This document shows, piece by piece, positions 1 to 64,000 of a stretch of 64,000 nt of DNA. The first letter of the stretch is position 1, and each line of letters opens with the position of its first letter. The translations under genes were made by a program, and so were the position numbers. The notes beneath the pieces were generated by a model that was not told where the DNA came from, did no database searches, and worked only from the letters and a program-made list of their open reading frames with translations. The stretch is from Streptococcus chenjunshii (GTDB taxonomy: Bacteria; Bacillota; Bacilli; Lactobacillales; Streptococcaceae): NCBI RefSeq assembly GCF_003086355.1, contig NZ_CP031733.1, positions 1,674,001-1,738,000 on the forward strand, in the 5' to 3' direction.

Positions 1-34
1 CACCATCCATGTCAAAAATTACTGCTTTAATCAT
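1..34 (-). CDS. HAD-superfamily hydrolase, N-terminus only
   Basis: A start codon at 32-34 on the minus strand opens a frame reading MIKAVIFDMDG before the window ends. The DMDG segment with its first Asp is HAD motif I, the nucleophile of phosphatases and beta-phosphoglucomutase-like enzymes. A GAGG Shine-Dalgarno lies a few bases upstream. Only 11 residues are visible, so the substrate cannot be inferred. It is divergent from the phosphoesterase at 132. Confidence 0.7.
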   Translation of the reverse strand, partial: MIKAVIFDMDG

Positions 35-116
35 TTGAAGACCTCATTTCTGCTTTTATTTTACCATATCTCCACTACATGCGTCTTTGCTTAAGAAAGA
101 ATTATTCCTATTTTTT

Positions 117-125
117 TGTTAAAAT
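117..125 (+). promoter_or_regulatory. extended -10 promoter, probable leaderless start
   Basis: TGTTAAAAT is an extended -10 element. It ends six bases before the ATG at 132. No Shine-Dalgarno fits in that gap, so transcription would begin at or next to the start codon. Confidence 0.45.
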
Positions 126-131
126 AGATAT

Positions 132-992
132 ATGACTAAACTCGCTATTATCAGTGATCTGCATATCGATCTCAATCAATTCGGCGATTTTGAAATCGAA
201 ACACTGATTGCTGTACTGAAAGAAGAAAAGGTTAGCCATTTGCACCTGGCCGGAGATATTTCCAACCATTTTTATACTGTTTCCCAGCCTTTTATAGAAC
301 AAATGGCTGCTCATTTTACGGTTACTTACAATTTGGGGAACCATGATATGCTGGATTTATCTGAAAAAGAAATTCAGCAGCTGGACTTTCAAATCTTTCC
401 GCTTGGAAATAGGACGCTTCTTTCGTTCCACGGTTGGTACGATTATTCTTTCTACCCGACCAGAACGGATGCACAGAATCTCAAATTCAAAAATACTTTT
501 TGGTTTGATAGAAGGCTTAAGCGCAGCATGAGTGATAAAGAGCTGACTCTGCAAAGCGCCCATCGCCTTGAGCAGACCTTAGCACGCCTTGACCACAATC
601 TTATTGTCAGTATGCATTTTGTGCCCCATCGCCGATTCACCATGACGCATGAAAGATTTAAACCTTTTAATGCTTTTTTAGGCAGTCACATTTTCCATAA
701 TATTTTTAAAAAATACGGCGTTTCCGATGTCGTTTTCGGTCACGCCCACAGATCTTACGGCTGCCAAAATATTGAAGGTGTCGCCTACCATTCCCGGCCA
801 CTGGGCTATATCCGCGAATGGGACTTAACCATCGGCTTTGTCAGCCAGCACCCTGTCTACAACCCCAGCGGTACTTGGAATCTCAGCAAACGTTATAATG
901 CGGTGAAAAATCAAAAAGACTTTCTAGCCTATAAAAAAAAGCATCTGGCTGAGGAATTTAGAAGATCCATAACCCTTTTTCCGCTGAAATAA
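132..992 (+). CDS. metallophosphoesterase family protein
   Basis: The protein has 286 residues. The N-terminus carries the calcineurin-like metal motif SDLHID (residues 8-13). It is followed by GD in LAGDIS (about 40-45), GNHD (about 69-72), MHFVPH (about 161-166) and GHAH (about 203-206). These are the five metal-binding blocks of dimetal phosphoesterases, so it should hydrolyse phosphomonoesters or diesters in the cytoplasm; the substrate is unknown. There is no signal peptide. The gene stands alone, convergent with the aquaporin gene across a shared terminator. There is no ribosome binding site upstream; a -10 box sits six bases from the ATG, suggesting a leaderless mRNA. Confidence 0.85.
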   Translation: MTKLAIISDLHIDLNQFGDFEIETLIAVLKEEKVSHLHLAGDISNHFYTVSQPFIEQMAAHFTVTYNLGNHDMLDLSEKEIQQLDFQIFPLGNRTLLSFHGWYDYSFYPTRTDAQNLKFKNTFWFDRRLKRSMSDKELTLQSAHRLEQTLARLDHNLIVSMHFVPHRRFTMTHERFKPFNAFLGSHIFHNIFKKYGVSDVVFGHAHRSYGCQNIEGVAYHSRPLGYIREWDLTIGFVSQHPVYNPSGTWNLSKRYNAVKNQKDFLAYKKKHLAEEFRRSITLFPLK

Positions 993-1002
993 GAATATTA
1001 TA

Positions 1003-1051
1003 GAAATACCCCCTCAGCTTCGTTTTGCAGTTCAAGCCGAGGAGGTATTTC
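1003..1051. terminator. bidirectional hairpin between convergent genes
   Basis: Arms GAAATACCCCCTC and GAGGAGGTATTTC pair with one mismatch around a loop of about 23 bases. The hairpin lies between the ends of the phosphoesterase and aquaporin genes and can serve both. Confidence 0.65.
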
Positions 1052-1095
1052 TTAAACAATATATTTTAAGCTTTTTACTCAGTAAAGAGCGTTTT

Positions 1096-1767
1096 TTATG
1101 CGTGTTCTTCCGTTCCGAGCAAGTAACGGCCGACAAGAGCCGCCAGAACTGCTCCCAGAATCGGTGCTAAAATAAAGACCCATAATTGACCGAGAGCATC
1201 GCCTCCAGTTAATAATGCTGGGGCCAAACTCCGTGCTGGATTAGCTGACATACCGGTCAGCGGTATCCCAACGAAGTGAATAAGGGTCAGGGTTAAACCG
1301 ATAATCAAACCAGCCAGGTTAGCATTCCCTTTCTTGGCCGATGTGACCGTCACAATCACCAGAACAAAGATAAAGGTCAAAATCGTTTCAACCAAGAAAG
1401 CACCGACGGCATTAACACCATTAAACAGATTCTGCCCAAGGTTATCGGTTACAACACCGATATTAGCAATCAAGACTTGTAAAGTAAACGATCCTAAAAG
1501 TGCACCAATAATCTGAGCACAGATGTAGATAAGCAGGTCCTTGCTGTTTATACGCTTATTGATGAATAAAGCGATAGAAACAGCCGGATTTAAATGAGCG
1601 CCTGATACTGTCCCAATACTGTAAGCAGAAGCAACAATGGTTAAACCAAAAGCCAAGGCAATCCCAGTGATTCCAATACCGGCTGAACCGCCGCCAAAAA
1701 CAGCAGCACTTGTCCCAACAAAAACAAGAATAAAGGTTCCAATCAATTCAGCAAAAAACTTTTTCAT
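1096..1767 (-). CDS. aquaporin of the AqpZ type (MIP family)
   Basis: A six-helix MIP channel of 223 residues, starting MKKFFAELIGTF. Both pore motifs are present: HLNPAVS (about residues 61-67) and SANPARSLAP (about 175-184). The residue after the second NPAR is Ser, as in water channels; glycerol facilitators have Asp there. That favours a water or small-neutral-solute channel over GlpF. The start at 1767 is chosen because the protein begins with the usual MIP N-terminus and an AAGGAA ribosome site lies just upstream. It is monocistronic. Confidence 0.9.
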   Translation of the reverse strand: MKKFFAELIGTFILVFVGTSAAVFGGGSAGIGITGIALAFGLTIVASAYSIGTVSGAHLNPAVSIALFINKRINSKDLLIYICAQIIGALLGSFTLQVLIANIGVVTDNLGQNLFNGVNAVGAFLVETILTFIFVLVIVTVTSAKKGNANLAGLIIGLTLTLIHFVGIPLTGMSANPARSLAPALLTGGDALGQLWVFILAPILGAVLAALVGRYLLGTEEHA

Positions 1768-1927
1768 AATAAAATTCCTTTCTTCTGATATTTTAATCTT
1801 AATTGAAAAAAACTGCAAATAAAACAACTTCTCCTATAGCTGATGCTGCATGAAAAAAACACAGCTGAAAAAAAGGGGGGGAATCTCCGCAGTTTTCTCT
1901 GCTTAAATTTCCGGAAAGTCAAGACCT

Positions 1928-2050
1928 CTAAAACAGACAACAGAGGATAGTAACTATAATCCCAATCGCAATTCGGTACAGCCTGACTGCTTTGGACTGC
2001 ACACGGTCTAAAATATCAAGGGAAAAAGGAAATCGCTGCGATGCAACCAT
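1928..2050 (-). CDS. possible 40-residue small membrane protein, UppP-like tail
   Basis: A 40-codon frame on the minus strand starts with ATG at 2050, six bases after an AAGGA ribosome site. The protein begins MVASQRFPFSLD and ends in a hydrophobic stretch, YRIAIGIIVTIL. That ending resembles the C-terminal helix of undecaprenyl-diphosphatase UppP (typically YRIxLGI). It is either a real small membrane protein or the decayed tail of a uppP-like gene. It lies downstream of the MgtA-type ATPase gene, beyond that gene's terminator. Confidence 0.35.
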   Translation of the reverse strand: MVASQRFPFSLDILDRVQSKAVRLYRIAIGIIVTILCCLF

Positions 2051-2094
2051 CAGCTGTCCTTTCTTTCATTTTTTAACATCCTTTATCTCGTAAA

Positions 2095-2130
2095 ACAAAA
2101 AGAACTCAGGATGAACTCCCGAGTTCTAAA
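2095..2130 (-). terminator. terminator of the P-type ATPase gene
   Basis: The 7-bp arms AGAACTC and GAGTTCT (2101-2107, 2121-2127) are followed on the minus strand by a T-rich run. The hairpin lies about 80 bases after the ATPase stop codon. Confidence 0.75.
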
Positions 2131-2206
2131 AATATGCAATGAAGCATTGGCAGTTCCAAAACAAAAACTGATGCCAAAGCAGCTTGTCTTAAATTTACTT
2201 GCAGCT

Positions 2207-4891
2207 TTAGATAGCTTTTTTGTCTTGACCGGCTGCTCGCTGTACGGCCTTAACCAGTTCAACAATAAGGACCATCAGAAGGCTGCCGAGAACAACAACT
2301 CCCCATTGTGTTAAACTCAAATGGGCAACATGGAAGAAAGTATTGAAGCCCGGAATAGCAATCGTTGACATCAAAAGAACAAATGCCACCGGAATAGACC
2401 AGTTAAAGAGTTTATTTTTAAAGAGTCCTACTTTAAAAATAGACTGATAAACCGACTTGACGTTAAAGGCATGAACCAGCTGAATCAAGCCCAGTGTCGC
2501 ATAAGCCATAGTCAGGGCATCCTCGTGTATAGCCTGACTGCCCGCATGTTCAGGATTAATAATAGCCCAGCCGTAAACCCCTAAAACCAGCAGCGTCTGC
2601 AGAATTCCCTGATAAATAATGGCCCCCATCACACCGCCTGAAAAGAAACTGGATTGGCGGCCGCGCGGTTTGTGTCTCATAACTCCCGGTTCAGCCGGCT
2701 CAACTCCCAATGCAATAGCAGGCAAAGTATCAGTTACCAAATTAATCCACAGCAGATGAACCGGTTCTAACACATCCCAGCCAAAAAGGGTAGCAAAAAA
2801 GATGGTAAAGACTTCAGCCATATTAGCTGACAAAAGGTATTGAATTGATTTTTGAATATTAGAGAAGACCTTGCGCCCCTCTTCAACCGCTACAATGATT
2901 GTCGCAAAATTATCATCGGCAAGTACCATATCCGAAGCGCCTTTAGAAACTTCCGTCCCGGTAATTCCCATACCGATACCGATATCAGCTGTTTTAAGAG
3001 ACGGTGCATCATTAACTCCGTCACCTGTCATAGCCACTACCTTGCCCTCATTTTGCCAGGCTTTAACGATTCGCACCTTATGCTCCGGCGATACACGCGC
3101 ATAAACAGAATACTGTTTGAAAACTTTTTGGAACTCTTCATCTGATAATTCATTCAGTTCAGCGCCAGTAAAGACATGATCTTCCACATCATCCGCTTCA
3201 ATAATGCCAAGCCGTTTAGCAATAGCTTCCGCTGTATCCTGATGGTCTCCCGTAATCATAATCGGACGTATGCCCGCCTCTTTGGCTACACGAACAGCTT
3301 CTGCGGCTTCTGGCCGTTCTGGATCAATCATACCGACAAGTCCGGCAAAAATAAGATGGTTTTCAATAATATCTGAATCGAGTTCCGGTACCCTGTCTTC
3401 ATATTTGTAGGCCATCATCAGCACGCGCAGAGCTTGTTTGGCAAGCGATTTATTAGCGGCAAGGATGGTTTCCCTGTCAGCCTCTGTAATCGCACGAACA
3501 GACCCGTTTTCTTCAATCTGTGTGACACGTTTAAGCAGCTGATCCGGTGCCCCTTTGACAGCCACTAAAAACTTACCATCTGCTATTTTATGGATGGTTG
3601 ACATAAGCTTCCGGTCAGAATCAAAAGGAATTTCTCCCACACGCGGTTCTTCTTTTAGCGCTTCACGAACATCAAAACTATGGTCAAAACCGTATTGTAC
3701 AAGCGCTGTTTCTGTCGGATCACCAATCAATTTTCCTTTTTGATCAACCTTAGTATCATTTGCAAAGTTCATAATTCGAAGCGCCATATTGTTCGCTTCA
3801 ATATCATCATTGGCATCATGGAGCTGACCATTGTAATACATTTTTTCAACAGTCATTTGATTCATCGTCAGTGTCCCTGTTTTATCAGAGGCAATAATTT
3901 CTGTAGATCCCAATGTTTCAACAGCAGGAAGCTTGCGCACAATCGAATTACGTTTAGCAAGCGTTTGTGTCCCCAATGACAGAACAACTGTCACGATAGC
4001 CGGGAGACCTTCCGGAATCGCAGCAACAGCAAGGGCTACAGCAGTCATCAGACCAGTGAGGACTTCCTGACCGCGAAGAAAGACACCAACTATAAAAGTG
4101 ACCAGCGCAATAGCCACGACAACATAGGTTAGGAACTTAGACAGCTGATTTAAATTTTGCTTAAGAGGCGTATCTGTCTCATCGGCATTAGCCAGCATCC
4201 CCGCGATATGGCCAACCTCAGTATACATACCGGTGTTGGTAACCAGCCCCATACCGCGGCCATAAGTCACATTTGAGTTTTGATAAGCCATATTCAGACG
4301 GTCGCCAATACCGGCATCAGCAGGAACCGCAGCCGATAAATCTTTATCCACAGGAACCGATTCTCCTGTAAGGGCAGCCTCTTCAATCTTGAGCGAGTTA
4401 GCCTCTAAAAGCCGCATATCAGCCGGAACAACATCGCCCGCTTCCAGCATAACAATATCGCCGGGAACAAGCTCCTTTGCATCAACTTCTTTTACATGAC
4501 CGTCGCGGCGGACTCGCGCTAAGGGACTGGACATTGATTTTAAAGCGGCAATGGCAGCTTCGGCCTGTCCCTCCTGATAAACACCAAATGCAGCATTTAA
4601 AATAACAACAGCCAAAATAATAATGGCATCTGTAACACCTTCTCCGCCTGACGTGATAACCGACAGAACCGCAGCAACCAGCAGGATAATAATCATTAAA
4701 TCCTTAAACTGATCAATAAACTTGGCAAAAAGAGTGCGCTTCTCTCCTTCATCCAGTTCATTGCGGCCATAATCGGCCAGACGCTGCTGCGCTTCTTGAG
4801 TTGTCAGCCCCTTTTTAGAGCTTTCCAAAGCGGATAGCACAGAAGATACATCCTGCGTATAAAACGTTTCTTTCTTTTGTTCTTTTGACAA
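2207..4891 (-). CDS. mgtA: cation-transporting P-type ATPase, MgtA/PacL type (likely Mn/Ca exporter)
   Basis: The protein has 894 residues. It contains an N-terminal cation-ATPase domain, the actuator motif TGES (about 180), the phosphorylation motif DKTGTLT (about 338), MTGDGVNDAP (about 620) and about ten membrane helices. It starts with TTG at 4889-4891, eight bases after a strong AAGGAG. The family (P2A) exports Ca2+ or Mn2+. The upstream yybP-ykoY riboswitch argues for manganese detoxification, as reported for streptococcal MgtA. Two hairpin repeats lie between riboswitch and start codon, so the transcript carries a leader of about 430 bases. The substrate is inferred from family and riboswitch, not from residues alone. 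Confidence 0.9.
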   Translation of the reverse strand: MSKEQKKETFYTQDVSSVLSALESSKKGLTTQEAQQRLADYGRNELDEGEKRTLFAKFIDQFKDLMIIILLVAAVLSVITSGGEGVTDAIIILAVVILNAAFGVYQEGQAEAAIAALKSMSSPLARVRRDGHVKEVDAKELVPGDIVMLEAGDVVPADMRLLEANSLKIEEAALTGESVPVDKDLSAAVPADAGIGDRLNMAYQNSNVTYGRGMGLVTNTGMYTEVGHIAGMLANADETDTPLKQNLNQLSKFLTYVVVAIALVTFIVGVFLRGQEVLTGLMTAVALAVAAIPEGLPAIVTVVLSLGTQTLAKRNSIVRKLPAVETLGSTEIIASDKTGTLTMNQMTVEKMYYNGQLHDANDDIEANNMALRIMNFANDTKVDQKGKLIGDPTETALVQYGFDHSFDVREALKEEPRVGEIPFDSDRKLMSTIHKIADGKFLVAVKGAPDQLLKRVTQIEENGSVRAITEADRETILAANKSLAKQALRVLMMAYKYEDRVPELDSDIIENHLIFAGLVGMIDPERPEAAEAVRVAKEAGIRPIMITGDHQDTAEAIAKRLGIIEADDVEDHVFTGAELNELSDEEFQKVFKQYSVYARVSPEHKVRIVKAWQNEGKVVAMTGDGVNDAPSLKTADIGIGMGITGTEVSKGASDMVLADDNFATIIVAVEEGRKVFSNIQKSIQYLLSANMAEVFTIFFATLFGWDVLEPVHLLWINLVTDTLPAIALGVEPAEPGVMRHKPRGRQSSFFSGGVMGAIIYQGILQTLLVLGVYGWAIINPEHAGSQAIHEDALTMAYATLGLIQLVHAFNVKSVYQSIFKVGLFKNKLFNWSIPVAFVLLMSTIAIPGFNTFFHVAHLSLTQWGVVVLGSLLMVLIVELVKAVQRAAGQDKKAI

Positions 4892-4910
4892 AATACATTC
4901 TCCTTAAATT

Positions 4911-5021
4911 AAGATACAAAGGCCGTTTAAAAATCCGTATGAAAATAGGGAAGGACGAGCGATAATCTGCACTGCGACGGACTTCATCTTTTTCACTAGG
5001 ATTTTAGGCCGTGTTCAATTC
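4911..5021. repeat. hairpin repeat unit 1 (AT-stem variant)
   Basis: A 111-bp unit beginning AAGATACAAAGGCCGT and ending TTTTAGGCCGTGTTCAATTC. The inner stem is AAAATCC/GGATTTT followed by GAAAA/TTTTC. It belongs to the dispersed family discussed in the findings and lies inside the mgtA leader. Confidence 0.85.
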
Positions 5022-5025
5022 AAAC

Positions 5026-5125
5026 AAGATACAAAGGCCGTTAAGAAATCTGTATGAAAAGGCGGTAAGCTAGAAATCTGTGATTTCGCAGACGCCCCTC
5101 TGCCATAGACGGTTTGAAAACCGAG
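5026..5125. repeat. capping (type D) hairpin repeat
   Basis: Begins with the same AAGATACAAAGGCCG start, then diverges into GGCGGTAAG and the hairpin GAAATC TGT GATTTC. It lacks the AGGCCGTGTTCAATTC right end. The right boundary is approximate. Confidence 0.7.
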
Positions 5126-5202
5126 GCAGATGATAAAATATCAAATCTCTTCACAGCAGCCCATCATCTATTTTTCAAACTGAATTTTCAGTCTCTTTTT
5201 TT

Positions 5203-5237
5203 AAAACAAAAAGAGACCTGTTTATTTAAACAAGTCT
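5203..5237 (-). terminator. riboswitch-controlled terminator in the mgtA leader
   Basis: On the minus strand the arms AGACTTGTTTA and TAAACAGGTCT pair and are followed by CTTTTTGTTTT. The upstream arm overlaps the 3' end of the aptamer, as expected of an expression platform. Confidence 0.7.
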
Positions 5238-5316
5238 CGCTGTTTAAGACCCGGCCGGAAATTTCTTTCGTAATGACGACCGGAGCCACGGTAAAACCGT
5301 CTGCTACTCCCTTGAT
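5228..5316 (-). promoter_or_regulatory. yybP-ykoY manganese riboswitch
   Basis: Read on the minus strand, the conserved blocks appear in order: GGGAGTAGC, then CCGGTCGTCATTACG, then TTTCCGGCCGG and GCGAGAC. These are the signature sequences of the yybP-ykoY aptamer, which binds Mn2+ and turns on exporters. An intrinsic terminator overlaps its 3' end and the P-type ATPase gene follows. Boundaries are approximate. Confidence 0.9.
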
Positions 5317-5324
5317 ATAGATTC

Positions 5325-5354
5325 ATTATAACAAAAATTTATTCTTCTTGGCAA
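5325..5354 (-). promoter_or_regulatory. promoter of the mgtA leader
   Basis: TTGCCA, an 18-base spacer and TATAAT preceded by TG on the minus strand. Transcription would start just upstream of the riboswitch. Confidence 0.7.
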
Positions 5355-5402
5355 GTGCCTGCTTTTCTGAATCCGTAAAACAGCAGCAGAGGATTTAAAT
5401 CT

Positions 5403-6536
5403 TTATTTTTTAACCCCCTGACCTGAGGTTGGGTTGTAAAGACCTTCACTTTCTCTTTTTTCACCTAAAACATCAGCAAGGCTAAAACAAAGATATTTGA
5501 CACACAGACGGTTTTTGTAAGCATAAACAAGATGCAGAAAACCATCCTTGCTTTGATACAATGTCGGATATTCGTACTGAGCATTGTTTGTTTTATTCTC
5601 CGAACCGATAAAACCTTCAGCTGGTTCAAAAATCCGTCCCAAAGGCCAGGTCTCCCCTAAATCCTCTGATAAAGAAACAGCAACAGAATGACGCAGGCCC
5701 GGCCAAGCAACTTTGCCAAATTCCGGTTTTCCGGCAGCATTCAGATTATAGGCAAGGGCAAGCTCCCCTGACTGCAGTTTGATAGCGCTGATACTGGCAT
5801 TATTATTAGGCAGAACTGTTTGACGAGGCTCACTCCATGAATCGCTAAAATCATAAGATTCACTGACATAGATATTATCTGCAAAGCGGCTGCGCATAAA
5901 GGCCAGCAGGTGTCCGTTTTCATCCTCCACAACATTGGCATGGACCCGACCGTTGCTCTCAGGCATAGGAACACGGCGCCAGGTCTTGCCAGCATCATCG
6001 GATAAACGAAATTCAGTTGGATCATTGGTCAGTCCTTCAGCAGAGTCTTCACAAAGCCAAGTCGAAAACAGCCAGCGCCCATTGCTTAAGATTTGAATCG
6101 TCTGGCGGGAAAAGGTGCCCTCCTCTGGGAAAAGGACTTCTGCTTCTCCCCAAGTCGTCCCCTCATCGCTGGATTTTTGCATCATAACGATTGAGGTAAA
6201 CTGCATATTGTCCTTTCCCTCCTGACGGCTGAGCTGCGATGTATAAATCAGCCATATTTGACCGTCAGGAGCCCTAAAGAAAGCTGGATTTTGCTCACTG
6301 CGTCCCTGACCATGGGAAACAATCTGCGGCTGATCCCAGACGTGATCCTGTGCAGAATATTTAGATACTGCAATTGAAATGTCACCGCTTCCTTCGAAAC
6401 TACCTGCGAACCAAGCGCATAGAAGACCCCCATCGTTTGTTTCAATCAATGTCGGTGCATGTGCTGTCGCCTTGCCGCCAGTTGGCAGTAAAGCATAGTC
6501 AATATTTAAAATATTGGTCATGATAAAGAATACCAT
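5403..6536 (-). CDS. sialidase-family (BNR-repeat) exo-glycosidase, cytoplasmic
   Basis: A protein of 377 residues, or 372 if it starts at the second ATG at 6521. At least three Asp-box motifs (SxDxGxTW) are visible: SSDEGTTW, SDDAGKTW and SEDLGETW. An N-terminal HAPTLIET segment is typical of BNR_2 sialidase-like enzymes. There is no signal peptide or cell-wall anchor, so it would act on imported oligosaccharides. The first ATG lies eight bases after the stop of the upstream EIIB-YhcH chimera and no clear Shine-Dalgarno is present, so translation may be coupled. The neighbour points to a former sialic-acid utilisation locus. True sialidase activity is unproven. Confidence 0.75.
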   Translation of the reverse strand: MVFFIMTNILNIDYALLPTGGKATAHAPTLIETNDGGLLCAWFAGSFEGSGDISIAVSKYSAQDHVWDQPQIVSHGQGRSEQNPAFFRAPDGQIWLIYTSQLSRQEGKDNMQFTSIVMMQKSSDEGTTWGEAEVLFPEEGTFSRQTIQILSNGRWLFSTWLCEDSAEGLTNDPTEFRLSDDAGKTWRRVPMPESNGRVHANVVEDENGHLLAFMRSRFADNIYVSESYDFSDSWSEPRQTVLPNNNASISAIKLQSGELALAYNLNAAGKPEFGKVAWPGLRHSVAVSLSEDLGETWPLGRIFEPAEGFIGSENKTNNAQYEYPTLYQSKDGFLHLVYAYKNRLCVKYLCFSLADVLGEKRESEGLYNPTSGQGVKK

Positions 6537-6544
6537 TCGGATTA

Positions 6545-6943
6545 TCAGTTCTTGTTTGCGGCAGTTGTTCTGTCATTGTTTTTCCTTTCTTCCACAGCTA
6601 ATTTAATGACAGCTTTAGTAAATGTAAGAGGTTCATCAAAGTGGAAAACAGCCCTATGCGCAGCCCAAGGAAAACAGACATAAGCCATTCCTGCTGTCAT
6701 TTTCATATAATGACGAACCTCGCCTTCATATTTTTCAACATCTTTTTCTTCTTGATAGGGCAGAGCAACTGATAAATTTAGCAAATCTTCCAGCGCTTTA
6801 AGAGAAAGGCTGTCAGCCGATGCTGTTTTTTTCAGACGAAAGCGCAGCCGGGTGCTGCAGTAACGAACATCTTTAACATTGGCAGCACCGCCCAGATGTT
6901 CCAACAGATTCTGTGCCAATACTTGTGTAGCTATAGCAGTCAT
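6545..6943 (-). pseudogene. chimeric ORF: PTS EIIB domain fused to the C-terminal half of YhcH/DUF386
   Basis: A frame of 132 residues. Residues about 1-58 resemble a glucose/sucrose-family EIIB domain, with LLEHLGGAANVKDV and the phosphocysteine motif YCSTRLRF. From about residue 62 the sequence switches to the end of a YhcH/YjgK/YiaL (DUF386) sugar-anomerase-like protein: EEKDVEKYEGEVRHY, then FPWAAHRA and TKAVIKLAVEE. The EIIC domain and the YhcH N-terminus are missing. The simplest reading is an in-frame deletion joining two genes of a sialic-acid cluster. Neither half looks functional, although the phosphorylatable Cys survives. The start at 6943 removes an upstream extension that does not fit the family. 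Confidence 0.7.
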
Positions 6944-7019
6944 TTTCTTTTCTCTTTCTCTTGTCGTATAAGTCAGCACACTGCAGACTGGCAAAACTAT
7001 CTTATTTCTCTCTGATTGC

Positions 7020-7418
7020 TTAAGACAGCTTCTCGTACCAGCTTATTGCTAAATGATAATTCGCAAAAACAGCTTCAGTCTCTGCCTGCTTCAATGTATA
7101 ATCGACTATTATCCTCTGTTTTTCGGGCTGAACAGAAAGATTTTCCGTTTCTATCAGTAGCTTCTGACTGCCCAAAGGAGTGGAAATCTGGGCTGCTGTC
7201 AGGTGATTTTCTCGGAATGTCATGATTGATTTAGGCTTTGAATAGCGAATCATCGCCAGTTCTTCATTCCTATATTTAAGCAGAACCTGCTCTTTTTCAG
7301 CATTATGATATATAATATAGGATGTTCCCTTTTTTTGACTGAATTGGCAGTCATGGGTTTCACAGATGGTTTCTGTCCGGCCGTCTGTTTGGACTGTATT
7401 TTTAATTTCGATTTGCAT
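7020..7418 (-). CDS. DUF1934 family protein (YwiB-like)
   Basis: A protein of 132 residues beginning MQIEIKNTVQTDGRTE. It shows the alternating beta-strand pattern, QKKGTSYIIYHN and the C-terminal DYTLKQ block of DUF1934, a calycin-like barrel family of unknown function common in Firmicutes. No signal peptide or membrane segment is present. The ATG at 7418 fits the family N-terminus, with AGAAAG upstream as a modest ribosome site. It is divergent from the HD phosphohydrolase at 7501, with only about 80 bases between the two starts. Confidence 0.75.
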   Translation of the reverse strand: MQIEIKNTVQTDGRTETICETHDCQFSQKKGTSYIIYHNAEKEQVLLKYRNEELAMIRYSKPKSIMTFRENHLTAAQISTPLGSQKLLIETENLSVQPEKQRIIVDYTLKQAETEAVFANYHLAISWYEKLS

Positions 7419-7485
7419 ACAGGTACTTTCTAAATTTATACTATCGGCTTTAATTCTATCAATTTCTGAATAAACTTGCAATTTT

Positions 7486-7494
7486 TGTTATAAT
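7486..7494 (+). promoter_or_regulatory. extended -10 promoter, probable leaderless start
   Basis: TGTTATAAT is a perfect extended -10. It ends six bases before the ATG at 7501 and no ribosome binding site fits between. Confidence 0.55.
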
Positions 7495-7500
7495 GAAAGC

Positions 7501-8805
7501 ATGAATGAAAAAGTCTTTCGTGATCCCGTTCACAACTACATCCATGTCAATAATCAGCTTATCTATGATCTGATTAACACTAAAGAATTTCAAAGGCTCC
7601 GGCGAATCAAGCAGGTTCCGACTACTGCCTTTACTTTCCACGGCGCAGAACATAATCGTTTCTCCCATTGTTTAGGAGTTTATGACATCGCCAGGAGAGT
7701 AACTGAAATTTTTGAGCAAAAATACTCCGATATTTGGAATAGCGATGAGTCGCTTTTAACAATGGCAGCAGCCTTGCTCCACGATATCGGACACGGTGCC
7801 TATTCCCATACTTTTGAACGGCTGTTCGCTACTGATCATGAAGCTTTTAGCCGTGAAATCATCACCAATCCTGAAACAGAGATTTACCGTGTGCTCAGCC
7901 AGGTCTCTCCTGATTTCCCTGAAAAAGTAGCCAGTGTTATCAGTCATACCTATCCTAACCAGCAGGTTGTACAGCTTATTTCCAGTCAGGTAGACTGTGA
8001 CCGCATGGACTACCTTCTCAGAGATTCCTATTACACTGCGGCCAGTTACGGTCAGTTTGACTTAACAAGAATTCTGCGCGTCATTCGCCCGACAGAAACT
8101 GGGATTGCTTTTGAACGCAATGGTATGCATGCTGTAGAAGATTATATTGTCAGCCGTTTTCAAATGTATATGCAGGTTTATTTTCACCCAGCCAGCCGGT
8201 CTGTGGAAGTCCTGCTGGAGAAAATTTTAAAACGTGCCAAATGGCTTTTCCAGCAAGAGGGCTATTTCTTTGAAAAAACAGCGCCTAATCTCATCCCTTT
8301 TCTGCAGGATCATTTCACTTTAAACGACTATTTGGCTTTAGATGACGGCGTTATGAATACTTATTTTCAGTCTTGGATGACTGCTGAAGACAAAATTCTG
8401 GCTGATTTATCCAGCCGTTTTATCAATCGCAATATCTTTAAATCAGTTACTTTCAACGAGCAGTCTCAGTCTCAGCTTTACCGGCTGAGAGACTTAGTGC
8501 AGTCAGTAGGGTTCGATCCTGAATATTATACAGGCATTCAGGCCAGTTTTGACCTTCCTTATGACATTTACCGTCCGGAAAAAGAAAACCCGAGAACACA
8601 AATCGAAATCATTCAAAAAAATCAAACCTTAGCAGAACTGTCCACACTGTCTCCAATTGTCAAAACCCTGACTGGAACCAGTTACGGCGATCAGCGTTTC
8701 TATTTTCCAAAAGAAATGCTGCAGCTGAATGACCTTTTTGCTGCTAATAAAGAAATTTTTATCAGCTATACTGCTAACGACCACTTCACACCTCCTAAAA
8801 AATAG
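7501..8805 (+). CDS. HD-domain phosphohydrolase (YwfO/dGTPase-like)
   Basis: A protein of 434 residues starting MNEKVFRDPVHNYIHV, the conserved N-terminus of the YwfO group. Metal-binding residues are visible in HNRFSHCLGV (about 50-59), LLHDIGHGAYSH (about 92-103) and the later DCDRMDYLLRD (about 167-177). The family hydrolyses nucleoside triphosphates, often dGTP-dependent or with (p)ppGpp links; the actual substrate here is not readable. The start is well supported by conservation, yet the -10 box is six bases away, so the message looks leaderless. A strong terminator follows at 8871. Confidence 0.85.
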   Translation: MNEKVFRDPVHNYIHVNNQLIYDLINTKEFQRLRRIKQVPTTAFTFHGAEHNRFSHCLGVYDIARRVTEIFEQKYSDIWNSDESLLTMAAALLHDIGHGAYSHTFERLFATDHEAFSREIITNPETEIYRVLSQVSPDFPEKVASVISHTYPNQQVVQLISSQVDCDRMDYLLRDSYYTAASYGQFDLTRILRVIRPTETGIAFERNGMHAVEDYIVSRFQMYMQVYFHPASRSVEVLLEKILKRAKWLFQQEGYFFEKTAPNLIPFLQDHFTLNDYLALDDGVMNTYFQSWMTAEDKILADLSSRFINRNIFKSVTFNEQSQSQLYRLRDLVQSVGFDPEYYTGIQASFDLPYDIYRPEKENPRTQIEIIQKNQTLAELSTLSPIVKTLTGTSYGDQRFYFPKEMLQLNDLFAANKEIFISYTANDHFTPPKK

Positions 8806-8870
8806 AAACAGTCCCACTTCTTTAACAGTAAACCTGTTTGATCAGAACAAATGTGTTCACATCAAAATAG

Positions 8871-8908
8871 AAAAACATCCGAGAAACTGAAGTTTCTCGG
8901 ATGTTTTT
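8871..8908 (+). terminator. strong intrinsic terminator
   Basis: AAAAACATCCGAGAAA and TTTCTCGGATGTTTTT form a 16-bp stem with a 6-base loop, ending in a T run. A nearly identical hairpin stands at 50881-50919. Confidence 0.85.
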
Positions 8909-9072
8909 ATCTGCAAAGCAGCCTTATTCCTAGCCTCCCTGCACTTCGCATAATTGTATCACCTTGTTCAAAGAGTTCAGACCATGTTCAGTTTTTCTGC
9001 ACAGTCCCCATGACAAAACCCTTATTTTTTAGTAATATAGTATATAGAAATTTTTAGATTACGGAGAAATCA

Positions 9073-9882
9073 ATGTCTATCAAACTTGTCGCTATTGATA
9101 TTGATGGCACACTTCTTAACAACGACCGAAAAATTACACCGGATGTGCGGAAAGCTATTCAGGAAGCCAAAAAAGAGGGCCATAAAATTGTTCTGGCGAC
9201 CGGCCGCCCAATAGCCGGCGTCCAAAGTCTGCTGACAGAGTTGGATCTTAAAGACAAAGGCGATTATGTTATCACTTTCAATGGCAGTCTGGTACAGGAT
9301 ACAGCCAGCGGCGCTGATATCATCAAAAAAACACTGACATATGAGGACTATCTAAACCTTGAATTTTGGAGTCGTAAACTCAATGTCCACTTGCATGCCA
9401 TCACCAAAGAAGGAATTTATACAGCTAACAGAGATATCGGCAAATACACCATTCACGAAGCTACGCTGGTTGACATGCCAGTTTTTTACCGAACACCGGA
9501 GGAAATGGCCGATAAAGAAATTGTCAAAGTCATGATGATCGATGAGCCTGAGATTTTAGACGCTGCTATTGCTAAGCTGTCGCAAGAACTGTATGATTCA
9601 TATACTATCGTAAAATCAACTCCTTTCTATCTCGAAATCATCAACAAAGAAGCTAGTAAAGGCAAGGCGCTCACCCATCTGGCAGAAAAACTGGGACTGC
9701 AAAACAGTGAAACCATGGCCATCGGTGATGAAGAAAACGACCGAGCTATGCTGGAGGCTGCAGGTACACCAGTAGCCATGGCCAATGCTGTGCCGGAAAT
9801 CAAAAAGCTGGCTAAATATATCACCAAATCAAACGAAGAAAGCGGCGTAGCTTATGCGATTCGCCAATGGGTACTAAACTAA
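9073..9882 (+). CDS. Cof-type HAD-IIB phosphatase
   Basis: A protein of 269 residues. Motif I is DIDGTLLNND (residues 9-18), motif II is TGRP (about 43), the Lys of motif III lies in SKGKAL (about 196), and motif IV is GDEENDRAML (about 217). These define Cof/YidA-type sugar-phosphate or nucleotide phosphatases with a C2 cap. A GGAG ribosome site lies seven bases before the ATG. The stop overlaps the next start by one base (TAATG), making a three-gene operon with the two aminoacyltransferases. A role in wall precursor metabolism is possible from context only. Confidence 0.88.
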   Translation: MSIKLVAIDIDGTLLNNDRKITPDVRKAIQEAKKEGHKIVLATGRPIAGVQSLLTELDLKDKGDYVITFNGSLVQDTASGADIIKKTLTYEDYLNLEFWSRKLNVHLHAITKEGIYTANRDIGKYTIHEATLVDMPVFYRTPEEMADKEIVKVMMIDEPEILDAAIAKLSQELYDSYTIVKSTPFYLEIINKEASKGKALTHLAEKLGLQNSETMAIGDEENDRAMLEAAGTPVAMANAVPEIKKLAKYITKSNEESGVAYAIRQWVLN

Positions 9883-11096
9883 TGCTTACATATAAAACTG
9901 GGATTTCAAAAACAGAGCACGATGAGTTTGTCAAAGCAAGCCATCAAACCAATCTTCTGCAGAGTTCAGACTGGGCGCAGGTTAAAGATAATTGGGGCAG
10001 TGAGCGTCTTGGGTTTTATCAGGATGATGTCCTTGTTGCATCAGCTTCTGTTTTGATCAGGCCTTTGCTGCTCGGAATGACTATGCTCTATGTTCCAAGA
10101 GGGCCAGTTATGGATTACAGCAATCCGGACTTAGTCAAAGAGGTCATTGCTGCTCTGAAGGCTTACGGCAAAACAAAACGTGCTCTTTTTATCAAATTTG
10201 ACCCCGCCCTCCTTCTCAAGCAGTATAAAATTGGGCAGGAAACGGAAGAAAATGAAGAAACGCTTACACAATTAGCGAATCTCCAGAAAGCCGGTGCCCG
10301 CTGGACGGGCAGGACTAAGGAAATCGCGGAAAGTATTCAGCCGCGTTTTCAGGCCAATGTTTATACCGAAGCTGAACTGACAAAAAGCTTCCCCAAGCAT
10401 ACTAAACGATTGATGAAAGATGCCCAAAAAAGGGGGGTAGAGACCAGCCGCGGTGATGTTGCAGATGTCAAAGCTTTCGCCGATGTAGTAGCCTTGACTG
10501 AGAGTCGAAAAGGCGTAGCCCTGCGCAATGAAGCTTATTTCAAAAAAATGATGACTATCTATGGCGACGATGCTTACCTGCATCTTGCTAAAGTTAACCT
10601 GCCCAAGCGCCTGCAGGAATATAAAGAACAGTTAGCCCAAGTTGAAAAAGAACTCTCAGAAACCGAAGAGCATCAAAAGAAACGGCTGACCAAACTCAGA
10701 CAGCAGGAAGCTTCTATCAGCAAGTACATCAAGGAATTTGAAGATTTTGTTGAAAAATATCCAGATGAACTGATTATTGCGGGCATCCTCTCTGTCCGCT
10801 TCGGGAATGTAATGGAAATGCTCTATGCCGGTATGAATGATGAATTCAAGAAGTTCTACCCGCAGTATTCCCTCTATCCTAAAGTCTTTGAAGATGCATA
10901 CCAAGACGGTATTGTCTGGGCTAATATGGGAGGAGTGGAAGGCAGTCTGGATGACGGACTGACCAAGTTTAAAGCTAATTTTAACCCAACAATTGAAGAA
11001 TTTATCGGCGAATTTAATATTCCTGTCAGTAAATTACTTTATCCATTAGCTAACTATGCCTATGAGACAGGCAAAAAAATGAGGAATAACCACTAA
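9882..11096 (+). CDS. Fem-family peptidoglycan interpeptide-bridge aminoacyltransferase (MurM/MurN type)
   Basis: A protein of 404 residues. It has two GNAT-like halves separated by a long coiled-coil arm (about residues 235-290, rich in Lys, Glu and Gln), the classical FemABX architecture. Visible family segments include SSDWAQVKDNWG near the N-terminus and GGVEGSLDDGLTKFKANF near the C-terminus. Such enzymes transfer Ala, Ser or Gly from aminoacyl-tRNA to the lysine side chain of lipid II. The start at 9882 overlaps the upstream stop, giving tight coupling. It is the first of two paralogues in tandem. Which of MurM or MurN it is cannot be told by eye. Confidence 0.87.
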   Translation: MLTYKTGISKTEHDEFVKASHQTNLLQSSDWAQVKDNWGSERLGFYQDDVLVASASVLIRPLLLGMTMLYVPRGPVMDYSNPDLVKEVIAALKAYGKTKRALFIKFDPALLLKQYKIGQETEENEETLTQLANLQKAGARWTGRTKEIAESIQPRFQANVYTEAELTKSFPKHTKRLMKDAQKRGVETSRGDVADVKAFADVVALTESRKGVALRNEAYFKKMMTIYGDDAYLHLAKVNLPKRLQEYKEQLAQVEKELSETEEHQKKRLTKLRQQEASISKYIKEFEDFVEKYPDELIIAGILSVRFGNVMEMLYAGMNDEFKKFYPQYSLYPKVFEDAYQDGIVWANMGGVEGSLDDGLTKFKANFNPTIEEFIGEFNIPVSKLLYPLANYAYETGKKMRNNH

Positions 11097-12331
11097 TGCC
11101 TTTTACAATTTTAAGTCAAGAACAATTCAGCGATTACTGTGCACGTCTTCCTTATAAATCTTTTATGCAGTCTGTTCAAATGGCTGAATTGCTGAAAAAA
11201 CGCGGCTTTACCGCTGAATTTGCCGCCTACAGTGAGCAAGGAAAAGTCCTTGTCGCTGCAGTTCTGTACAGCACGCCTATGACTGGAGGGCTGCACATGG
11301 AAATTAACTCTGGGCCGGCAGTTGCAGATAGCCGTTATCTCAAAAAATTCTATAAAGAATTACGGGACTATGCCAAGGAAAAAGGGGCTTTAGAACTCAT
11401 TGTCAAACCCTATGATACCTATCAGACTTTTGATGGTGAAGGCAAGCCGCTTGACAAAGAAAAGCCGGAACTTATTGATAATTTGGTTGATTTAGGCTAT
11501 AAACATGATGGCCTGCTGACCGGCTACCCAGGCGGTGAGCCGGACTGGCACTACGTCAAAGATATCAGTCAATTAGATGAAAAGTCCCTGCGCAAATCCT
11601 TTAGTAAGAAAGGACGGCCTCTTCTAAAAAAGGCTAACACCTTCGGTATTAACATCAGGCAGCTTAAGCGCGATGAACTGCCGCTTTTTAAGGATATTAC
11701 AGCAGCAACTTCTGACAGACGTGCTTATATTGACAAACCGCTCGATTATTATGAAGATTTTTATGATGCTTGGGGAGAGGATGCAGCCTTCACTGTCGCT
11801 ACCCTCAATTTTTCAGATTATTACCAAAATCTTGAACAAGACCAAGCTAAGCTGGCTCAGCGGATTGATAAATTAAAAGCAGCACTCGAAGAACAGCCGC
11901 AGTCTGATAAAAAACGCAACCAGCTGCGTGAACTCAGCAGCCAGTATGACAGTTTCGAACTCCGAAAACAAGAGGCTCAGCAGTTTTTAGAAGAATACGG
12001 CCAAAAAGACGTTATCCTTGCCGGCAGCCTTTTTGTTTACACTAAACAGGAAGCGATATATCTCTTTTCAGGCTCCTATCCGGCCTTTAATAAATTCTAT
12101 GCTCCTGCTCTCCTGCAAGAATATGTCATGCTGGAAGCCCTAAAACGCGGTATCCCCAGCTACAATCTTTTAGGTATTACCGGAGAGTTTGATGGATCCG
12201 ACAGTATCCTCCGTTTCAAGCAGAATTTTAACGGCTACATTACGCGAAAAACAGGGACCTTCCGCTATTATCCTCAGCCTTTAAAATTCAAAATCCTTCA
12301 CACAATCAAGAAAATACTGGGCCGCCAATAA
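11096..12331 (+). CDS. Fem-family peptidoglycan interpeptide-bridge aminoacyltransferase, second copy
   Basis: A protein of 411 residues, paralogous to its upstream neighbour, with the same layout. The N-terminal half contains SFMQSVQMAELLKKRGF. A helical arm follows at about 240-300, and the C-terminal half ends GITGEFDGSDSILRFKQNF. The second enzyme of such pairs usually adds the next bridge residue. Its ATG overlaps the previous stop by one base. The C-terminus is basic (KFKILHTIKKILGRQ), which may help membrane association near lipid II. A hairpin terminator lies about 300 bases downstream at 12634. Confidence 0.87.
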   Translation: MPFTILSQEQFSDYCARLPYKSFMQSVQMAELLKKRGFTAEFAAYSEQGKVLVAAVLYSTPMTGGLHMEINSGPAVADSRYLKKFYKELRDYAKEKGALELIVKPYDTYQTFDGEGKPLDKEKPELIDNLVDLGYKHDGLLTGYPGGEPDWHYVKDISQLDEKSLRKSFSKKGRPLLKKANTFGINIRQLKRDELPLFKDITAATSDRRAYIDKPLDYYEDFYDAWGEDAAFTVATLNFSDYYQNLEQDQAKLAQRIDKLKAALEEQPQSDKKRNQLRELSSQYDSFELRKQEAQQFLEEYGQKDVILAGSLFVYTKQEAIYLFSGSYPAFNKFYAPALLQEYVMLEALKRGIPSYNLLGITGEFDGSDSILRFKQNFNGYITRKTGTFRYYPQPLKFKILHTIKKILGRQ

Positions 12332-12491
12332 AAATAAAGTGAAACAGATTGGGGCTTCTAGGTTTTCGCTCATCTCCCTGTGCAGTTGATAACGCCTTTG
12401 GTATCTTAGTGAACTGTATTCAGCGGGAATGCCAGCGACAACTTAAACGAGGGTAGCTGCTCTGTGAATATAGATCCTCCCTTATGTTTAA

Positions 12492-12713
12492 GGCAACACT
12501 GCGATTAGTCTTCTATTTTTCAGTCACTTTTACCGATCTTTGTATCATGACGAAAGCGATGCGTTTATCGTTGCTGTTATCGGGGAGTTGTTGCCCGTCA
12601 TTATTGCTGCATGGATTATACCTGCTACTATTCAAAAAGCCTCAAACAACGTTTTTAAGCGTCGTTTGAGGCTTTTTGACTGTTACTCAATAAAAAGAAA
12701 GACACCCTTTTAA
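12492..12713 (+). pseudogene. possible decayed membrane-protein fragment
   Basis: A 73-codon open frame without a start codon contains a protein-like, hydrophobic stretch, DAFIVAVIGELLPVIIAAWI. It is overlapped at its end by two terminator hairpins. I do not recognise the family. It could be the tail of a lost membrane protein or chance. The rest of the gap from 12332 to 12800 shows nothing but the two terminators. Confidence 0.25.
12634..12677 (+). terminator. terminator, plus-strand
   Basis: AAAAAGCCTCAAAC and GTTTGAGGCTTTTT form a stem of about 14 bp with the T run on the plus strand. It closes the aminoacyltransferase operon or the decayed fragment. Confidence 0.75.
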
Positions 12714-12734
12714 GTCAGTCTGCTTAAAAGGGTG
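12703..12734 (-). terminator. terminator of tpiA
   Basis: CACCCTTTTAAG and CTTAAAAGGGTG form a perfect 12-bp stem with an 8-base loop. It is followed on the minus strand by a pyrimidine-rich run. Confidence 0.8.
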
Positions 12735-12800
12735 CTGTATTTTGTTATTTCCCTCTGCTCAGCAGTTACTTAGCAGCAGAAAATCAGTGAAATTAATTTT

Positions 12801-13574
<774 letters not shown>

Positions 13575-13594
13575 TTATTTTATTTTACGCTTCT

Positions 13595-13603
13595 ATTGTA
13601 GCA
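13595..13603 (-). promoter_or_regulatory. extended -10 promoter of tpiA
   Basis: TGCTACAAT on the minus strand, about 35 bases upstream of the tpiA start codon. Confidence 0.6.
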
Positions 13604-13753
13604 TATTTCCTGTAAATATTAAAGATTATTCTGTCTTAAAGACACTAAGGCCATTCAAATTCAAACAAACGTAAGGCAAAGTCGGGTAAACGTGCATCGC
13701 AACATCCACTGCACAGGCTGTCCAACTATATGTTAAAAATAATTCACTTTTTC

Positions 13754-13782
13754 TTGACAAACTGCACCGAAAGTATTATATT
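13754..13782 (+). promoter_or_regulatory. consensus sigma-A promoter of the alpha/beta hydrolase gene
   Basis: TTGACA, a 17-base spacer and TATATT. The predicted leader is about 160 bases, AT-rich, with a small CTCTA/TAGAG hairpin near its end. The stretch 13604-13753 shows no gene. Confidence 0.75.
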
Positions 13783-13949
13783 AGTAATGAAAAAGTTATA
13801 AATATATCACTTATAAAATTTTATTTTCTCCTAAACTTTCTGTTAAATCTTTAAAGAAAAGCTTCTTATTCTGAACCTATCAATAATCTTAATAACATAC
13901 AGGCCTATCTCTACAAATAGAGAAAAATCACAATAAGGGGGACTGCACA

Positions 13950-14984
13950 ATGAAATTTTTTTTGAGGATAGTAAAATACGTCGGTATTATAATTGTTCTG
14001 CTCATCTTGATTGTCATCGCTCTACGGCTGTACAATCATTACACTTACAGCAAGTATAATCATATCGACAGCAATTCTGTTTATTCTGACCCAACTAATC
14101 TTGACCTTTACCCTTCTGAGTATGAAGGAGTGCAGATAGAGCATATTCAGGGCGATTATCTGAATGGCTTTCACCTCAAACCCGCTGCAAAAACGAAAAA
14201 AGGGGTCATCGTTACTTTCGGCGGTTCTGAAGGATCTCCCGGTTATTATGAAGGAGTCAGTTTTGCCCTTCAAGGCTATGAAGTGCTGTCACTCTTTAGC
14301 TACGGTATGCCAAATCAGCAACCCTCCCTTTCAAAAATTCCAATTGACTTCTTTGATGAAGTACTGGCTTATATTGAGAAAAACGTTGCCGATCCTGCTC
14401 CTCTTACACTGTATGGGGCTTCTAAAGGGGCTGAACTCTGCCTCAATCTTGTTAATTATTATTCAGAGATTGACCATATCATTCTCATGGCACCAAGTGC
14501 TTATAACTTCAATGGTCTGGATTATGAAAACATCAGCTCATCATGGACTTATAAAGGAAAAGAGCTCCCCTATATCTCAACCATGCATGCCGGTTTTCCA
14601 GAGTATATCGCTTTCTTGTTTGGTATGGTTAGCGGAGCACCGACCTCCTATGAACCGCTTTACCGTACAGCAATTGCCAATACCGACAAGGTTGCAGATT
14701 ATGAGATCCTCCAAAAAGCTGCTGATGCCGATATTTTGATTTTTGCAGGAGGCGATGATCGTATGTGGCCCAGTGCCAGTATGGCAAAAGTAATCAAGAA
14801 AACTCAAGGAGAACGAGCTGAGCTCCACATCTATGATAAAGCTGGCCATATCTTTGCAGAAGAAGGCTATCTTGCAAGTCCCTACGGACTTATAGCAACC
14901 GGCGGCAGCAAAAAAGAAAATGAAGCTGCCGGCCAAGCTTACCGTGAAGTTTTGGTGCAGCGCTTAAGCCAATGGCATCAGTGA
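13950..14984 (+). CDS. membrane-anchored alpha/beta hydrolase, BAAT/acyl-CoA thioesterase C-terminal type
   Basis: A protein of 344 residues. One N-terminal membrane helix (about residues 8-28) leaves the enzyme outside the membrane. The hydrolase fold shows an oxyanion-like FGGSEGSPGYYEG (about 90-102), the nucleophile elbow YGASKGAE (Ser near 159), a late Asp in GGDDRMWPS (about 268) and His in AGHIF (about 300). This layout matches the BAAT C-terminal family, which acts on acyl thioesters or esters; the natural substrate is unknown. It has a consensus promoter, a GGGGG ribosome site and a terminator, so it is a self-contained gene in the tuf-tpiA accessory island. Confidence 0.8.
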   Translation: MKFFLRIVKYVGIIIVLLILIVIALRLYNHYTYSKYNHIDSNSVYSDPTNLDLYPSEYEGVQIEHIQGDYLNGFHLKPAAKTKKGVIVTFGGSEGSPGYYEGVSFALQGYEVLSLFSYGMPNQQPSLSKIPIDFFDEVLAYIEKNVADPAPLTLYGASKGAELCLNLVNYYSEIDHIILMAPSAYNFNGLDYENISSSWTYKGKELPYISTMHAGFPEYIAFLFGMVSGAPTSYEPLYRTAIANTDKVADYEILQKAADADILIFAGGDDRMWPSASMAKVIKKTQGERAELHIYDKAGHIFAEEGYLASPYGLIATGGSKKENEAAGQAYREVLVQRLSQWHQ

Positions 14985-15065
14985 GCATCTTTATTAGAAA
15001 ATTACACATCTGCTTTATTAAGTAAAATATTTACTCAAAAATTAATTTCTTAAAATAATAGCTTA

Positions 15066-15106
15066 GGCTGAAGATAAACTTAATTTTTTGATGTTTATCT
15101 TCAGCC
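15066..15106. terminator. bidirectional terminator
   Basis: GGCTGAAGATAAAC and GTTTATCTTCAGCC form a perfect 14-bp stem with T runs on both sides. It ends the hydrolase gene. Confidence 0.85.
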
Positions 15107-15154
15107 TTATCTTTTTTCTGCTGTTGTCATATTAACCTTTGTTTATATATTATA

Positions 15155-16044
15155 CTCGTGGTGCTAGTTAAACTCAAAATAGCTTAGATTATAAGCCAAC
15201 AGGATTTGTTCAAGCCTCAACTGTAGCCCAGTTAGTCCTCTGGCAAAGGTTTGTTCCATATCAAAAAGAGTACATAACTTAGAAAAGCGCGTTTCAATGG
15301 TTCGCCTCATAGCTAACAATCTCCAATTGTTGTGCTGGCCAGTCCCTTCCATGTTCTGACGCCATGGCGTCCATAAGTGATCCCCTCTTCGTTCCAAGTT
15401 ATCTTTAAGCTCCTGACTGAGGTAGCCTAAGTCTGCTAAAATCACAGATTGTCGGCAACCTTCCAACAAGTCATCAACCACCTTGATATCATGAACAGAA
15501 GCTGGTGTCTCAACATAGTTCAGAATATAGCCAGATAAGGTAACGAGCATATGAACTTTGAAGCCATAGAACCATAAGCGTTTAGATGCATTGTAACCAA
15601 TATCTGCCAGCCCTTCAAAAATCCTTGCTCTATGATTGCGAATAGACTGACAAAGAGTTAAAGGGAAACTATCCATGATGACGATGGTATCAGGTGGTAG
15701 TTGCTTGTTCATGGCTTGGCGAATCAGTTGCACTAGCCAAATTAATTGTCTAGAATGTCGGTTAAAGCGACTTCTTTCTAGTAATCTTCCGTAAGAAAAG
15801 AGTCGGCAGATTCTATAAAAATGACGTTGAGATTTCATCCCTAATTCAGCTTGAAGCACCAGGCAGTAGTCACGATAAAATTGATGACAAATTTTTGATA
15901 ATTGCTTCATATCCCATTGTAAATGATGAGATTTAGCGGTATACTGTAAGTGGCTCATTTGGACTAGCCTCCTGTTTGTTTCGTCACTTACAGTATAGTC
16001 CATTTGAGCTTTTTATTGTATATCAAATGTAACTAGCACCACGG
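15155..16044. mobile_element. IS982-family insertion sequence, about 890 bp, with target duplication
   Basis: The ends carry inverted repeats CGTGGTGCTAGTTA (15157-15170) and TAACTAGCACCACG (16030-16043). Both sides are flanked by ATATATTATA (15145-15154 and 16045-16054), a probable target-site duplication. One apparently intact transposase gene lies inside on the minus strand. The exact outer base is uncertain by one or two positions. The duplicated target includes the stop codon of the neighbouring 50-codon gene, which the insertion preserves. Confidence 0.85.
15164..15958 (-). CDS. IS982-family transposase
   Basis: A protein of 264 residues from the ATG at 15958, which has a strong AGGAGG nine bases upstream; an ATG at 16003 without a ribosome site is less likely. 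DDE-type residues are plausible in IVIMDSFPLTLCQ (first Asp), the VILADLGYLSQEL block (second Asp) and RRTIETRFSKL (Glu). FEGLADIGYNASKRLWFYGF is typical of IS982 transposases. No frameshift or stop interrupts it, so the element may still be mobile. Confidence 0.9.
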   Translation of the reverse strand: MSHLQYTAKSHHLQWDMKQLSKICHQFYRDYCLVLQAELGMKSQRHFYRICRLFSYGRLLERSRFNRHSRQLIWLVQLIRQAMNKQLPPDTIVIMDSFPLTLCQSIRNHRARIFEGLADIGYNASKRLWFYGFKVHMLVTLSGYILNYVETPASVHDIKVVDDLLEGCRQSVILADLGYLSQELKDNLERRGDHLWTPWRQNMEGTGQHNNWRLLAMRRTIETRFSKLCTLFDMEQTFARGLTGLQLRLEQILLAYNLSYFEFN

Positions 16045-16049
16045 ATATA

Positions 16050-16202
16050 TTATATAATTTTATTCTCAACATAATCGCTATCTTTTTTTAGAATATATTC
16101 TCCCCATTTATCTTTAATGTCAAAATAGTACGAATTTCTGAAAACGGCATCATCCCCAAACAGATCTAAATATTTTATTGCAAGTAGTTGACGTGTGTTC
16201 AT
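16050..16202 (-). CDS. 50-residue small protein at the end of the ABC-exporter operon
   Basis: A complete 50-codon frame begins with ATG at 16202, eleven bases after GGAG, and starts 33 bases after the ABC exporter stop. The product is hydrophilic, with many aromatic and charged residues and no Cys; it begins MNTRQLLAIKYLDLFGDD and contains YYFDIKDKWGEYILKKD. I do not recognise it. Position and size would fit an exported peptide, a precursor or an accessory protein, but it has no Gly-Gly leader or signal peptide. The IS element inserted right at its stop codon without altering the protein. Confidence 0.5.
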   Translation of the reverse strand: MNTRQLLAIKYLDLFGDDAVFRNSYYFDIKDKWGEYILKKDSDYVENKII

Positions 16203-16235
16203 AACACCAACATCTCCTAATCAATTACTAATAAA

Positions 16236-17813
16236 TTAAACATTCAATGAAATAGTTTTATCAAAATATTGTAATTCTTCCTTTCTATGCGTTATACAAA
16301 TTATAACCTTATTACTGACAGTTTCTTTTATTAGTTGATAAAATGTACTAGATGATTTTATATCTAAACCACTTGTAATTTCATCAAATAATATAATATT
16401 AAAGTCTGATATAAGTGCCCTTAAAATGAGAATTTTTTGCTTCTCTCCTCCTGAGAAGGAATTGGTCATTTCTCCTGTTATCTCTATATTTAAATCTGCA
16501 TGTGGCGAAATGATATTATCAATTTCTAGCTTTTTAGCTAAAGAGTATAAAGTTTCTAATTGGTCAGAAGCTAGCTCTGTATGTGGATATCCTAGATTAT
16601 CTAGTAAACTTCGATTAAATAATACAGAATCTTGATTAATATACAAAACTCTTGTTTTTAAAGGTTGGTAAATTATTCCCTTATCAGGGATTAAAAAACC
16701 TGCTACTAATTTTAAAACAGTTGATTTTCCAGAACCATTATCTCCAATAAGAGCAGTTAACTTCCCATATTCAAAACGACAGCTCAAGTCTTTTAACACC
16801 TGTACTTCATTATCTAATTCTTTGTAGTAATATGAAATATTGTCAAATACCACATCTAATCCGTCATATATTACCCTATGATTCTGTTTAGTAATATCTT
16901 TATTATTACCATATTGTAATTTAGAAAGAGCAGCTTCTAGACGATCCTTCAACTCCACTCCTCCTAAAAAGTCAGTTCCAAAGTTAGATAAATTTAAAAT
17001 AGAATATATTAGGATAAGTATAAACTCCAAATTCTGTTGCTTGAAACTACTAAAATTAATTAAACCTATATAAAGAATCAAACCGATAAGAAAAACTAAA
17101 ATAATCTGCTGTAACAAATATACTAGATGTATTTGCTTTTGAATTTTATAATAGATATTTTTTTCGTAAGTAAGTCTAGTATCAAAAAACTCTAATTCAT
17201 GTTTAAATGACATATAGGAAAATACTGTATCAAGATTTTTAAAAAAGTCATCTATTGACTTATTAACCTCAACTGTTGAATCTAAAGCCTTCTTTATATC
17301 ATTCCTGTTTTTTTGTGTCAATAACGCTGATAACACCATATATACAAGGCAAACTAATAAGTATAAGATACCTATTTTAAGACTATATTCACCAATTAAG
17401 CTAGTATAAAACAATACAGTGACAACAACTTTTACCATAGATGGCAATATTTCTTGTACTAGATTTCTACAAACAAACGATACTTCAGACATTAGACTTT
17501 GAAGAGTGGAAGATTTATAATCATTATAATATTCGTAACCTCTCGATTCTAAAAAGAGGAACAAGATTTTTTTGGACGATTTTCGTGTTGCTTGTACTAA
17601 GTCATTTTTGATGAAATTGATAAGCGCTGGAATTAACAATGATATTAAAAAGAATAACAAATATTTATAATTAACTGTATTGTTCACTAACTTTGACAGA
17701 AAATAAGGTTGTAAGCAGGTAATAATATTTAAAACACATAGGCCTCCAACAGAAATAATATATTTGAATTTTCCAGTGTCTCTCATAACATTTTTTAAAT
17801 AACTAATCATCAT
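16236..17813 (-). CDS. ABC transporter, fused membrane and ATPase domains (exporter type)
   Basis: A protein of 525 residues. An N-terminal six-helix exporter domain (about 1-300) is followed by a nucleotide-binding domain with Walker A GDNGSGKST (about 356), a Q-loop in LYINQDSVLFN, signature FSGGEKQK (about 445), Walker B IILFDEIT and the switch His in CITHR. It most resembles peptide or bacteriocin exporters that lack their own peptidase domain. The ATG overlaps the end of the upstream small gene by 11 bases. The operon is clearly more AT-rich than the core genes, indicating horizontal acquisition. The cargo is unknown. Confidence 0.85.
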   Translation of the reverse strand: MMISYLKNVMRDTGKFKYIISVGGLCVLNIITCLQPYFLSKLVNNTVNYKYLLFFLISLLIPALINFIKNDLVQATRKSSKKILFLFLESRGYEYYNDYKSSTLQSLMSEVSFVCRNLVQEILPSMVKVVVTVLFYTSLIGEYSLKIGILYLLVCLVYMVLSALLTQKNRNDIKKALDSTVEVNKSIDDFFKNLDTVFSYMSFKHELEFFDTRLTYEKNIYYKIQKQIHLVYLLQQIILVFLIGLILYIGLINFSSFKQQNLEFILILIYSILNLSNFGTDFLGGVELKDRLEAALSKLQYGNNKDITKQNHRVIYDGLDVVFDNISYYYKELDNEVQVLKDLSCRFEYGKLTALIGDNGSGKSTVLKLVAGFLIPDKGIIYQPLKTRVLYINQDSVLFNRSLLDNLGYPHTELASDQLETLYSLAKKLEIDNIISPHADLNIEITGEMTNSFSGGEKQKILILRALISDFNIILFDEITSGLDIKSSSTFYQLIKETVSNKVIICITHRKEELQYFDKTISLNV

Positions 17814-18111
17814 CTTCTAATTTTTTGAACTCCTCAAAAGTTTTAGCTGGGCTTGTTAATATACGTTTTAAAATTAGTCTCCATGTTTGAAAATCCGCAT
17901 CTCCCCATGCACTTTTTTCTTTGACGTAATCTATTATTTTTCTAAGTTCTTGCTGTGAAATATTCTTACCATATTTTTTTAGCATCATTTCCGAAATTGC
18001 TGAACCGCTATTAAAATAATCACTTTGTCTCACTGGTTCTACAAAATCTGAAATAACATGTCTAGTAGGTAAAGAAATGACCCTATTTAAAAAAATAACA
18101 ATACTAACCAT
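17803..18111 (-). CDS. small protein with a C39-peptidase-like segment lacking the catalytic Cys
   Basis: A protein of 102 residues. The segment RQSDYFNSGSAISEMMLKKY (about 28-47) followed by GKNISQQELRKI resembles the first catalytic block of C39 peptidases (Q..D..CG.A...M...YG..I....LR). The position of the catalytic Cys is Ser here. The second half of a C39 domain, with its His and Asp, is absent. It may be a degenerate or repurposed peptidase-like domain that once formed the N-terminus of the adjacent ABC exporter, or an unrelated small protein. The end overlaps the exporter start, so the two are translationally coupled. AGGA lies just upstream of the ATG. Confidence 0.5.
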   Translation of the reverse strand: MVSIVIFLNRVISLPTRHVISDFVEPVRQSDYFNSGSAISEMMLKKYGKNISQQELRKIIDYVKEKSAWGDADFQTWRLILKRILTSPAKTFEEFKKLEDDD

Positions 18112-18248
18112 GTTCCTGTATGTTTTGTAACTCCTCGTCTAATTTCGATTCTCATCGAGTATCAGATTACTCAACAATCAAAAAAAGCTCTTGTGTGCAA
18201 ACGAAATTTTTTGTTTTTCTGAAACTGATATCAAGCTATAGCACTATA

Positions 18249-18893
18249 CTATACTTGACTGTTCGCCCAATCTTCTAGTTTTTTCTCATCACGTATCATA
18301 ATCCCATGCCCTCTCTTTTCAATAATACCTGCTTCTTTCAAATCTTTAATCAATCGGGCAACCGAAACCTCGTGTACTTTGAGAAAACTAGCAATTTCTG
18401 CATAAGTAAATACCTTATTCAGCCGCCTATACTGTCCCTTTTTCTGAGCATATTCATTGATAAATCGGCAAAGATGAACGAGGGTACTGCCAGTATTATT
18501 ATCTTCTTGTTTATTCATGGCAAAAATATAATCCTGAAGAACAGCATCCAACATGGCCGTTAAAACAGCAGGATCATCCTTCTTTTGCAGAAATAGATCT
18601 GATGGTATCTTCCACACCTTACAAGCTGTCTTAGCTACCACTGCTACTTCTCGTCCATTCTCAAACCCTAATCTCGCACGCGTTAAAAAAGGGACAATAG
18701 TCAAAAAACTGGGTTCTGTAAAATATTGATGGGTTTGCTGTTCTCCTTTTTCAGTGACTGACACCAATGAAGCAATGCCTTCTTCCAATAGATAAATAGA
18801 CGAAATCGTTTCTTGAGGGCCTATTCGAGTAATCAATCCCCCTTTGGGAATCGTTGCAACTTCTCCCCAAGACTTAAAGAATTCTAAATCCAT
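18249..18893 (-). CDS. Crp/Fnr-family transcriptional regulator
   Basis: A protein of 214 residues. An N-terminal cyclic-nucleotide-binding-like beta barrel (about 1-120; IPKGGLITRIG, then SIYLLEEGIASLVSVT) precedes a winged helix-turn-helix (about 150-205; FTYAEIASFLKVHEVSVARL). There is no Cys cluster for an iron-sulphur centre. It is divergent from the tannase-like gene, and a palindrome overlaps that gene's promoter, so it is the obvious candidate regulator. AAGGTGG upstream supports the start. Ligand unknown. Confidence 0.85.
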   Translation of the reverse strand: MDLEFFKSWGEVATIPKGGLITRIGPQETISSIYLLEEGIASLVSVTEKGEQQTHQYFTEPSFLTIVPFLTRARLGFENGREVAVVAKTACKVWKIPSDLFLQKKDDPAVLTAMLDAVLQDYIFAMNKQEDNNTGSTLVHLCRFINEYAQKKGQYRRLNKVFTYAEIASFLKVHEVSVARLIKDLKEAGIIEKRGHGIMIRDEKKLEDWANSQV

Positions 18894-18954
18894 TTAAAAC
18901 CACCTTAAATCTTAACATATGTTATGGTCTTTTCTATTTCCTTCTTTTAAAATA

Positions 18955-18992
18955 GTTGACAGGATAAGTTTATTATACACTATCCTGTCGAC
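18955..18992 (+). promoter_or_regulatory. promoter with palindromic operator of the tannase-like gene
   Basis: Arms GTTGACAGGATA (18955-18966) and TATCCTGTCGAC (18981-18992) are inverted repeats with one mismatch and a 14-base spacer. The left arm contains the consensus -35 TTGACA, and the -10 region falls in the spacer or right arm. A bound regulator would block RNA polymerase. Confidence 0.7.
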
Positions 18993-19017
18993 AAATACGA
19001 AGAAAAGAGGAATCCCT

Positions 19018-20826
19018 ATGTCAAAACAAAAATGGTTAATAGCAGGAGTAACCCTACTAGCTTCAGGTGCTCTACTCACAGCATGTACAAACAGTAATTC
19101 GTCTGAAACAACGACTTCCTCATCAACTTCATCTCTATCAACTGGTGAGGTGACGACAACCCTTGATCAAATCGATAATACAAAGTGGCTCTACAACGCC
19201 GAGGATAACGTCTACTATCAAATAGGCATATCCTACGCAGCCAATCCTACAGATACCGAGCAACAGACCCTATCTATCTTTGTTCCAGGTGATTACATGA
19301 CTGCCACCGATAATGACGACGGTACCTATACAGCCAAACTCAACACGGAAAAAACAGTTGGCCATTATACAGCTCAAACAGCTCCCATTGTCATCCCATT
19401 CAACACGCCAGGCTACTCTGCCATGTCTGCTCTAACAGACTACAGCAGCCAAGCGGCAGATTATACGAAGGAAGGCATGATTTATGTCTCTGCTGGATTA
19501 CGTGGCCGTGATAGCGGGGCACCATTAGGGGTTACAGATGCTAAGGCAGCCATTCGCTATCTAAGATACAACCAAGGCAATATCGCTGGAGACACAGATA
19601 CCATCTTTGCTTTTGGAACCTCTGGCGGCGGTGCTCAAGCGTCTATCTTAGGTGCCTCTGGTGACAGTTCACTTTATGATGCTTACCTAGAAGAAATCGG
19701 TGCTGTCACAGGCGTTTCCGATGCCATCTCCGGTGTCATGGCCTGGGTTCCTATCACCAATCTCGACACAGCCAACTTGGCTTATGAATGGAACCTTGGT
19801 TCAGCGAGAACTGATTTGGATGACGAAACACAGGCAATTTCAGATGACTTGGCAGCAGCCTATGCGGAGTATATCAATGAGCTTGGGTTGAAAGACAGTG
19901 ATGGTAACACTTTAACTCTTGACGCTTCTGATGAAGGTATCTATCAAGCTGGTAGTTATTATGACTTCATCAAGGAAACCATTGAGAACTCTCTCAACAC
20001 CTTCCTTGAAAGCACCACTTTCCCTTATGATGCCAGCTCTAGTTCTTCAGCTATACCAAGCGGCGGAGCACCTTCGGGTGAAGCACCAAGTGGCGGAGCA
20101 CCTTCAGGTGAGGCGCCAAGCGGTGAAGGAGCTTCAGGTGATGGTCAAACGGAACGTTCAGAGAACTCCTTAGAGGCAACCGATGGGATTTCAAGGGCAA
20201 CGTCTTCTAGTTCAGCCCTAGACCTCTCAGGAACCTACGAGTCGGCAGAAGATTATATTGCCGCCTTGAATACCGACAGTGAATGGGTTTCTTATGATTC
20301 CAAGACCAATACAGCAACCATTACAAGTGTTGCAGATTTTGTGAAATACCTCAAAAATCCATCAAAAGATGTAGGAGCTTTTGATGATTTCAATGAAGAA
20401 CAAGGAGAAAACCAGCTCTTCGGCGTTGATGGCTCAAGCACCCACTGGGATTCACGTATGGCTGAAATCCTCAAAGGGACCAGCTATGAAAGTGCTTATG
20501 AAGAAGATATGTCCTTAACGGACAGTCTAGGAAATGACCTCACAACACGAATCAATATGTACACACCGCTCTACTATCTCTCAGATTATTACGATGGTGT
20601 TGGAACATCGACAGTTGCCAAATACTGGCGAATTCGTTCAGGGATCAACCAAGGTGATACAGCCCTGTCCACTGAGGCTAACTTAGCCCTCGCTCTTGAA
20701 AATTATGGTGTTGAAACGGTTGATTTTGCTACCGTTTGGGGACAAGGACATACCAATGCAGAAGTTTCTGGAGATGCCACTGAAAACTTTGTTAGTTGGA
20801 TTAATGAAATCTTAAGTGAACAATAA
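19018..20826 (+). CDS. subtype B tannase-like alpha/beta hydrolase, lipoprotein
   Basis: A protein of 602 residues with a lipoprotein signal peptide (lipobox LLTAC, Cys near 24) and a Ser/Thr-rich linker. The mature part begins KWLYNAEDNVYYQIGISYAA. The nucleophile elbow is FGTSGGGAQ (Ser near 205), with a late catalytic His in WGQGHTNAE near the C-terminus. This matches proteins annotated as subtype B tannases, which cleave galloyl esters of plant tannins at the cell surface. A lid-like insertion carries a Pro/Ser/Gly/Glu repeat at 20056-20144. AGAGG precedes the ATG. Tannase activity is inferred; another plant-ester hydrolase is possible. Confidence 0.75.
   Translation: MSKQKWLIAGVTLLASGALLTACTNSNSSETTTSSSTSSLSTGEVTTTLDQIDNTKWLYNAEDNVYYQIGISYAANPTDTEQQTLSIFVPGDYMTATDNDDGTYTAKLNTEKTVGHYTAQTAPIVIPFNTPGYSAMSALTDYSSQAADYTKEGMIYVSAGLRGRDSGAPLGVTDAKAAIRYLRYNQGNIAGDTDTIFAFGTSGGGAQASILGASGDSSLYDAYLEEIGAVTGVSDAISGVMAWVPITNLDTANLAYEWNLGSARTDLDDETQAISDDLAAAYAEYINELGLKDSDGNTLTLDASDEGIYQAGSYYDFIKETIENSLNTFLESTTFPYDASSSSSAIPSGGAPSGEAPSGGAPSGEAPSGEGASGDGQTERSENSLEATDGISRATSSSSALDLSGTYESAEDYIAALNTDSEWVSYDSKTNTATITSVADFVKYLKNPSKDVGAFDDFNEEQGENQLFGVDGSSTHWDSRMAEILKGTSYESAYEEDMSLTDSLGNDLTTRINMYTPLYYLSDYYDGVGTSTVAKYWRIRSGINQGDTALSTEANLALALENYGVETVDFATVWGQGHTNAEVSGDATENFVSWINEILSEQ
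20056..20144 (+). repeat. in-frame 30-bp tandem repeat inside the tannase-like gene
   Basis: Two full 30-base units and a partial third encode PSGGAPSGEA-type decapeptides, a flexible low-complexity loop in the insertion domain. Copy number could vary between strains by slippage. Confidence 0.8.
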
Positions 20827-20875
20827 TGGCTCTCTATTAGAAGAGGGCTGAGACAAAAAGTCTCTCGACTCAAGC

Positions 20876-20907
20876 AAAAAGCAACGGTTTTGATGCCGTT
20901 GTTTTTT
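20876..20907 (+). terminator. terminator of the tannase-like gene
   Basis: CAACGG and CCGTTG pair with flanking A and T runs, giving a compact intrinsic terminator about 50 bases after the stop. Confidence 0.65.
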
Positions 20908-20944
20908 GTGTTATAGAGGCAATAGCGGTCTAAAAAATATTGGA

Positions 20945-21517
20945 AAAACTACCTCACACACATCCACTATATCACACAAACCAGACGGCTTTACCACTAG
21001 AGCTTTCCTGCATTTGCCGCCAAACCATATGTCTTTACGATTGAACAAGGTGGTAAATGCTCTGGAAGAGAGTCATTTTAAAACCTTTTATCATGACTTT
21101 GGCCGCCACCCATCCTATCATTCCAAACTTCTTCTGTCAGTTCTTCTTTTGACTTATCCACAAGGGATTTCTAAGGAAGCGATTGCTTTAGATGAACAGA
21201 AACAATAAGCTCTGAACAATTGACTGACTTCACTATCTTAGAAACAGAACTCGCAAAGATCAATCAGGTTATTGAAGAAAAACTTGTTACAGGAAAAGAT
21301 GATCGGAAAGCCAAACGCTTTTACCTGAAGAAGGCAGCTGGATTTTCGCACAAGGCAAAGTTGATATAGGCCTATCTTTGGCCAAATAAAGGTTTCTTTG
21401 GGGTTCAATCGGTGCCGTCTGGAGAGGTAAACGTCAAGTCAAAATGGACACGGGATGGGGCTCTTAACCAATAACTTCCTCAAATATAACAAGAAAATCG
21501 TATCAAACGAAAAATAG
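20945..21517 (+). pseudogene. degraded IS1182-family transposase
   Basis: Three fragments in shifting frames are recognisable. An N-terminal part contains LNKVVNALEESHFKTFYHDF and SYHSKLLLSVLLLTYPQGIS. A coiled middle part contains LETELAKINQVIEEKLVTGKD. A C-terminal end reads NFLKYNKKIVSNEK followed by a stop at 21515. Most of the DDE core is deleted. It marks the tuf-side edge of the accessory island. Confidence 0.75.
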
Positions 21518-21551
21518 AGACTCACCAAACAGTGAATCCCTATTTTTTGAA

Positions 21552-21572
21552 CTGAGACTACTTTTGTCTCAG
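21552..21572. terminator. hairpin downstream of tuf
   Basis: CTGAGAC and GTCTCAG form a 7-bp stem with a 7-base loop, about 55 bases after the tuf stop. T runs are imperfect, so its strength is uncertain. Confidence 0.5.
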
Positions 21573-21627
21573 ACACTTTTCTAAATAATTGTCTGACGCT
21601 TATATCGTTTGGGAAAGTAAGTTGTTA

Positions 21628-22824
21628 TTAGGCTTCAATTTCTGAAACGATACCTGAACCAACAGTACGTCCGCCTTCACGGATAGAGAAGGTTGTTCCT
21701 TGTTCAACCGCAATTGGGTGAATCAATTCAACATCGATAGTTACGTTATCACCAGGCATAACCATTTCTGTACCTGCAGGCAGTTCGATTGAACCTGTTA
21801 CGTCAGTTGTACGGAAATAGAACTGTGGACGGTAGTTATTGAAGAATGGAGTGTGACGTCCGCCTTCTTCTTTAGTAAGGATGTAAACTTCACCTTTAAA
21901 TTTAGTGTGAGGGTTGATTGAACCTGGTTTAGCAAGCACTTGACCGCGTTCAATTTCATCACGTTGAATACCACGCAGAAGCACACCAACGTTATCACCA
22001 GCCAAACCTTCATCAAGCTGTTTGCGGAACATTTCCACACCGGTAACAACTGCTTTTTGGATATCATCTCTGATACCAACAATTTCAACTTCATCGTTTA
22101 CACGAACAGTACCGCGATCGATACGACCTGAAGCAACAGTACCACGTCCAGTGATTGAGAAGACATCTTCGACAGGAAGAAGCAATGGTTTGTCAGTGTC
22201 ACGTTCTGGTTCTGGAATGTATTCATCAACAGTGTTCATCAATTCCATGATGATATCTTCCTGAGCAGTGTCACCTTCAAGAGCTTTAAGGGCTGAACCT
22301 TGGATAACTGGAAGATCGTCACCTGGGAAGTCATATTCAGACAAGAGGTCACGGATTTCCATTTCAACCAATTCAAGCAATTCTTCATCGTCAACTAAGT
22401 CAACCTTGTTCATGAAGACAATCAAGTTTTTAACACCTACTTGGCGTGAAAGAAGGATGTGTTCACGTGTTTGCGGCATAGGACCGTCAGTTGAAGCCAC
22501 TACAAGGATAGCACCGTCCATTTGGGCAGCACCGGTGATCATGTTTTTAACATAGTCCGCGTGTCCTGGTGCATCGATGTGAGCATAGTGGCGTTTTTCA
22601 GTTTCATACTCAACGTGCGCAGTGTTGATAGTGATACCGCGTTCACGTTCTTCAGGAGCAGCATCGATTGATGCATAGTCTTTTGGTTGGTTAACAGCTG
22701 TAGGAAGGCGGCGAGCCAACACAGTTGTAATAGCTGCAGTCAATGTCGTTTTACCATGGTCAACGTGGCCGATTGTACCAATGTTAACGTGTGGTTTACT
22801 ACGATCGTATTTTTCTTTTGCCAT
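21628..22824 (-). CDS. tuf: elongation factor Tu
   Basis: A protein of 398 residues from [16 protein letters not shown]. The GTPase motifs are GHVDHGKT (about 18-25), DAPGHADY (about 84), NKVD (about 139) and SALK (about 176), followed by the two beta-barrel domains. It delivers aminoacyl-tRNA to the ribosome. The start at 22824 is set by family length and a GGAGG site; the in-frame extension upstream is not conserved. It is monocistronic with its own promoter. Codon use is strongly biased, as expected for a highly expressed gene. Confidence 0.98.
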
Positions 22825-22896
22825 CTTAGGAAAAGCCTCCAATAAAATATATTTTATAGATAGACGGTAGGCAATACAGTCTAACTTTACCTTACT

Positions 22897-22924
22897 ATTT
22901 TAACAAATTACAATGAAAATGCAA
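22897..22924 (-). promoter_or_regulatory. promoter of tuf
   Basis: TTGCAT, a 16-base spacer and TAAAAT preceded by TG on the minus strand, about 70 bases upstream of the start codon. Confidence 0.6.
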
Positions 22925-23115
22925 GCATTTTATGCTATTTTAACTAATTCTTTCTCCCTTTTAAACAGACTTACAGCTGCATGTCTGTTCTCAAAAATAA
23001 GAGAAGCCAGGAACACTAAAAACTTGTTTAATAGCAGGAAAAAGGCTTAGAACAAGTATTCCAAGCCCTCGATACTATTTTAATGATAACATACAGCAGC
23101 CATTCAAACAAAAAC

Positions 23116-24369
23116 TTAGTAATCAGGGACAGCGTTATTCATTTGTGACTGATATTCTGCTTCTGCTTCTTCCAAAATACTTTCTCTTTTTTCGTTGGCA
23201 TCGATATTAAGCACAAAACCAATAGCGACGGACAGGACAAGCAAACTATTGCCGCCCTGCGATAAGAAAGGAAAAGTTACACCTGTTGAAGGAATCAGAC
23301 CGGATATACCGCCGATATTGACAAACACCTGCATCAGAATCATCCCCCCCACTCCAAGAGAAATCATAGAGTTGAAAGGATCCTTAGCTTTCAGGCCGAC
23401 ATTCATAATTCGCAGAATCAGAAAGAAGACCAGAGCTAAAATCATAATTGCACCAATTAAACCAAGTTCCTCAATCACAATAGAAAAAACAAAATCTGTG
23501 TGGGCTTCCGGAAGGTAGCCGCGTTTTTCGATAGAGTTGCCGAGTCCCATACCAAACCAGCCGCCATTGCTCATCGCATAATAAGAATTGGCCAGCTGAT
23601 GCCCCGAATCGGTCAGATCCTTAAAAGGGTTGAAATAAGCGCTGAAACGTTTAGCTACATAGCCAAAAATCGGGATTTTAGCCATGTTTTTCACTCCCAC
23701 AACAGCAATCGTTCCCAAAAATAAGGAAGAGAGACCGACAATAATCGTCAAAATAGTCGAAAACCACTTATAAGCAACACCGCTGACAGAATACATAATA
23801 ACGACGGTAAGGACAATGATCGCAGCATTTCCAAGATCGGGCTGAGCTGCAACTAAGGCTATCATCAGCAGAGAATAGAGACGCCAGTCCCTCAGGTCAC
23901 TCCAGCTTCTCGGATACCACCGCCGTCTGGTCAGCGCCTGATAGTCGTAAGTTTCAATCAGTTTCTGTTTTCTGGCGAAAGTAAAAGCCAAGAACCAAAC
24001 CATAATAATTTTTAAATATTCAGCCGGTTGAAAACTGATGGGACCAATAACAATCCAGCCGTGAGCCCCGTTGACCTCCTGCGTAAAAAAGCGGGCGATT
24101 AACAGCAGGACCACTTCGATCAGCATGGCAAAAGTCAGAACTCTTGAATTTTTTAAGAAATTTAATTTCAGCCGGTAGATAAACCAAATGGCCAGCAAAC
24201 TGACTACCCAAAAAATGCCTTGATTTAAAACTGAACGAAAAGGGTTTGCCCCATACTGAATGAGCGTTGCGCTTGTCGTTGAATAGACAATAATTAAACC
24301 AAGTATTGAAAGCACTAAATAAGGCAGTAAAATAGAATAATTTAATAAATGCTTCTTATCAATTTTCAT
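23116..24369 (-). CDS. ftsW: septal peptidoglycan polymerase of the SEDS family
   Basis: A protein of 417 residues with about ten membrane helices. SEDS hallmarks include FQPAEYLKIIMVWFLA (about 130), QPDLGNAAII (about 197) with the catalytic-type Asp, and the C-terminal PSTGVTFPFLSQGGNSL (about 350). FtsW polymerises glycan strands from lipid II at the division septum with a partner class B PBP. The start at 24369 has an AGGGGAAAG ribosome site; the longer frame upstream is not conserved. It lies between ppc and tuf on the same strand. Confidence 0.93.
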   Translation of the reverse strand: MKIDKKHLLNYSILLPYLVLSILGLIIVYSTTSATLIQYGANPFRSVLNQGIFWVVSLLAIWFIYRLKLNFLKNSRVLTFAMLIEVVLLLIARFFTQEVNGAHGWIVIGPISFQPAEYLKIIMVWFLAFTFARKQKLIETYDYQALTRRRWYPRSWSDLRDWRLYSLLMIALVAAQPDLGNAAIIVLTVVIMYSVSGVAYKWFSTILTIIVGLSSLFLGTIAVVGVKNMAKIPIFGYVAKRFSAYFNPFKDLTDSGHQLANSYYAMSNGGWFGMGLGNSIEKRGYLPEAHTDFVFSIVIEELGLIGAIMILALVFFLILRIMNVGLKAKDPFNSMISLGVGGMILMQVFVNIGGISGLIPSTGVTFPFLSQGGNSLLVLSVAIGFVLNIDANEKRESILEEAEAEYQSQMNNAVPDY

Positions 24370-24583
24370 ACTTTCCCCTAAATTTGACATTATCATAAGC
24401 ATTATAACATCTTTCCCAAGTAAAAAAAAGTAAGGAGGATACAAAAAAACTGCGTTATCTCCTAAGTTCAGTGTCAATTCAAACTCCACTCCAGTGCATA
24501 TATGGACCGACTAGACTCGGGCTTTTTACGGTCTTGTATCTGCGCTGTGATTTTCAATAATTAAGATGAGGATAATACAAAAA

Positions 24584-24624
24584 CAGGACTAAAGCTAACT
24601 TCTTAGCAGTTAGCTCTAGTCCTG
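24584..24624 (-). terminator. terminator of ppc
   Basis: CAGGACTAAAGCTAACT and AGTTAGCTCTAGTCCTG pair over 17 positions with a short mismatch. It lies about 30 bases after the ppc stop. Confidence 0.75.
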
Positions 24625-24652
24625 CCTTGGTAGATTTGGCAGCTCTGCTGCA

Positions 24653-27478
24653 TCAGCCGGAATTCCGCAATCCGGTGGCAATACCGTTAATAGTTGTATG
24701 AATGAGTTTTTCATAATCTTCATCCAATTCTTTGTTCCGCAAACGTTTAATCAGCTCAATTTGCAAATAGTTGAGAACATTGAAATAGGGCAGCCGGTAA
24801 TCCAGACTGGCGCGCAGCGAGGAATTCTCCTCCAGTAATTCATCATGTTTTTCAATCGCTAAAATAACATTTTTTGTCAGCTGCCATTCGTCCAGAATGA
24901 TGTTGAAAACATCGCGGACTTCTTGCTTTTCAGCCAGCTGAGCATACTGAAAAGCGATGTTCATATTTGATTTTGACAGCACCATATCGACATTTGAGAG
25001 CAAAGAATGGAAGAATGGCCATTTCTCATACATATGCTGCAACTTGGCTAGATTCTCCGGCGCTTGATCGATAAAATGTTTAAAAGCTGAACCAACCCCG
25101 TACCAGCCAGGAAGCATAACCCGATTCTGTGACCATGAAAAGACCCAAGGAATAGCACGCAGACCTGAAATTTCTGTAATTGTCTTACGTGCAGCCGGAC
25201 GGGAACCGATATTGAGACTGGAGACCTCCTTAATCGGACTGGCCTCAAAAAAGTAATCATAAAAATGCGGATTTTCAAAAACCAAATTGCGGTAGATGCG
25301 ATTGCTATCTGCTACAATACCATCCATGGCTGCCCGAAAGCCATTAATCTCATCCGGGCTGGTAATCATTCGAGTAACCATTCGGTCAATAGAGGCCGAT
25401 ATTAGCATTTCTAAATTATAATAAGCCACATCTTTGTTGCCATATTTATTTTCAATAATTTCACCTTGCTCTGTTAAGCGAATACGATCTTTAATCGAAC
25501 CGAAAGGCTGGGAGGTAATGGCTTCGTAGGAAGGTCCTCCACCACGGCCGACGGTCCCACCGCGGCCATGGAAGAAAGTAATTTTTATCCCGTATTTCTC
25601 CCCGATCTGAGTGAGCTCATTCTGTGCTTTGTACAGTGTCCATCCTGATGACAGATAGCCTCCGTCTTTATTGCTGTCAGAATACCCCAGCATGATTTCC
25701 TGATAATGATGATTTGCAGCAATCCAGTTTTGAACCAGTTCATAGCTCAAATATTTTTCCATGATGCCGCGAGCATTATCCAAGTCTTCGATCGTTTCAA
25801 AAAGCGGGACGATCTGAACTCTGGCACCGTCTTTATCAACCAGACCGGCTTCTTTGAGCATAATTGCCATTTCAAACATATCTGAAACACTTTCAGTATG
25901 TGAAATGATATGTTGTTTGATAACTTCCTCGCCTAGTTTATCTTTTAATTGTCGCGCTGTCTGATAAATAGCCAGTTCTTTTTGCAGCAGCTCCGATTTT
26001 TCCAAATTAGCTGATGAAAGAGTTCGCGGATCTTCCAAAAGCTGCCTAGACAACAGCTGACATTTCTCACTTTCAGGTAAGGCACTGTAATCCTCACATA
26101 TATTAGCTGATTTGAGGAGTTCGGCAACACAGGCTTCCTGAACGCTGGAATCCTGACGCAAATCAATGCTGGCCAAATAGAAACCAAAAATATCCACGGC
26201 CTGCAGTAAATCATCAAAGTCACCAGATATCAGAGCTGCATCTCCATTTTCCAAAAGAGACTCTTTGATAAGCAGCAAATCATCTTTGAAATCCTGAGCA
26301 GACGGATAGCCTGGGATTTCGGAAGCATGCAGCTCAGAACCAACTGCTCTTATCCTGGTCTGTAAAAATTTTGCAAGAACAGAAGCATTATTGCTTCCAT
26401 TATTGATATCACCGTACAGAGCCCGCTCTTCGGCCTCTTCAGCTAAAGAAGGATGAGGGGCGTTAAAAGCGATTAAGGTTTGGACCAGACGGGACTGAAT
26501 ATAGTTAAAAGCCTTTCGGTAGGGTTCATTTTCACGGTAGATTGACTTATCCTCAGACAGCTGGGCTAATTTTTCGACAGCCGGACTGATTTGTGTCAGA
26601 CTGGTTGATAATGAAAATGTGCGGTAAAGTTCTGAAAGTTTTTCGATGTAATAATTGATAATCACTTCGCTTTGAACCGCCGCTGATAAGGCCAGTGTTT
26701 CGGCCGTTACATAAGGATTGCCGTCACGGTCGCCGCCGATCCACATACCCATAGTAATCGGCTTAGGATTATCCAGCTGCAAACCTTTTGCTGCTGCTAA
26801 CTTTTTATACTCGGCAGTCAATTTTGTAATGGCTTGAATCAAGGACGAATTATAATATTCCATGACATTCGTAATTTCATTCTTGACTTTCAGTTTCTTT
26901 TCCCGAATAATGTCTGTCTGCATGATGATTTCAACATAACGGTGCAGATCAGCATACCATTTTTCTTGATTGACTACCCCCGCTTTAACATCGCGGTATT
27001 TCCGAAGCAAATCATGGATTTTGTTAGTCAGCTCCAGAACGGTTTTACGCTGAACTTGTGTCGGATGGGCGGTCAGAACAGGGACAACATTGACCTGCTC
27101 AAGGATATCTCTTGCTTTCTCATTTTCCGCCAGCATATCAATCGTTGCAGAAAGTTTGCCTAAATAGTCTGTACTTGTATTATTCTGATAATTAATTTCA
27201 TAAGCCAAATCAACATCTTCAGAAATATTGATTAAAAGAGGTAAAATTGAAAAATAGCGGGAAACAACGACCATCTCATCATTAGTCATCTGCGCCAGTA
27301 GTTTTTCCAGTTCCAGATAGTCTTCCTTGACAGATAGGTCCAGAATGCTTTCAATTTTAGCAAATGCTTCATCGCCAATCATATGACGGGTCGTTTCTTC
27401 AAGCAGTTCCTTTAAAATATTAACTTCTTCCGTAATGATAGTTTGATTACTGTTGCTTTCTAATTTTTTTATGGACAC
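24653..27478 (-). CDS. ppc: phosphoenolpyruvate carboxylase
   Basis: A protein of 941 residues, the full bacterial length. It carboxylates PEP to oxaloacetate, the anaplerotic source of aspartate in streptococci. The catalytic His is in [11 protein letters not shown] (about 135-145). The second signature [16 protein letters not shown] (about 605), [10 protein letters not shown] (about 570) and the C-terminal RNSG-type end are present. The start is GTG at 27476-27478, six bases after AAGGAG. It appears monocistronic, with a strong terminator. Confidence 0.97.
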
Positions 27479-27814
27479 ACCTCTACTCCTTTAGCTTCTA
27501 ATAAACCAGCCTGCTTGCCTAAAGACAGTCAGTCGATCTTTATGCACATCTTTTTCAAGTTAAACTAGTTTTGGCTGCTACTCAATGTACCTTTCTTATC
27601 ATATCATTTTTCTGCTTAAATGTAACCTAAATTTTGTTGCTTACAGCCTCCTGAAACGTTTTTAGACGATCTGCATGACTGATTTTTTAACAGTTAATAG
27701 ACTGCATCAGCCCCTCTTGAGCAAATCTTATAGCTTAAAGTCTGCAGTTTGTCTCTAACATCTGCGAACCGCCTGTCCCATTTTTTCCAAAAAAATGCAA
27801 TATGAGCAAAATTT

Positions 27815-27823
27815 TGATATACT
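27815..27823 (+). promoter_or_regulatory. possible extended -10 promoter for the gpo transcript
   Basis: TGATATACT matches an extended -10. It is followed at 27836-27855 by a 7-bp hairpin (ACACAGC/GCTGTGT). A transcript from here would carry two hairpin repeats in reverse orientation before reaching gpo. The stretch 27479-27814 shows no gene. Confidence 0.4.
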
Positions 27824-27857
27824 GAATAAAATTAAACACAGCCAAAAAGCTGTGTAA

Positions 27858-27991
27858 TACCATAGGTCAAAAAAGCAGAGGTTCAAGTTTTACGTTGCCT
27901 TTCTAGTCGTCTTGACAGTGGTGTGCCTGCGAAATCAAAGATTTCGGACTTGCCGCCTTTTCATACGGATTATTTATGGCCTTTGTATCTT
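27858..27991. repeat. capping (type D) hairpin repeat, reverse orientation
   Basis: Its reverse complement begins AAGATACAAAGGCC and contains GGCGGCAAGTCC and the GAAATC TTT GATTTC hairpin. The left boundary is approximate. Confidence 0.7.
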
Positions 27992-27995
27992 GTTG

Positions 27996-28109
27996 GAATT
28001 GAACACGGCCTAAACGCTGTGAGAAAAAGACCGCCCTTCCTTGAGTCTTCAATGACTCAGCGGTCGGACGCCTATTTTCTCTTTGCGTTCTTTACGGCCT
28101 TTGTATCTT
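27996..28109. repeat. hairpin repeat unit (AACGC-stem variant), reverse orientation
   Basis: 114 bp, the near-identical reverse complement of the units at 58627 and 58745. The stem is AACGC/GCGTT with GAGAAAA/TTTTCTC. It ends 18 bases before the gpo start codon, abutting its ribosome site. Confidence 0.85.
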
Positions 28110-28127
28110 GTTATAAGGAGTGATAAA

Positions 28128-28604
28128 ATGGCATATCTTTACGATTTTACAGTTAAAGCTCAAGATCAGTCGGATGTCTCTCTGCGGGACTATCAAGGCT
28201 CTGTTGTTTTGGTCGTCAACACTGCAACCGGATGCGGCTTAACCCCGCAGTATGAAGGACTGCAAAAGCTCTATGACACTTATCGGACACAAGGTTTTAC
28301 TATCCTTGACTTCCCATGCAATCAGTTTATGGGACAGGCGCCAGGAACAGCCGAAGAAATTAATAGCTTCTGTACGTTGAACTATCAAACCACATTCCCG
28401 CGCTTTGCTAAGATTGAGGTCAACGGTAAAAACACTGTTCCGCTTTATCAATGGCTGAAAGCTGAGAAAAAGGGGCCTTTAGGCCAAAAAATTGAATGGA
28501 ATTTTGCTAAATTTCTCATTGACCGTCAAGGCAATGTGGTCCAGCGTTTTTCGTCCAAGACAGAGCCTGATGACATTGACGCTGCTGTCCAAAAACTGCT
28601 GTAA
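28128..28604 (+). CDS. gpo: glutathione peroxidase family protein (thiol peroxidase)
   Basis: A protein of 158 residues. The peroxidatic Cys sits in NTATGCGLTPQYEGLQ (about 32-47), in place of selenocysteine. LDFPCNQFMGQ (about 63-73) supplies the Gln and the possible resolving Cys, and WNFAKFLID (about 124) the Trp/Asn of the catalytic tetrad. Bacterial members usually reduce peroxides using thioredoxin. AAGGAG lies nine bases before the ATG; an in-frame start at 28083 would fall inside the hairpin repeat and is rejected. The repeat immediately upstream may influence its expression. Confidence 0.9.
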   Translation: MAYLYDFTVKAQDQSDVSLRDYQGSVVLVVNTATGCGLTPQYEGLQKLYDTYRTQGFTILDFPCNQFMGQAPGTAEEINSFCTLNYQTTFPRFAKIEVNGKNTVPLYQWLKAEKKGPLGQKIEWNFAKFLIDRQGNVVQRFSSKTEPDDIDAAVQKLL

Positions 28605-28661
28605 ACTGCATCCGGAAAGACGAGCTTTCCCCTCTTTAACCATTAATATAACAAACTGTTA

Positions 28662-28719
28662 AAAAGCTCTTCCCCAAAGCCTGTCAGCTACAAGGCTGAA
28701 ACTTTGGAAAAGAGCTTTT
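28662..28719. terminator. bidirectional terminator between convergent genes
   Basis: AAAAGCTCTTCCCCAAAG and CTTTGGAAAAGAGCTTTT form a long stem with one bulge, between gpo and the DUF4430 gene. Confidence 0.8.
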
Positions 28720-28724
28720 CTTCT

Positions 28725-29102
28725 TTAATTATCATAGACATCCTGATAAAACTCAATTTTATCCCCGTCTTTTACTTTTATTTGATCAGCTGCTTTCGGT
28801 GCTAATTCATCATTGAGCATAAACATCCAATATTTACCGGCCTTCTCATCCTGCTCCAAACCATCGATAGCTGTAATAAAGCCGTCCGTTTCTTCAACTT
28901 CATAATTATCCTGTAAAACATCCATTACCGTATCCCCTTTTTTAAAGCCTACATTTTCATCAATCGTATTGCTGTCTTCCTGAACAATCAGCCGAACAGT
29001 TCCAGCATCTGACGATGCTGTACTTTTAGTGGAATTACTGCTGCAGGCTGTTAAGAGGATGAAAGAAAGGGTGATTAGAATAAGCTTACTGATTTTTTTC
29101 AT
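28725..29102 (-). CDS. DUF4430 (transcobalamin-like C-terminal) lipoprotein
   Basis: A protein of 125 residues with a lipoprotein signal peptide (FILLTAC, Cys near 20). A small beta-grasp-like DUF4430 domain follows, including KKGDTVMDVLQDNYEVEE, AGKYWMFMLND and the final DGDKIEFYQDVYDN. Related domains bind corrinoid-like or other vitamin ligands. It starts 17 bases inside the upstream ECF S-component gene, so the pair is one operon: a surface ligand-binding lipoprotein and a membrane substrate-binding subunit. The ligand is not identifiable. Confidence 0.85.
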   Translation of the reverse strand: MKKISKLILITLSFILLTACSSNSTKSTASSDAGTVRLIVQEDSNTIDENVGFKKGDTVMDVLQDNYEVEETDGFITAIDGLEQDEKAGKYWMFMLNDELAPKAADQIKVKDGDKIEFYQDVYDN

Positions 29103-29619
29103 AGATGAATCTCCTAAAAATAGATACTAATAACGGATAAAAAAATAGAGTCGATAAGGCATGAGCCAGATTAAAACTCAGCCCTGCCATTATATAGCTC
29201 CACCAGGGCATACTGTAAATAAGGGCATAGCAAAAATCAATAATACAGCCATAAAACGCTCCGAGCAGACCAGCAAAAACAGACTGCAGAACAAGTTTCT
29301 GCTGCTGTTCCGACAGCAGCGTTTCTGTCAGTGGATACAGTAGATAACGCCAGAGTACTAGTATAGCTCCAAAGGCCAATATCTGCCACAGCACCCAAGG
29401 CCCAAAGCCCAAAAGAAATGAAGAAACCAGCATAGTCACAGCCATGGTTAAAAAGCTCTCAGACAGGCTCCAACTTACAGACAGAAGTAAAAAAACAGCA
29501 GTAATAGGCTGAACATTAGGCAGTCCTGCAAAAGCGTACCGTAAAACAACACATAAAGCTGATAGCATAGCAATTCGGCTGATTTTTTGCAGTACAGCTG
29601 ATGAATTCCCTCTTTTCAT
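29086..29619 (-). CDS. ECF transporter S component
   Basis: A protein of 177 residues with five or six membrane helices and the S-component pattern: RIAMLSALCVVLRYAF near the N-terminus, LPNVQPITAVFLLLS in the second region and a C-terminal NLAHALSTLFFYPLLV. S components bind a vitamin and dock with a shared energising module encoded elsewhere. The partner DUF4430 lipoprotein suggests a cobalamin- or corrinoid-like ligand, but no cobalamin riboswitch is seen upstream. Substrate uncertain. Confidence 0.85.
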   Translation of the reverse strand: MKRGNSSAVLQKISRIAMLSALCVVLRYAFAGLPNVQPITAVFLLLSVSWSLSESFLTMAVTMLVSSFLLGFGPWVLWQILAFGAILVLWRYLLYPLTETLLSEQQQKLVLQSVFAGLLGAFYGCIIDFCYALIYSMPWWSYIMAGLSFNLAHALSTLFFYPLLVSIFRRFIYEKNQ

Positions 29620-29695
29620 ATGTTTTTAGTTTAGCTTAAAGCCCTTATGCTGTCAAGGTCAGCGAAGAAACGCAAAAAGGAGCCGATGCTTTTTG

Positions 29696-29881
29696 TTAAA
29701 CAGGCTCCTGAGCTTTATCAAAAGCCCAGAAAGTCCTGTCCCCGTCTTCATCAGTTTTCAGCAAATAATAATGATTAATGTTTTTCTTCTGCTGAAAAGG
29801 CGGCAGCAAAAGCCGAGACCACTGAAAAACTTGTGAAAGAAAAATCAAGACGATAAAAAACGAACGTTTTGTGTTAGTCAA
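29696..29881 (-). CDS. doubtful small ORF (61 codons, TTG start)
   Basis: An open frame with one N-terminal hydrophobic stretch (SFFIVLIFLSQVF) and a hydrophilic tail containing KTDEDGDRTFWAFDKAQ. It has a TTG start, no convincing ribosome site and no recognisable family. The rest of the 29620-29989 gap shows no other gene. Confidence 0.25.
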   Translation of the reverse strand: MTNTKRSFFIVLIFLSQVFQWSRLLLPPFQQKKNINHYYLLKTDEDGDRTFWAFDKAQEPV

Positions 29882-29989
29882 ACGGGACTAAGTTTATATC
29901 GTTCGTTTTTTAATTTTTTTATTGCTTTTCTACCAGTTTATTTGTTGATACTTTCATTGAGATGACTTTTTCAGTGGCCTTGCAAAATT

Positions 29990-31129
29990 TCATTTCTCCC
30001 AAACTTCGTCAATAATTTCTTTGACAAGGGCTAGCTTTTTCCACTGATCAGCCTCTGTTAAAATATTTCCTTCTTCAGTTGAAGCAAAGCCGCATTGAGT
30101 AGACAGCCAAAGCTGTTCCAGTGGCAGGAAGCGAGCAGCCTCTTTAATCCTCGATATAACAGTTTCCTTATCTTCGAGTTTTGCTTCTTTGCTTGTTATC
30201 AAACCAAGAACAGCGATTTTGCTGTCACTTATTTCTGCCAGCGGTTCAAATCCACCGGATCGCTCATTATCAAACTCCAGGAAATAACTGCTGACCTCTT
30301 CTTTCCCAAACAGCTCTTCTGCAACAGTCTCATAGCCGCCGGAAGAAGCCCATGTCGAATGATAATTGCCTCGGCAGACATGAGTGTTAACCTGCAAGCC
30401 ATCTGGAACATTTTGATAGACATCATTATTTAGGGTTAAAAAGAGAGCAGCCAGCTCTTCACGCACTTCCTGTGCTGTCTGTCCGCGGGCCGAGCCCCAG
30501 GCTGTCAGGAAACGGTCATCAACCAGAGTCCCCCAAGTGCAGTCATCCACCTGAAGCGTCTTTAGACCAAGTGCGACTAAATCATTAATAACCTGTAAAT
30601 AAGCTTTTTTGATATCCTTGCGCAAATCAGTGAAATCTGGATAAACAGCTTCCAGCTGTTTAACGTGCTCTTCATCGCGGATAAGCTCAAAATAAAACTG
30701 AGCTGGAGCCGGAACGGTATATTTAGCTTCGGCTGTACCGCCGCTTTTATCAACATAGTCTTTTAAAAAGCGGTAAGCCTCAACAAAAGGGTGATCAGTT
30801 CCTGTAATTTTCCCAGTGATCAAAGCTGAATCAGGCCGTGTTGTTTCACCATGAAAACGATAACCTTCTGCTGCTTGGACATGTTCGATGCCGCCAAAAC
30901 TCCAGAAAAAATCAAGGTGCCAGTAACTGCGTCTGAATTCTCCATCAGTCACTTTTTCCAATCCGGCAGCAAGCTGCTTATCAACTAGCTGTTTGATGCA
31001 TTTGTCCTCAACAGCCTTTAACTGCTCTCCTGAAAGTTTTCCTGCAGCAAATGCTTCACGCGCTTTGATGAGCTCCTCGGGACGCAAAAAAGAACCTACA
31101 TGCTCAAAATATTTTTTCCCCACTGTCAT
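29990..31129 (-). CDS. MetE-like methionine synthase family protein (YxjG/YxjH type)
   Basis: A protein of 379 residues covering only the C-terminal catalytic barrel of cobalamin-independent methionine synthase. FEHVGSFLRPEEL (about 9-21), TDGEFRRSYWHLDFFW (about 61-76), the zinc-ligand NTHVCRGNYHSTWA (about 247-260), the late STQCGFAST (about 343-351) and LEFDNERSGGFEPL are visible. The short YxjG/YxjH group transfers a methyl group to homocysteine, often for recycling. Two MET-box-like sites upstream indicate MetR/MtaR control, consistent with methionine metabolism. GGGAGG precedes the ATG. Confidence 0.9.
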   Translation of the reverse strand: MTVGKKYFEHVGSFLRPEELIKAREAFAAGKLSGEQLKAVEDKCIKQLVDKQLAAGLEKVTDGEFRRSYWHLDFFWSFGGIEHVQAAEGYRFHGETTRPDSALITGKITGTDHPFVEAYRFLKDYVDKSGGTAEAKYTVPAPAQFYFELIRDEEHVKQLEAVYPDFTDLRKDIKKAYLQVINDLVALGLKTLQVDDCTWGTLVDDRFLTAWGSARGQTAQEVREELAALFLTLNNDVYQNVPDGLQVNTHVCRGNYHSTWASSGGYETVAEELFGKEEVSSYFLEFDNERSGGFEPLAEISDSKIAVLGLITSKEAKLEDKETVISRIKEAARFLPLEQLWLSTQCGFASTEEGNILTEADQWKKLALVKEIIDEVWEK

Positions 31130-31175
31130 TATCCTCCCTGCAATTTTCTAATGGCTTTATTTTAACAAAGAATGG

Positions 31176-31192
31176 TATAGCTGTAAATTATA
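31176..31192 (-). promoter_or_regulatory. MET-box-like operator, weaker copy
   Basis: TATAGCTGTAAATTATA. It differs from the streptococcal MetR-box arms (TATAGTT and AACTATA) at two positions. It lies 34 bases from the stronger copy. Confidence 0.5.
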
Positions 31193-31209
31193 TTTATATT
31201 ATGATTTGC

Positions 31210-31226
31210 TATAGTTATAAATTATA
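31210..31226 (-). promoter_or_regulatory. MET-box-like operator, stronger copy
   Basis: TATAGTTATAAATTATA. One arm position differs from the known streptococcal MetR/MtaR box consensus. It sits upstream of the MetE-like gene. Confidence 0.65.
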
Positions 31227-31349
31227 ACGGCAGCAGAAAAAGAGCAGGCTCTGCAAGCGTTTTTCTTTTTTTGTAAAAATATCAGCAGATAAGGATAAAA
31301 ACGGCTAAGAATTTTGATTTTTTCATCGTTTTAGGTTACAATAAAAATA

Positions 31350-32201
31350 ATGAGAAGAAGAATTAAGCCAATTGTTGTTTTCGTTTTTTTCAGTCTCCTC
31401 AGTATCTTGCTTATCGTCAGTAAGATTCACACCGATAATGTTCTTCAAAATCGGATAGTAACTGCGGAGAAAACGATTCCTTCTACCAGCAGTCAGACAG
31501 AGGAAGAAACGACAACAGCAGATTCAGAGGAAGACACATTTGTTCTCAATCCGATTATCGATGTATCAGGATGGCAACTTCCTAGTGAGATTGACTATGA
31601 TACTTTATCACAAAATATTTCCGGAGCTATCGTGCGTGTTTATGGAGGGTCACAAATCAGCAAAGATAGCAATGCCGCCTATACTACTGGTATTGATAAA
31701 TCGTTTAAGAGACATATTGAGGAATTCCAAAAGCGCGATGTTCCTGTTGCTGTCTACAGCTACGCGTTAGGAACCAGCGTCAAAGAAATGAAGGAAGAGG
31801 CTAAAACATTTTACGAGAATGCTTCTCCTTATAATCCCACTTTTTACTGGATTGACGTTGAGGAAGAAACCATGTCAGACATGAACAAAGGGGTCAAAGC
31901 CTTCCGGGAAGAGCTTGAGCGTCTGGGTGCCGAAAACATCGGTATCTATATCGGCACTTATTTCATGGAAGAACAAGGGATATCCGTAGACGGTTTTGAT
32001 GCTGTCTGGATTCCGACATACGGTTCTGATTCAGGTTATTATAATAGTGCTCCCGAGACAGATTTAGATTACGATCTTCATCAATACACTTCCCAAGGTT
32101 ATCTCAGCGGCTTCAGCAGTCCCTTGGATTTAAACCAGATTGCTGTAACAAAAGATACCAAAGAAACCTATGAGAAACTTTTTGGAAAAATAGAAGAATG
32201 A
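31350..32201 (+). CDS. GH25 lysozyme, membrane-anchored
   Basis: A protein of 283 residues. One N-terminal membrane segment (about 6-26) acts as signal anchor, then a Thr/Ser/Glu-rich linker leads to the GH25 barrel from about residue 68. Catalytic acids are seen in PIIDVSGWQ (about 68-76) and FYWIDVEEET (about 167-176). GH25 enzymes cleave the MurNAc-GlcNAc bond of peptidoglycan. No choline- or wall-binding repeats are present. A TACAAT -10 lies seven bases before the ATG and no ribosome site is visible, so the message may be leaderless. Confidence 0.88.
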   Translation: MRRRIKPIVVFVFFSLLSILLIVSKIHTDNVLQNRIVTAEKTIPSTSSQTEEETTTADSEEDTFVLNPIIDVSGWQLPSEIDYDTLSQNISGAIVRVYGGSQISKDSNAAYTTGIDKSFKRHIEEFQKRDVPVAVYSYALGTSVKEMKEEAKTFYENASPYNPTFYWIDVEEETMSDMNKGVKAFREELERLGAENIGIYIGTYFMEEQGISVDGFDAVWIPTYGSDSGYYNSAPETDLDYDLHQYTSQGYLSGFSSPLDLNQIAVTKDTKETYEKLFGKIEE

Positions 32202-32205
32202 GGTT

Positions 32206-32369
32206 GGGACAAAAAGTCCTGCCTCGTTTTACTTTTTTAAACAGATGAGTTTGACGCAGCGGCTGATTGGAAGTTCTTATCCCTTGTTGCGTAAGGGACA
32301 GCGACCTCCCCAATCAACTGTGCGGAGGCGGGATGCCATATTTTATGACAGTTTCCCGATTGTTGTCCC
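32206..32369. repeat. second dispersed repeat family, copy 1
   Basis: About 165 bp bounded by GGGACAA and TTGTCCC. An inner region from 32231 to 32336 is closely similar to 34679-34782. It contains the hairpin CCCTTGTTGCGTAAGGG and an outer GATTGG/CCAATC pair. Confidence 0.65.
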
Positions 32370-32433
32370 ACTCTCATCTTATTGACAAGAGAATTCTTTT
32401 TATGCTATAGTGTAAACAAGTAAATAATAGTTG

Positions 32434-32521
32434 AACATCACAAAGGAGTGCTTCGGCTGAGATCGCACCTGCGAAATCCTCAAAACCTGATCTCGTTAGA
32501 ACGAGCGTAGGGATTGTGACC
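32434..32521 (+). promoter_or_regulatory. TPP riboswitch (THI element)
   Basis: The conserved TPP aptamer blocks are present: GGAGTGC, GGCTGAGAT, then AACCTGATCT and AACGAGCGTAGGGA. It lies directly upstream of thiT. Confidence 0.95.
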
Positions 32522-32545
32522 ATTTAAATATTGGTGGCCGGACTG

Positions 32546-32573
32546 ACTTCTTTGAAAACAAAGGAGTTTTTTT
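32546..32573 (+). terminator. hairpin with T run that also contains the thiT ribosome site
   Basis: ACTTCTTTG and CAAAGGAGT pair (one G-U) with an AAAA loop, followed by seven T. The right arm contains the AAGGAG Shine-Dalgarno of thiT, so one structure could stop transcription and hide the ribosome site. Confidence 0.7.
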
Positions 32574-32575
32574 AT

Positions 32576-33133
32576 ATGTCCAGTAAAATCAACGCTCTCA
32601 TTGAAGCCGCCATCATTGCCGCTCTAGCGATGGCACTGTCGCTTGTTCCTGATTTTGCCAGCTGGTTTACACCGTCTTTCGGAGCAGCGCCTCTCATCCT
32701 GTTCTCACTGCGCAGAGGCAGCAAATATGGTATCTTTGCAGGCTTTATTTGGGGACTGCTGTATTTTATTTTAGGTAGAGTTTATTATCTCAGTCTCAGC
32801 CAAGTTCTGCTGGAATATATCCTAGCTTTTGCCTCAATGGGGCTGGCAGGACTGTTTGCCGCTCCACTGCAAAAGGCACTCAAACAGCAGCAACGTAAAA
32901 AGGCACTTTTTTCAGCCTTAATTGCCGCTTGTTTTGCCGTCTTCACCAGATATTTCTGGCATTTTCTTGCTGGTGTTATTTTCTGGGGGGCTTATGCACC
33001 AAAAGGGATGTCACCGCTTTTTTACTCTCTGCTTGTCAATGGCAGTGCCTGCATCTTCACTCTGCTGTTTGTCACGGCAGCACTGATTATTCTATTAATG
33101 ACACAAAGCTCTTTCTTCCTGCCTAAGCGCTAA
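32576..33133 (+). CDS. thiT: thiamine ECF transporter S component
   Basis: A protein of 185 residues with six membrane helices, matching ThiT in length and motifs: EAAIIAALAMALSLVPD at the N-terminus, LRRGSKYGIFAGFIWGLLYF (about 42-61) and RYFWHFLAGVIFWGAYAP (about 122-139), whose Trp and aromatic residues line the thiamine site in known structures. It imports thiamine with the shared ECF module. The upstream TPP riboswitch confirms the ligand. The start at 32576 has AAGGAG nine bases upstream; the in-frame extension is rejected. Confidence 0.95.
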   Translation: MSSKINALIEAAIIAALAMALSLVPDFASWFTPSFGAAPLILFSLRRGSKYGIFAGFIWGLLYFILGRVYYLSLSQVLLEYILAFASMGLAGLFAAPLQKALKQQQRKKALFSALIAACFAVFTRYFWHFLAGVIFWGAYAPKGMSPLFYSLLVNGSACIFTLLFVTAALIILLMTQSSFFLPKR

Positions 33134-33426
33134 GAAGTCGCAGCAATGTGAGAGTGCACCTCAAAAATCACCGCAGAAGCTGCCTTTGGCACCAGACTAT
33201 AACAAGCAAGTTCTTTTTTACAACTGAGCTATGACTAAAACTGATAAACAAGATCATCTCTCCTGCTGCAGACTGATAATATTAAGGACATGATCAGCCT
33301 CTTTGTCAGCGCAATAGTTTTCCTGCTGTTACTGAAAAAGATTTAAAAATATGAAATAACATGTGGAAATCCTATTCCCAGCTGTATTTTGCAGGTCATA
33401 TAAATGTTAAAAAGAAGAATAAAATG
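33134..33426. other. intergenic stretch without a supportable gene
   Basis: Between thiT and the EbsC/YbaK gene. A very short hydrophobic frame (18 codons at about 33290) lacks proper ribosome-site spacing. No RNA gene or strong hairpin was recognised. Confidence 0.5.
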
Positions 33427-33452
33427 GTATAATAATAATGAAATTATTATAC
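33427..33452 (+). promoter_or_regulatory. AT-rich perfect palindrome over a -10 box
   Basis: GTATAATAAT and ATTATTATAC are perfect 10-bp arms with a 6-base loop. The left arm contains TATAAT. This is a possible operator for the gene at 33490. Confidence 0.5.
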
Positions 33453-33489
33453 TGTTTTTTACTGCTATCACTGACCATTCAGAAATAAA

Positions 33490-33966
33490 ATGAGCAAGAA
33501 AAAGAAAACGAAAAAAACATTAGCTGAACAGATTTTAGATAAGGCCAAGATTCCTTATGACAGTTTGACCGTCAATGCCCTGACTGGCGAGCTGCCTCAG
33601 GATGTTGACTCTTCTGATATTTTCAAGACTTTGGCACTGACGGGAGACAAAAGCGGACCGATTATTGGTATTGTCCCTATTACAGAGCGGCTTTCTGAGA
33701 AAAAATTAGCCAGACTTTCTGCTAATAAAAAAGTGACAATGATTCCTCAAAAGGATCTGCAAAAAACGACAGGCTATGTCCATGGTGCCAATAATCCTGT
33801 CGGTATCCGCCAAAAGCATCGTTTCCCTATATTTATTGATAAAACTGCTTTAAAAAAAGGAAAGATCATTGTATCAGCTGGAGAAATCGGCCGTTCACTC
33901 AGAATTGACAGCCAAAGCTTAGCAGCTTTCGTTCAGGCTGAGTTTGCAGAGATTATTGAAGATTAG
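33490..33966 (+). CDS. Cys-tRNA(Pro)/Cys-tRNA deacylase, YbaK/EbsC family
   Basis: A protein of 158 residues with the YbaK fold: KTLALTGDKSGPIIGIVPIT (about 46-65), the conserved Lys region, GYVHGANNPVGIRQKH (about 98-113) and a C-terminal GEIGRSLRIDSQSL (about 136-149). Members hydrolyse cysteine mischarged on tRNA-Pro, or other misacylated tRNAs. The N-terminus is very Lys-rich. It precedes a histidine-phosphatase gene by 19 bases, suggesting an operon. Confidence 0.88.
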   Translation: MSKKKKTKKTLAEQILDKAKIPYDSLTVNALTGELPQDVDSSDIFKTLALTGDKSGPIIGIVPITERLSEKKLARLSANKKVTMIPQKDLQKTTGYVHGANNPVGIRQKHRFPIFIDKTALKKGKIIVSAGEIGRSLRIDSQSLAAFVQAEFAEIIED

Positions 33967-33985
33967 ATTAGGAAGGAAAAAGCAA

Positions 33986-34636
33986 ATGAAACTTTATTTT
34001 GTCAGACACGGCAAGACACAGTGGAATCTGGAGGGGCGCTTTCAGGGAGCCGGAGGCGACTCTCCGCTTTTAGAAGAAACCATTGAAGAAATTGAAACGT
34101 TGGGCCGCTACCTTTCACACATCCCTTTTGATGCGGTCTACTCCAGTGATTTAAGGCGTGCTAAAGAAACTGGACGGATTATCAATAAACAAAATAAAAA
34201 CCCCAAAATCATTCAGTATACGCCTGCCCTGCGTGAATGGCGGCTGGGTAAGCTGGAAGGCAGTAAAATCAGCACAATGACTTCTATCTATCCCCAGCAA
34301 ATGAAAGCTTTCCGGCATAATCTGGCTAAATTTAATGCCAGTATGTTCGAAGCAGAATCAGTTTACCAGACGACTCAGCGAGTGAGAGAGCTGATTGCTT
34401 CACTCAGGCATAAAAGTTTTGAAAATGTTCTATTTATCGGCCATGGAGCCAATCTGACCGCTTCTATCCAGTCGCTTCTAGGCTTTGCGCCTGCTAACCT
34501 TCGCCGATTGGGAGGTTTAGATAATCTCAGCCTGACCGTCCTTGAAACCAGTGATTTTGAGCAATATAACTGCCTGTTATGGAATGATAAATCTTATCTG
34601 ACAGAAGTGCAGGAGGAAGTTCAGCAAAATCTTTAA
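33986..34636 (+). CDS. histidine phosphatase family protein (phosphoglycerate-mutase-like)
   Basis: A protein of 216 residues starting MKLYFVRHGKTQWNLEGRFQ. The catalytic RHG (His 8) is near the N-terminus, YSSDLRRAKET (about 50-60) carries the conserved Arg, the proton-donor Glu region is LREWRLGKLEG (about 79), and FIGHGANLT (about 150) holds the second His. It is a cofactor-independent-type phosphatase of unknown substrate rather than a proven mutase. GGAAGG precedes the ATG. A strong terminator follows. Confidence 0.88.
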   Translation: MKLYFVRHGKTQWNLEGRFQGAGGDSPLLEETIEEIETLGRYLSHIPFDAVYSSDLRRAKETGRIINKQNKNPKIIQYTPALREWRLGKLEGSKISTMTSIYPQQMKAFRHNLAKFNASMFEAESVYQTTQRVRELIASLRHKSFENVLFIGHGANLTASIQSLLGFAPANLRRLGGLDNLSLTVLETSDFEQYNCLLWNDKSYLTEVQEEVQQNL

Positions 34637-34640
34637 CCAC

Positions 34641-34685
34641 AAAAAAGCAAGAGGCAGGACTTTTGTCCTTGCCTCTTGCTTTTTT
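34641..34685 (+). terminator. strong intrinsic terminator
   Basis: AAAAAAGCAAGAGGCAGGAC pairs with a GTCC-to-TTTTTT arm around a 4-base loop, giving a stem of about 20 bp just after the phosphatase stop. Confidence 0.88.
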
Positions 34686-34828
34686 AAACAGATGCGTTTG
34701 GCGCAGTGGCTGATTGGACGTTCTTATCCCTTGCTGCGCAAGGGATAGCTGCCTCCATAATCAACTGTGCGGAGGCGGGACGGCAAAATCGAAAGCATTA
34801 TGTTATGACAATTTATGATTTTTGTCCC
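34679..34828. repeat. second dispersed repeat family, copy 2
   Basis: About 150 bp, closely similar over its first 105 bases to 32231-32336. It contains CCCTTGCTGCGCAAGGG, where the loop-proximal stem differs from copy 1 in a compensatory way (TTGCG to CTGCG with GTAAGGG to GCAAGGG). It ends TTGTCCC. Confidence 0.65.
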
Positions 34829-34860
34829 GCTCTCTTAAATGCGTTAGGTGTTAAAAGGTA

Positions 34861-35763
34861 TTATTTCGTATACTTCATCCGCAGGATTTTCTCCTGATTT
34901 TTGTTCAAACGTAGTAAAATAACCACTTTGTCAACACTCATATTGCTGGCAAGAAGCCGCTCTGCAGCCATCATGAGACCGTTATTAATCCCTAGCTGCA
35001 AGATAGGGTTCTTTTTATCGTTAGCATCAAAGATGAATTTATTATCAGGCAGATCAAAGAGCACTTTAACAGCTCCGTACAGCTGTTCAAAACTGTCAAT
35101 TTCCAAATCAAAGACCGGCTTGGTCCCCGGCTTTAAAACACGGTCGCGGTGATTGAACCACATCGAATGCCAGCCGCTGTTAAAAGCACCCATGACATCA
35201 TTATCGTAAGAATCTCCAACATACAGCGTTGTGGCAGGATTCATGTCAAACTGCTCTGCAGCCAGATTAAAAAGTTCTTTCTTAGGTTTTTGAAAACCGG
35301 TAGCCTGACTGACAAGAACGCGTTTGGGATCGACATAATCATATAAGCCTAATTTTCTAATCTTTTTCAGCTGATGTTCGGTTGGACCGTTGGTAATAAT
35401 GCCTATAGGCACGTTTTTAGCTTTTAGAAAATCCAGAGTCAGCCGCATCTCATCAAGCATGGTAATATGATCGAGCTTATTTTCATATACAGTCTGAAAC
35501 TGCTTGCCCTCTTCAGGACTGATTTCACGGTAAGAAAAATCTAACAGTGTCTCCTTGCAGCGCCAAAAGCGAAAGTATTCTGTTGTCCATTCTCCTGCCA
35601 TAACACGCGGAAATCCCTGATCGGAATAATGACGGAAACGGATGTAAGCCTGATTAATCACCGTCATATCAAAATCCGGAAAAGACTGCTCTATAGCCAG
35701 CCGGTAAGGGGCCTGCTGATCATAAATGGTATCATCAACATCAAAGACAATCGAAGTAATCAT
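34861..35763 (-). CDS. HAD hydrolase (YjjG-like) with C-terminal extension
   Basis: A protein of 300 residues. The HAD core includes motif I DVDDTIYDQQ (about 8-17), motif II ITNGPTEHQ (about 120), motif III with KPKKELF (about 158) and motif IV YVGDSYDNDVMG (about 178). This is the YjjG/pyrimidine 5'-nucleotidase-like group. The usual enzyme ends near residue 230; here about 70 more residues follow, helical, including INNGLMMAAERLLASNM and a basic end. The extension is also seen, to my memory, in some streptococcal relatives; its role is unknown. Monocistronic. Confidence 0.85.
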   Translation of the reverse strand: MITSIVFDVDDTIYDQQAPYRLAIEQSFPDFDMTVINQAYIRFRHYSDQGFPRVMAGEWTTEYFRFWRCKETLLDFSYREISPEEGKQFQTVYENKLDHITMLDEMRLTLDFLKAKNVPIGIITNGPTEHQLKKIRKLGLYDYVDPKRVLVSQATGFQKPKKELFNLAAEQFDMNPATTLYVGDSYDNDVMGAFNSGWHSMWFNHRDRVLKPGTKPVFDLEIDSFEQLYGAVKVLFDLPDNKFIFDANDKKNPILQLGINNGLMMAAERLLASNMSVDKVVILLRLNKNQEKILRMKYTK

Positions 35764-35876
35764 ATATGCATTCTTTCTTAAATTTTCATCAGTCTGTCTA
35801 TTATACTATTTTTTACCAGCGATTTCAATTCAGATCCCCATACTGAGTCACCAGCAGAACACTTCTTCCTGATTAA

Positions 35877-37430
<1,554 letters not shown>

Positions 37431-37434
37431 ATCT

Positions 37435-37569
37435 ATGAAAAAAAGTTATTTATCCTTTTTATCAGCTTCTATCTTTATCCTTTACGGGATTTTTGCATCC
37501 AAGTACAGCTTTATTGGGCTGGGATTGGTTTTTATTATCATCGGACTTGCTGATAGGCTTAAAAAATAG
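37435..37569 (+). CDS. 44-residue small membrane protein downstream of lysS
   Basis: A complete frame beginning four bases after the lysS stop. The product has two hydrophobic segments (YLSFLSASIFILYGIFA and FIGLGLVFIIIGLA) and ends in basic DRLKK, like a genuine two-helix small membrane protein. No strong ribosome site is visible, so translation may be coupled to lysS. The terminator at 37591 closes both genes. Function unknown. Confidence 0.6.
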   Translation: MKKSYLSFLSASIFILYGIFASKYSFIGLGLVFIIIGLADRLKK

Positions 37570-37590
37570 TAATAGTTTTAACGAAAAATT

Positions 37591-37624
37591 CCCTGAATCA
37601 CTTAAGATCGGTTCAGGGGTTTTT
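37591..37624 (+). terminator. terminator of the lysS operon
   Basis: CCCTGAA and TTCAGGG form a 7-bp stem, followed by GTTTTT. Confidence 0.7.
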
Positions 37625-37690
37625 ATGGTCCAAAAACACCATGCAGCACAATGCAGTTTTAAAATACTAACCAAAAAGTTTTTATACAGC

Positions 37691-37719
37691 TTGACAGATT
37701 TTTTTTAATAGTCTATTAT
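37691..37719 (+). promoter_or_regulatory. consensus promoter of bioY
   Basis: TTGACA, exactly 17 bases, then TATTAT. The BirA operator begins three bases downstream. Confidence 0.8.
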
Positions 37720-37721
37720 TT

Positions 37722-37750
37722 AGTTAACCTAAATATATTTTAGGTTAACT
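37722..37750 (+). promoter_or_regulatory. BirA operator (biotin repressor site)
   Basis: AGTTAACCTAAA and TTTAGGTTAACT form a perfect palindrome with a 5-base centre. It contains the Firmicute BirA pattern GTTAAC-N15-GTTAAC and covers the predicted transcription start of bioY. Confidence 0.9.
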
Positions 37751-37771
37751 TTTTCAAAGAGGAAAGCTATT

Positions 37772-38308
37772 ATGACTTCTAAAACTTTAGGACTGGTACT
37801 ACCTGCTCTTGGCGCTGCTGTAATTGCTGCAGCATCACAGCTGACTATCCCATTAGGCAGCATTCCGTTTACCCTGCAGACTTTAGCGGTCGGCTTAGTT
37901 GCCACTCTCTTTCGTAAGCGTGAGGCTGTTTTGAGCCTCTTACTCTATCTCTTTTTGGGAGCTGTCGGATTGCCGGTTTTTGCCGGCGGAACGGGAGGAC
38001 TGGCTGCCCTTATAGGACCGGCTGCAGGTTTTCTGTGGGGCTTTATTGGATATGCTGCTCTGACTTCTGCTCTTGTTTCCCCAAAAAATTCTGCTCCAGC
38101 TGTTTTTGCGGCAAATATTTTAGGGGACAGTGTGGTTTTTATATGCGGCATGCTGGGACTCATGTTTCTTGCAAAAATGCCCTTGCACTCTGCCTTCGCT
38201 GCCGGTGTGTTACCCTTTATTCTGCCGGACTTAGGAAAGTTGGTTATTGTCACCTTTTTAGCAAAATCTCTGTTCAGAGCTTTAAAAAATGAGGATTATT
38301 TCACATAA
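37772..38308 (+). CDS. bioY: biotin ECF transporter S component
   Basis: A protein of 178 residues with six membrane helices and BioY motifs: SQLTIPLGSIPFTLQTLAVG (about 23-42), LYLFLGAVGLPVFAGGTGG (about 57-75) and LIGPAAGFLWGF (about 78-89). It binds biotin and imports it with the shared ECF module. The BirA operator over its promoter agrees. AGAGG lies upstream of the ATG. It is convergent with the YdbC gene at 38312, with only three bases between stop codons. Confidence 0.95.
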   Translation: MTSKTLGLVLPALGAAVIAAASQLTIPLGSIPFTLQTLAVGLVATLFRKREAVLSLLLYLFLGAVGLPVFAGGTGGLAALIGPAAGFLWGFIGYAALTSALVSPKNSAPAVFAANILGDSVVFICGMLGLMFLAKMPLHSAFAAGVLPFILPDLGKLVIVTFLAKSLFRALKNEDYFT

Positions 38309-38311
38309 CCC

Positions 38312-38530
38312 TCATTTTTTATTGGTGAAAGCATCCACCATTGTCTGAAATTCTTCATTGGTTAATGTAATGCCCTTACCCATTTTCGTATGATCGGGAC
38401 TCCATGACCGGATGTCATATTTCGCCGGAGCGCCATTAAAACTGACGCGGTTCAGCTCCTTAGTCCAGCCTTTATCGTTTTCAGACAGAACCAAAAGTTT
38501 TTCTTCGATTTCAAATGTAAATTCTGACAT
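38312..38530 (-). CDS. YdbC/PC4-like small nucleic-acid-binding protein
   Basis: A protein of 72 residues with the compact PC4/YdbC pattern: FTFEIEEKLLVLSENDKGWTKELNRVSFNG, then KYDIRSWSPDHTKMGKGITL. YdbC proteins bind single-stranded DNA as dimers and are widespread in lactic bacteria. A GGAGG site lies upstream of the ATG. Its 3' end nearly touches that of bioY, so no separate terminator exists between them. Confidence 0.85.
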   Translation of the reverse strand: MSEFTFEIEEKLLVLSENDKGWTKELNRVSFNGAPAKYDIRSWSPDHTKMGKGITLTNEEFQTMVDAFTNKK

Positions 38531-38655
38531 ATGCCCTCCTATAAAGTCTATTCGAAAATGCTAATTAAAATAGTCCTTTTATTTTTATTGCAAAATATTT
38601 TTTTTTTCGCAAAAATGGTGTATAATCATTCTATCAATTTTTTGGGGAAATAACG

Positions 38656-38982
38656 ATGAAAAAAGTTTTACAATTGCTTAAATCCTATTTATATGAATTT
38701 ATTGAACCAAGTTCTAAACCGAAAGAAATTACGCTGAAAGCCAATCAGATTGCCCACACCATTAAACAAGCCCAAAAAAAACATCTGGCTCTCCACGCTA
38801 TCTATGGCGATAAAAGTTTTGCTGGTGATTTAGTCAAATACGATAAAAAAGAAGGTAAGTTGATTCTTAAAAATTTTTCACAAAATATTTCAACTATTAT
38901 TTCTATAAAAGACATCGACCGTCTGTCATTAGTCCCCAAAACAGTCCGTTATTCTCAGACACTCACAAATAAAAAGAATTGA
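38656..38982 (+). CDS. conserved hypothetical protein, 108 residues
   Basis: A small basic protein beginning MKKVLQLLKSYLYEFIEPSS. A helical N-terminal half is followed by a predicted small beta domain (AIYGDKSFAGDLVKYDKKEG, then ISTIISIKDIDRLSLVP) that looks like an Sm-like or YolD-like barrel. No catalytic motif is visible. GGGGAAA precedes the ATG, and TATAAT lies about 30 bases upstream. I do not recognise a function. Confidence 0.65.
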   Translation: MKKVLQLLKSYLYEFIEPSSKPKEITLKANQIAHTIKQAQKKHLALHAIYGDKSFAGDLVKYDKKEGKLILKNFSQNISTIISIKDIDRLSLVPKTVRYSQTLTNKKN

Positions 38983-39021
38983 ACAGGAAAACCAGCCAGA
39001 CTTTCCTGTTCATTTTTTATT

Positions 39022-39132
39022 AAGATACAAAGGACGTTTAAAAAGCGACTGAAAAATAGGGGCCCAACCGATGTGTTGCAAAACACAAGGGAGGGACATC
39101 TTTTTTCCGAGCTTTTAGGCCGTGTTCAATTC
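39022..39132. repeat. hairpin repeat unit (AAAAGC-stem variant)
   Basis: 111 bp with the common ends. The inner stem is AAAAGC/GCTTTT and the loop-proximal stems are GATGT/ACATC and GTGTT/AACAC. Confidence 0.85.
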
Positions 39133-39135
39133 ATT

Positions 39136-39330
39136 AAGATACAAAGGCCGTGAAAAAATCCATATGAAAAGGCGGTAAGTCCGAAATCTCTGATTTCGCA
39201 GACGCACCCCTGCCAGGATGACTAGAAGGGTGCGGTCGGCTGTTAAGACGACAAAGCCTTCAGTCAGCTACGGCTGGCGGTAAGTCCGAAATCTCTGATT
39301 TCGCAGACGCACCTCTGCCAGGACGACTAG
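39136..39330. repeat. capping (type D) hairpin repeat with an internal duplication
   Basis: Begins AAGATACAAAGGCCGTG. The segment GGCGGTAAGTCC through GCAGACGCAC occurs twice (about 39166 and 39279). It contains GAAATC TCT GATTTC and GCACCC/GGGTGC hairpins. The following 39331-39535 region is non-coding, with a long-range GCCTAGC/GCTAGGC pair. Confidence 0.7.
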
Positions 39331-39535
39331 GGAGCGAGACAGAACCCCAGACCATAGCGTTCGACATCTCGCCCCCGCAAAGCCTAGCAGACATTTTAAA
39401 GCTTTGAAAAAGCGACTAAAATAACGCTAGGCTACTGCGTCTTGTTTATAGTACAAGCAATGATTTGGGAGGCTGGGATTTTTGTCTGCTTTCAGATAGC
39501 TTAAATGGGCAGGCCAAGACAGCTAGCTGATAGAG

Positions 39536-40822
39536 TCAGACACGAACAGTCCGGCTTGTCCCATCTTCTCTGTACAGATTGACCAGCCCTTCTTTGCATG
39601 TCCGAATCATATCCCCAGGTTTTACAGGCTGCGGTACTGTAATCGTCAGCAATTCCATCGGGTTAGGAGCTCGGTCAATTTTGTTGCCTTCAGAGTCATG
39701 CAAGTCTCTGATATAACAGCCGAAATGACGGAACCCAGGGCCGTAAAATTCGACAGGATCTCCTTCTAGAATCACATTGCGCTGACGGATAGTTGCTGTC
39801 ATATTTTTTTCGTCAAAAGCGACAACTTCTCCCACAAATTTATATTGCGGAATTTTCCTGCGGGCACCGAACAGCTGCTCTTCTTCACTTGGAGTTTTGT
39901 AATAAAAACCGGTTGCTAATTCGCGCTGAGCCACTTTCCACAGTTCATCAATAAGATCTTCTTTAATAGCTTCAAATTTTTCCGGACTTTCCATATAAGC
40001 ATCCACTGCTGCTTTATAACAATTGGTAACTGTTGATACATAATGGATAGATTTCATACGGCCTTCTATTTTCAGACTGTCAACACCATTTTCAATCATA
40101 TCCGGAATATGCTCAATCATGCACATATCAACTGCTGACATAGAAAATTCCTCAGGAATTTCGCCTTTAAGAGAGCGACGCTCCTGACCGAAAGGCAGAT
40201 CATACAAATCATATTTCCAGCGGCAGGACTGCGAACAGCCGCCCCGATTAGCATCCCGGTGGCTCATGTGGTTAGACAGTACACAGCGGCCTGAATAAGA
40301 AATACACATGGCGCCATGGACAAAAGCTTCAATTTCAACAGCTGTCCGCTTACGAATTTCAGCCAATTCAGCCATAGAAACCTCACGCGCCAGAACTACC
40401 CGGGTCAGACCAAGTTCTTTCCAAAATTCAAAGGTTTCGTAATTAGTAGATGACGCTTGGGTCGATAGATGAATCTCTAAACCAGGAGCTTCTGTTGCGC
40501 AAATCACAATGAGCGCAGGATCCGAAACAATAACAGCATCCAGTCCCATATCTCTCAGCTCACGAAACCACTCTCCTGCTCCTATTTCATTGCCTTCATG
40601 TGTAACCATATTTGCAGCAACATAGACTTTTGCACCTCTTTGGTGAGCGTAATCAATGCCTTCCTGCATTTCTTCCATGGAAAAGTTACCTGCTCGGCTG
40701 CGCAGACCGTAGGCCTGTCCGCCGACAAAAACAGCATCTGCGCCGTAATCAATAGCAACTTTTAATTTTTCTAAGGTCCCGGCAGGCGATAACACTTCCG
40801 GACGTTTCAACTTCTTTGTCAT
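39536..40822 (-). CDS. U32-family tRNA hydroxylation protein (TrhP2/YrrO type)
   Basis: A protein of 428 residues, close to B. subtilis YrrO in length. The N-terminal barrel begins RPEVLSPAGTLEKLKVAIDYGADAVF. The Cys cluster for an iron-sulphur centre lies in FVHGAMCISYSGRCVLSNHM (about 168-187) and GGCSQSCRWKYDL (about 194-206), with a C-terminal U32 barrel extension. These proteins, once called collagenase-like peptidases, help hydroxylate U34 of some tRNAs using prephenate-derived chemistry. The partner gene lies 75 bases upstream. Confidence 0.85.
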   Translation of the reverse strand: MTKKLKRPEVLSPAGTLEKLKVAIDYGADAVFVGGQAYGLRSRAGNFSMEEMQEGIDYAHQRGAKVYVAANMVTHEGNEIGAGEWFRELRDMGLDAVIVSDPALIVICATEAPGLEIHLSTQASSTNYETFEFWKELGLTRVVLAREVSMAELAEIRKRTAVEIEAFVHGAMCISYSGRCVLSNHMSHRDANRGGCSQSCRWKYDLYDLPFGQERRSLKGEIPEEFSMSAVDMCMIEHIPDMIENGVDSLKIEGRMKSIHYVSTVTNCYKAAVDAYMESPEKFEAIKEDLIDELWKVAQRELATGFYYKTPSEEEQLFGARRKIPQYKFVGEVVAFDEKNMTATIRQRNVILEGDPVEFYGPGFRHFGCYIRDLHDSEGNKIDRAPNPMELLTITVPQPVKPGDMIRTCKEGLVNLYREDGTSRTVRV

Positions 40823-40897
40823 TATTTATCCATTCTTTCTAGATCGTTATAAGAGAAAACCTTAACAAAACAGTCAAAATCCAAAAAATACTAACTG

Positions 40898-41824
40898 TTA
40901 TTTGACCAAGCCCGGATCAAAATCATAAAAACCGGTATCAAGACCGCGGCCAGCTGGATGCCAGTGCCTGATTTTTTCATCTAAAAGCACTGCCTGCTCT
41001 TGTGAAAATTCTCCGGCTTCCAGCATTCTTCTGGCTTCAACAAAAATTTTAGCAATTTCAACAAAGTTTTGCCCCGGACAGTAAATACCGTCCAATTTCC
41101 AGTGAGTAAAACGGTGTTCTGCCAGCTCTGTCAATTTAGTCATCATATCAATATCATTATTGACAAATATATGTGTTCCGTGCTTATCCTCATAAATGGA
41201 ATAGTGACTGGCTGGATCGCTGGGCTCAGCAAGGAAGAGTCCGCGTTCACGAGTTTTTTCATCATCAATATGTGTAAAATTATAGTAATTTTGCAGGAGA
41301 GGGCGTTTTGAGTGATGGATAACGGAAGCACCGTAAACCAAAATTTCCGCTGGAAACTCCAGATTTTCAGAAATCTTAAACAATTCTGCTGACGGGATTT
41401 CCCTAGCCAGCACAGTTTCAACAGCTCCATGCTGCCCCCAGAAATTGACCTGCCGACTGGAGGTTACAAAGACTGAAGCGTCATAAATTAATTTGAAATG
41501 ATAGCCTTCATGCTTGTTAACATAAAAAACACCGGCATCACCTGCCACAAGATAATCTGCTTTAATCTCTTTCATAAAATCTAAAAAGGGTCTGATACTG
41601 TCCATCATATCCTGATGCATCAAAGCATTGCAGGCAACTGTCAGTTCTTTCCCAGCATTATGAACGAGGTCTGCAATTTGTTTCAGTTCATCATAAGAAA
41701 AATTATGAGGCAGCCGCAAACCATAATCAGCTTCTCCAACATAAATACGGTCAACACCGGCTTTTAAAAGTTCCTCAGCCTGAGCAACTGACTCAGCGGT
41801 TGCTGTAATAATGATTTTTTCCAT
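40898..41824 (-). CDS. U32-family tRNA hydroxylation protein (TrhP1/YrrN type)
   Basis: A protein of 308 residues, matching YrrN in length. It begins MEKIIITATAESVAQAEELL and contains GVDRIYVGEADYGLRLP (about 24-40). It is the shorter partner of the U32 pair and lacks the downstream Cys cluster of the longer one. The two probably form one complex for 5-hydroxyuridine formation at tRNA position 34. The start at 41824 matches the family; an extended -10 lies only nine bases upstream and no ribosome site is present, so the message may be nearly leaderless. Confidence 0.82.
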   Translation of the reverse strand: MEKIIITATAESVAQAEELLKAGVDRIYVGEADYGLRLPHNFSYDELKQIADLVHNAGKELTVACNALMHQDMMDSIRPFLDFMKEIKADYLVAGDAGVFYVNKHEGYHFKLIYDASVFVTSSRQVNFWGQHGAVETVLAREIPSAELFKISENLEFPAEILVYGASVIHHSKRPLLQNYYNFTHIDDEKTRERGLFLAEPSDPASHYSIYEDKHGTHIFVNNDIDMMTKLTELAEHRFTHWKLDGIYCPGQNFVEIAKIFVEARRMLEAGEFSQEQAVLLDEKIRHWHPAGRGLDTGFYDFDPGLVK

Positions 41825-41833
41825 AATAAATCT

Positions 41834-41842
41834 ATTATACCA
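41834..41842 (-). promoter_or_regulatory. extended -10 promoter close to the U32 start
   Basis: TGGTATAAT on the minus strand ends nine bases before the ATG at 41824, leaving a leader of only a few bases. Confidence 0.5.
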
Positions 41843-42046
41843 AAACTTCATCTCTTTGAACAATTTCTCGAAAAAATGGTGACAAAATTCTGCTTTTATG
41901 TTATTATAGTTCAGTATTTCAAAACTAAACACAGATTATGTTAAAGAAAAGGCTCTCTGGCCCCGCTTTGACGGGCAGCCTAATCAGCAGCCGATGCGGC
42001 AAAAACTTTAGACCGCCTTTATATTTTAGTAAAAGGAGGGATGTGT

Positions 42047-42331
42047 ATGGCAGCGCCATTAAAAAAAACTGAACAGTTCGAACAAGAAGAACTGCAAGAA
42101 GCGCCTTCTCCCAAATTTCAAGAATTTCAAGAAATCAACAGTAATAATGCTAAATTCCGTGAACTAATGTTTTTTACACGCGTTGCAATTTTCGCTGTGA
42201 CAACTGTACTGACCGCTTTCACTTTACTGGCTTTCAATCTGTCGCCTGTCTGGTCTTTTATCTTTGCGCTGCTTATCAGTGCTGCAATAACATCAACCCT
42301 TTCAGTATTTATCATGTCTTTAAAAAAATAA
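42047..42331 (+). CDS. DUF3270 family membrane protein
   Basis: A protein of 94 residues. The N-terminal half is acidic and Gln-rich (EQFEQEELQEAPSPKFQEFQ); the C-terminal half has two membrane helices (about 40-65 and 70-90). It matches the streptococcal DUF3270 family of unknown function. The ATG at 42047 is preferred over 42041 because of its spacing from AGGAGG. A terminator overlaps the stop codon. Confidence 0.75.
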   Translation: MAAPLKKTEQFEQEELQEAPSPKFQEFQEINSNNAKFRELMFFTRVAIFAVTTVLTAFTLLAFNLSPVWSFIFALLISAAITSTLSVFIMSLKK

Positions 42332-42352
42332 CTCAGCCGAGTTATTTTTTTT
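42327..42352 (+). terminator. terminator overlapping the DUF3270 stop codon
   Basis: AATAACTC and GAGTTATT pair with a 4-base loop and are followed by T residues. The stop codon lies in the left arm. Confidence 0.8.
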
Positions 42353-42374
42353 ATTTCTCTCGTTCAGAATCAGC

Positions 42375-42839
42375 TTAATTTTGCTCACTGTCAGAAGAGT
42401 CCGCTTTCTCATCCGTGTCTGTGTAATCAATGATAATATCTTCTGCTTCTTCAGTCACATCATCATCTTGCCTGTCTGCTTCAGAATCAGAAGTTTCTGT
42501 ATCGCTGCATTTTTCTTTAGCCTCATTCATTTTTTCATTGGCAAACTGGGCAACCTGATTAGTTTTTTCCCTAACGGCTGAAATAATATCTTCTTTAGTC
42601 AGTTCTCCAGTCTGCCATTTTTCTTTATAGTCATTAAAGGTATCAACGGCCAGCTGAGAGTATTCTGCAGCTTTTTCCTTTGCTGCTTGATGATAATGCT
42701 CTGGTTCCTGTTTGTAGGCCTCATAAGCTTTAGTTAATTTAACCTTGAATTCCTTCCCTTTTTCAGTTGAAAGGAAATAGGCCGCGGCTGCGCCTGAAGC
42801 GGCTCCGACAATAACAGTTTTTAAAAATTTATGCATCAT
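42375..42839 (-). CDS. YtxH-domain protein
   Basis: A protein of 154 residues. The N-terminal Gly/Ala-rich membrane segment (KTVIVGAASGAAAAYFLSTEKGKEF) is the YtxH signature. A charged helical region and a very acidic tail follow. Such small proteins are associated with general stress in Firmicutes; the molecular role is unclear. Its ATG overlaps the stop of the DUF948 gene, forming the last gene of an hprK-lgt-DUF948-YtxH operon. Confidence 0.85.
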   Translation of the reverse strand: MMHKFLKTVIVGAASGAAAAYFLSTEKGKEFKVKLTKAYEAYKQEPEHYHQAAKEKAAEYSQLAVDTFNDYKEKWQTGELTKEDIISAVREKTNQVAQFANEKMNEAKEKCSDTETSDSEADRQDDDVTEEAEDIIIDYTDTDEKADSSDSEQN

Positions 42840-43270
42840 TAATCTCCTTTTCTGCGAAATAATTTAGAGGCAAACCTGCCAATTGTAAAGGCTGTCCCAG
42901 CTTTACTGACAGTTGAAGCTGTCGCTGTCGCCTTGTGGCCGAAATTTCTGGCCTGGCTGTTCAAGTCAGAAACACTTTCTGACAAATCTGCAATTGCTGT
43001 AAAGAGAGGATCAATTGTGGCAACCTTGCCATTGACATCTTCAACAAGAACATTTGTTTTAGCTAAAAGTTCGTTTGTTTGGTGAAAAGTAATATCAGCA
43101 TCGCTTCTCAATACTGAAATGGTCTCGCTGACCTCTGTTTTCATGGCTGCAATCGTTTCATTAACTTCGTCTACTGTTTTATTTAATTTTAACGCAGTAG
43201 GCACAATAACACCAACCAAAACTGCAAAAGCAATTCCAATAATCAAGAGGGCAATTCCAACTAAATCCAT
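42839..43270 (-). CDS. DUF948 family protein
   Basis: A protein of 143 residues. One N-terminal membrane helix (about 4-24) leads into a long amphipathic coiled-coil (VDEVNETIAAMKTEVSETIS and onward), typical of DUF948. Found next to YtxH genes in many streptococci. Function unknown; probably an anchored coiled-coil partner of the YtxH protein. Confidence 0.85.
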   Translation of the reverse strand: MDLVGIALLIIGIAFAVLVGVIVPTALKLNKTVDEVNETIAAMKTEVSETISVLRSDADITFHQTNELLAKTNVLVEDVNGKVATIDPLFTAIADLSESVSDLNSQARNFGHKATATASTVSKAGTAFTIGRFASKLFRRKGD

Positions 43271-43294
43271 TTTTTTCTCCTGTCTTTTTTACAT

Positions 43295-44080
43295 TTATTC
43301 CTGATAATAAGGAATATATTTTTGTTTTCTCCGCCAAACAGTCAGCCCAATCCCTGCAATAACCAGTATTAGAGACAGCCACTGTGAGACTCGGAAACCG
43401 AAAAACAGCAAACTGTCCGTCCGCATGCCTTCGATGACAAAACGGCCGCTTCCATACCAAATAAGGTAAAAGAAAGTTGCTTCTCCCTCTTTCAAAAAGC
43501 GGGAACGATGCCTAATGAGCATGATAAGAGCAAATCCAAGTAAATTCCAAAGCGACTCATACAAGAAAGTTGGGAGACGGTAAGCACCGTCGATATACAT
43601 CTGTTTGCGGATAAACGCTGGTAGATAATCCAGATGGGCCACTGTTCTGCCGTATGCTTCCTGATTAACAAAATTTCCCCAGCGTCCGATTGCCTGAGCT
43701 AAAAGGACACCCGGTGCAGCAATATCTAAGAAATTAAGAGGATTGATCATACGGTAATAAGAGAAAATAAAGAGAACCGCAGCTCCGGTGATAAGGCCAC
43801 CATAAACAGCCAAACCGCCATGCCAAACAGCAAATATTTCAGCTGGATGCTGCGCATAGCCACCATCAGACCACTGAAAAACAACATAGTAGATGCGAGC
43901 TCCGATAATCGCCAACGGAAAGGCAATAAGGATAAAGTCCAGCACATCATCAGGCTTTATTCCCTTTTTGGGAGCCTCTTTCATGGCCAGATAAACCGCT
44001 AAAAACAAGCCAGCCATAATACAGACGCCATACCAGCGAACCGTCAAAGGTCCGAGTTCAAAAATAATGGGATCAATCAT
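43295..44080 (-). CDS. lgt: prolipoprotein diacylglyceryl transferase
   Basis: A protein of 261 residues with seven membrane helices. The Lgt signature [13 protein letters not shown] (about 130-142) and essential residues in [11 protein letters not shown] (His replaced region near 14-24) and [14 protein letters not shown] (about 222) are present. It transfers diacylglycerol to the lipobox Cys of prolipoproteins, such as the two lipoproteins in this window. It overlaps the end of hprK by eight bases, a conserved streptococcal arrangement. Confidence 0.95.
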
Positions 44081-45008
44081 CGCTGGCCTCGTTTCGGCTG
44101 ATCAAATTAGTCAAACGTTCTTCAAAAGTTTGCGTCGCATCATAGCCCATCTGTTTAGCACGGTAATTCATCGCAGCTGCTTCAATCACTACAGAGACAT
44201 TCCGACCGGTTTTTACAGGGATGCGGACACGGGGAACCTTGACTCCTGAAAGTTCAATCTCTTCATTGCCATTGCCCAGACGGTCAAAAATCTTATCTCT
44301 TTCAAAATTTTCCAGATAAATAGCCAGCTGAACCTGAGAAGAGTCTTTAACTGCGCTAGCACCGTACAGGCTCATCACATCGATAATACCTACGCCGCGG
44401 ATTTCCAAAAGATGGCGGAGAATCTCAGCAGGCTCCCCCCAAAGTGTCTCTTCATCTTTGGCATAAAGATCCACACGGTCGTCAGCAACAAGCCTGTGCC
44501 CGCGTTTAACAAGCTCAAGACCGGTCTCACTCTTTCCGATACCTGAATCCCCTTGAATAAGGACTCCCATGCCATAAATATCCATTAAAACACCATGCAC
44601 ACTGGTCCGTTCAGCCAAACAGGAGTCAAGATACCAAGACATTTCTCCTGACAGACGGCTGGTAGGAACATGGCTTTGCAGAACGGCAATCCCTTCTTCC
44701 TTAGCCGCCTGGATCATCTCATCAGGAATAGCTAGATTTCTGGCAACGATGATGGCTGGCGTTTGAGGCTGAAACATTCCTTTGAGTACAGAATAGCGGT
44801 TGTGAGAAGTCATCTGTGTCAAGTAAGACCACTCTTTCATACCTAACAGCTGAATCCGCTCAGGTGAATAATAATCAAAATACCCCGTCATTTCAAGACC
44901 GGGTCTTGAAATATCCGATGTTGTGATTTTTTTAGCCAAAAGCTGATCAGTCCCGTAAATAACATCCAATTTAACGCGATCAGCCAGCATACCTACTGTA
45001 ACTGCCAT
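44073..45008 (-). CDS. hprK: HPr kinase/phosphorylase
   Basis: A protein of 311 residues. The P-loop [19 protein letters not shown] (about 153-171) and the family signature [15 protein letters not shown] (about 202-216) are intact. It phosphorylates HPr on Ser46 in response to glycolytic intermediates and so controls CcpA-dependent carbon catabolite repression. It is the first gene of the hprK-lgt-DUF948-YtxH operon. Confidence 0.97.
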
Positions 45009-45192
45009 ATTTTCTCCTTTTAAGTATTATACCATATTAATACAGAAATGACAGTTAGAGCCTGATGGCGTACAGAATCCTCAGATGACCAGCTGATGTG
45101 ACAGAAAGGCAGTTCTTCTCTTTACTTTCATACTCCTCTCAAAACTAAATAAGCGTTTTCGGTCGCAGATCTGTTGCCAACACATATAAAAA

Positions 45193-45222
45193 TTTCCTTT
45201 CAGCTTTACTGCCAAAAGGAAA
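45193..45222 (-). terminator. terminator of the PspC-domain gene
   Basis: TTTCCTTT and AAAGGAAA form an 8-bp stem with T residues downstream on the minus strand. Confidence 0.6.
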
Positions 45223-45260
45223 GTCAAAATCTTAAAAACAAACAGTTAAGCACTCGCTGT

Positions 45261-45536
45261 TTACCAAAACCAGCCGTCGTTGTCATCGTCAATGATATCT
45301 GCATCTTTACGTTTGCGGGGACCTCTGCCATATTTATCATCATCTATTAAATCTTCTTTATAGGGCAGAAAAATAGCCAATAAGATATAAAGGAAAAAGC
45401 CAAAACCGGTGAAATAAATCAACAGAGCTCCTAAAATACGGGTCAAAGGAAGATCCCAGCCAAATTTATCAGCAAGACCAGCACAAACACCGCAAACTAA
45501 TTTATTTTTCCTTTGCTTGTAAAAAATGGACTTCAT
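45261..45536 (-). CDS. PspC-domain protein
   Basis: A protein of 91 residues: a single PspC domain (KNKLVCGVCAGLADKFGWDL, then a membrane helix about 30-60) and a charged tail ending DDDNDGWFW. PspC-type proteins respond to envelope stress; in streptococci they often belong to LiaR-type regulons. The second ATG (45536) is chosen because AAAGGGGG abuts the first one at 45542. Monocistronic. Confidence 0.85.
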   Translation of the reverse strand: MKSIFYKQRKNKLVCGVCAGLADKFGWDLPLTRILGALLIYFTGFGFFLYILLAIFLPYKEDLIDDDKYGRGPRKRKDADIIDDDNDGWFW

Positions 45537-45621
45537 CTTCATCCCCCTTTAATCTTTTCTATAGTATCAGTATACCATTTTCAGAAAAAATAAAATCAGC
45601 CCTAAGACTGATTCCACCAAC

Positions 45622-45775
45622 AAGATACAAAGGCCGTGTAAAAATCCGTATGAAAATGGCGGTAAGCCAGAAATCTGTGATTTCGTTGGCGCACCCCTGC
45701 CAGGATGACTAGAAGGGTGCGGCAGGATGTCGAGACTGCAAAGCTTTCAGACGTCTGCGGCTGGCTAAAACTTAA
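45622..45775. repeat. solitary type D hairpin repeat
   Basis: Begins AAGATACAAAGGCCGTG. The stem closing the conserved GAAATC TGT GATTTC hairpin is GCCA/TGGC here, while other copies have GTC/GAC. GCACCC/GGGTGC follows. The remaining bases to 45903 show no gene. Confidence 0.75.
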
Positions 45776-45903
45776 GTCAGTGCTAGGTCGTCAAACCTTA
45801 GACATTTTTTTCTTTAAAAATGAACAATGTTGTTTCTAATCTGGGCTTATATGTCCATACTTACAAACTGTCCATGTCCTTTATATTTCTCTTTTTCAGA
45901 CTC

Positions 45904-46340
45904 TTAGTCCGAAGTTTTTCTGATTAATTTGCCGCAGCAGCGGCCGCAGACAAATTTTTGTCTGTTGACACGGCGGTGACGTTGGTAGACTTGGCCGCAT
46001 TGTTTGCAAGCATAAACATAAAAGTTTTTTCCTGCTGCAAAGGCGGGGTGTAACGGAGCCCGCCAACTTCCTGCAAAAGCTTTTTAAAGTCGGCATCTCG
46101 GTGTTTATAGCCTTTATTGGCATAAAAAAGATGATAATGACAAAGTTCGTGCCGAACAATTTTTCTAAACACTGTTAAATCCAGTTCTTGATAAAGCCGG
46201 AAATTAAATTCCAGATGGCCGTCCGAGGGAAAGAAACGGCCGCCTGTAGATCGCAGTCTCTTATTCCAATGAGCCTGATGCCGAAACTCTTCGCCAAAAT
46301 CTTCCTGTGAGACCTGCCGGACATAATCAGTTATGTTCAT
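45904..46340 (-). pseudogene. SprT-family zinc metalloprotease gene with a frameshift
   Basis: The first about 105 codons encode a normal SprT-like protein with the metal motif HELCHYH (about 64-70). At a run of six A (minus strand, about 46025-46030) the frame is lost. The main frame continues into an unrelated Ala-rich tail ending at 45924. In another frame the expected zinc ribbon follows intact, with [13 protein letters not shown] and [16 protein letters not shown], ending at a TAA at 45904. One extra A would restore it. It overlaps tex by 14 bases. Either a real one-base deletion, a sequencing error or slippage. Confidence 0.8.
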
Positions 46341-48459
46341 TGATATTTACCAGTGAGAGATTGATTTTTCCGCGTTCCTGATCAAGTTTAGATACCCATA
46401 CTGTCACAATATCCCCAACCGAAACAAGCTGACTGGGGTGTTTCACAAAACTGCTGCTCATTTCAGAAATATGGATAAGGCCGTCATCGTGCAGGCCAAT
46501 ATCCACAAAAGCTCCGAAATCAACAACATTCCGCACTGTCCCTTCTAACTGCTGACCGATTTCCAGATCCGAAATATCAAGGATATCCTGACGTAACACA
46601 GGGGCAGCAAAATTATCACGCAAGTCGCGGCCAGGTTTAAGAAGGTCTGCCAGGATATCTTTCAGCGTTTCCTTTCCTATCTTCAGTTCCTGAGCCATAT
46701 CCGAAATCTCTACATCTCTCAATTTAAGCTGAGCAGACTCGTCCAGTTCCTGAATATCCAGCAAGGCAAAGAGTTTTTCAACAGCTTCATAAGCTTCCGG
46801 ATGCACTCCAGTATTGTCCAAAATATTTTCTGCATCTGGAATACGCAGAAAGCCGGCTGCCTGCTCAAAAGCTTTAGCGCCGAGACGTGGAACCTGTTTG
46901 ATTTCATCGCGGGATTTTATCTTTCCTTGTTCTTCGCGGTATTTAACAATATTTTCGGAAATGGATTTATTAAGGCCGGCAACATGGGATAGGAGGGCAG
47001 GACTGGCTGTATTGATATTGACTCCCACTTGGTTGACTACGGTTTCAACAACAAAGTCCAGATTTTCCGCCAGTTTCTTTTGGCTGACATCATGCTGATA
47101 CTGTCCTACACCGATAGACTTAGGATCAATTTTTACAAGCTCTGCCAAAGGATCCTGCAGGCGACGGGCGATTGAAACAGCTGAGCGTTTCTCAACGGTT
47201 AAATCAGGGAACTCCTGCCGAGCCAGATCCGAAGCAGAGTAGACCGAGGCGCCGCTTTCATTGACAATAACGTAACTAATTTCAGGGAAGTCTTTAAGGA
47301 CTTCTGCAACAAAAGCCTCGCTTTCGCGGCTGGCTGTCCCATTGCCGATAGCGATGATTTCTACAGCAAATTCTTTAAGTAGAGAGGCCAATTCCTGTTT
47401 AGCCTGTTCAATTTTAGCTGAGCCGGCAGGAGGAACAGGAAAAATGACTTGGGTTGTCAGCAGTTTGCCGGTCGGATCAACAACCGCCAGCTTTGCACCT
47501 GTCCGAAAAGCCGGATCGAAACCTAAAACGGTCTTGCCCTTAAGCGGTGAAACCAAAAGCAAATGGCGCAGATTATCTGAAAAAAGCACAATCGCTCCAT
47601 CCTCAGCTGCCTCTGTTAATTCTGTACGAATACGGCGCTCCATTGCCGGAACAATCTTTTTCTTGACCGCCTGTGAAATCACCTGTTCAATATAAGTGTT
47701 TTTTTCTTTAAATCGGGTCGCAAAAAAGCGAAGCATTTTATCCGTATTATGAACAAAATGGATTTTCAAAACACCTTGTTTTTCACCACGGTTTAAGGCT
47801 AGGACGCGATAGCCTTGAATTTTTGATACCTTCTCAGAAAAATCGTAGTAAATCTGATAGACTTTATCACTGTCAGCTGCTTGATCTTTCAGACTTGAAG
47901 CAAGTGAACTGTAGGTCCAAATTTCATTATAGGTCCATGAGCGCAGTTTGGGATCATCTGACATGGCCTCAACAAGTATATCAACAGCACCGGAGAGAGC
48001 CGCTTCAGCACTGGCAAATCCCTCTGTGATAAATTTTTCTGCTTCTGTTTCAAGATCAGACGTGTTTTGTAAAATGAGCCTAGCTAGTGGGAAAAGGCCG
48101 GCTTCACGGGCGATCGTTGCTTTGGTACGGCGTTTCTCTTTATAAGGCAGATAAAGTTCTTCAACATCTGCTAATTTAGGCGCCGCTTCAATAGCTTGCT
48201 GAAGCTCTGGGGTAAGCTTACCTGCTTCAGAAATTTTAGCGAGAACTTTTTCTTTCCGCTCCGACAGTGCTGTCAGACTTTTATCTAAATCCAGAATAGT
48301 TTTAATCTGGATTTCATCTAAATTTCCTGTCATTTCTTTGCGGTAGCGGGCAATAAAAGGAATGGTGTTACCTGCAAGCGTTAATTCCAGAACTTTTTCA
48401 ACTTGATTTTCTCTGATGCTCAGTTCTTGAGCAATCGCTGTCGTATTTATATTTTCCAT
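46327..48459 (-). CDS. tex: Tex-family RNA-binding transcription accessory protein
   Basis: A protein of 710 residues, the full Tex length. An N-terminal helical domain, a YqgF-like nuclease fold (about 320-420; [18 protein letters not shown]), helix-hairpin-helix repeats (about 490-560; [19 protein letters not shown]) and a C-terminal S1 domain (about 640-707; [24 protein letters not shown]) occur in order. Tex binds nucleic acids and is linked to transcription and stress tolerance. It lies upstream of and overlaps the sprT gene on the same strand. Confidence 0.95.
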
Positions 48460-48695
48460 AACGTTACTATTTTAGCATATAATTTCGGAAAAAGTCACGA
48501 AAATCATCAAGAATACACTCTTTTTTCGCAGAAAACCGAAAAATGCACCCATCAGAAAATCTTAGGCTGAACAGCTTACGCTTAGCACATTTCTCGGACT
48601 TGCAGCTTTTTTAAAACTTATAAAGCTAAAATCCCACTATTTTTTTATTTGATAGTATAATAATAATATGATCTTTTAGAAAGTAGGCTGATATT

Positions 48696-48845
48696 ATGGC
48701 AATTACCTTTAAACGTGAAGACAGATTAGAAAAAATGCTGGAAAATTTTGCTACTCTTCCTGATTCAGATAAGTCGGAACCAAGCGATTCACAAGGAAAG
48801 GACAGTAAAAAAACAAACCCTTCCAAAGACGAAGACGCAAATTAG
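48696..48845 (+). CDS. 49-residue SPJ_0845-family small protein
   Basis: A complete frame beginning MAITFKREDRLEKMLENFA. A short amphipathic helix is followed by a Ser/Asp/Lys-rich tail. The N-terminal pattern matches the small streptococcal SPJ_0845 family as I recall it. A weak AGG site lies upstream, and TAATAATATG at about 48660 may be part of the promoter. Function unknown. The gap from 48846 to 49003 shows no other gene. Confidence 0.65.
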   Translation: MAITFKREDRLEKMLENFATLPDSDKSEPSDSQGKDSKKTNPSKDEDAN

Positions 48846-49003
48846 TTGACTGGATTTTTCTGACAAAGAGTGCTGCTCCGCTTGGCAGATGATCTAAAAA
48901 CTGATACTGACTGCAAAAAGAGGGACTGCTCCTGCCTGATTTTTTAGGCCTGCAGCCGGCCTTCTTTTATTGTTACCGCTCTACTGAAAAAGGAGAACAA
49001 CTC

Positions 49004-49906
49004 ATGGCCTTTTTTAACCAGCTGCCTGACAGTGTCCTTCAATGGCTGGCCATTTTTCTATCCATTATTATTGAAGCACTTCCTTTTGTCTTTTTAGGTG
49101 CTATTTTAGCGGGATTTATCGAGGTCTATGTGACACCTGATTTGGTTCAGCGCTACCTTCCCAAAAACAAATTTTTGCGCATTCTTTTTGGTACTTTTGT
49201 TGGCTTTGTTTTCCCTTCATGCGAATGCGGAATTGTCCCAATCATTAACCGTTTCTTGGAAAAAAAAGTTCCCAGCTATACTGCTGTCCCGTTTTTAGCC
49301 ACAGCACCTATCATCAATCCCATCGTTTTGTTTGCAACCTACTCTGCCTTTGGGAATTCCGTGCGCTTTCTCATGCTGCGCCTTCTTGGGGCTGTCTTGA
49401 CTGCTTTTGTTCTAGGATTTATGCTGGCTTTTCTGGTTGACGACAATATTCTGAAAAGTTCTGCTCAGCCTGTTCACAGCCATAATTATTCTAAAGAAAA
49501 GGCAGGCAAAAAAGTTTTTCTGGCTATGGGACATGCGATTGATGAGTTTTTCGACACGGGACGCTATTTAGTTTTTGGAACCCTGATTGCCTCTGCAATG
49601 CAGATCTATGTTCCAACACGTATTTTAACAACAATCGGCGGAAATCCGCTGACTGCGATTCTTGTCATGATGCTGCTGGCCTTCATCCTGTCTTTATGCA
49701 GCGAAGCGGATGCCTTTATCGGTGCTTCCTTGTTGTCAACATTTGGTCTAGCACCAGTTCTGGCCTTCCTTCTGTTTGGACCGATGGTCGATATTAAAAA
49801 TTTGATGATGATGGCAAAATCTTTTAAGAGCCGCTTTATTATACAGTTTGTCAGTGTTTCCGCACTGATGATTACCGTCTATTGTTTACTTGTGGGGGTG
49901 GTTTAA
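49004..49906 (+). CDS. permease of the UPF0718/DUF318 family
   Basis: A protein of 300 residues with about eight membrane helices. The conserved FVFPSCECGIVPIINRFLEK (about 69-88), with its two Cys, and a second CSEADAFIGASLL block (about 231-243) identify the family. Members are proposed transporters or redox-linked permeases of unknown substrate. AAGGAG lies nine bases before the ATG. The stop overlaps the start of the next gene (TAATG); the pair is a conserved two-gene unit. Confidence 0.88.
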   Translation: MAFFNQLPDSVLQWLAIFLSIIIEALPFVFLGAILAGFIEVYVTPDLVQRYLPKNKFLRILFGTFVGFVFPSCECGIVPIINRFLEKKVPSYTAVPFLATAPIINPIVLFATYSAFGNSVRFLMLRLLGAVLTAFVLGFMLAFLVDDNILKSSAQPVHSHNYSKEKAGKKVFLAMGHAIDEFFDTGRYLVFGTLIASAMQIYVPTRILTTIGGNPLTAILVMMLLAFILSLCSEADAFIGASLLSTFGLAPVLAFLLFGPMVDIKNLMMMAKSFKSRFIIQFVSVSALMITVYCLLVGVV

Positions 49907-50721
49907 TGGCTCGTTTTTTAATCTTAGTCGGTTATTTTGAATTATCAATGTATCTGCAGTTATCCGGAAAATTGGACCACTATATCAACAGCCACTATTC
50001 TTATTTGGCCTATATTTCCATGGCGCTGTCATTTATTTTAGCACTCGTTCAGCTGACAATCTGGATGAAAAAATGGCAGTTCCCCAGTCACTTGTCAGGC
50101 AGAATAGCCAAACTGACCAGTCCCTTAATACTGCTTTTCCCTGTTTTAGTCGGCTTGCTGGTGCCGACCGCTACCCTTGATTCAACTACTGTTTCTGCTA
50201 AAGGATACACTTTCCCATTGGCTGCAGGAACATCAAAAAGCGGACAGAGCGAAGACGGGACGGCCATTCAGTATTTAAAACCAGACACCAGTCTTTATTT
50301 TACGGAAACGGCTTACCAAAAAGAAATGCAGAAAGAGCTTAAAAAATATCAGGGAGCTAAAGAACTCACCATTACTACCGAAAACTACATGGAAGTTATG
50401 GAGCTGATCTATCTTTATCCAGATGAGTTTATGAACCAGGAGATTCAGTATACTGGTTTTGTTTATAATGAGCCAAATCATTCCGGCTACCAATTCCTAT
50501 TTCGCTTTGGCATTATTCACTGTATTGCCGATTCTGGTGTATACGGGCTGCTGACTACAGGAAACAATCAGACCTACACTGATAATACTTGGGTCACTGT
50601 CAAAGGGACTATTACGATTGAATACAATAAAACACTGGAACAAAGCCTGCCTGTCCTTCATATTACAGAAGCAGCTGAAAGCAAAGAGCCTGATAATCCT
50701 TATGTTTACCGCGTCTTTTAG
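49906..50721 (+). CDS. TIGR03943-family putative permease subunit
   Basis: A protein of 271 residues. Two or three N-terminal membrane helices (LILVGYFELSMYLQL; YLAYISMALSFILALVQL; SPLILLFPVLVGLLVPTAT) precede an extracellular domain that includes FRFGIIHCIADSGVYGLL (about 203-220) and WVTVKGTITIEYN. This matches the TIGR03943 partner of UPF0718 permeases. The start at 49906 is fixed by the one-base overlap with the upstream stop. Function unknown. Confidence 0.85.
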   Translation: MARFLILVGYFELSMYLQLSGKLDHYINSHYSYLAYISMALSFILALVQLTIWMKKWQFPSHLSGRIAKLTSPLILLFPVLVGLLVPTATLDSTTVSAKGYTFPLAAGTSKSGQSEDGTAIQYLKPDTSLYFTETAYQKEMQKELKKYQGAKELTITTENYMEVMELIYLYPDEFMNQEIQYTGFVYNEPNHSGYQFLFRFGIIHCIADSGVYGLLTTGNNQTYTDNTWVTVKGTITIEYNKTLEQSLPVLHITEAAESKEPDNPYVYRVF

Positions 50722-50880
50722 ATTACCAATTCAAAATTGTCTGCTTCTTTCTTGTATTTATCAAAAATGGGAACACAGCTGTTCTTCAAGATGATTCTCC
50801 CCTTTAATAAATAGCTGCAGCAAGGCAAAAACTGAACCCTCTTTGTTTCCTTCCAGCAGCTCGTTCTGTCTTTAATCAGA

Positions 50881-50919
50881 AAAAACATCCGAAAAAGTGA
50901 TTTTTCTCGGATGTTTTTC
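50881..50919 (+). terminator. intrinsic terminator
   Basis: AAAAAACATCCGAAAAA and TTTTTCTCGGATGTTTTT pair, nearly copying the terminator at 8871-8908. Confidence 0.8.
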
Positions 50920-51003
50920 TATTTTCCTTTACCTGCTCAACAAACGGTCTTTACCTTTTACTTATAAAGTAAGCCAAACTGAGATATTTCTCAGCCTCGT
51001 CTT

Positions 51004-52485
51004 TTAGAAAACCCCTTCTAAAAGTCCTCTCATAAAGTCTTCGGAATTAAATTCACCAATATCGTCAATTTTTTCACCAAAGCCCAGCAGCTTAACAGGG
51101 ATATCCAATTCCTGGCGAATAGCTAATACAACGCCGCCTTTAGCTGTCCCGTCAATTTTAGTCAGAATTAAACCTGTTAAAGGCAAAATTTTTGAAAATT
51201 CTTTAGCCTGACTAAGGGCATTCTGACCTGTTGAAGCATCTAAAGCCAAGAGAGTTTCATGAGGAGCATCCGGCAGCACGCGCTTAATAATGCGGCCAAT
51301 TTTTTCAAGTTCTGCCATCAGATTGTCTTTATTTTGCAAGCGTCCTGCTGTATCGATTAATAAAAGATCAACGTCCTCAGCAACAGCTCTTTCAACACCG
51401 TCAAAAACAACCGAAGCCGGGTCCGCTTTTTCTGCACCTGTGACAACAGGTACATCCACACGCCGGCCCCATTCAACAAGCTGAGCAACAGCACCGGCAC
51501 GAAAAGTATCTGCGGCAACCATCATGACTTTTTTGCCCTCTTGCTTGTATCGGTAAGCTAACTTCCCGATAGATGTTGTTTTTCCGACACCATTTACACC
51601 AACAAAAAGCATAACAGTCAAATCGTCCTGAAAATTCAGCTTTTCATTGTAAACATCGTCTTTTTCGTAAATATCAACCAGTTTCTCAATGATAACCCGC
51701 CTTAAGTCTTCTGGTTTTTTCGCATTTTCTAACTTCGCTTCATAACGCAGCTCCTCTGATAAAGTTGATGCTACATTAACACCGACGTCCGAAAGGATGA
51801 GGACTTCTTCCAATTCTTCGAAAAAGTCTTCATCAACACGGCGAAAATTAGCTAAAAAAGCATTGAGACGGGCACTAAACCCTGTTCGAGTCTTTTTAAG
51901 GCTGCGATTGTATTTTTCTTCTTTTGTTTCCGGCTGCTCAGAAGCCGAAGGTAAATCTGCTTGGACAGCTGTTTCGTCTGAAGAGGCTTTTTCTGGTGCT
52001 TGAGGTTTAACATAGGTTCCATCAGCTATAGCAGCTTCAATAGCTTCTTTTTGCGCATAATATTTAGCCATAAAATCTGCAGCTGCTTGATTGGCAGTAT
52101 CAGCTGCCGAATCACCGCCTGCCGCCTCATTCAATAACTCTTGAGCAGGCGGATTTTCTGCTTCAGCAGACGCCGCTTCTTCTTTAAACAAAGAGTCATC
52201 GGCAGGCTGCTGAGACGGAAATGCCTCCTCTTGTTCTTGTGTTTGAAAAGTTGTCTGCGGCTCTAGTTCCTCTTGCAGCGGCTCATCAGAAACACTTTCC
52301 ATTTGAGCATCGGCAGCAGGCGCTGATGTTTCCAAAATATCTTTTGCTTCATCAGTAACGGTTTGCTGAACCGGCTGTTCCTCTGACTGCTCAAAAACAG
52401 CTTTTTCTTGCTGCGCAGCTCCAGCCTCTGATTCTTGCAGCTTTTTCTCTTTTTTATTTCCAAATAAACGGTCAAACAGTCCCAT
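51004..52485 (-). CDS. ftsY: signal recognition particle receptor FtsY
   Basis: A protein of 493 residues. A long acidic, Gln/Ala-rich A domain (about 1-185) precedes the NG GTPase: GVNGVGKTTSIGKLAYRY (about 294-311), MVAADTFRAGAVAQL (about 322-336), DTAGRLQNKDNL (about 378-389) and TKIDGTAKGG (about 440). It receives ribosome-SRP complexes at the membrane for co-translational insertion. It is the last gene of a set with two Cof phosphatases, the nearest only two bases upstream. Confidence 0.96.
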   Translation of the reverse strand: MGLFDRLFGNKKEKKLQESEAGAAQQEKAVFEQSEEQPVQQTVTDEAKDILETSAPAADAQMESVSDEPLQEELEPQTTFQTQEQEEAFPSQQPADDSLFKEEAASAEAENPPAQELLNEAAGGDSAADTANQAAADFMAKYYAQKEAIEAAIADGTYVKPQAPEKASSDETAVQADLPSASEQPETKEEKYNRSLKKTRTGFSARLNAFLANFRRVDEDFFEELEEVLILSDVGVNVASTLSEELRYEAKLENAKKPEDLRRVIIEKLVDIYEKDDVYNEKLNFQDDLTVMLFVGVNGVGKTTSIGKLAYRYKQEGKKVMMVAADTFRAGAVAQLVEWGRRVDVPVVTGAEKADPASVVFDGVERAVAEDVDLLLIDTAGRLQNKDNLMAELEKIGRIIKRVLPDAPHETLLALDASTGQNALSQAKEFSKILPLTGLILTKIDGTAKGGVVLAIRQELDIPVKLLGFGEKIDDIGEFNSEDFMRGLLEGVF

Positions 52486-52487
52486 AG

Positions 52488-53309
52488 CTAATCCTCGCTT
52501 AAAATATAATTATGAATGGCTTCCGCCACACCGGCTTCATCATTAGTACGTTTTGTTACAGTATCAGCAGCTGCCTTAGCAGCTGCTGTACCATTAGCCA
52601 TGGCAACCCCCAACCCGGCCCAGGCAAGCATGGATAAATCATTTTCTTCATCACCTACAGCCATAACTTGACTGCTTTTCAATCCCAGATGTTTAGTCAG
52701 TCTTTCTAAACCAACCGCTTTATGGACACCCTTGGGCATAATTTCAAGAATAATATCACGTGATTTAAAAACCTCAAACTCATTATACAAGCTTTCAGGA
52801 AGTTTTTGAATTTGCTGATCGAGATAAGCCGCCTCAATGACACTGACTGCTTTATTATAAACAATATGCTCAGGAACAGCAGCGAGGTCAGCAACTTCTA
52901 CGAAAGTCAAAAGCGGATTAGCTTTGTGATAAAGCGAGTGATGACCGCGGCTGGCTAAGCTGTAAACAGTGCCGTCACTCAATATATCCAAAGGAAGACC
53001 TAGAGGCTCAAAAACGGTATAGAGTCTGTTCAGATGCTGTCGGCTTAATTCACTTTTATCCAGAATTCCCCCGGTATTGCGCTGCACAAGGCCGCCATTA
53101 AAGGTAATGCTGTAATCATCTGCACTTATCAAGCTAAGTTCTTCCAGCAGGCCGCCGATAGCTTTTAAGGGACGGCCGGTAGTAATAACCACTTTGACGC
53201 CTTTAGCCTGAGCAGCCTTTAAAGCGGCTTTGTTTTCATCTGAAACCCGTTTCTTTTTATTGTAAAGAGTCCCATCTAAATCAAGAGCCAATAATTTTAT
53301 TTCTGTCAT
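52488..53309 (-). CDS. Cof-type HAD-IIB phosphatase
   Basis: A protein of 273 residues. Motif I is DLDGTLYNKKK (about 9-19), motif II TTGRP (about 42), motif III Lys in GVHKAVGLERL (about 199) and motif IV GDEENDLSML (about 222). It is a paralogue of the enzymes at 9073 and 53313. Substrate unknown (sugar phosphates, FMN or PLP are typical of the family). It ends two bases before ftsY and starts three bases after its neighbour, so the three genes are one unit. Confidence 0.88.
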   Translation of the reverse strand: MTEIKLLALDLDGTLYNKKKRVSDENKAALKAAQAKGVKVVITTGRPLKAIGGLLEELSLISADDYSITFNGGLVQRNTGGILDKSELSRQHLNRLYTVFEPLGLPLDILSDGTVYSLASRGHHSLYHKANPLLTFVEVADLAAVPEHIVYNKAVSVIEAAYLDQQIQKLPESLYNEFEVFKSRDIILEIMPKGVHKAVGLERLTKHLGLKSSQVMAVGDEENDLSMLAWAGLGVAMANGTAAAKAAADTVTKRTNDEAGVAEAIHNYILSED

Positions 53310-53312
53310 TAT

Positions 53313-54110
53313 TTATGTAACCATTCTTTCCATATAAGCTAAGACGGCGCCATCAGCACAAGAACCGATAACGCGGTCTGCAAGAGCTTTAATTTCAGGC
53401 TGTGCATTGCCTGTTGCAACAGCAGTTCCCGCAAAAGACAGCATCTCAAAATCATTCAAATTATCGCCGAAAGCCAGAACTTCCGAAGATTTTATCCCAT
53501 ATTTGCTGCAGAGCTGCTCAAGCCCAATTTGCTTATTGATATTTTTTAGAATAATATCGACTGAATTAAAGCCAGTAGTCACAGCACGGGCATAGTCCAC
53601 CCGCTCATTGAACCAGGATTCACCCTGCTTAAGTGTCTGTTCTGAAAAATTAGCCGTTAACTTTAAAATAGTGTCTGAAACAGCTGCAAAATCGGAGACA
53701 TACTGAATATTATCATAGTACTGACTGATAAAAGAGTAATAGGTGCTGCTGGCCTTAGTATGCAGATAAGCTCCCTGACGGCCCGAAAGAAGAAAATCGT
53801 AAGCTGACATATAGGGACTCGCTGACAAAAGTGCCGCTATATCCTGATATTGCTCAGGACTGATACTGGCCTCAAAAATGAGCTCTCCGTCTGCTTTTAC
53901 CAAACTGCCGTTATCAGCAATAAAAGCGATTCTGTCTCTGTAGGCCGCAAACAGCTTTTCTAAAGTTAAAAGCGACCGGCCGCTGGCAGCAACAAACAGT
54001 ATGTCCCGCTCCTTAAATTTATGCAGCAGATTATCTAATCTCTGCTGATCATAGGTTCCATCAGGAGCTAAAAAGGTTCCATCAAGGTCTGTCGCAACTA
54101 ATTTTATCAT
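53313..54110 (-). CDS. Cof-type HAD-IIB phosphatase, adjacent paralogue
   Basis: A protein of 265 residues. Motif I is DLDGTFLAPDG (about 7-17), motif II ASGRS (about 42), motif III Lys in NKQIGLEQL (about 193) and motif IV GDNLNDFEML (about 216), the Asn-rich variant. The start at 54110 has a GAGG site seven bases upstream and fits the family N-terminus; the longer frame upstream is rejected. It heads a unit with the second Cof gene and ftsY, separated from smc by about 155 bases including a short GACGGG hairpin. Confidence 0.87.
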   Translation of the reverse strand: MIKLVATDLDGTFLAPDGTYDQQRLDNLLHKFKERDILFVAASGRSLLTLEKLFAAYRDRIAFIADNGSLVKADGELIFEASISPEQYQDIAALLSASPYMSAYDFLLSGRQGAYLHTKASSTYYSFISQYYDNIQYVSDFAAVSDTILKLTANFSEQTLKQGESWFNERVDYARAVTTGFNSVDIILKNINKQIGLEQLCSKYGIKSSEVLAFGDNLNDFEMLSFAGTAVATGNAQPEIKALADRVIGSCADGAVLAYMERMVT

Positions 54111-54265
54111 ATTAACCTCATTATATAACTTTATTGTAGCAAAAAACAATCTGCTTTGCTGTATCCAACAGTATTATTAATATATAAGCAAAGGAAAAGA
54201 GACGGGAGCCCCGTCTTCTCATTACCACTTTGCTCTGCACATCGGACAAGCTCCTTTCAGTCCGT

Positions 54266-57200
54266 CTAATTAAGCAGTTCTTCCGCTTCTTTGAGTTTGA
54301 CAGAAACAATTTTTGACACACCTGATTCCTGCATAGTGACCCCATAAATACTGTCAGCTGCAGCCATTGTCCCTTTACGGTGAGTCACCACGATAAACTG
54401 GCTGGATTTGTCAAAACGGTTGAGATAATCTCCGAATCGTTTAACATTTGCCTCATCAAGGGCAGCCTCCACTTCATCAAGTATAACAAAAGGAATCGTT
54501 CTGACGCGAATAATCGCAAATAATAGCGCTAAGGCAGACAAAGCTTTTTCGCCACCGCTCATCAAATTGAGCGATTGAATTTTCTTACCTGGCGGCTGTA
54601 CGGAAATCTCGATACCAGCTGTTAAAAGATCGCCTTCGGTTAAGAAGAGATCGCTGGAACCGCCGCCAAACATTTGCTTAAAGGTTTCTTTGAAGCTGTC
54701 ACGGATAGCTGCAAAAGTGACTTTAAAACGGTTTTTAACTTCATCATCCATCTCATGAATGGTTTCAAGCAGCAGATTTTTAGCCCGAACCAAATCGTCC
54801 TTTTGGCTGTTTAGAAAAAGAAGACGCTCGTTAACTTCATCATATTGCTCGATCGCATCGACATTAATCGGCCCCAAAGCTTTGATCTGACGCCGCAGCG
54901 TCTGCAGCTTTTGCCTTGCTAGTTTACTGTCTTCAATGGTTTGGGCCCTAGTTTTAGCTTCATCCAAGGTCATCTGGTAATCCTCTGCCAGACTGCGGGC
55001 AGAAATCCTCAGTCTTTCTGAAATCTGTTCAATCTCCGCTTCATATTGAGCTTGCTTGCGGATAAAAACTTCGTTTTGCTGGTTAGCCTCCTGAACAGCC
55101 AGTGATAGTTCCTCAAGCTGAGCTTCGCAATCCTCCAGTTCAATACGGAGCTGGACTAAACGTTTTTCATCCTCTTCTTTCCTTGCTTTGGCTTCTGACA
55201 GCTGTGTCTGCAGTTTCGGCAGCTCTTGATCAGCTGAAAGACTAAGCCGGTCTCTTAAAAGGACTTCCAGCTCTTTAATATTCGTTTCTGTCTCCGTCAG
55301 ATTGTTTTTTAAACGGTTTTTATTAGCTTCTTCGAATTTCTTTTCGCTGAGCAGCTCACGCTCATCAAGCCTTGCCTTGGCTAATTCCTGAGCCAGATTA
55401 TCCGCTTTTTGACTGAGGACACCCTTATTCTCCTTGATTTGCTCAATTTCAGCTGTCAATGCTTCTTTTTTCTCAGCTAAACCAGCTAAAAGCTGCTCAA
55501 ATTTTTCCTTTTCTTCGTTTAAGTGCTCTTTTGCCTGATCAGCACTGCCGGCTTTCAGCCCCTGATAAACTTCCTGCAAGTCGCCGAGCCGCTCTGACAG
55601 CCGATTATATTCCAGTTCAGCCCTTTGTTCAGCTAAACGGGCTGTTTCTCCTTCCGTTTTTATTTCTTCCAGAGACGCTTTCTTTTCTGTCAGAACCTGT
55701 TTCAGTCTGCCAACCAGCTGTTCCTGTTTATGCTGATTGATCTTTTCGGCATCGATCTCAGCTGTCAAATGTTCCAGTTCAGGCTTAACAAAGCTTGTGC
55801 TGTTTTGACGACTGCTGCCGCCAGAAAAAGAACCACCCGGGCGGATTTCTGTCCCGTCAAGTGTCACCAGACGAACCTGATATCTGAGGAGGCGGGCAGC
55901 GCGATTAGCATTGTCAACGGTATCAAAGAGGGCAGTTAGACCTAAAAGGTTTTTAAATATCTTTTCTAAATCAGGCGAAAAAACTGCCAGTTCGCTGGCT
56001 GCACCCAGAAAGCCTTGACAAGATGCCAGCTTAGAGAGATTCTGCGATGACAGCTCTCTGGGTTTAATCGTCGTCAAAGGCAGAAAAGTAGCTCGTCCCT
56101 GTCTGTTCTTTTTCAGGTAAGCGATAGCCCGCTTTGCGGCAGCTTCATCAGCTACAATAATATGCTGGCTGCTCGCCCCCAGAACAATTTCAAATGCGGT
56201 CTGGTAATCATGCGGAAAGCTTAAATGTTCACTGACTGCGCCAATAATACCACCGAGCTTTGCTGAGTTTTGCAGCACTGCTCTGACCCCAGCATAAAAG
56301 TTACTATGATTTTTTATTATAGCCGACAAGCTGTCCCGTCTAGCTTCCTTTGCCCTAAGCGAATCGGCCAGAGCAAACATTTTTGCGCGTTCATCTTCAT
56401 ACTTCTTTTCATCTGTTTGAAGCTGCTGAGAAAGATTTTGATATTGGTCCAGCAGTTCTTTCAGTACGTTCTTAGCCTTTGCAACATTGGCCGAGGCATT
56501 TTCAGTCTCCTGACCGGCTGTTTCCAGTTCCTGCTGAAGCTGTTCAATTTCCTCAGCCTGCGATTCTGACAGCTGTTTCTGATTGTCTATCTCTGTCAAA
56601 ACAGCCGTTAAATTATTGGAAGCATCAGCTTCTTTCTGCATTATTTGCACAAAGTTTTCACGCAGCTTTTCCAACATCTGATCCGGATCGGATGAAATGC
56701 GTTCTGATTCGGCTTCCAGTTCCTTTATTTCAGCAGACAGACGGGTCAGCTTCTCCGATAATTGCCGCAGGTATTCTTCTTTATCCGCTAAATCACTTTT
56801 TAAAGAAGCAGCCTCTGCATTAAGGGCAGTCAAACGCTGATCTGCTTCCTGTTGGCGCTCTTGTTTTTGGCTGGATTCCAAATTAATCAAATCAATTCGC
56901 CGTTCAGTGTCAGCAAGCAGCCGCGTAAGTTCGACCAGACCAGTCTGTTTCTGGTTCATTTCTTCCGAAATGGTATGCCGGCGTTTTTTCAACGTTTGAT
57001 TCTTAGTTTCTAAATTCTGACGCTCCTTATAATAGACCGATAATTGTTTCTTGACCTCTTCAAGTTCTTGGGTACTGCGGTCCAGCTTCAATTTATCATT
57101 ATCAATATCTTCTACCAGGATATCCAACTGGAGCTGTTTACGCTGCTCTTCCAGCGCTAAAAATTCTTTTGCCGTCTGTGCTTGTTTTTCGAGCGGCTTT

Positions 57201-57805
57201 ATCTGAGTTTCTAATTCATAAATAATATCTGCCAAACGATCTAAATTATCTTGAGTCTGACCGAGTTTACTCTGAGTTTCTTTTTTACGGGTTTTATATT
57301 TTAAAACACCGGCAGCCTCCTCAAAGATAGCACGCCGTTCCTCAGGTTTACTGTTAAAAATAGCTTCAACACGTCCTTGAGAAATAATAGAAAAAGAATC
57401 CCGCCCCAGTCCGGTATCCATGAATAAATCATGGACATCACGCAGACGTACCTTACGCCCGTCAATCAGATAATCACTGTCACCGCTGCGGTAAATATGG
57501 CGCTCAACACGGATTTCGTCTTTGGCCTCTTTAATAAAACCATCACTGTTATCCAAAACAACCGTAACTTGAGCATAATTAAGCGCCTTACGATTCTCAG
57601 TTCCGGCAAAGATGACATCGGGCATCTTGCCGCCGCGCAAGCTTTTGGCACTGGATTCTCCCAGTGCCCAGCGCAGACTTTCAGTAATATTGCTCTTGCC
57701 AGAACCATTAGGACCGACAACAGCTGTCACTCCTTTATCAAAGGTAATCTTCGTTTTATCCGCAAAGGATTTGAAGCCCTGCATTTCAATTTCTTTTAAA
57801 AACAT
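54266..57805 (-). CDS. smc: chromosome partition protein SMC
   Basis: A protein of 1179 residues, the full length. The N-terminal head has Walker A GPNGSGKSN (about 32-40). Two long coiled-coils flank a hinge (about 500-680; LGGIIGAVSEHLSFPHDYQ, then GGSFSGGSSRQNS). The C-terminal head has the signature LNLMSGGEKALSALALLFA (about 1080) and Walker B FVILDEVEAALDEANV (about 1107). It compacts and segregates the chromosome with ScpAB. It follows rnc by seven bases in the conserved rnc-smc operon. Confidence 0.97.
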   Translation of the reverse strand: MFLKEIEMQGFKSFADKTKITFDKGVTAVVGPNGSGKSNITESLRWALGESSAKSLRGGKMPDVIFAGTENRKALNYAQVTVVLDNSDGFIKEAKDEIRVERHIYRSGDSDYLIDGRKVRLRDVHDLFMDTGLGRDSFSIISQGRVEAIFNSKPEERRAIFEEAAGVLKYKTRKKETQSKLGQTQDNLDRLADIIYELETQIKPLEKQAQTAKEFLALEEQRKQLQLDILVEDIDNDKLKLDRSTQELEEVKKQLSVYYKERQNLETKNQTLKKRRHTISEEMNQKQTGLVELTRLLADTERRIDLINLESSQKQERQQEADQRLTALNAEAASLKSDLADKEEYLRQLSEKLTRLSAEIKELEAESERISSDPDQMLEKLRENFVQIMQKEADASNNLTAVLTEIDNQKQLSESQAEEIEQLQQELETAGQETENASANVAKAKNVLKELLDQYQNLSQQLQTDEKKYEDERAKMFALADSLRAKEARRDSLSAIIKNHSNFYAGVRAVLQNSAKLGGIIGAVSEHLSFPHDYQTAFEIVLGASSQHIIVADEAAAKRAIAYLKKNRQGRATFLPLTTIKPRELSSQNLSKLASCQGFLGAASELAVFSPDLEKIFKNLLGLTALFDTVDNANRAARLLRYQVRLVTLDGTEIRPGGSFSGGSSRQNSTSFVKPELEHLTAEIDAEKINQHKQEQLVGRLKQVLTEKKASLEEIKTEGETARLAEQRAELEYNRLSERLGDLQEVYQGLKAGSADQAKEHLNEEKEKFEQLLAGLAEKKEALTAEIEQIKENKGVLSQKADNLAQELAKARLDERELLSEKKFEEANKNRLKNNLTETETNIKELEVLLRDRLSLSADQELPKLQTQLSEAKARKEEDEKRLVQLRIELEDCEAQLEELSLAVQEANQQNEVFIRKQAQYEAEIEQISERLRISARSLAEDYQMTLDEAKTRAQTIEDSKLARQKLQTLRRQIKALGPINVDAIEQYDEVNERLLFLNSQKDDLVRAKNLLLETIHEMDDEVKNRFKVTFAAIRDSFKETFKQMFGGGSSDLFLTEGDLLTAGIEISVQPPGKKIQSLNLMSGGEKALSALALLFAIIRVRTIPFVILDEVEAALDEANVKRFGDYLNRFDKSSQFIVVTHRKGTMAAADSIYGVTMQESGVSKIVSVKLKEAEELLN

Positions 57806-57812
57806 TTCTTCC

Positions 57813-58499
57813 TCACTGGAATTGATCTAAAGCTTTTTTGGCAGCTGTCTGCTCAGCTAATTTTTTCGACCTGCCGGTTCCGCGGCTGAGTTCTCTTTCA
57901 TTGACAAAAACAGCTACTTCAAATACTTTGTCATGTGCCGGTCCGGACTCAGCAACAACTCGGTAATCAATAAAAACATCCCCTTGAGTCTGAAGCAGCT
58001 CCTGCAGCCCCGTTTTATAATCCTTAACACGTTCAAAATTGCCTTTTTCAACTTGGGGAATCATCACCTGATCTAAAAATACTTTAACAGTCTCCAATCC
58101 CTGATCCAAAAAAAGCGCCCCTAAAAATGCTTCAAAAAGGTCTCCTAAAATAGTATCACGGCTGCGGCCGCCAGACTTTTCTTCTCCTTTCCCCAGTTTG
58201 ACAAACTGGTCAAAACCGCATTGGCGTGAAAAACCAGCCAAACTTTCTTCACGCACAATCACTGATCGCCGCTTAGACAGTTCCCCTTCAGCTTTTTGCG
58301 GGTACCTTTTAAATAAATACTGAGAAATCAACAGCTGCAGAACCGCGTCTCCTAAAAATTCCAAACGTTCATTGTGTGAAATGTTTAGGAGACGATGTTC
58401 ATTTGCATATGACGTATGCGTAAAAGCCGTATCCAATAAACTCGCATCGCTAAAGCGAATCTTAAAATCAGTTAACAATTTATGTTCTAAATTCTTCAT
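57813..58499 (-). CDS. rnc: ribonuclease III
   Basis: A protein of 228 residues. The RNase III signature [17 protein letters not shown] (about 40-56) and catalytic Asp/Glu in [15 protein letters not shown] (about 115-129) are intact. A C-terminal dsRNA-binding domain ends [17 protein letters not shown]. It processes rRNA and other double-stranded RNA. The start at 58499 has GGAGGGG upstream; an extended frame would run into a hairpin repeat and is rejected. An array of four hairpin repeats begins 13 bases upstream. A hairpin-rich leader next to RNase III may be a substrate of its own product. Confidence 0.95.
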
Positions 58500-58511
58500 A
58501 ACCCCTCCAAC

Positions 58512-58623
58512 AAGATACAAAGGCCGTGTAAAAATCCGTATGAAAATAGGGGATGGCAAGTGATGCCTAAGCATCACGATGACAGCCATCTTTTTCACTA
58601 GGATTTTAGGCCGTGTTCAATTC
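58512..58623. repeat. hairpin repeat array, unit 1 (AT-stem variant)
   Basis: 112 bp. The stem AAAATCC/GGATTTT matches 4911-5021, but the interior is different, with GATGGC/GCCATC and GTGATGC/GCATCAC pairs. It begins 13 bases upstream of the rnc start codon. Confidence 0.88.
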
Positions 58624-58626
58624 CAC

Positions 58627-58740
58627 AAGATACAAAGGCCGTTAAGAACGCAAAGAGAAAATAGGCGTCCGACCGCTGAGTCACTAAAGACTCAAGGGAG
58701 GGCGATCTTTTTCTCATAGCGTTTAGGCCGTGTTCAGTTC
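58627..58740. repeat. hairpin repeat array, unit 2 (AACGC-stem variant)
   Basis: 114 bp with AACGC/GCGTT and GAGAAAA/TTTTCTC stems and GAGTC/GACTC at the tip. Identical to the next unit. Confidence 0.9.
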
Positions 58741-58744
58741 CAAC

Positions 58745-58858
58745 AAGATACAAAGGCCGTTAAGAACGCAAAGAGAAAATAGGCGTCCGACCGCTGAGTC
58801 ACTAAAGACTCAAGGGAGGGCGATCTTTTTCTCATAGCGTTTAGGCCGTGTTCAGTTC
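58745..58858. repeat. hairpin repeat array, unit 3, exact copy of unit 2
   Basis: 114 bp, identical to 58627-58740 by eye. The tandem period is 118 bp. This indicates a recent duplication. Confidence 0.9.
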
Positions 58859-58862
58859 CAAC

Positions 58863-58985
58863 AAGATACAAAGGCCGTGTAAAAATCCGTATGAAAAGGC
58901 GGCAAGTCCGAAATCTGTGATTTCGCAGCCGCACCCCTGTCAGGACGGCAAAGCTTTCAGACGTCTACGGCTGGCGGCAAGCAAG
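58863..58985. repeat. capping (type D) hairpin repeat at the array end
   Basis: Begins AAGATACAAAGGCCGTG, then GGCGGCAAGTCC and GAAATC TGT GATTTC. It closes the array as in the other loci. The bases to 59122 show no gene. Confidence 0.75.
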
Positions 58986-59122
58986 AGAGTGAGACAGACT
59001 CTCTAGTTCTGACAGATTTCCCTCAATCTTCATTTTTTAGACTGGCGCTGCCTTACCTGCTGAATAATCTCTCATTCACACTTCACACAGTTTGCTAACT
59101 CAAAAAGCTGTCGGTTTATTAC

Positions 59123-59932
59123 CTAAATTTTGGTCAAAGGAGTTGCTGTATCAGGCGATGTATCAAAAACTTTAAAATCAGTTCCAGCTCCTAAATCTGC
59201 GGCTAAAAGACTGGTCTCCATCGTCATATGTGCAAGCTCTTTAATATTGTTTTCTTTACTAAGATGGCCTAAGTAGATCTTTCGTGTCCGATTGCCGATT
59301 GACCGAATCATAGCCTGCGCACCGTCATCATTGGACAGATGGCCTCTGTCCGACAGAATACGCTGCTTGAGCCGCCAAGGATACGAACCGGACCGAAGAA
59401 TCTCAATATCATGATTCGATTCAATCAAGTAAGCATCTGCGTTTTCAATCAAGCCTGCTAAACGGTCACTGACATACCCGGTATCTGTCAGCATGACAAA
59501 ACTTTTATTATCTTTCATAAACCGATAAAACTGCGGCTCGGCTGCATCATGACTGACACCGAAACTTTCAATGTCAAGGTCGCCAAAAGTCATCATGCTG
59601 CCGCGTTTAAAAATATGCTTTTGTTCTTGGCTGACCGAACCAATCATATGATGTTCGTCTATTACCTGCCACGTTTTTTCATTGGCGTAGAGGTCCAAAT
59701 GATATTTACGCGCTAAAACACCGACTCCTTTTATATGATCTGAGTGCTCATGTGTAATTAAAATAGCATCAAGATCTTCCGGTTTGCGGTTGATTTCAGC
59801 TAAAAGACTGGTAATCTTCTTACCAGTCAGGCCAGCATCAACCAAGATCTTTTTTTGGTCAGTTTCAAGATAAAAACTGTTACCGCTGGAACCTGATGCT
59901 AAAACACTGTACTTAAATCCGCTTTCTGACAT
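59123..59932 (-). CDS. vicX: metallo-beta-lactamase-fold protein VicX (WalJ)
   Basis: A protein of 269 residues. It has the MBL zinc motif THEHSDHIKG (about 60-69), SSGNSFYLE near the N-terminus and later metal ligands in MLTDTGYVS (about 157) and HLSKENN (about 226). The family is related to YycJ/WalJ, a nuclease-like protein linked to wall and DNA homeostasis. It starts two bases after vicK in the vicRKX operon. The start at 59932 is the family N-terminus, MSESGFKYSVLASGSSGN. Confidence 0.92.
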   Translation of the reverse strand: MSESGFKYSVLASGSSGNSFYLETDQKKILVDAGLTGKKITSLLAEINRKPEDLDAILITHEHSDHIKGVGVLARKYHLDLYANEKTWQVIDEHHMIGSVSQEQKHIFKRGSMMTFGDLDIESFGVSHDAAEPQFYRFMKDNKSFVMLTDTGYVSDRLAGLIENADAYLIESNHDIEILRSGSYPWRLKQRILSDRGHLSNDDGAQAMIRSIGNRTRKIYLGHLSKENNIKELAHMTMETSLLAADLGAGTDFKVFDTSPDTATPLTKI

Positions 59933-59934
59933 AA

Positions 59935-61293
59935 TCAGTCGCTGTCTTCCTCCCACTCTTCATAAATACTAGTACTAGCAGACTTTTCATAAGGCAAAAC
60001 AATGGTAAAGGTCGAACCTTTCCCGTATTCACTCTTGGCCCATATAAAGCCTTGATGCTGCTTAATGATTTCCTTAGCAATAGCCAGACCCAGCCCTGTT
60101 CCTCCTTGAGCCCTGCTTCTAGCCTTATCGACGCGGTAAAAACGGTCAAAAATTAAGGGCAGATCTTTTTTAGGGATACCCAGCCCTTCATCAGCAACTG
60201 CGATAATCAGCTGGGTGTCTGTTGTTTTCATACTGATTGTAATATTGGCCCCGTCCGGAGAATATTTTATAGCATTGTTGATAATATTATCCAGCACCTG
60301 AGTCATTTTATCTGTATCAATTTCAATCCAAACAGGTACATTGGGATAATCACGGACAATCTCATAATACTTCCCGCCAAAGCTCTCTTGATTTTTAATA
60401 TGGTCAAAACGATCCAGCACCGATGTCATAAAGGCCGTGAAATTAATCATTTCGATATCCAACTGAGTAACTTGATTATCAATTCTGGACAAATTCAGCA
60501 AATCAGAAATCATCCGCATCATCCGGTTGGTCTCATCCAAAGAAACTTTGATGAAACTGGGAGCGATATCCTCTTTGAGTGCCCCCTCATCCAAAGCCTC
60601 CAGATAGGATTTTACAGATGTTAAAGGCGTCCGCAGCTCATGACTGACATTTGAAACAAACAAGCGCCGTTCGCGTTCTTCTTTTTCCTGCTCTGTGGTA
60701 TCGTGCAAAACAGCTACCAGACCTGAGATAAAGCCGCTTTCTCTCCGATTGAGGGCAAAGCGGATACGCAAAGTAATAAATTCATCAAATTCATTGCGCT
60801 GATCCAAAACAAGCTCTGGCGTTTTTGCTACTAAATCGCTGTAGCTGTAGGGACTGTCTTGACCTAAAATATCCACAATATTCAGCTGTAATGCCTCTTC
60901 ACGCTTTAAATTCAGCTGTTTTTGTGCCATCTCGTTGATCATAGTAATCTGCCCGGTTCGGTCAGTAGCCAGCACTCCGTCAGTCATATAAGCAAGAATA
61001 CTTGCCAGCCGGTTTTTTTCCTGAGCCAGATTTTCATGGGTGAGCTGAAAAACTTTAGACAGATCATTGAGGTGTTCGGCCAGTTCCCGCATATCGGCAT
61101 CACCTGTGACTTTGATATCCCCCGTGTAATTGCCAGTAATTAAATTCCTGACTTTATCACTGAGCATACGTATATTCTTAGAAAAACGAAAGTCGCGAAT
61201 AGCCAGATGGATAAAGTAAAAGGCCACAAAAACAAGCAGGATTAGAATAGCAAGTTCAAAAGTGTTTAGATTGCCTATAATATCATTATTCAT
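59935..61293 (-). CDS. vicK: sensor histidine kinase VicK (WalK)
   Basis: A protein of 452 residues with a single N-terminal membrane helix (about 10-31), the streptococcal WalK arrangement. HAMP (about 35-85), PAS (about 95-200; [16 protein letters not shown]), the dimerisation domain with phospho-His in [13 protein letters not shown] (about 215-227) and the ATPase domain with N, G1 and G2 boxes ([33 protein letters not shown]) follow. It senses cell-wall status and phosphorylates VicR. It overlaps vicR by eight bases. Confidence 0.96.
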
Positions 61294-61996
61294 AAGATTT
61301 CATATAATATCCGACACCGCGTCTGGTCAAAATATATTCCGGCCGACTGGGAGTATCCTCAATTTTCTCACGTAAACGTCTGACAGTGACATCAACGGTT
61401 CTGACATCACCAAAATAATCATAGCCCCAGACAGTTTCAAGCAAATGCTCCCTTGTCATCACTTGACCGATATGTGTTGCCAAATGGTGCAGCAGTTCAA
61501 ATTCACGGTGAGTCAGTTCAACCTCTGAGCCGCGTTTCAAAGCAACAAAAGCATCCGGCAAAATCTGCAGCTCGCCGATAGTGATTTCCGGTGTTTCAGC
61601 TGACGCATTCTCCTCTGCGACTGCAGTTTCAATATTTTCTGTCCGACGCAAATGGGCTTTGACCCGTGCCAACAGTTCACGATTTGAAAAAGGTTTTGTT
61701 ACATAATCATCTGCTCCGATTTCAAGACCGATTACCTTATCAAATTCACTGTCTTTTGCAGAAAGCATAATAATAGGAATATGACTGGTTTTCCGTACTT
61801 CCTTGGCAACTTCAAGTCCATCTAGTTCAGGCAACATTAAATCGAGAATAATTAAATCTGGATGTTCTTCTTCGTATTTTATCAGTGCTTCACGGCCGTC
61901 AAAGGCTGTCACTGTATCATAACCTTCTTTAGCTAAATTAAATTTGATAATATCAGAGATTGGTTTCTCGTCATCTACGATAAGAATTTTCTTCAT
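61286..61996 (-). CDS. vicR: response regulator VicR (WalR)
   Basis: A protein of 236 residues. The receiver domain contains acidic DD (8-9), the phospho-acceptor Asp52 in [13 protein letters not shown], and Lys in [11 protein letters not shown] linker leads to an OmpR-type winged helix (about 135-233; [17 protein letters not shown] and [18 protein letters not shown]). It controls peptidoglycan hydrolase genes and is generally essential in streptococci. It heads the vicR-vicK-vicX operon, with an extended -10 about 90 bases upstream. Confidence 0.97.
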
Positions 61997-62090
61997 TTTT
62001 TCACCTCTTCAGGTTTATTTTGCCATCCCAAACAAATAGTGCCTGATGATGGCCTGAGTATATTTTTCAGTAAAAACTATACACTTTTTA

Positions 62091-62099
62091 ATTATAGCA
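62091..62099 (-). promoter_or_regulatory. extended -10 promoter of the vic operon
   Basis: TGCTATAAT on the minus strand. The predicted leader is about 87 bases. The remaining gap to 62301 shows no gene. Confidence 0.6.
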
Positions 62100-62301
62100 A
62101 AAAAACCTATTATTTTAAAACATTCGGCATATCAAACCAGTTCAGAGAACCAGACAGAGACTTACCGAAATCCCAGGATGGCTGTCAAACGGAAAATAAT
62201 GACAACTGATAAATCCCTCATGATTTTAGCGTGACCTCTTTCTGAATTCAGCTTTATTATTGCATAAAAACCAAAATATTTTTATTCAAATCTTCTGATA
62301 A

Positions 62302-62330
62302 TTGACACGAAAGCCTATCTGTGGTAAACT
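62302..62330 (+). promoter_or_regulatory. promoter of the amino-acid ABC transporter operon
   Basis: TTGACA, a 17-base spacer and TAAACT, about 40 bases before the ATP-binding subunit start. Confidence 0.65.
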
Positions 62331-62376
62331 ATTTCTATATGTGAGAAAAGCTAACAAGAACAAAAAGGAGAATGCT

Positions 62377-63141
62377 ATGGCTCTTATTGAATATAAAAAT
62401 GTTGAAAAATATTACGGAGAATATCATGCTCTGCGCAATATCAATCTGACCATTGAAGCAGGACAGGTTGTTGTTCTGCTCGGGCCCTCTGGCTCAGGCA
62501 AATCAACGCTCATTCGAACGATGAACGCTCTGGAATCTATTGACAGCGGGAGACTGATTGTTAACGGACATGAGCTTGGCAGCGCTTCTGCTAAGGATTT
62601 GGTACAGCTCCGTAAAGAAGTCGGTATGGTTTTTCAGCATTTTAATCTCTACCCTCACAAGACGGTGTTAGAAAATGTTACTTTAGCTTTAACTAAAGTT
62701 TTAGGGAAATCCCAAAAAGAGGCTGATGCCATTGCTGAACAATATTTGACTTATGTTAACATGTGGGATCGCAAAGATTCCTTCCCAGGAATGCTTTCCG
62801 GAGGCCAAAAACAGCGGATTGCCATCGCCCGCGGCTTAGCTATGAATCCGGAACTGCTGCTTTTTGATGAGCCGACTTCAGCTCTTGACCCTGAAACAAT
62901 CGGTGATGTGCTTGCAGTCATGCAGAATCTGGCTAAGGAAGGAATGAACATGATTGTTGTGACACATGAAATGGGCTTTGCTAGAGAGGTTGCCGATCGT
63001 ATTATCTTTATGGCTGATGGCGAAATTTTAGTCGACACAACCGATGTTCAGAATTTCTTTGACAATCCTACGGAACCGCGTGCTAAACAGTTCTTAAGCA
63101 AAATTATCAACCATACCAGTGAACGCGTATCAGTCAAATAG
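62377..63141 (+). CDS. polar amino-acid ABC transporter ATP-binding protein (GlnQ type)
   Basis: A protein of 254 residues. Walker A GPSGSGKSTLIRTMN (about 39-53), Q-loop MVFQHFNLYPH (about 84-94), signature LSGGQKQRIAIARGL (about 142-156), Walker B LLLFDEPTSALDPE (about 163-176) and switch His VTHEMGFA are present. NLYPHKTVLENVTLA is typical of glutamine/polar amino-acid importers. AAGGAG precedes the ATG at 62377; the extension to 62302 overlaps the promoter and is rejected. The binding protein follows after ten bases. Confidence 0.93.
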   Translation: MALIEYKNVEKYYGEYHALRNINLTIEAGQVVVLLGPSGSGKSTLIRTMNALESIDSGRLIVNGHELGSASAKDLVQLRKEVGMVFQHFNLYPHKTVLENVTLALTKVLGKSQKEADAIAEQYLTYVNMWDRKDSFPGMLSGGQKQRIAIARGLAMNPELLLFDEPTSALDPETIGDVLAVMQNLAKEGMNMIVVTHEMGFAREVADRIIFMADGEILVDTTDVQNFFDNPTEPRAKQFLSKIINHTSERVSVK

Positions 63142-63151
63142 GAGGAATGTT

Positions 63152-63973
63152 ATGAAATTAAAACCATTTCTGACAAGTCTAGCTGCTGTTTTTCTGATTC
63201 TTACTTTCTTATTCACAGGTCAGAAAAGGGTTGCTGCCGCTGATTCGGAACAGATTCAAAAGATTAAAGATGCCGGTGTTCTGAAAGTAGGTGTCAAACA
63301 GGATGTCCCCAACTTCGGTTATTACAGTGCTGATACTGGGAAATATGAAGGTATGGAAATCGATATCGCCCAAAGAATCGCTGCAGATCTGGGAGTTAAA
63401 GTCGAATACGTGGCTGTGACCACTCAAACCCGAGAGCCGCTCATGGATAACGGCCAGATTGATATTTTGATTGCTACCTACACGATTACTGAAGAACGCC
63501 AAGCGAATTACAGTATTTCCAACCCATATTACTATGATGAAATCGGTTTTCTGGTCAGAAAATCCAGCCATATTAAAACGATAGCTGATTTAGACGGCAT
63601 GACCATCGGCGTGTCGCAAGGGGCTACAACAAAAGCAAATTTGGAAGCTTACGCTAAAGAGCATGATTTATCCTTTAAATATGTTCAGCTGGGAAGCTTC
63701 CCCGAATTAGCCATCTCGCTTTACGCAACCCGTATTGATGCCTTTTCTGTAGACAAGTCCATTCTCACAGGTTATGTCAGCAAGAAAACTGAAATTCTTA
63801 AAGAAGGATTCAATACACAAGAATACGGCATTGCCACTAAGAAGTCTAATACTGATATTACAGACTACATTAATAATCTGCTCAGCCAGTGGAGTAAAGA
63901 CGGCAGCCTTCAGCAAATCTACGATAAATATGACTTGACACCTGCTGCTGCAGAATCAGTAACAACTAAATAA
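63152..63973 (+). CDS. amino-acid ABC transporter substrate-binding protein
   Basis: A protein of 273 residues with an N-terminal export signal (about 1-29; LTSLAAVFLILTFLFTG). No lipobox Cys is obvious, so anchoring is uncertain. The SBP_bac_3 fold begins IKDAGVLKVGVKQDVPNFGYY (about 37-57), followed by GMEIDIAQRIAADLGVKVEYV and TYTITEERQANYSIS. It binds a polar amino acid, perhaps glutamate, glutamine or aspartate. GGAGG lies seven bases upstream. The permease genes would lie beyond the window. Confidence 0.9.
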   Translation: MKLKPFLTSLAAVFLILTFLFTGQKRVAAADSEQIQKIKDAGVLKVGVKQDVPNFGYYSADTGKYEGMEIDIAQRIAADLGVKVEYVAVTTQTREPLMDNGQIDILIATYTITEERQANYSISNPYYYDEIGFLVRKSSHIKTIADLDGMTIGVSQGATTKANLEAYAKEHDLSFKYVQLGSFPELAISLYATRIDAFSVDKSILTGYVSKKTEILKEGFNTQEYGIATKKSNTDITDYINNLLSQWSKDGSLQQIYDKYDLTPAAAESVTTK

Positions 63974-64000
63974 TTAATAAACTACAGACTTTACCAAAAA

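Follow-up and report, generated by a model that had tools for sequence, protein, structure and literature searches.

A modular, apparently MITE-like hairpin repeat of streptococci, placed mainly at translation-initiation regions in Streptococcus chenjunshii

REP/REPIN sequences, found together with RAYT (Y1) transposases, are imperfect hairpins present in hundreds of copies; they leave no target-site duplication (TSD), and a single-strand mode of movement has been proposed for them. The MIRU repeats of mycobacteria are small tandem repeats situated at the translation signals of operons, their target being overlapping stop and start codons. According to Croucher et al. (PMC3049150), the streptococcal repeats BOX, RUP and SPRITE are nearly confined to S. 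pneumoniae and S. mitis and are over-represented between convergent genes, BOX and RUP giving TSDs, and SPRITE being characterized by AAAA/TTTT ends and a mean GC content of 28%. For S. suis, that report describes the RepSU1 / BOX-type families A–C and E–F, with modules of 115 nt in boxE and 133 nt in boxF. In phage T4, structure between the Shine-Dalgarno sequence (SD) and AUG can aid initiation, as described for genes 25 and 38 (PMC3014915), where the two signals lie 22–27 nt apart.

The repeat analyzed here occurs in a 64-kb window of the S. chenjunshii genome (the window being the whole stretch of DNA analyzed), and we read it, at a probability of roughly 0.6, as a non-autonomous, MITE-like small hairpin repeat that is widespread in Streptococcus and often located at gene edges, in S. 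chenjunshii mainly at translation-initiation regions. Like BOX, RUP and SPRITE, it is short, dispersed, predicted to fold into hairpins, MITE-like and clustered, and it shares its modularity with BOX; unlike them, it is widespread in the genus, shows no clear TSD and is placed at SDs in two genomes, and the impression of the earlier note that it does not look like these three holds against their descriptions in PMC3049150. The BOX-type families of S. suis are also modular streptococcal repeats, and S. suis carries the hairpin family as well, whereas the module sizes of boxE and boxF, compared by their description, do not fit a whole unit of 110 nt. With REP/REPIN the repeat has in common the imperfect hairpins, the hundreds of copies and the lack of a TSD, but not a matching Y1 transposase; with MIRU, the tandem small repeats at translation signals, but not the sequence, the phylum or the target. 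Some copies resemble the T4 genes in having putatively structured RNA between SD and AUG that would bring both to working distance, and differ in being a 110-nt dispersed repeat, located at prfA and dnaJ. MITE insertion preferences were consulted in PMC10969869. In agreement with the proposal that the family is undescribed, neither an Rfam family nor a named repeat in the literature searched, mostly outside subscription journals, corresponds to it; within that literature the family is unnamed, and it may have a regulatory role.

The end motif AAGATACAAAGGCCGT is present in the window in 11 copies at 0–1 mismatch and in 14 at up to 3 mismatches, versus 0.58 expected from shuffling, and the second motif, AGGCCGTGTTCAATTC, in 6 copies at 0–1 mismatch and 9 at up to 3 (versus 0.58, likewise by shuffling). 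The count of about eleven units given in the earlier note was thus confirmed, nine of its eleven coordinates being exact starts of AAGATACAAAGGCCGT. As to the other two, 27996 is the start of AGGCCGTGTTCAATTC on the other strand and marks the low end of a unit that we model at 27998–28109, while 27858 falls inside a divergent variant (27831–27991), about 27 bases from its edge. Full units had been put at 111–114 bp; the model gives six full short copies of 109–112 nt, and five of the eleven ends (5026, 27976–27991, 39136, 45622, 58863) are part of variants that are either longer or decayed (Table 1). In the variant at 58863 a 5′ end motif was sought and not found. The strand used previously is antisense for most neighbouring genes; on the opposite one the unit reads AYTGAACACGSSC...GSSCTTTGTATCTT, the consensus in the direction of most neighbouring genes being A-Y-TGAACACGSSC ... 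GSSCTTTGTATCTT. At 42012–42027 (−) an end motif with 3 mismatches stands directly before AAAAGGAGG and an ATG on the other strand, perhaps a decayed element. Rfam gave no match at the units, and elsewhere only the SSRC10, TPP, and S10 and S15 leader families were recognized: the Streptococcus sRNA SSRC10 (RF02617, 73.2 bits) at 5208–5316 (−) adjoins the 4911/5026 array, and the TPP riboswitch (RF00059) lies at 32434–32530 (+).

Table 1. Repeat units and adjoining features in the 64-kb window
Feature	Coordinates	Strand	Remarks
Full unit 5′ of P-type cation ATPase gene (2207–4891)	4911–5019	−	SD AAGGAG 5 nt on
GTATCTT end of long variant	5026–5041	−	tandem to 4911 unit, linker GTTTGA
161-nt divergent variant	27831–27991	+	tandem to 27998 unit, linker GTTGGA; model R1, 29.2 bits, E 0.0036
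Full unit 5′ of glutathione peroxidase gene (28128–28604)	27998–28109	+	SD AAGGAG 5 nt on
Full unit, then terminator-like hairpin instead of SD	39022–39130	−	SD-rule miss
GTATCTT end of long variant	39136–39151	−	tandem to 39022 unit, linker AATGA
GTATCTT end of long/decayed variant, then terminator-like hairpin	45622–45637	−	SD-rule miss
RNase III gene rnc, first gene past array	57813–58499	−	Pfam Ribonuclease_3 and dsrm; start 12 nt from array
SD GGAGG, directly past rnc array	58504–58508	−	3 nt from GTATCTT
Full unit, gene-proximal in rnc array, AAAATCC/GGATTTT stem type	58512–58621	−	RNA folding z −5.05
Full unit, AAACGC/GCGTT type	58627–58738	−	linker GTGGA to previous unit; identical to 58745–58856
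Full unit	58745–58856	−	identical to 58627–58738
Long or decayed variant	58863–58985	−	GTATCTT end 58863–58878 certain; far end as in the earlier note

The array starting at 58512 occupies, with three or four units, the leader of rnc, between a gene for a metallo-beta-lactamase-fold protein (59123–59956) and rnc itself, which is followed by an SMC gene (54266–57805). Among the matches listed, from which its own species was possibly left out, the nearest named relatives of this rnc are those of S. orisratti and S. equinus (78–79%). The location invites the thought that RNase III might regulate its own expression via the array.

Genome-wide, the end motif was matched 477 times at up to 2 mismatches in 2.44 Mb (230 forward, 247 reverse), the reversed-pattern control giving 1. 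A scripted census of 464 kb (the window and 20 evenly spaced stretches of the same genome) yielded 67 full units, along with isolated ends (39 of the 3′ and 14 of the 5′ kind), part of which are chance matches. The full units measured 107–117 nt in 44 cases, 161–166 nt in 11, 209–219 nt in 8 and 270–422 nt in 4, the long forms having additional internal modules, one of which is itself tandem. The unit GC content is 31–52%, and linkers such as TGTGTGA or ATGGA recur inside the arrays. Among 45 short units, 24 pairs situated at separate places are at least 95% identical (best 99%). The repeat is, as expected of a MITE, short, non-coding and multicopy.

The main feature of the family in S. chenjunshii, which was absent from the earlier note although orientation relative to genes had been named there as worth checking, is a fixed orientation and spacing to the SD: in this genome and in another Streptococcus genome, G021, the GTATCTT end points towards the gene, tight against the SD and start codon. 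Within the 464 kb, 38 of the 48 array-terminal GTATCTT ends are followed by an SD and a start codon 12–22 nt on (a four-base SD match plus a start codon at that distance that begins an ORF of 60 codons or more), compared with 1216 of 20000 random positions (6.1%) and 6 of 51 other GTATCTT sites. The ten misses are diverse. By eye, one (L027:1528, GGGGGG and then ATG) resembles a start. Runs of purines similar to an SD occur at L013:19243 and L019:17453, four (39022 and 45622 of the window, L016:13095 and L019:7404) are located upstream of terminator-like hairpins, window 12407 and L015:220 are probably weak motif matches, and the tenth is L026:16799. With plain longest-ORF calls, a position between ORFs could be assigned to 36 of 47 arrays; the following gene was co-directional in 29, and in 21 of those the upstream gene as well. 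Individual genes may have units of their own, as do the PTS genes of L010 (EIIA and EIIC by Pfam, one unit apiece) and the ATP synthase gene in L016. From the approximately 48 arrays in 464 kb, and assuming an ordinary gene density, about a tenth of the genes is estimated to carry the repeat. A sequestration of the SD by the CCTTT of the unit was rejected: the mean SD openness was 0.35 with the unit, 0.32 with a shuffled unit and 0.55 for the leader alone, the SD was more open than with the shuffled unit in 19 of 38 cases, and no common design was seen. Nor do arrays appear to start at promoters, a −10-like hexamer being present in 10 of 36 versus a background of 24%.

At one mismatch at most, the 16-mer end was present in 88 of 118 Streptococcus genomes. 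The search of this and other genomes with a model, as proposed in the earlier note, was carried out with model R1. Of 246 genomes belonging to the order, 46 gave matches, namely 33 of Streptococcus, its own included (15 candidates scored in each), and 13 from four genera of one other family, f2; one listed Streptococcus gave none, and the listing left out 180 genomes lacking a match. The f2 matches are weak (best 49.7 bits), yet they form tandem arrays of ~121-nt units, e.g., 121-nt hairpins at L137 3175–4146 and at other sites of the genome G126, and the unit plan, ATTGAGC ... AAAAAAGATA ... CCTATTTTT ... GCATCTT, is by eye like the streptococcal one. We take them as relatives, an independent origin being the alternative.

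The placement rule is not general. It was followed by 8 of 12 ends in G021, but by 1 of 11 in G059 and by 3 of 32 at single loci of other genomes, all these stretches having been chosen for holding copies. Among 54 distinct units in other Streptococcus loci, 7 have an SD directly before them and a start codon 2–6 nt after them (6 at prfA, 1 at dnaJ), 8 have a start within 14 nt and no SD between (5 at dnaJ, 2 at carB, 1 at prfA), 5 precede an SD and a start in that order, 9 directly adjoin the stop of an opposite-strand gene (rpsO among them), and 25, several of which are tandem-internal, belong to no gene-edge class. Release factor 1, DnaJ, carbamoyl-phosphate synthase and S15 were recognized by Pfam in one or two representatives each, and the remaining gene-edge genes were named by their identical beginnings. 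The split ribosome-binding sites concern two genes, prfA and dnaJ, in related genomes. Downstream of rpsO (L139–L147), a different long inverted repeat (CTTGCTGGATAAAACGTTT...) stands in several genomes where others have the hairpin element. In G059, the copies of L090, L092 and L093 are followed by sequences that end like TTTTTATAGAGTATAA and resemble BOX ends, possibly nested repeats.

Presence and absence of the element at one site were observed twice. At prfA, 6 of 30 loci have the order SD, element, ATG, a decayed copy is present in one, SD and ATG are uninterrupted in 22, and one was unaligned; the element-bearing genomes are related, so they do not represent independent events. Within a host repeat of G021, nine copies are filled (L169, L170, L172, L173, L174, L177, L178, L179, L182) and four are empty (L175, L176, L180, L181) at nearly the same junction, L171 having another upstream flank and L183 being a chance match. 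Different unit types, or two units in tandem, occupy this junction. The junction being almost the same in all filled copies, these may derive from a single insertion, perhaps followed by amplification and exchange. No clear TSD was found in 60 distinct outer flank pairs or at the G021 site; over 100 settings of the test, the largest excess was 8 versus 3.3 expected for 2-mers and 4 versus 1.0 for 3-mers. In the 824 kb examined, from three genomes, no autonomous parent was encountered, sought as a copy whose hairpin ends are 450–4000 bases apart. S. chenjunshii has a single match to a Y1 (IS200-type) transposase (L184, C1:213295–213651), which belongs to an IS200-like element with other ends, and no Y1 transposase was found in 5 of 16 genomes, including G101 and the copy-rich draft genome G295; accordingly, this type of enzyme was rejected as the mobilizer. 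Phages and plasmids were also considered as carriers and set aside, two queries having no phage match, a third matching two S. gallolyticus records annotated as phages, and the single plasmid match having a coverage of 42%. In the phage-annotated S. gallolyticus record MN270258 (L168, 3001–3105), a copy precedes an agglutinin receptor gene.

The co-variation of the stems, noticed in the earlier note, was reproduced in an alignment (A1) of 35 non-redundant short units from many genomes, 4 of 39 having been dropped as odd. RNAalifold derived from it five stacked helices, with two-sided changes in 22 of 29 pairs; 91.7% of the cells were paired versus 72.0% after shuffling, and the covariation score was 0.509 versus 0.164 (sd 0.012), a value reached by none of 500 shuffles, although the structure is favoured by its derivation from the same sequences and related rows are not independent. 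With sliding partners the score was at most 0.126. In the outermost helix GAACA.GSSC pairs imperfectly with GSSC..UGU.UC, possibly as a terminal inverted repeat, and stems differ between units as blocks. The inference drawn earlier, of a structure under selection in RNA or single-stranded DNA, is not borne out by the count of G:T cells, which make up 1.8–3.0% of the total, near A:C in number: 17:21 of 955 in A1, 26:29 of 1454 in A2 and 69:44 of 2333 in A3, the last leaning to G:T (distinct rows were kept if 75% or more paired, which left 33 of 35, 52 of 59 and 84 of 94, and the fitting of A2 and A3 to the model biases both towards pairs). In 26 tRNAs of the same loci there were 54 G:T (9%) and no A:C among 581 cells, a zero that is biased as the program demands pairs. 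The rarity of G:T, hardly commoner than A:C, fits better with palindromes at the DNA level than with classical RNA selection; the near equality of the two only weakens the case for RNA selection, because neutral decay of young copies would give a similar equality.

With G:T so low, template-switch copying of one arm from the other, or exchange of modules as blocks, could also make the covariation. In that account, the arms correct each other, modules recombine and no structural selection is needed, which is compatible with the MITE-like reading; in its favour, nearly all pairs are Watson-Crick, stems differ as blocks and different interiors occur at one G021 junction. Conservation of the ends and of some unpaired internal positions over many genomes is not explained by arm-copying alone, and G:T exceeds A:C in A3. 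Considering both sides, we hold this origin of the covariation to be a tenable but less probable one. An unlikely explanation is that of a cis-regulatory RNA module, by which hundreds of mRNAs would share a leader hairpin read by one protein or RNase (e.g., RNase III) and form a post-transcriptional regulon. It would account for the sense orientation and leader position in S. chenjunshii, the array that the RNase III gene itself has in its leader, the strong RNA folding (z from −2.2 to −5.1 in all ten units tried) and the internal sequences conserved in many units, i.e., AAAAAGAT and CCTATTTT beside helix 3 and CCTAG and CGTC around the tip, which recur more loosely, by eye, in the other family; the scarcity of G:T, A3 and the biased tRNA zero notwithstanding, argues against it, as do the many copies of G059 and of the single loci of other genomes that lie outside leaders or, in antisense, past stop codons.

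The end sequence has been reported for S. suis serotype 24 as a CRISPR direct repeat, GGAATTGAACACGCCCTACAAGCT (PMC8733411), and the element in question appears to be a tandem array of the hairpin repeat. A CRISPR array as such was rejected, the stretches between the end motifs being homologous hairpins and not unrelated spacers. That the family belongs to the S. suis BOX-type families (A–C or E–F, PMC3049150) or to another described streptococcal repeat is very improbable: its interior is modular as in BOX and S. suis carries its end sequence, but it is widespread whereas BOX, RUP and SPRITE are reported as nearly restricted to two species, 214 loci contain no exact match to a BOX primer fragment, and the SPRITE ends and GC content differ from those of the units.

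Taken together, these data are best reconciled by the non-autonomous, MITE-like repeat. It would spread by a putative transposase acting in trans and insert beside SD-like purine tracts, where copies would be tolerated as both ends pair together and the ribosome-binding site stays outside the fold; an element between SD and AUG would be tolerated because folding into the hairpin joins both signals, as happens in the T4 genes. Selection on the sites where copies survive could also give the placement pattern without any targeting. As a part of the 5′ leader, a unit probably alters mRNA stability or translation of individual genes and does not serve one designed regulon. A bolder joint reading, which we regard as rather improbable, is that, over much of the genus and more loosely in another family, an SD-homing mobile hairpin has connected genes, perhaps a tenth of them in some species and that of RNase III included, to a shared 5′-leader module, some genes having a ribosome-binding site split until the hairpin folds. 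If the MITE-like reading is right, one unnamed family would constitute a large part of some streptococcal 5′ leaders, would explain at least one reported array resembling a mistaken CRISPR, and would provide natural split ribosome-binding sites in cellular genes; it would also be open to test whether mobile elements may favour translation signals and alter the expression of genes while leaving these intact.
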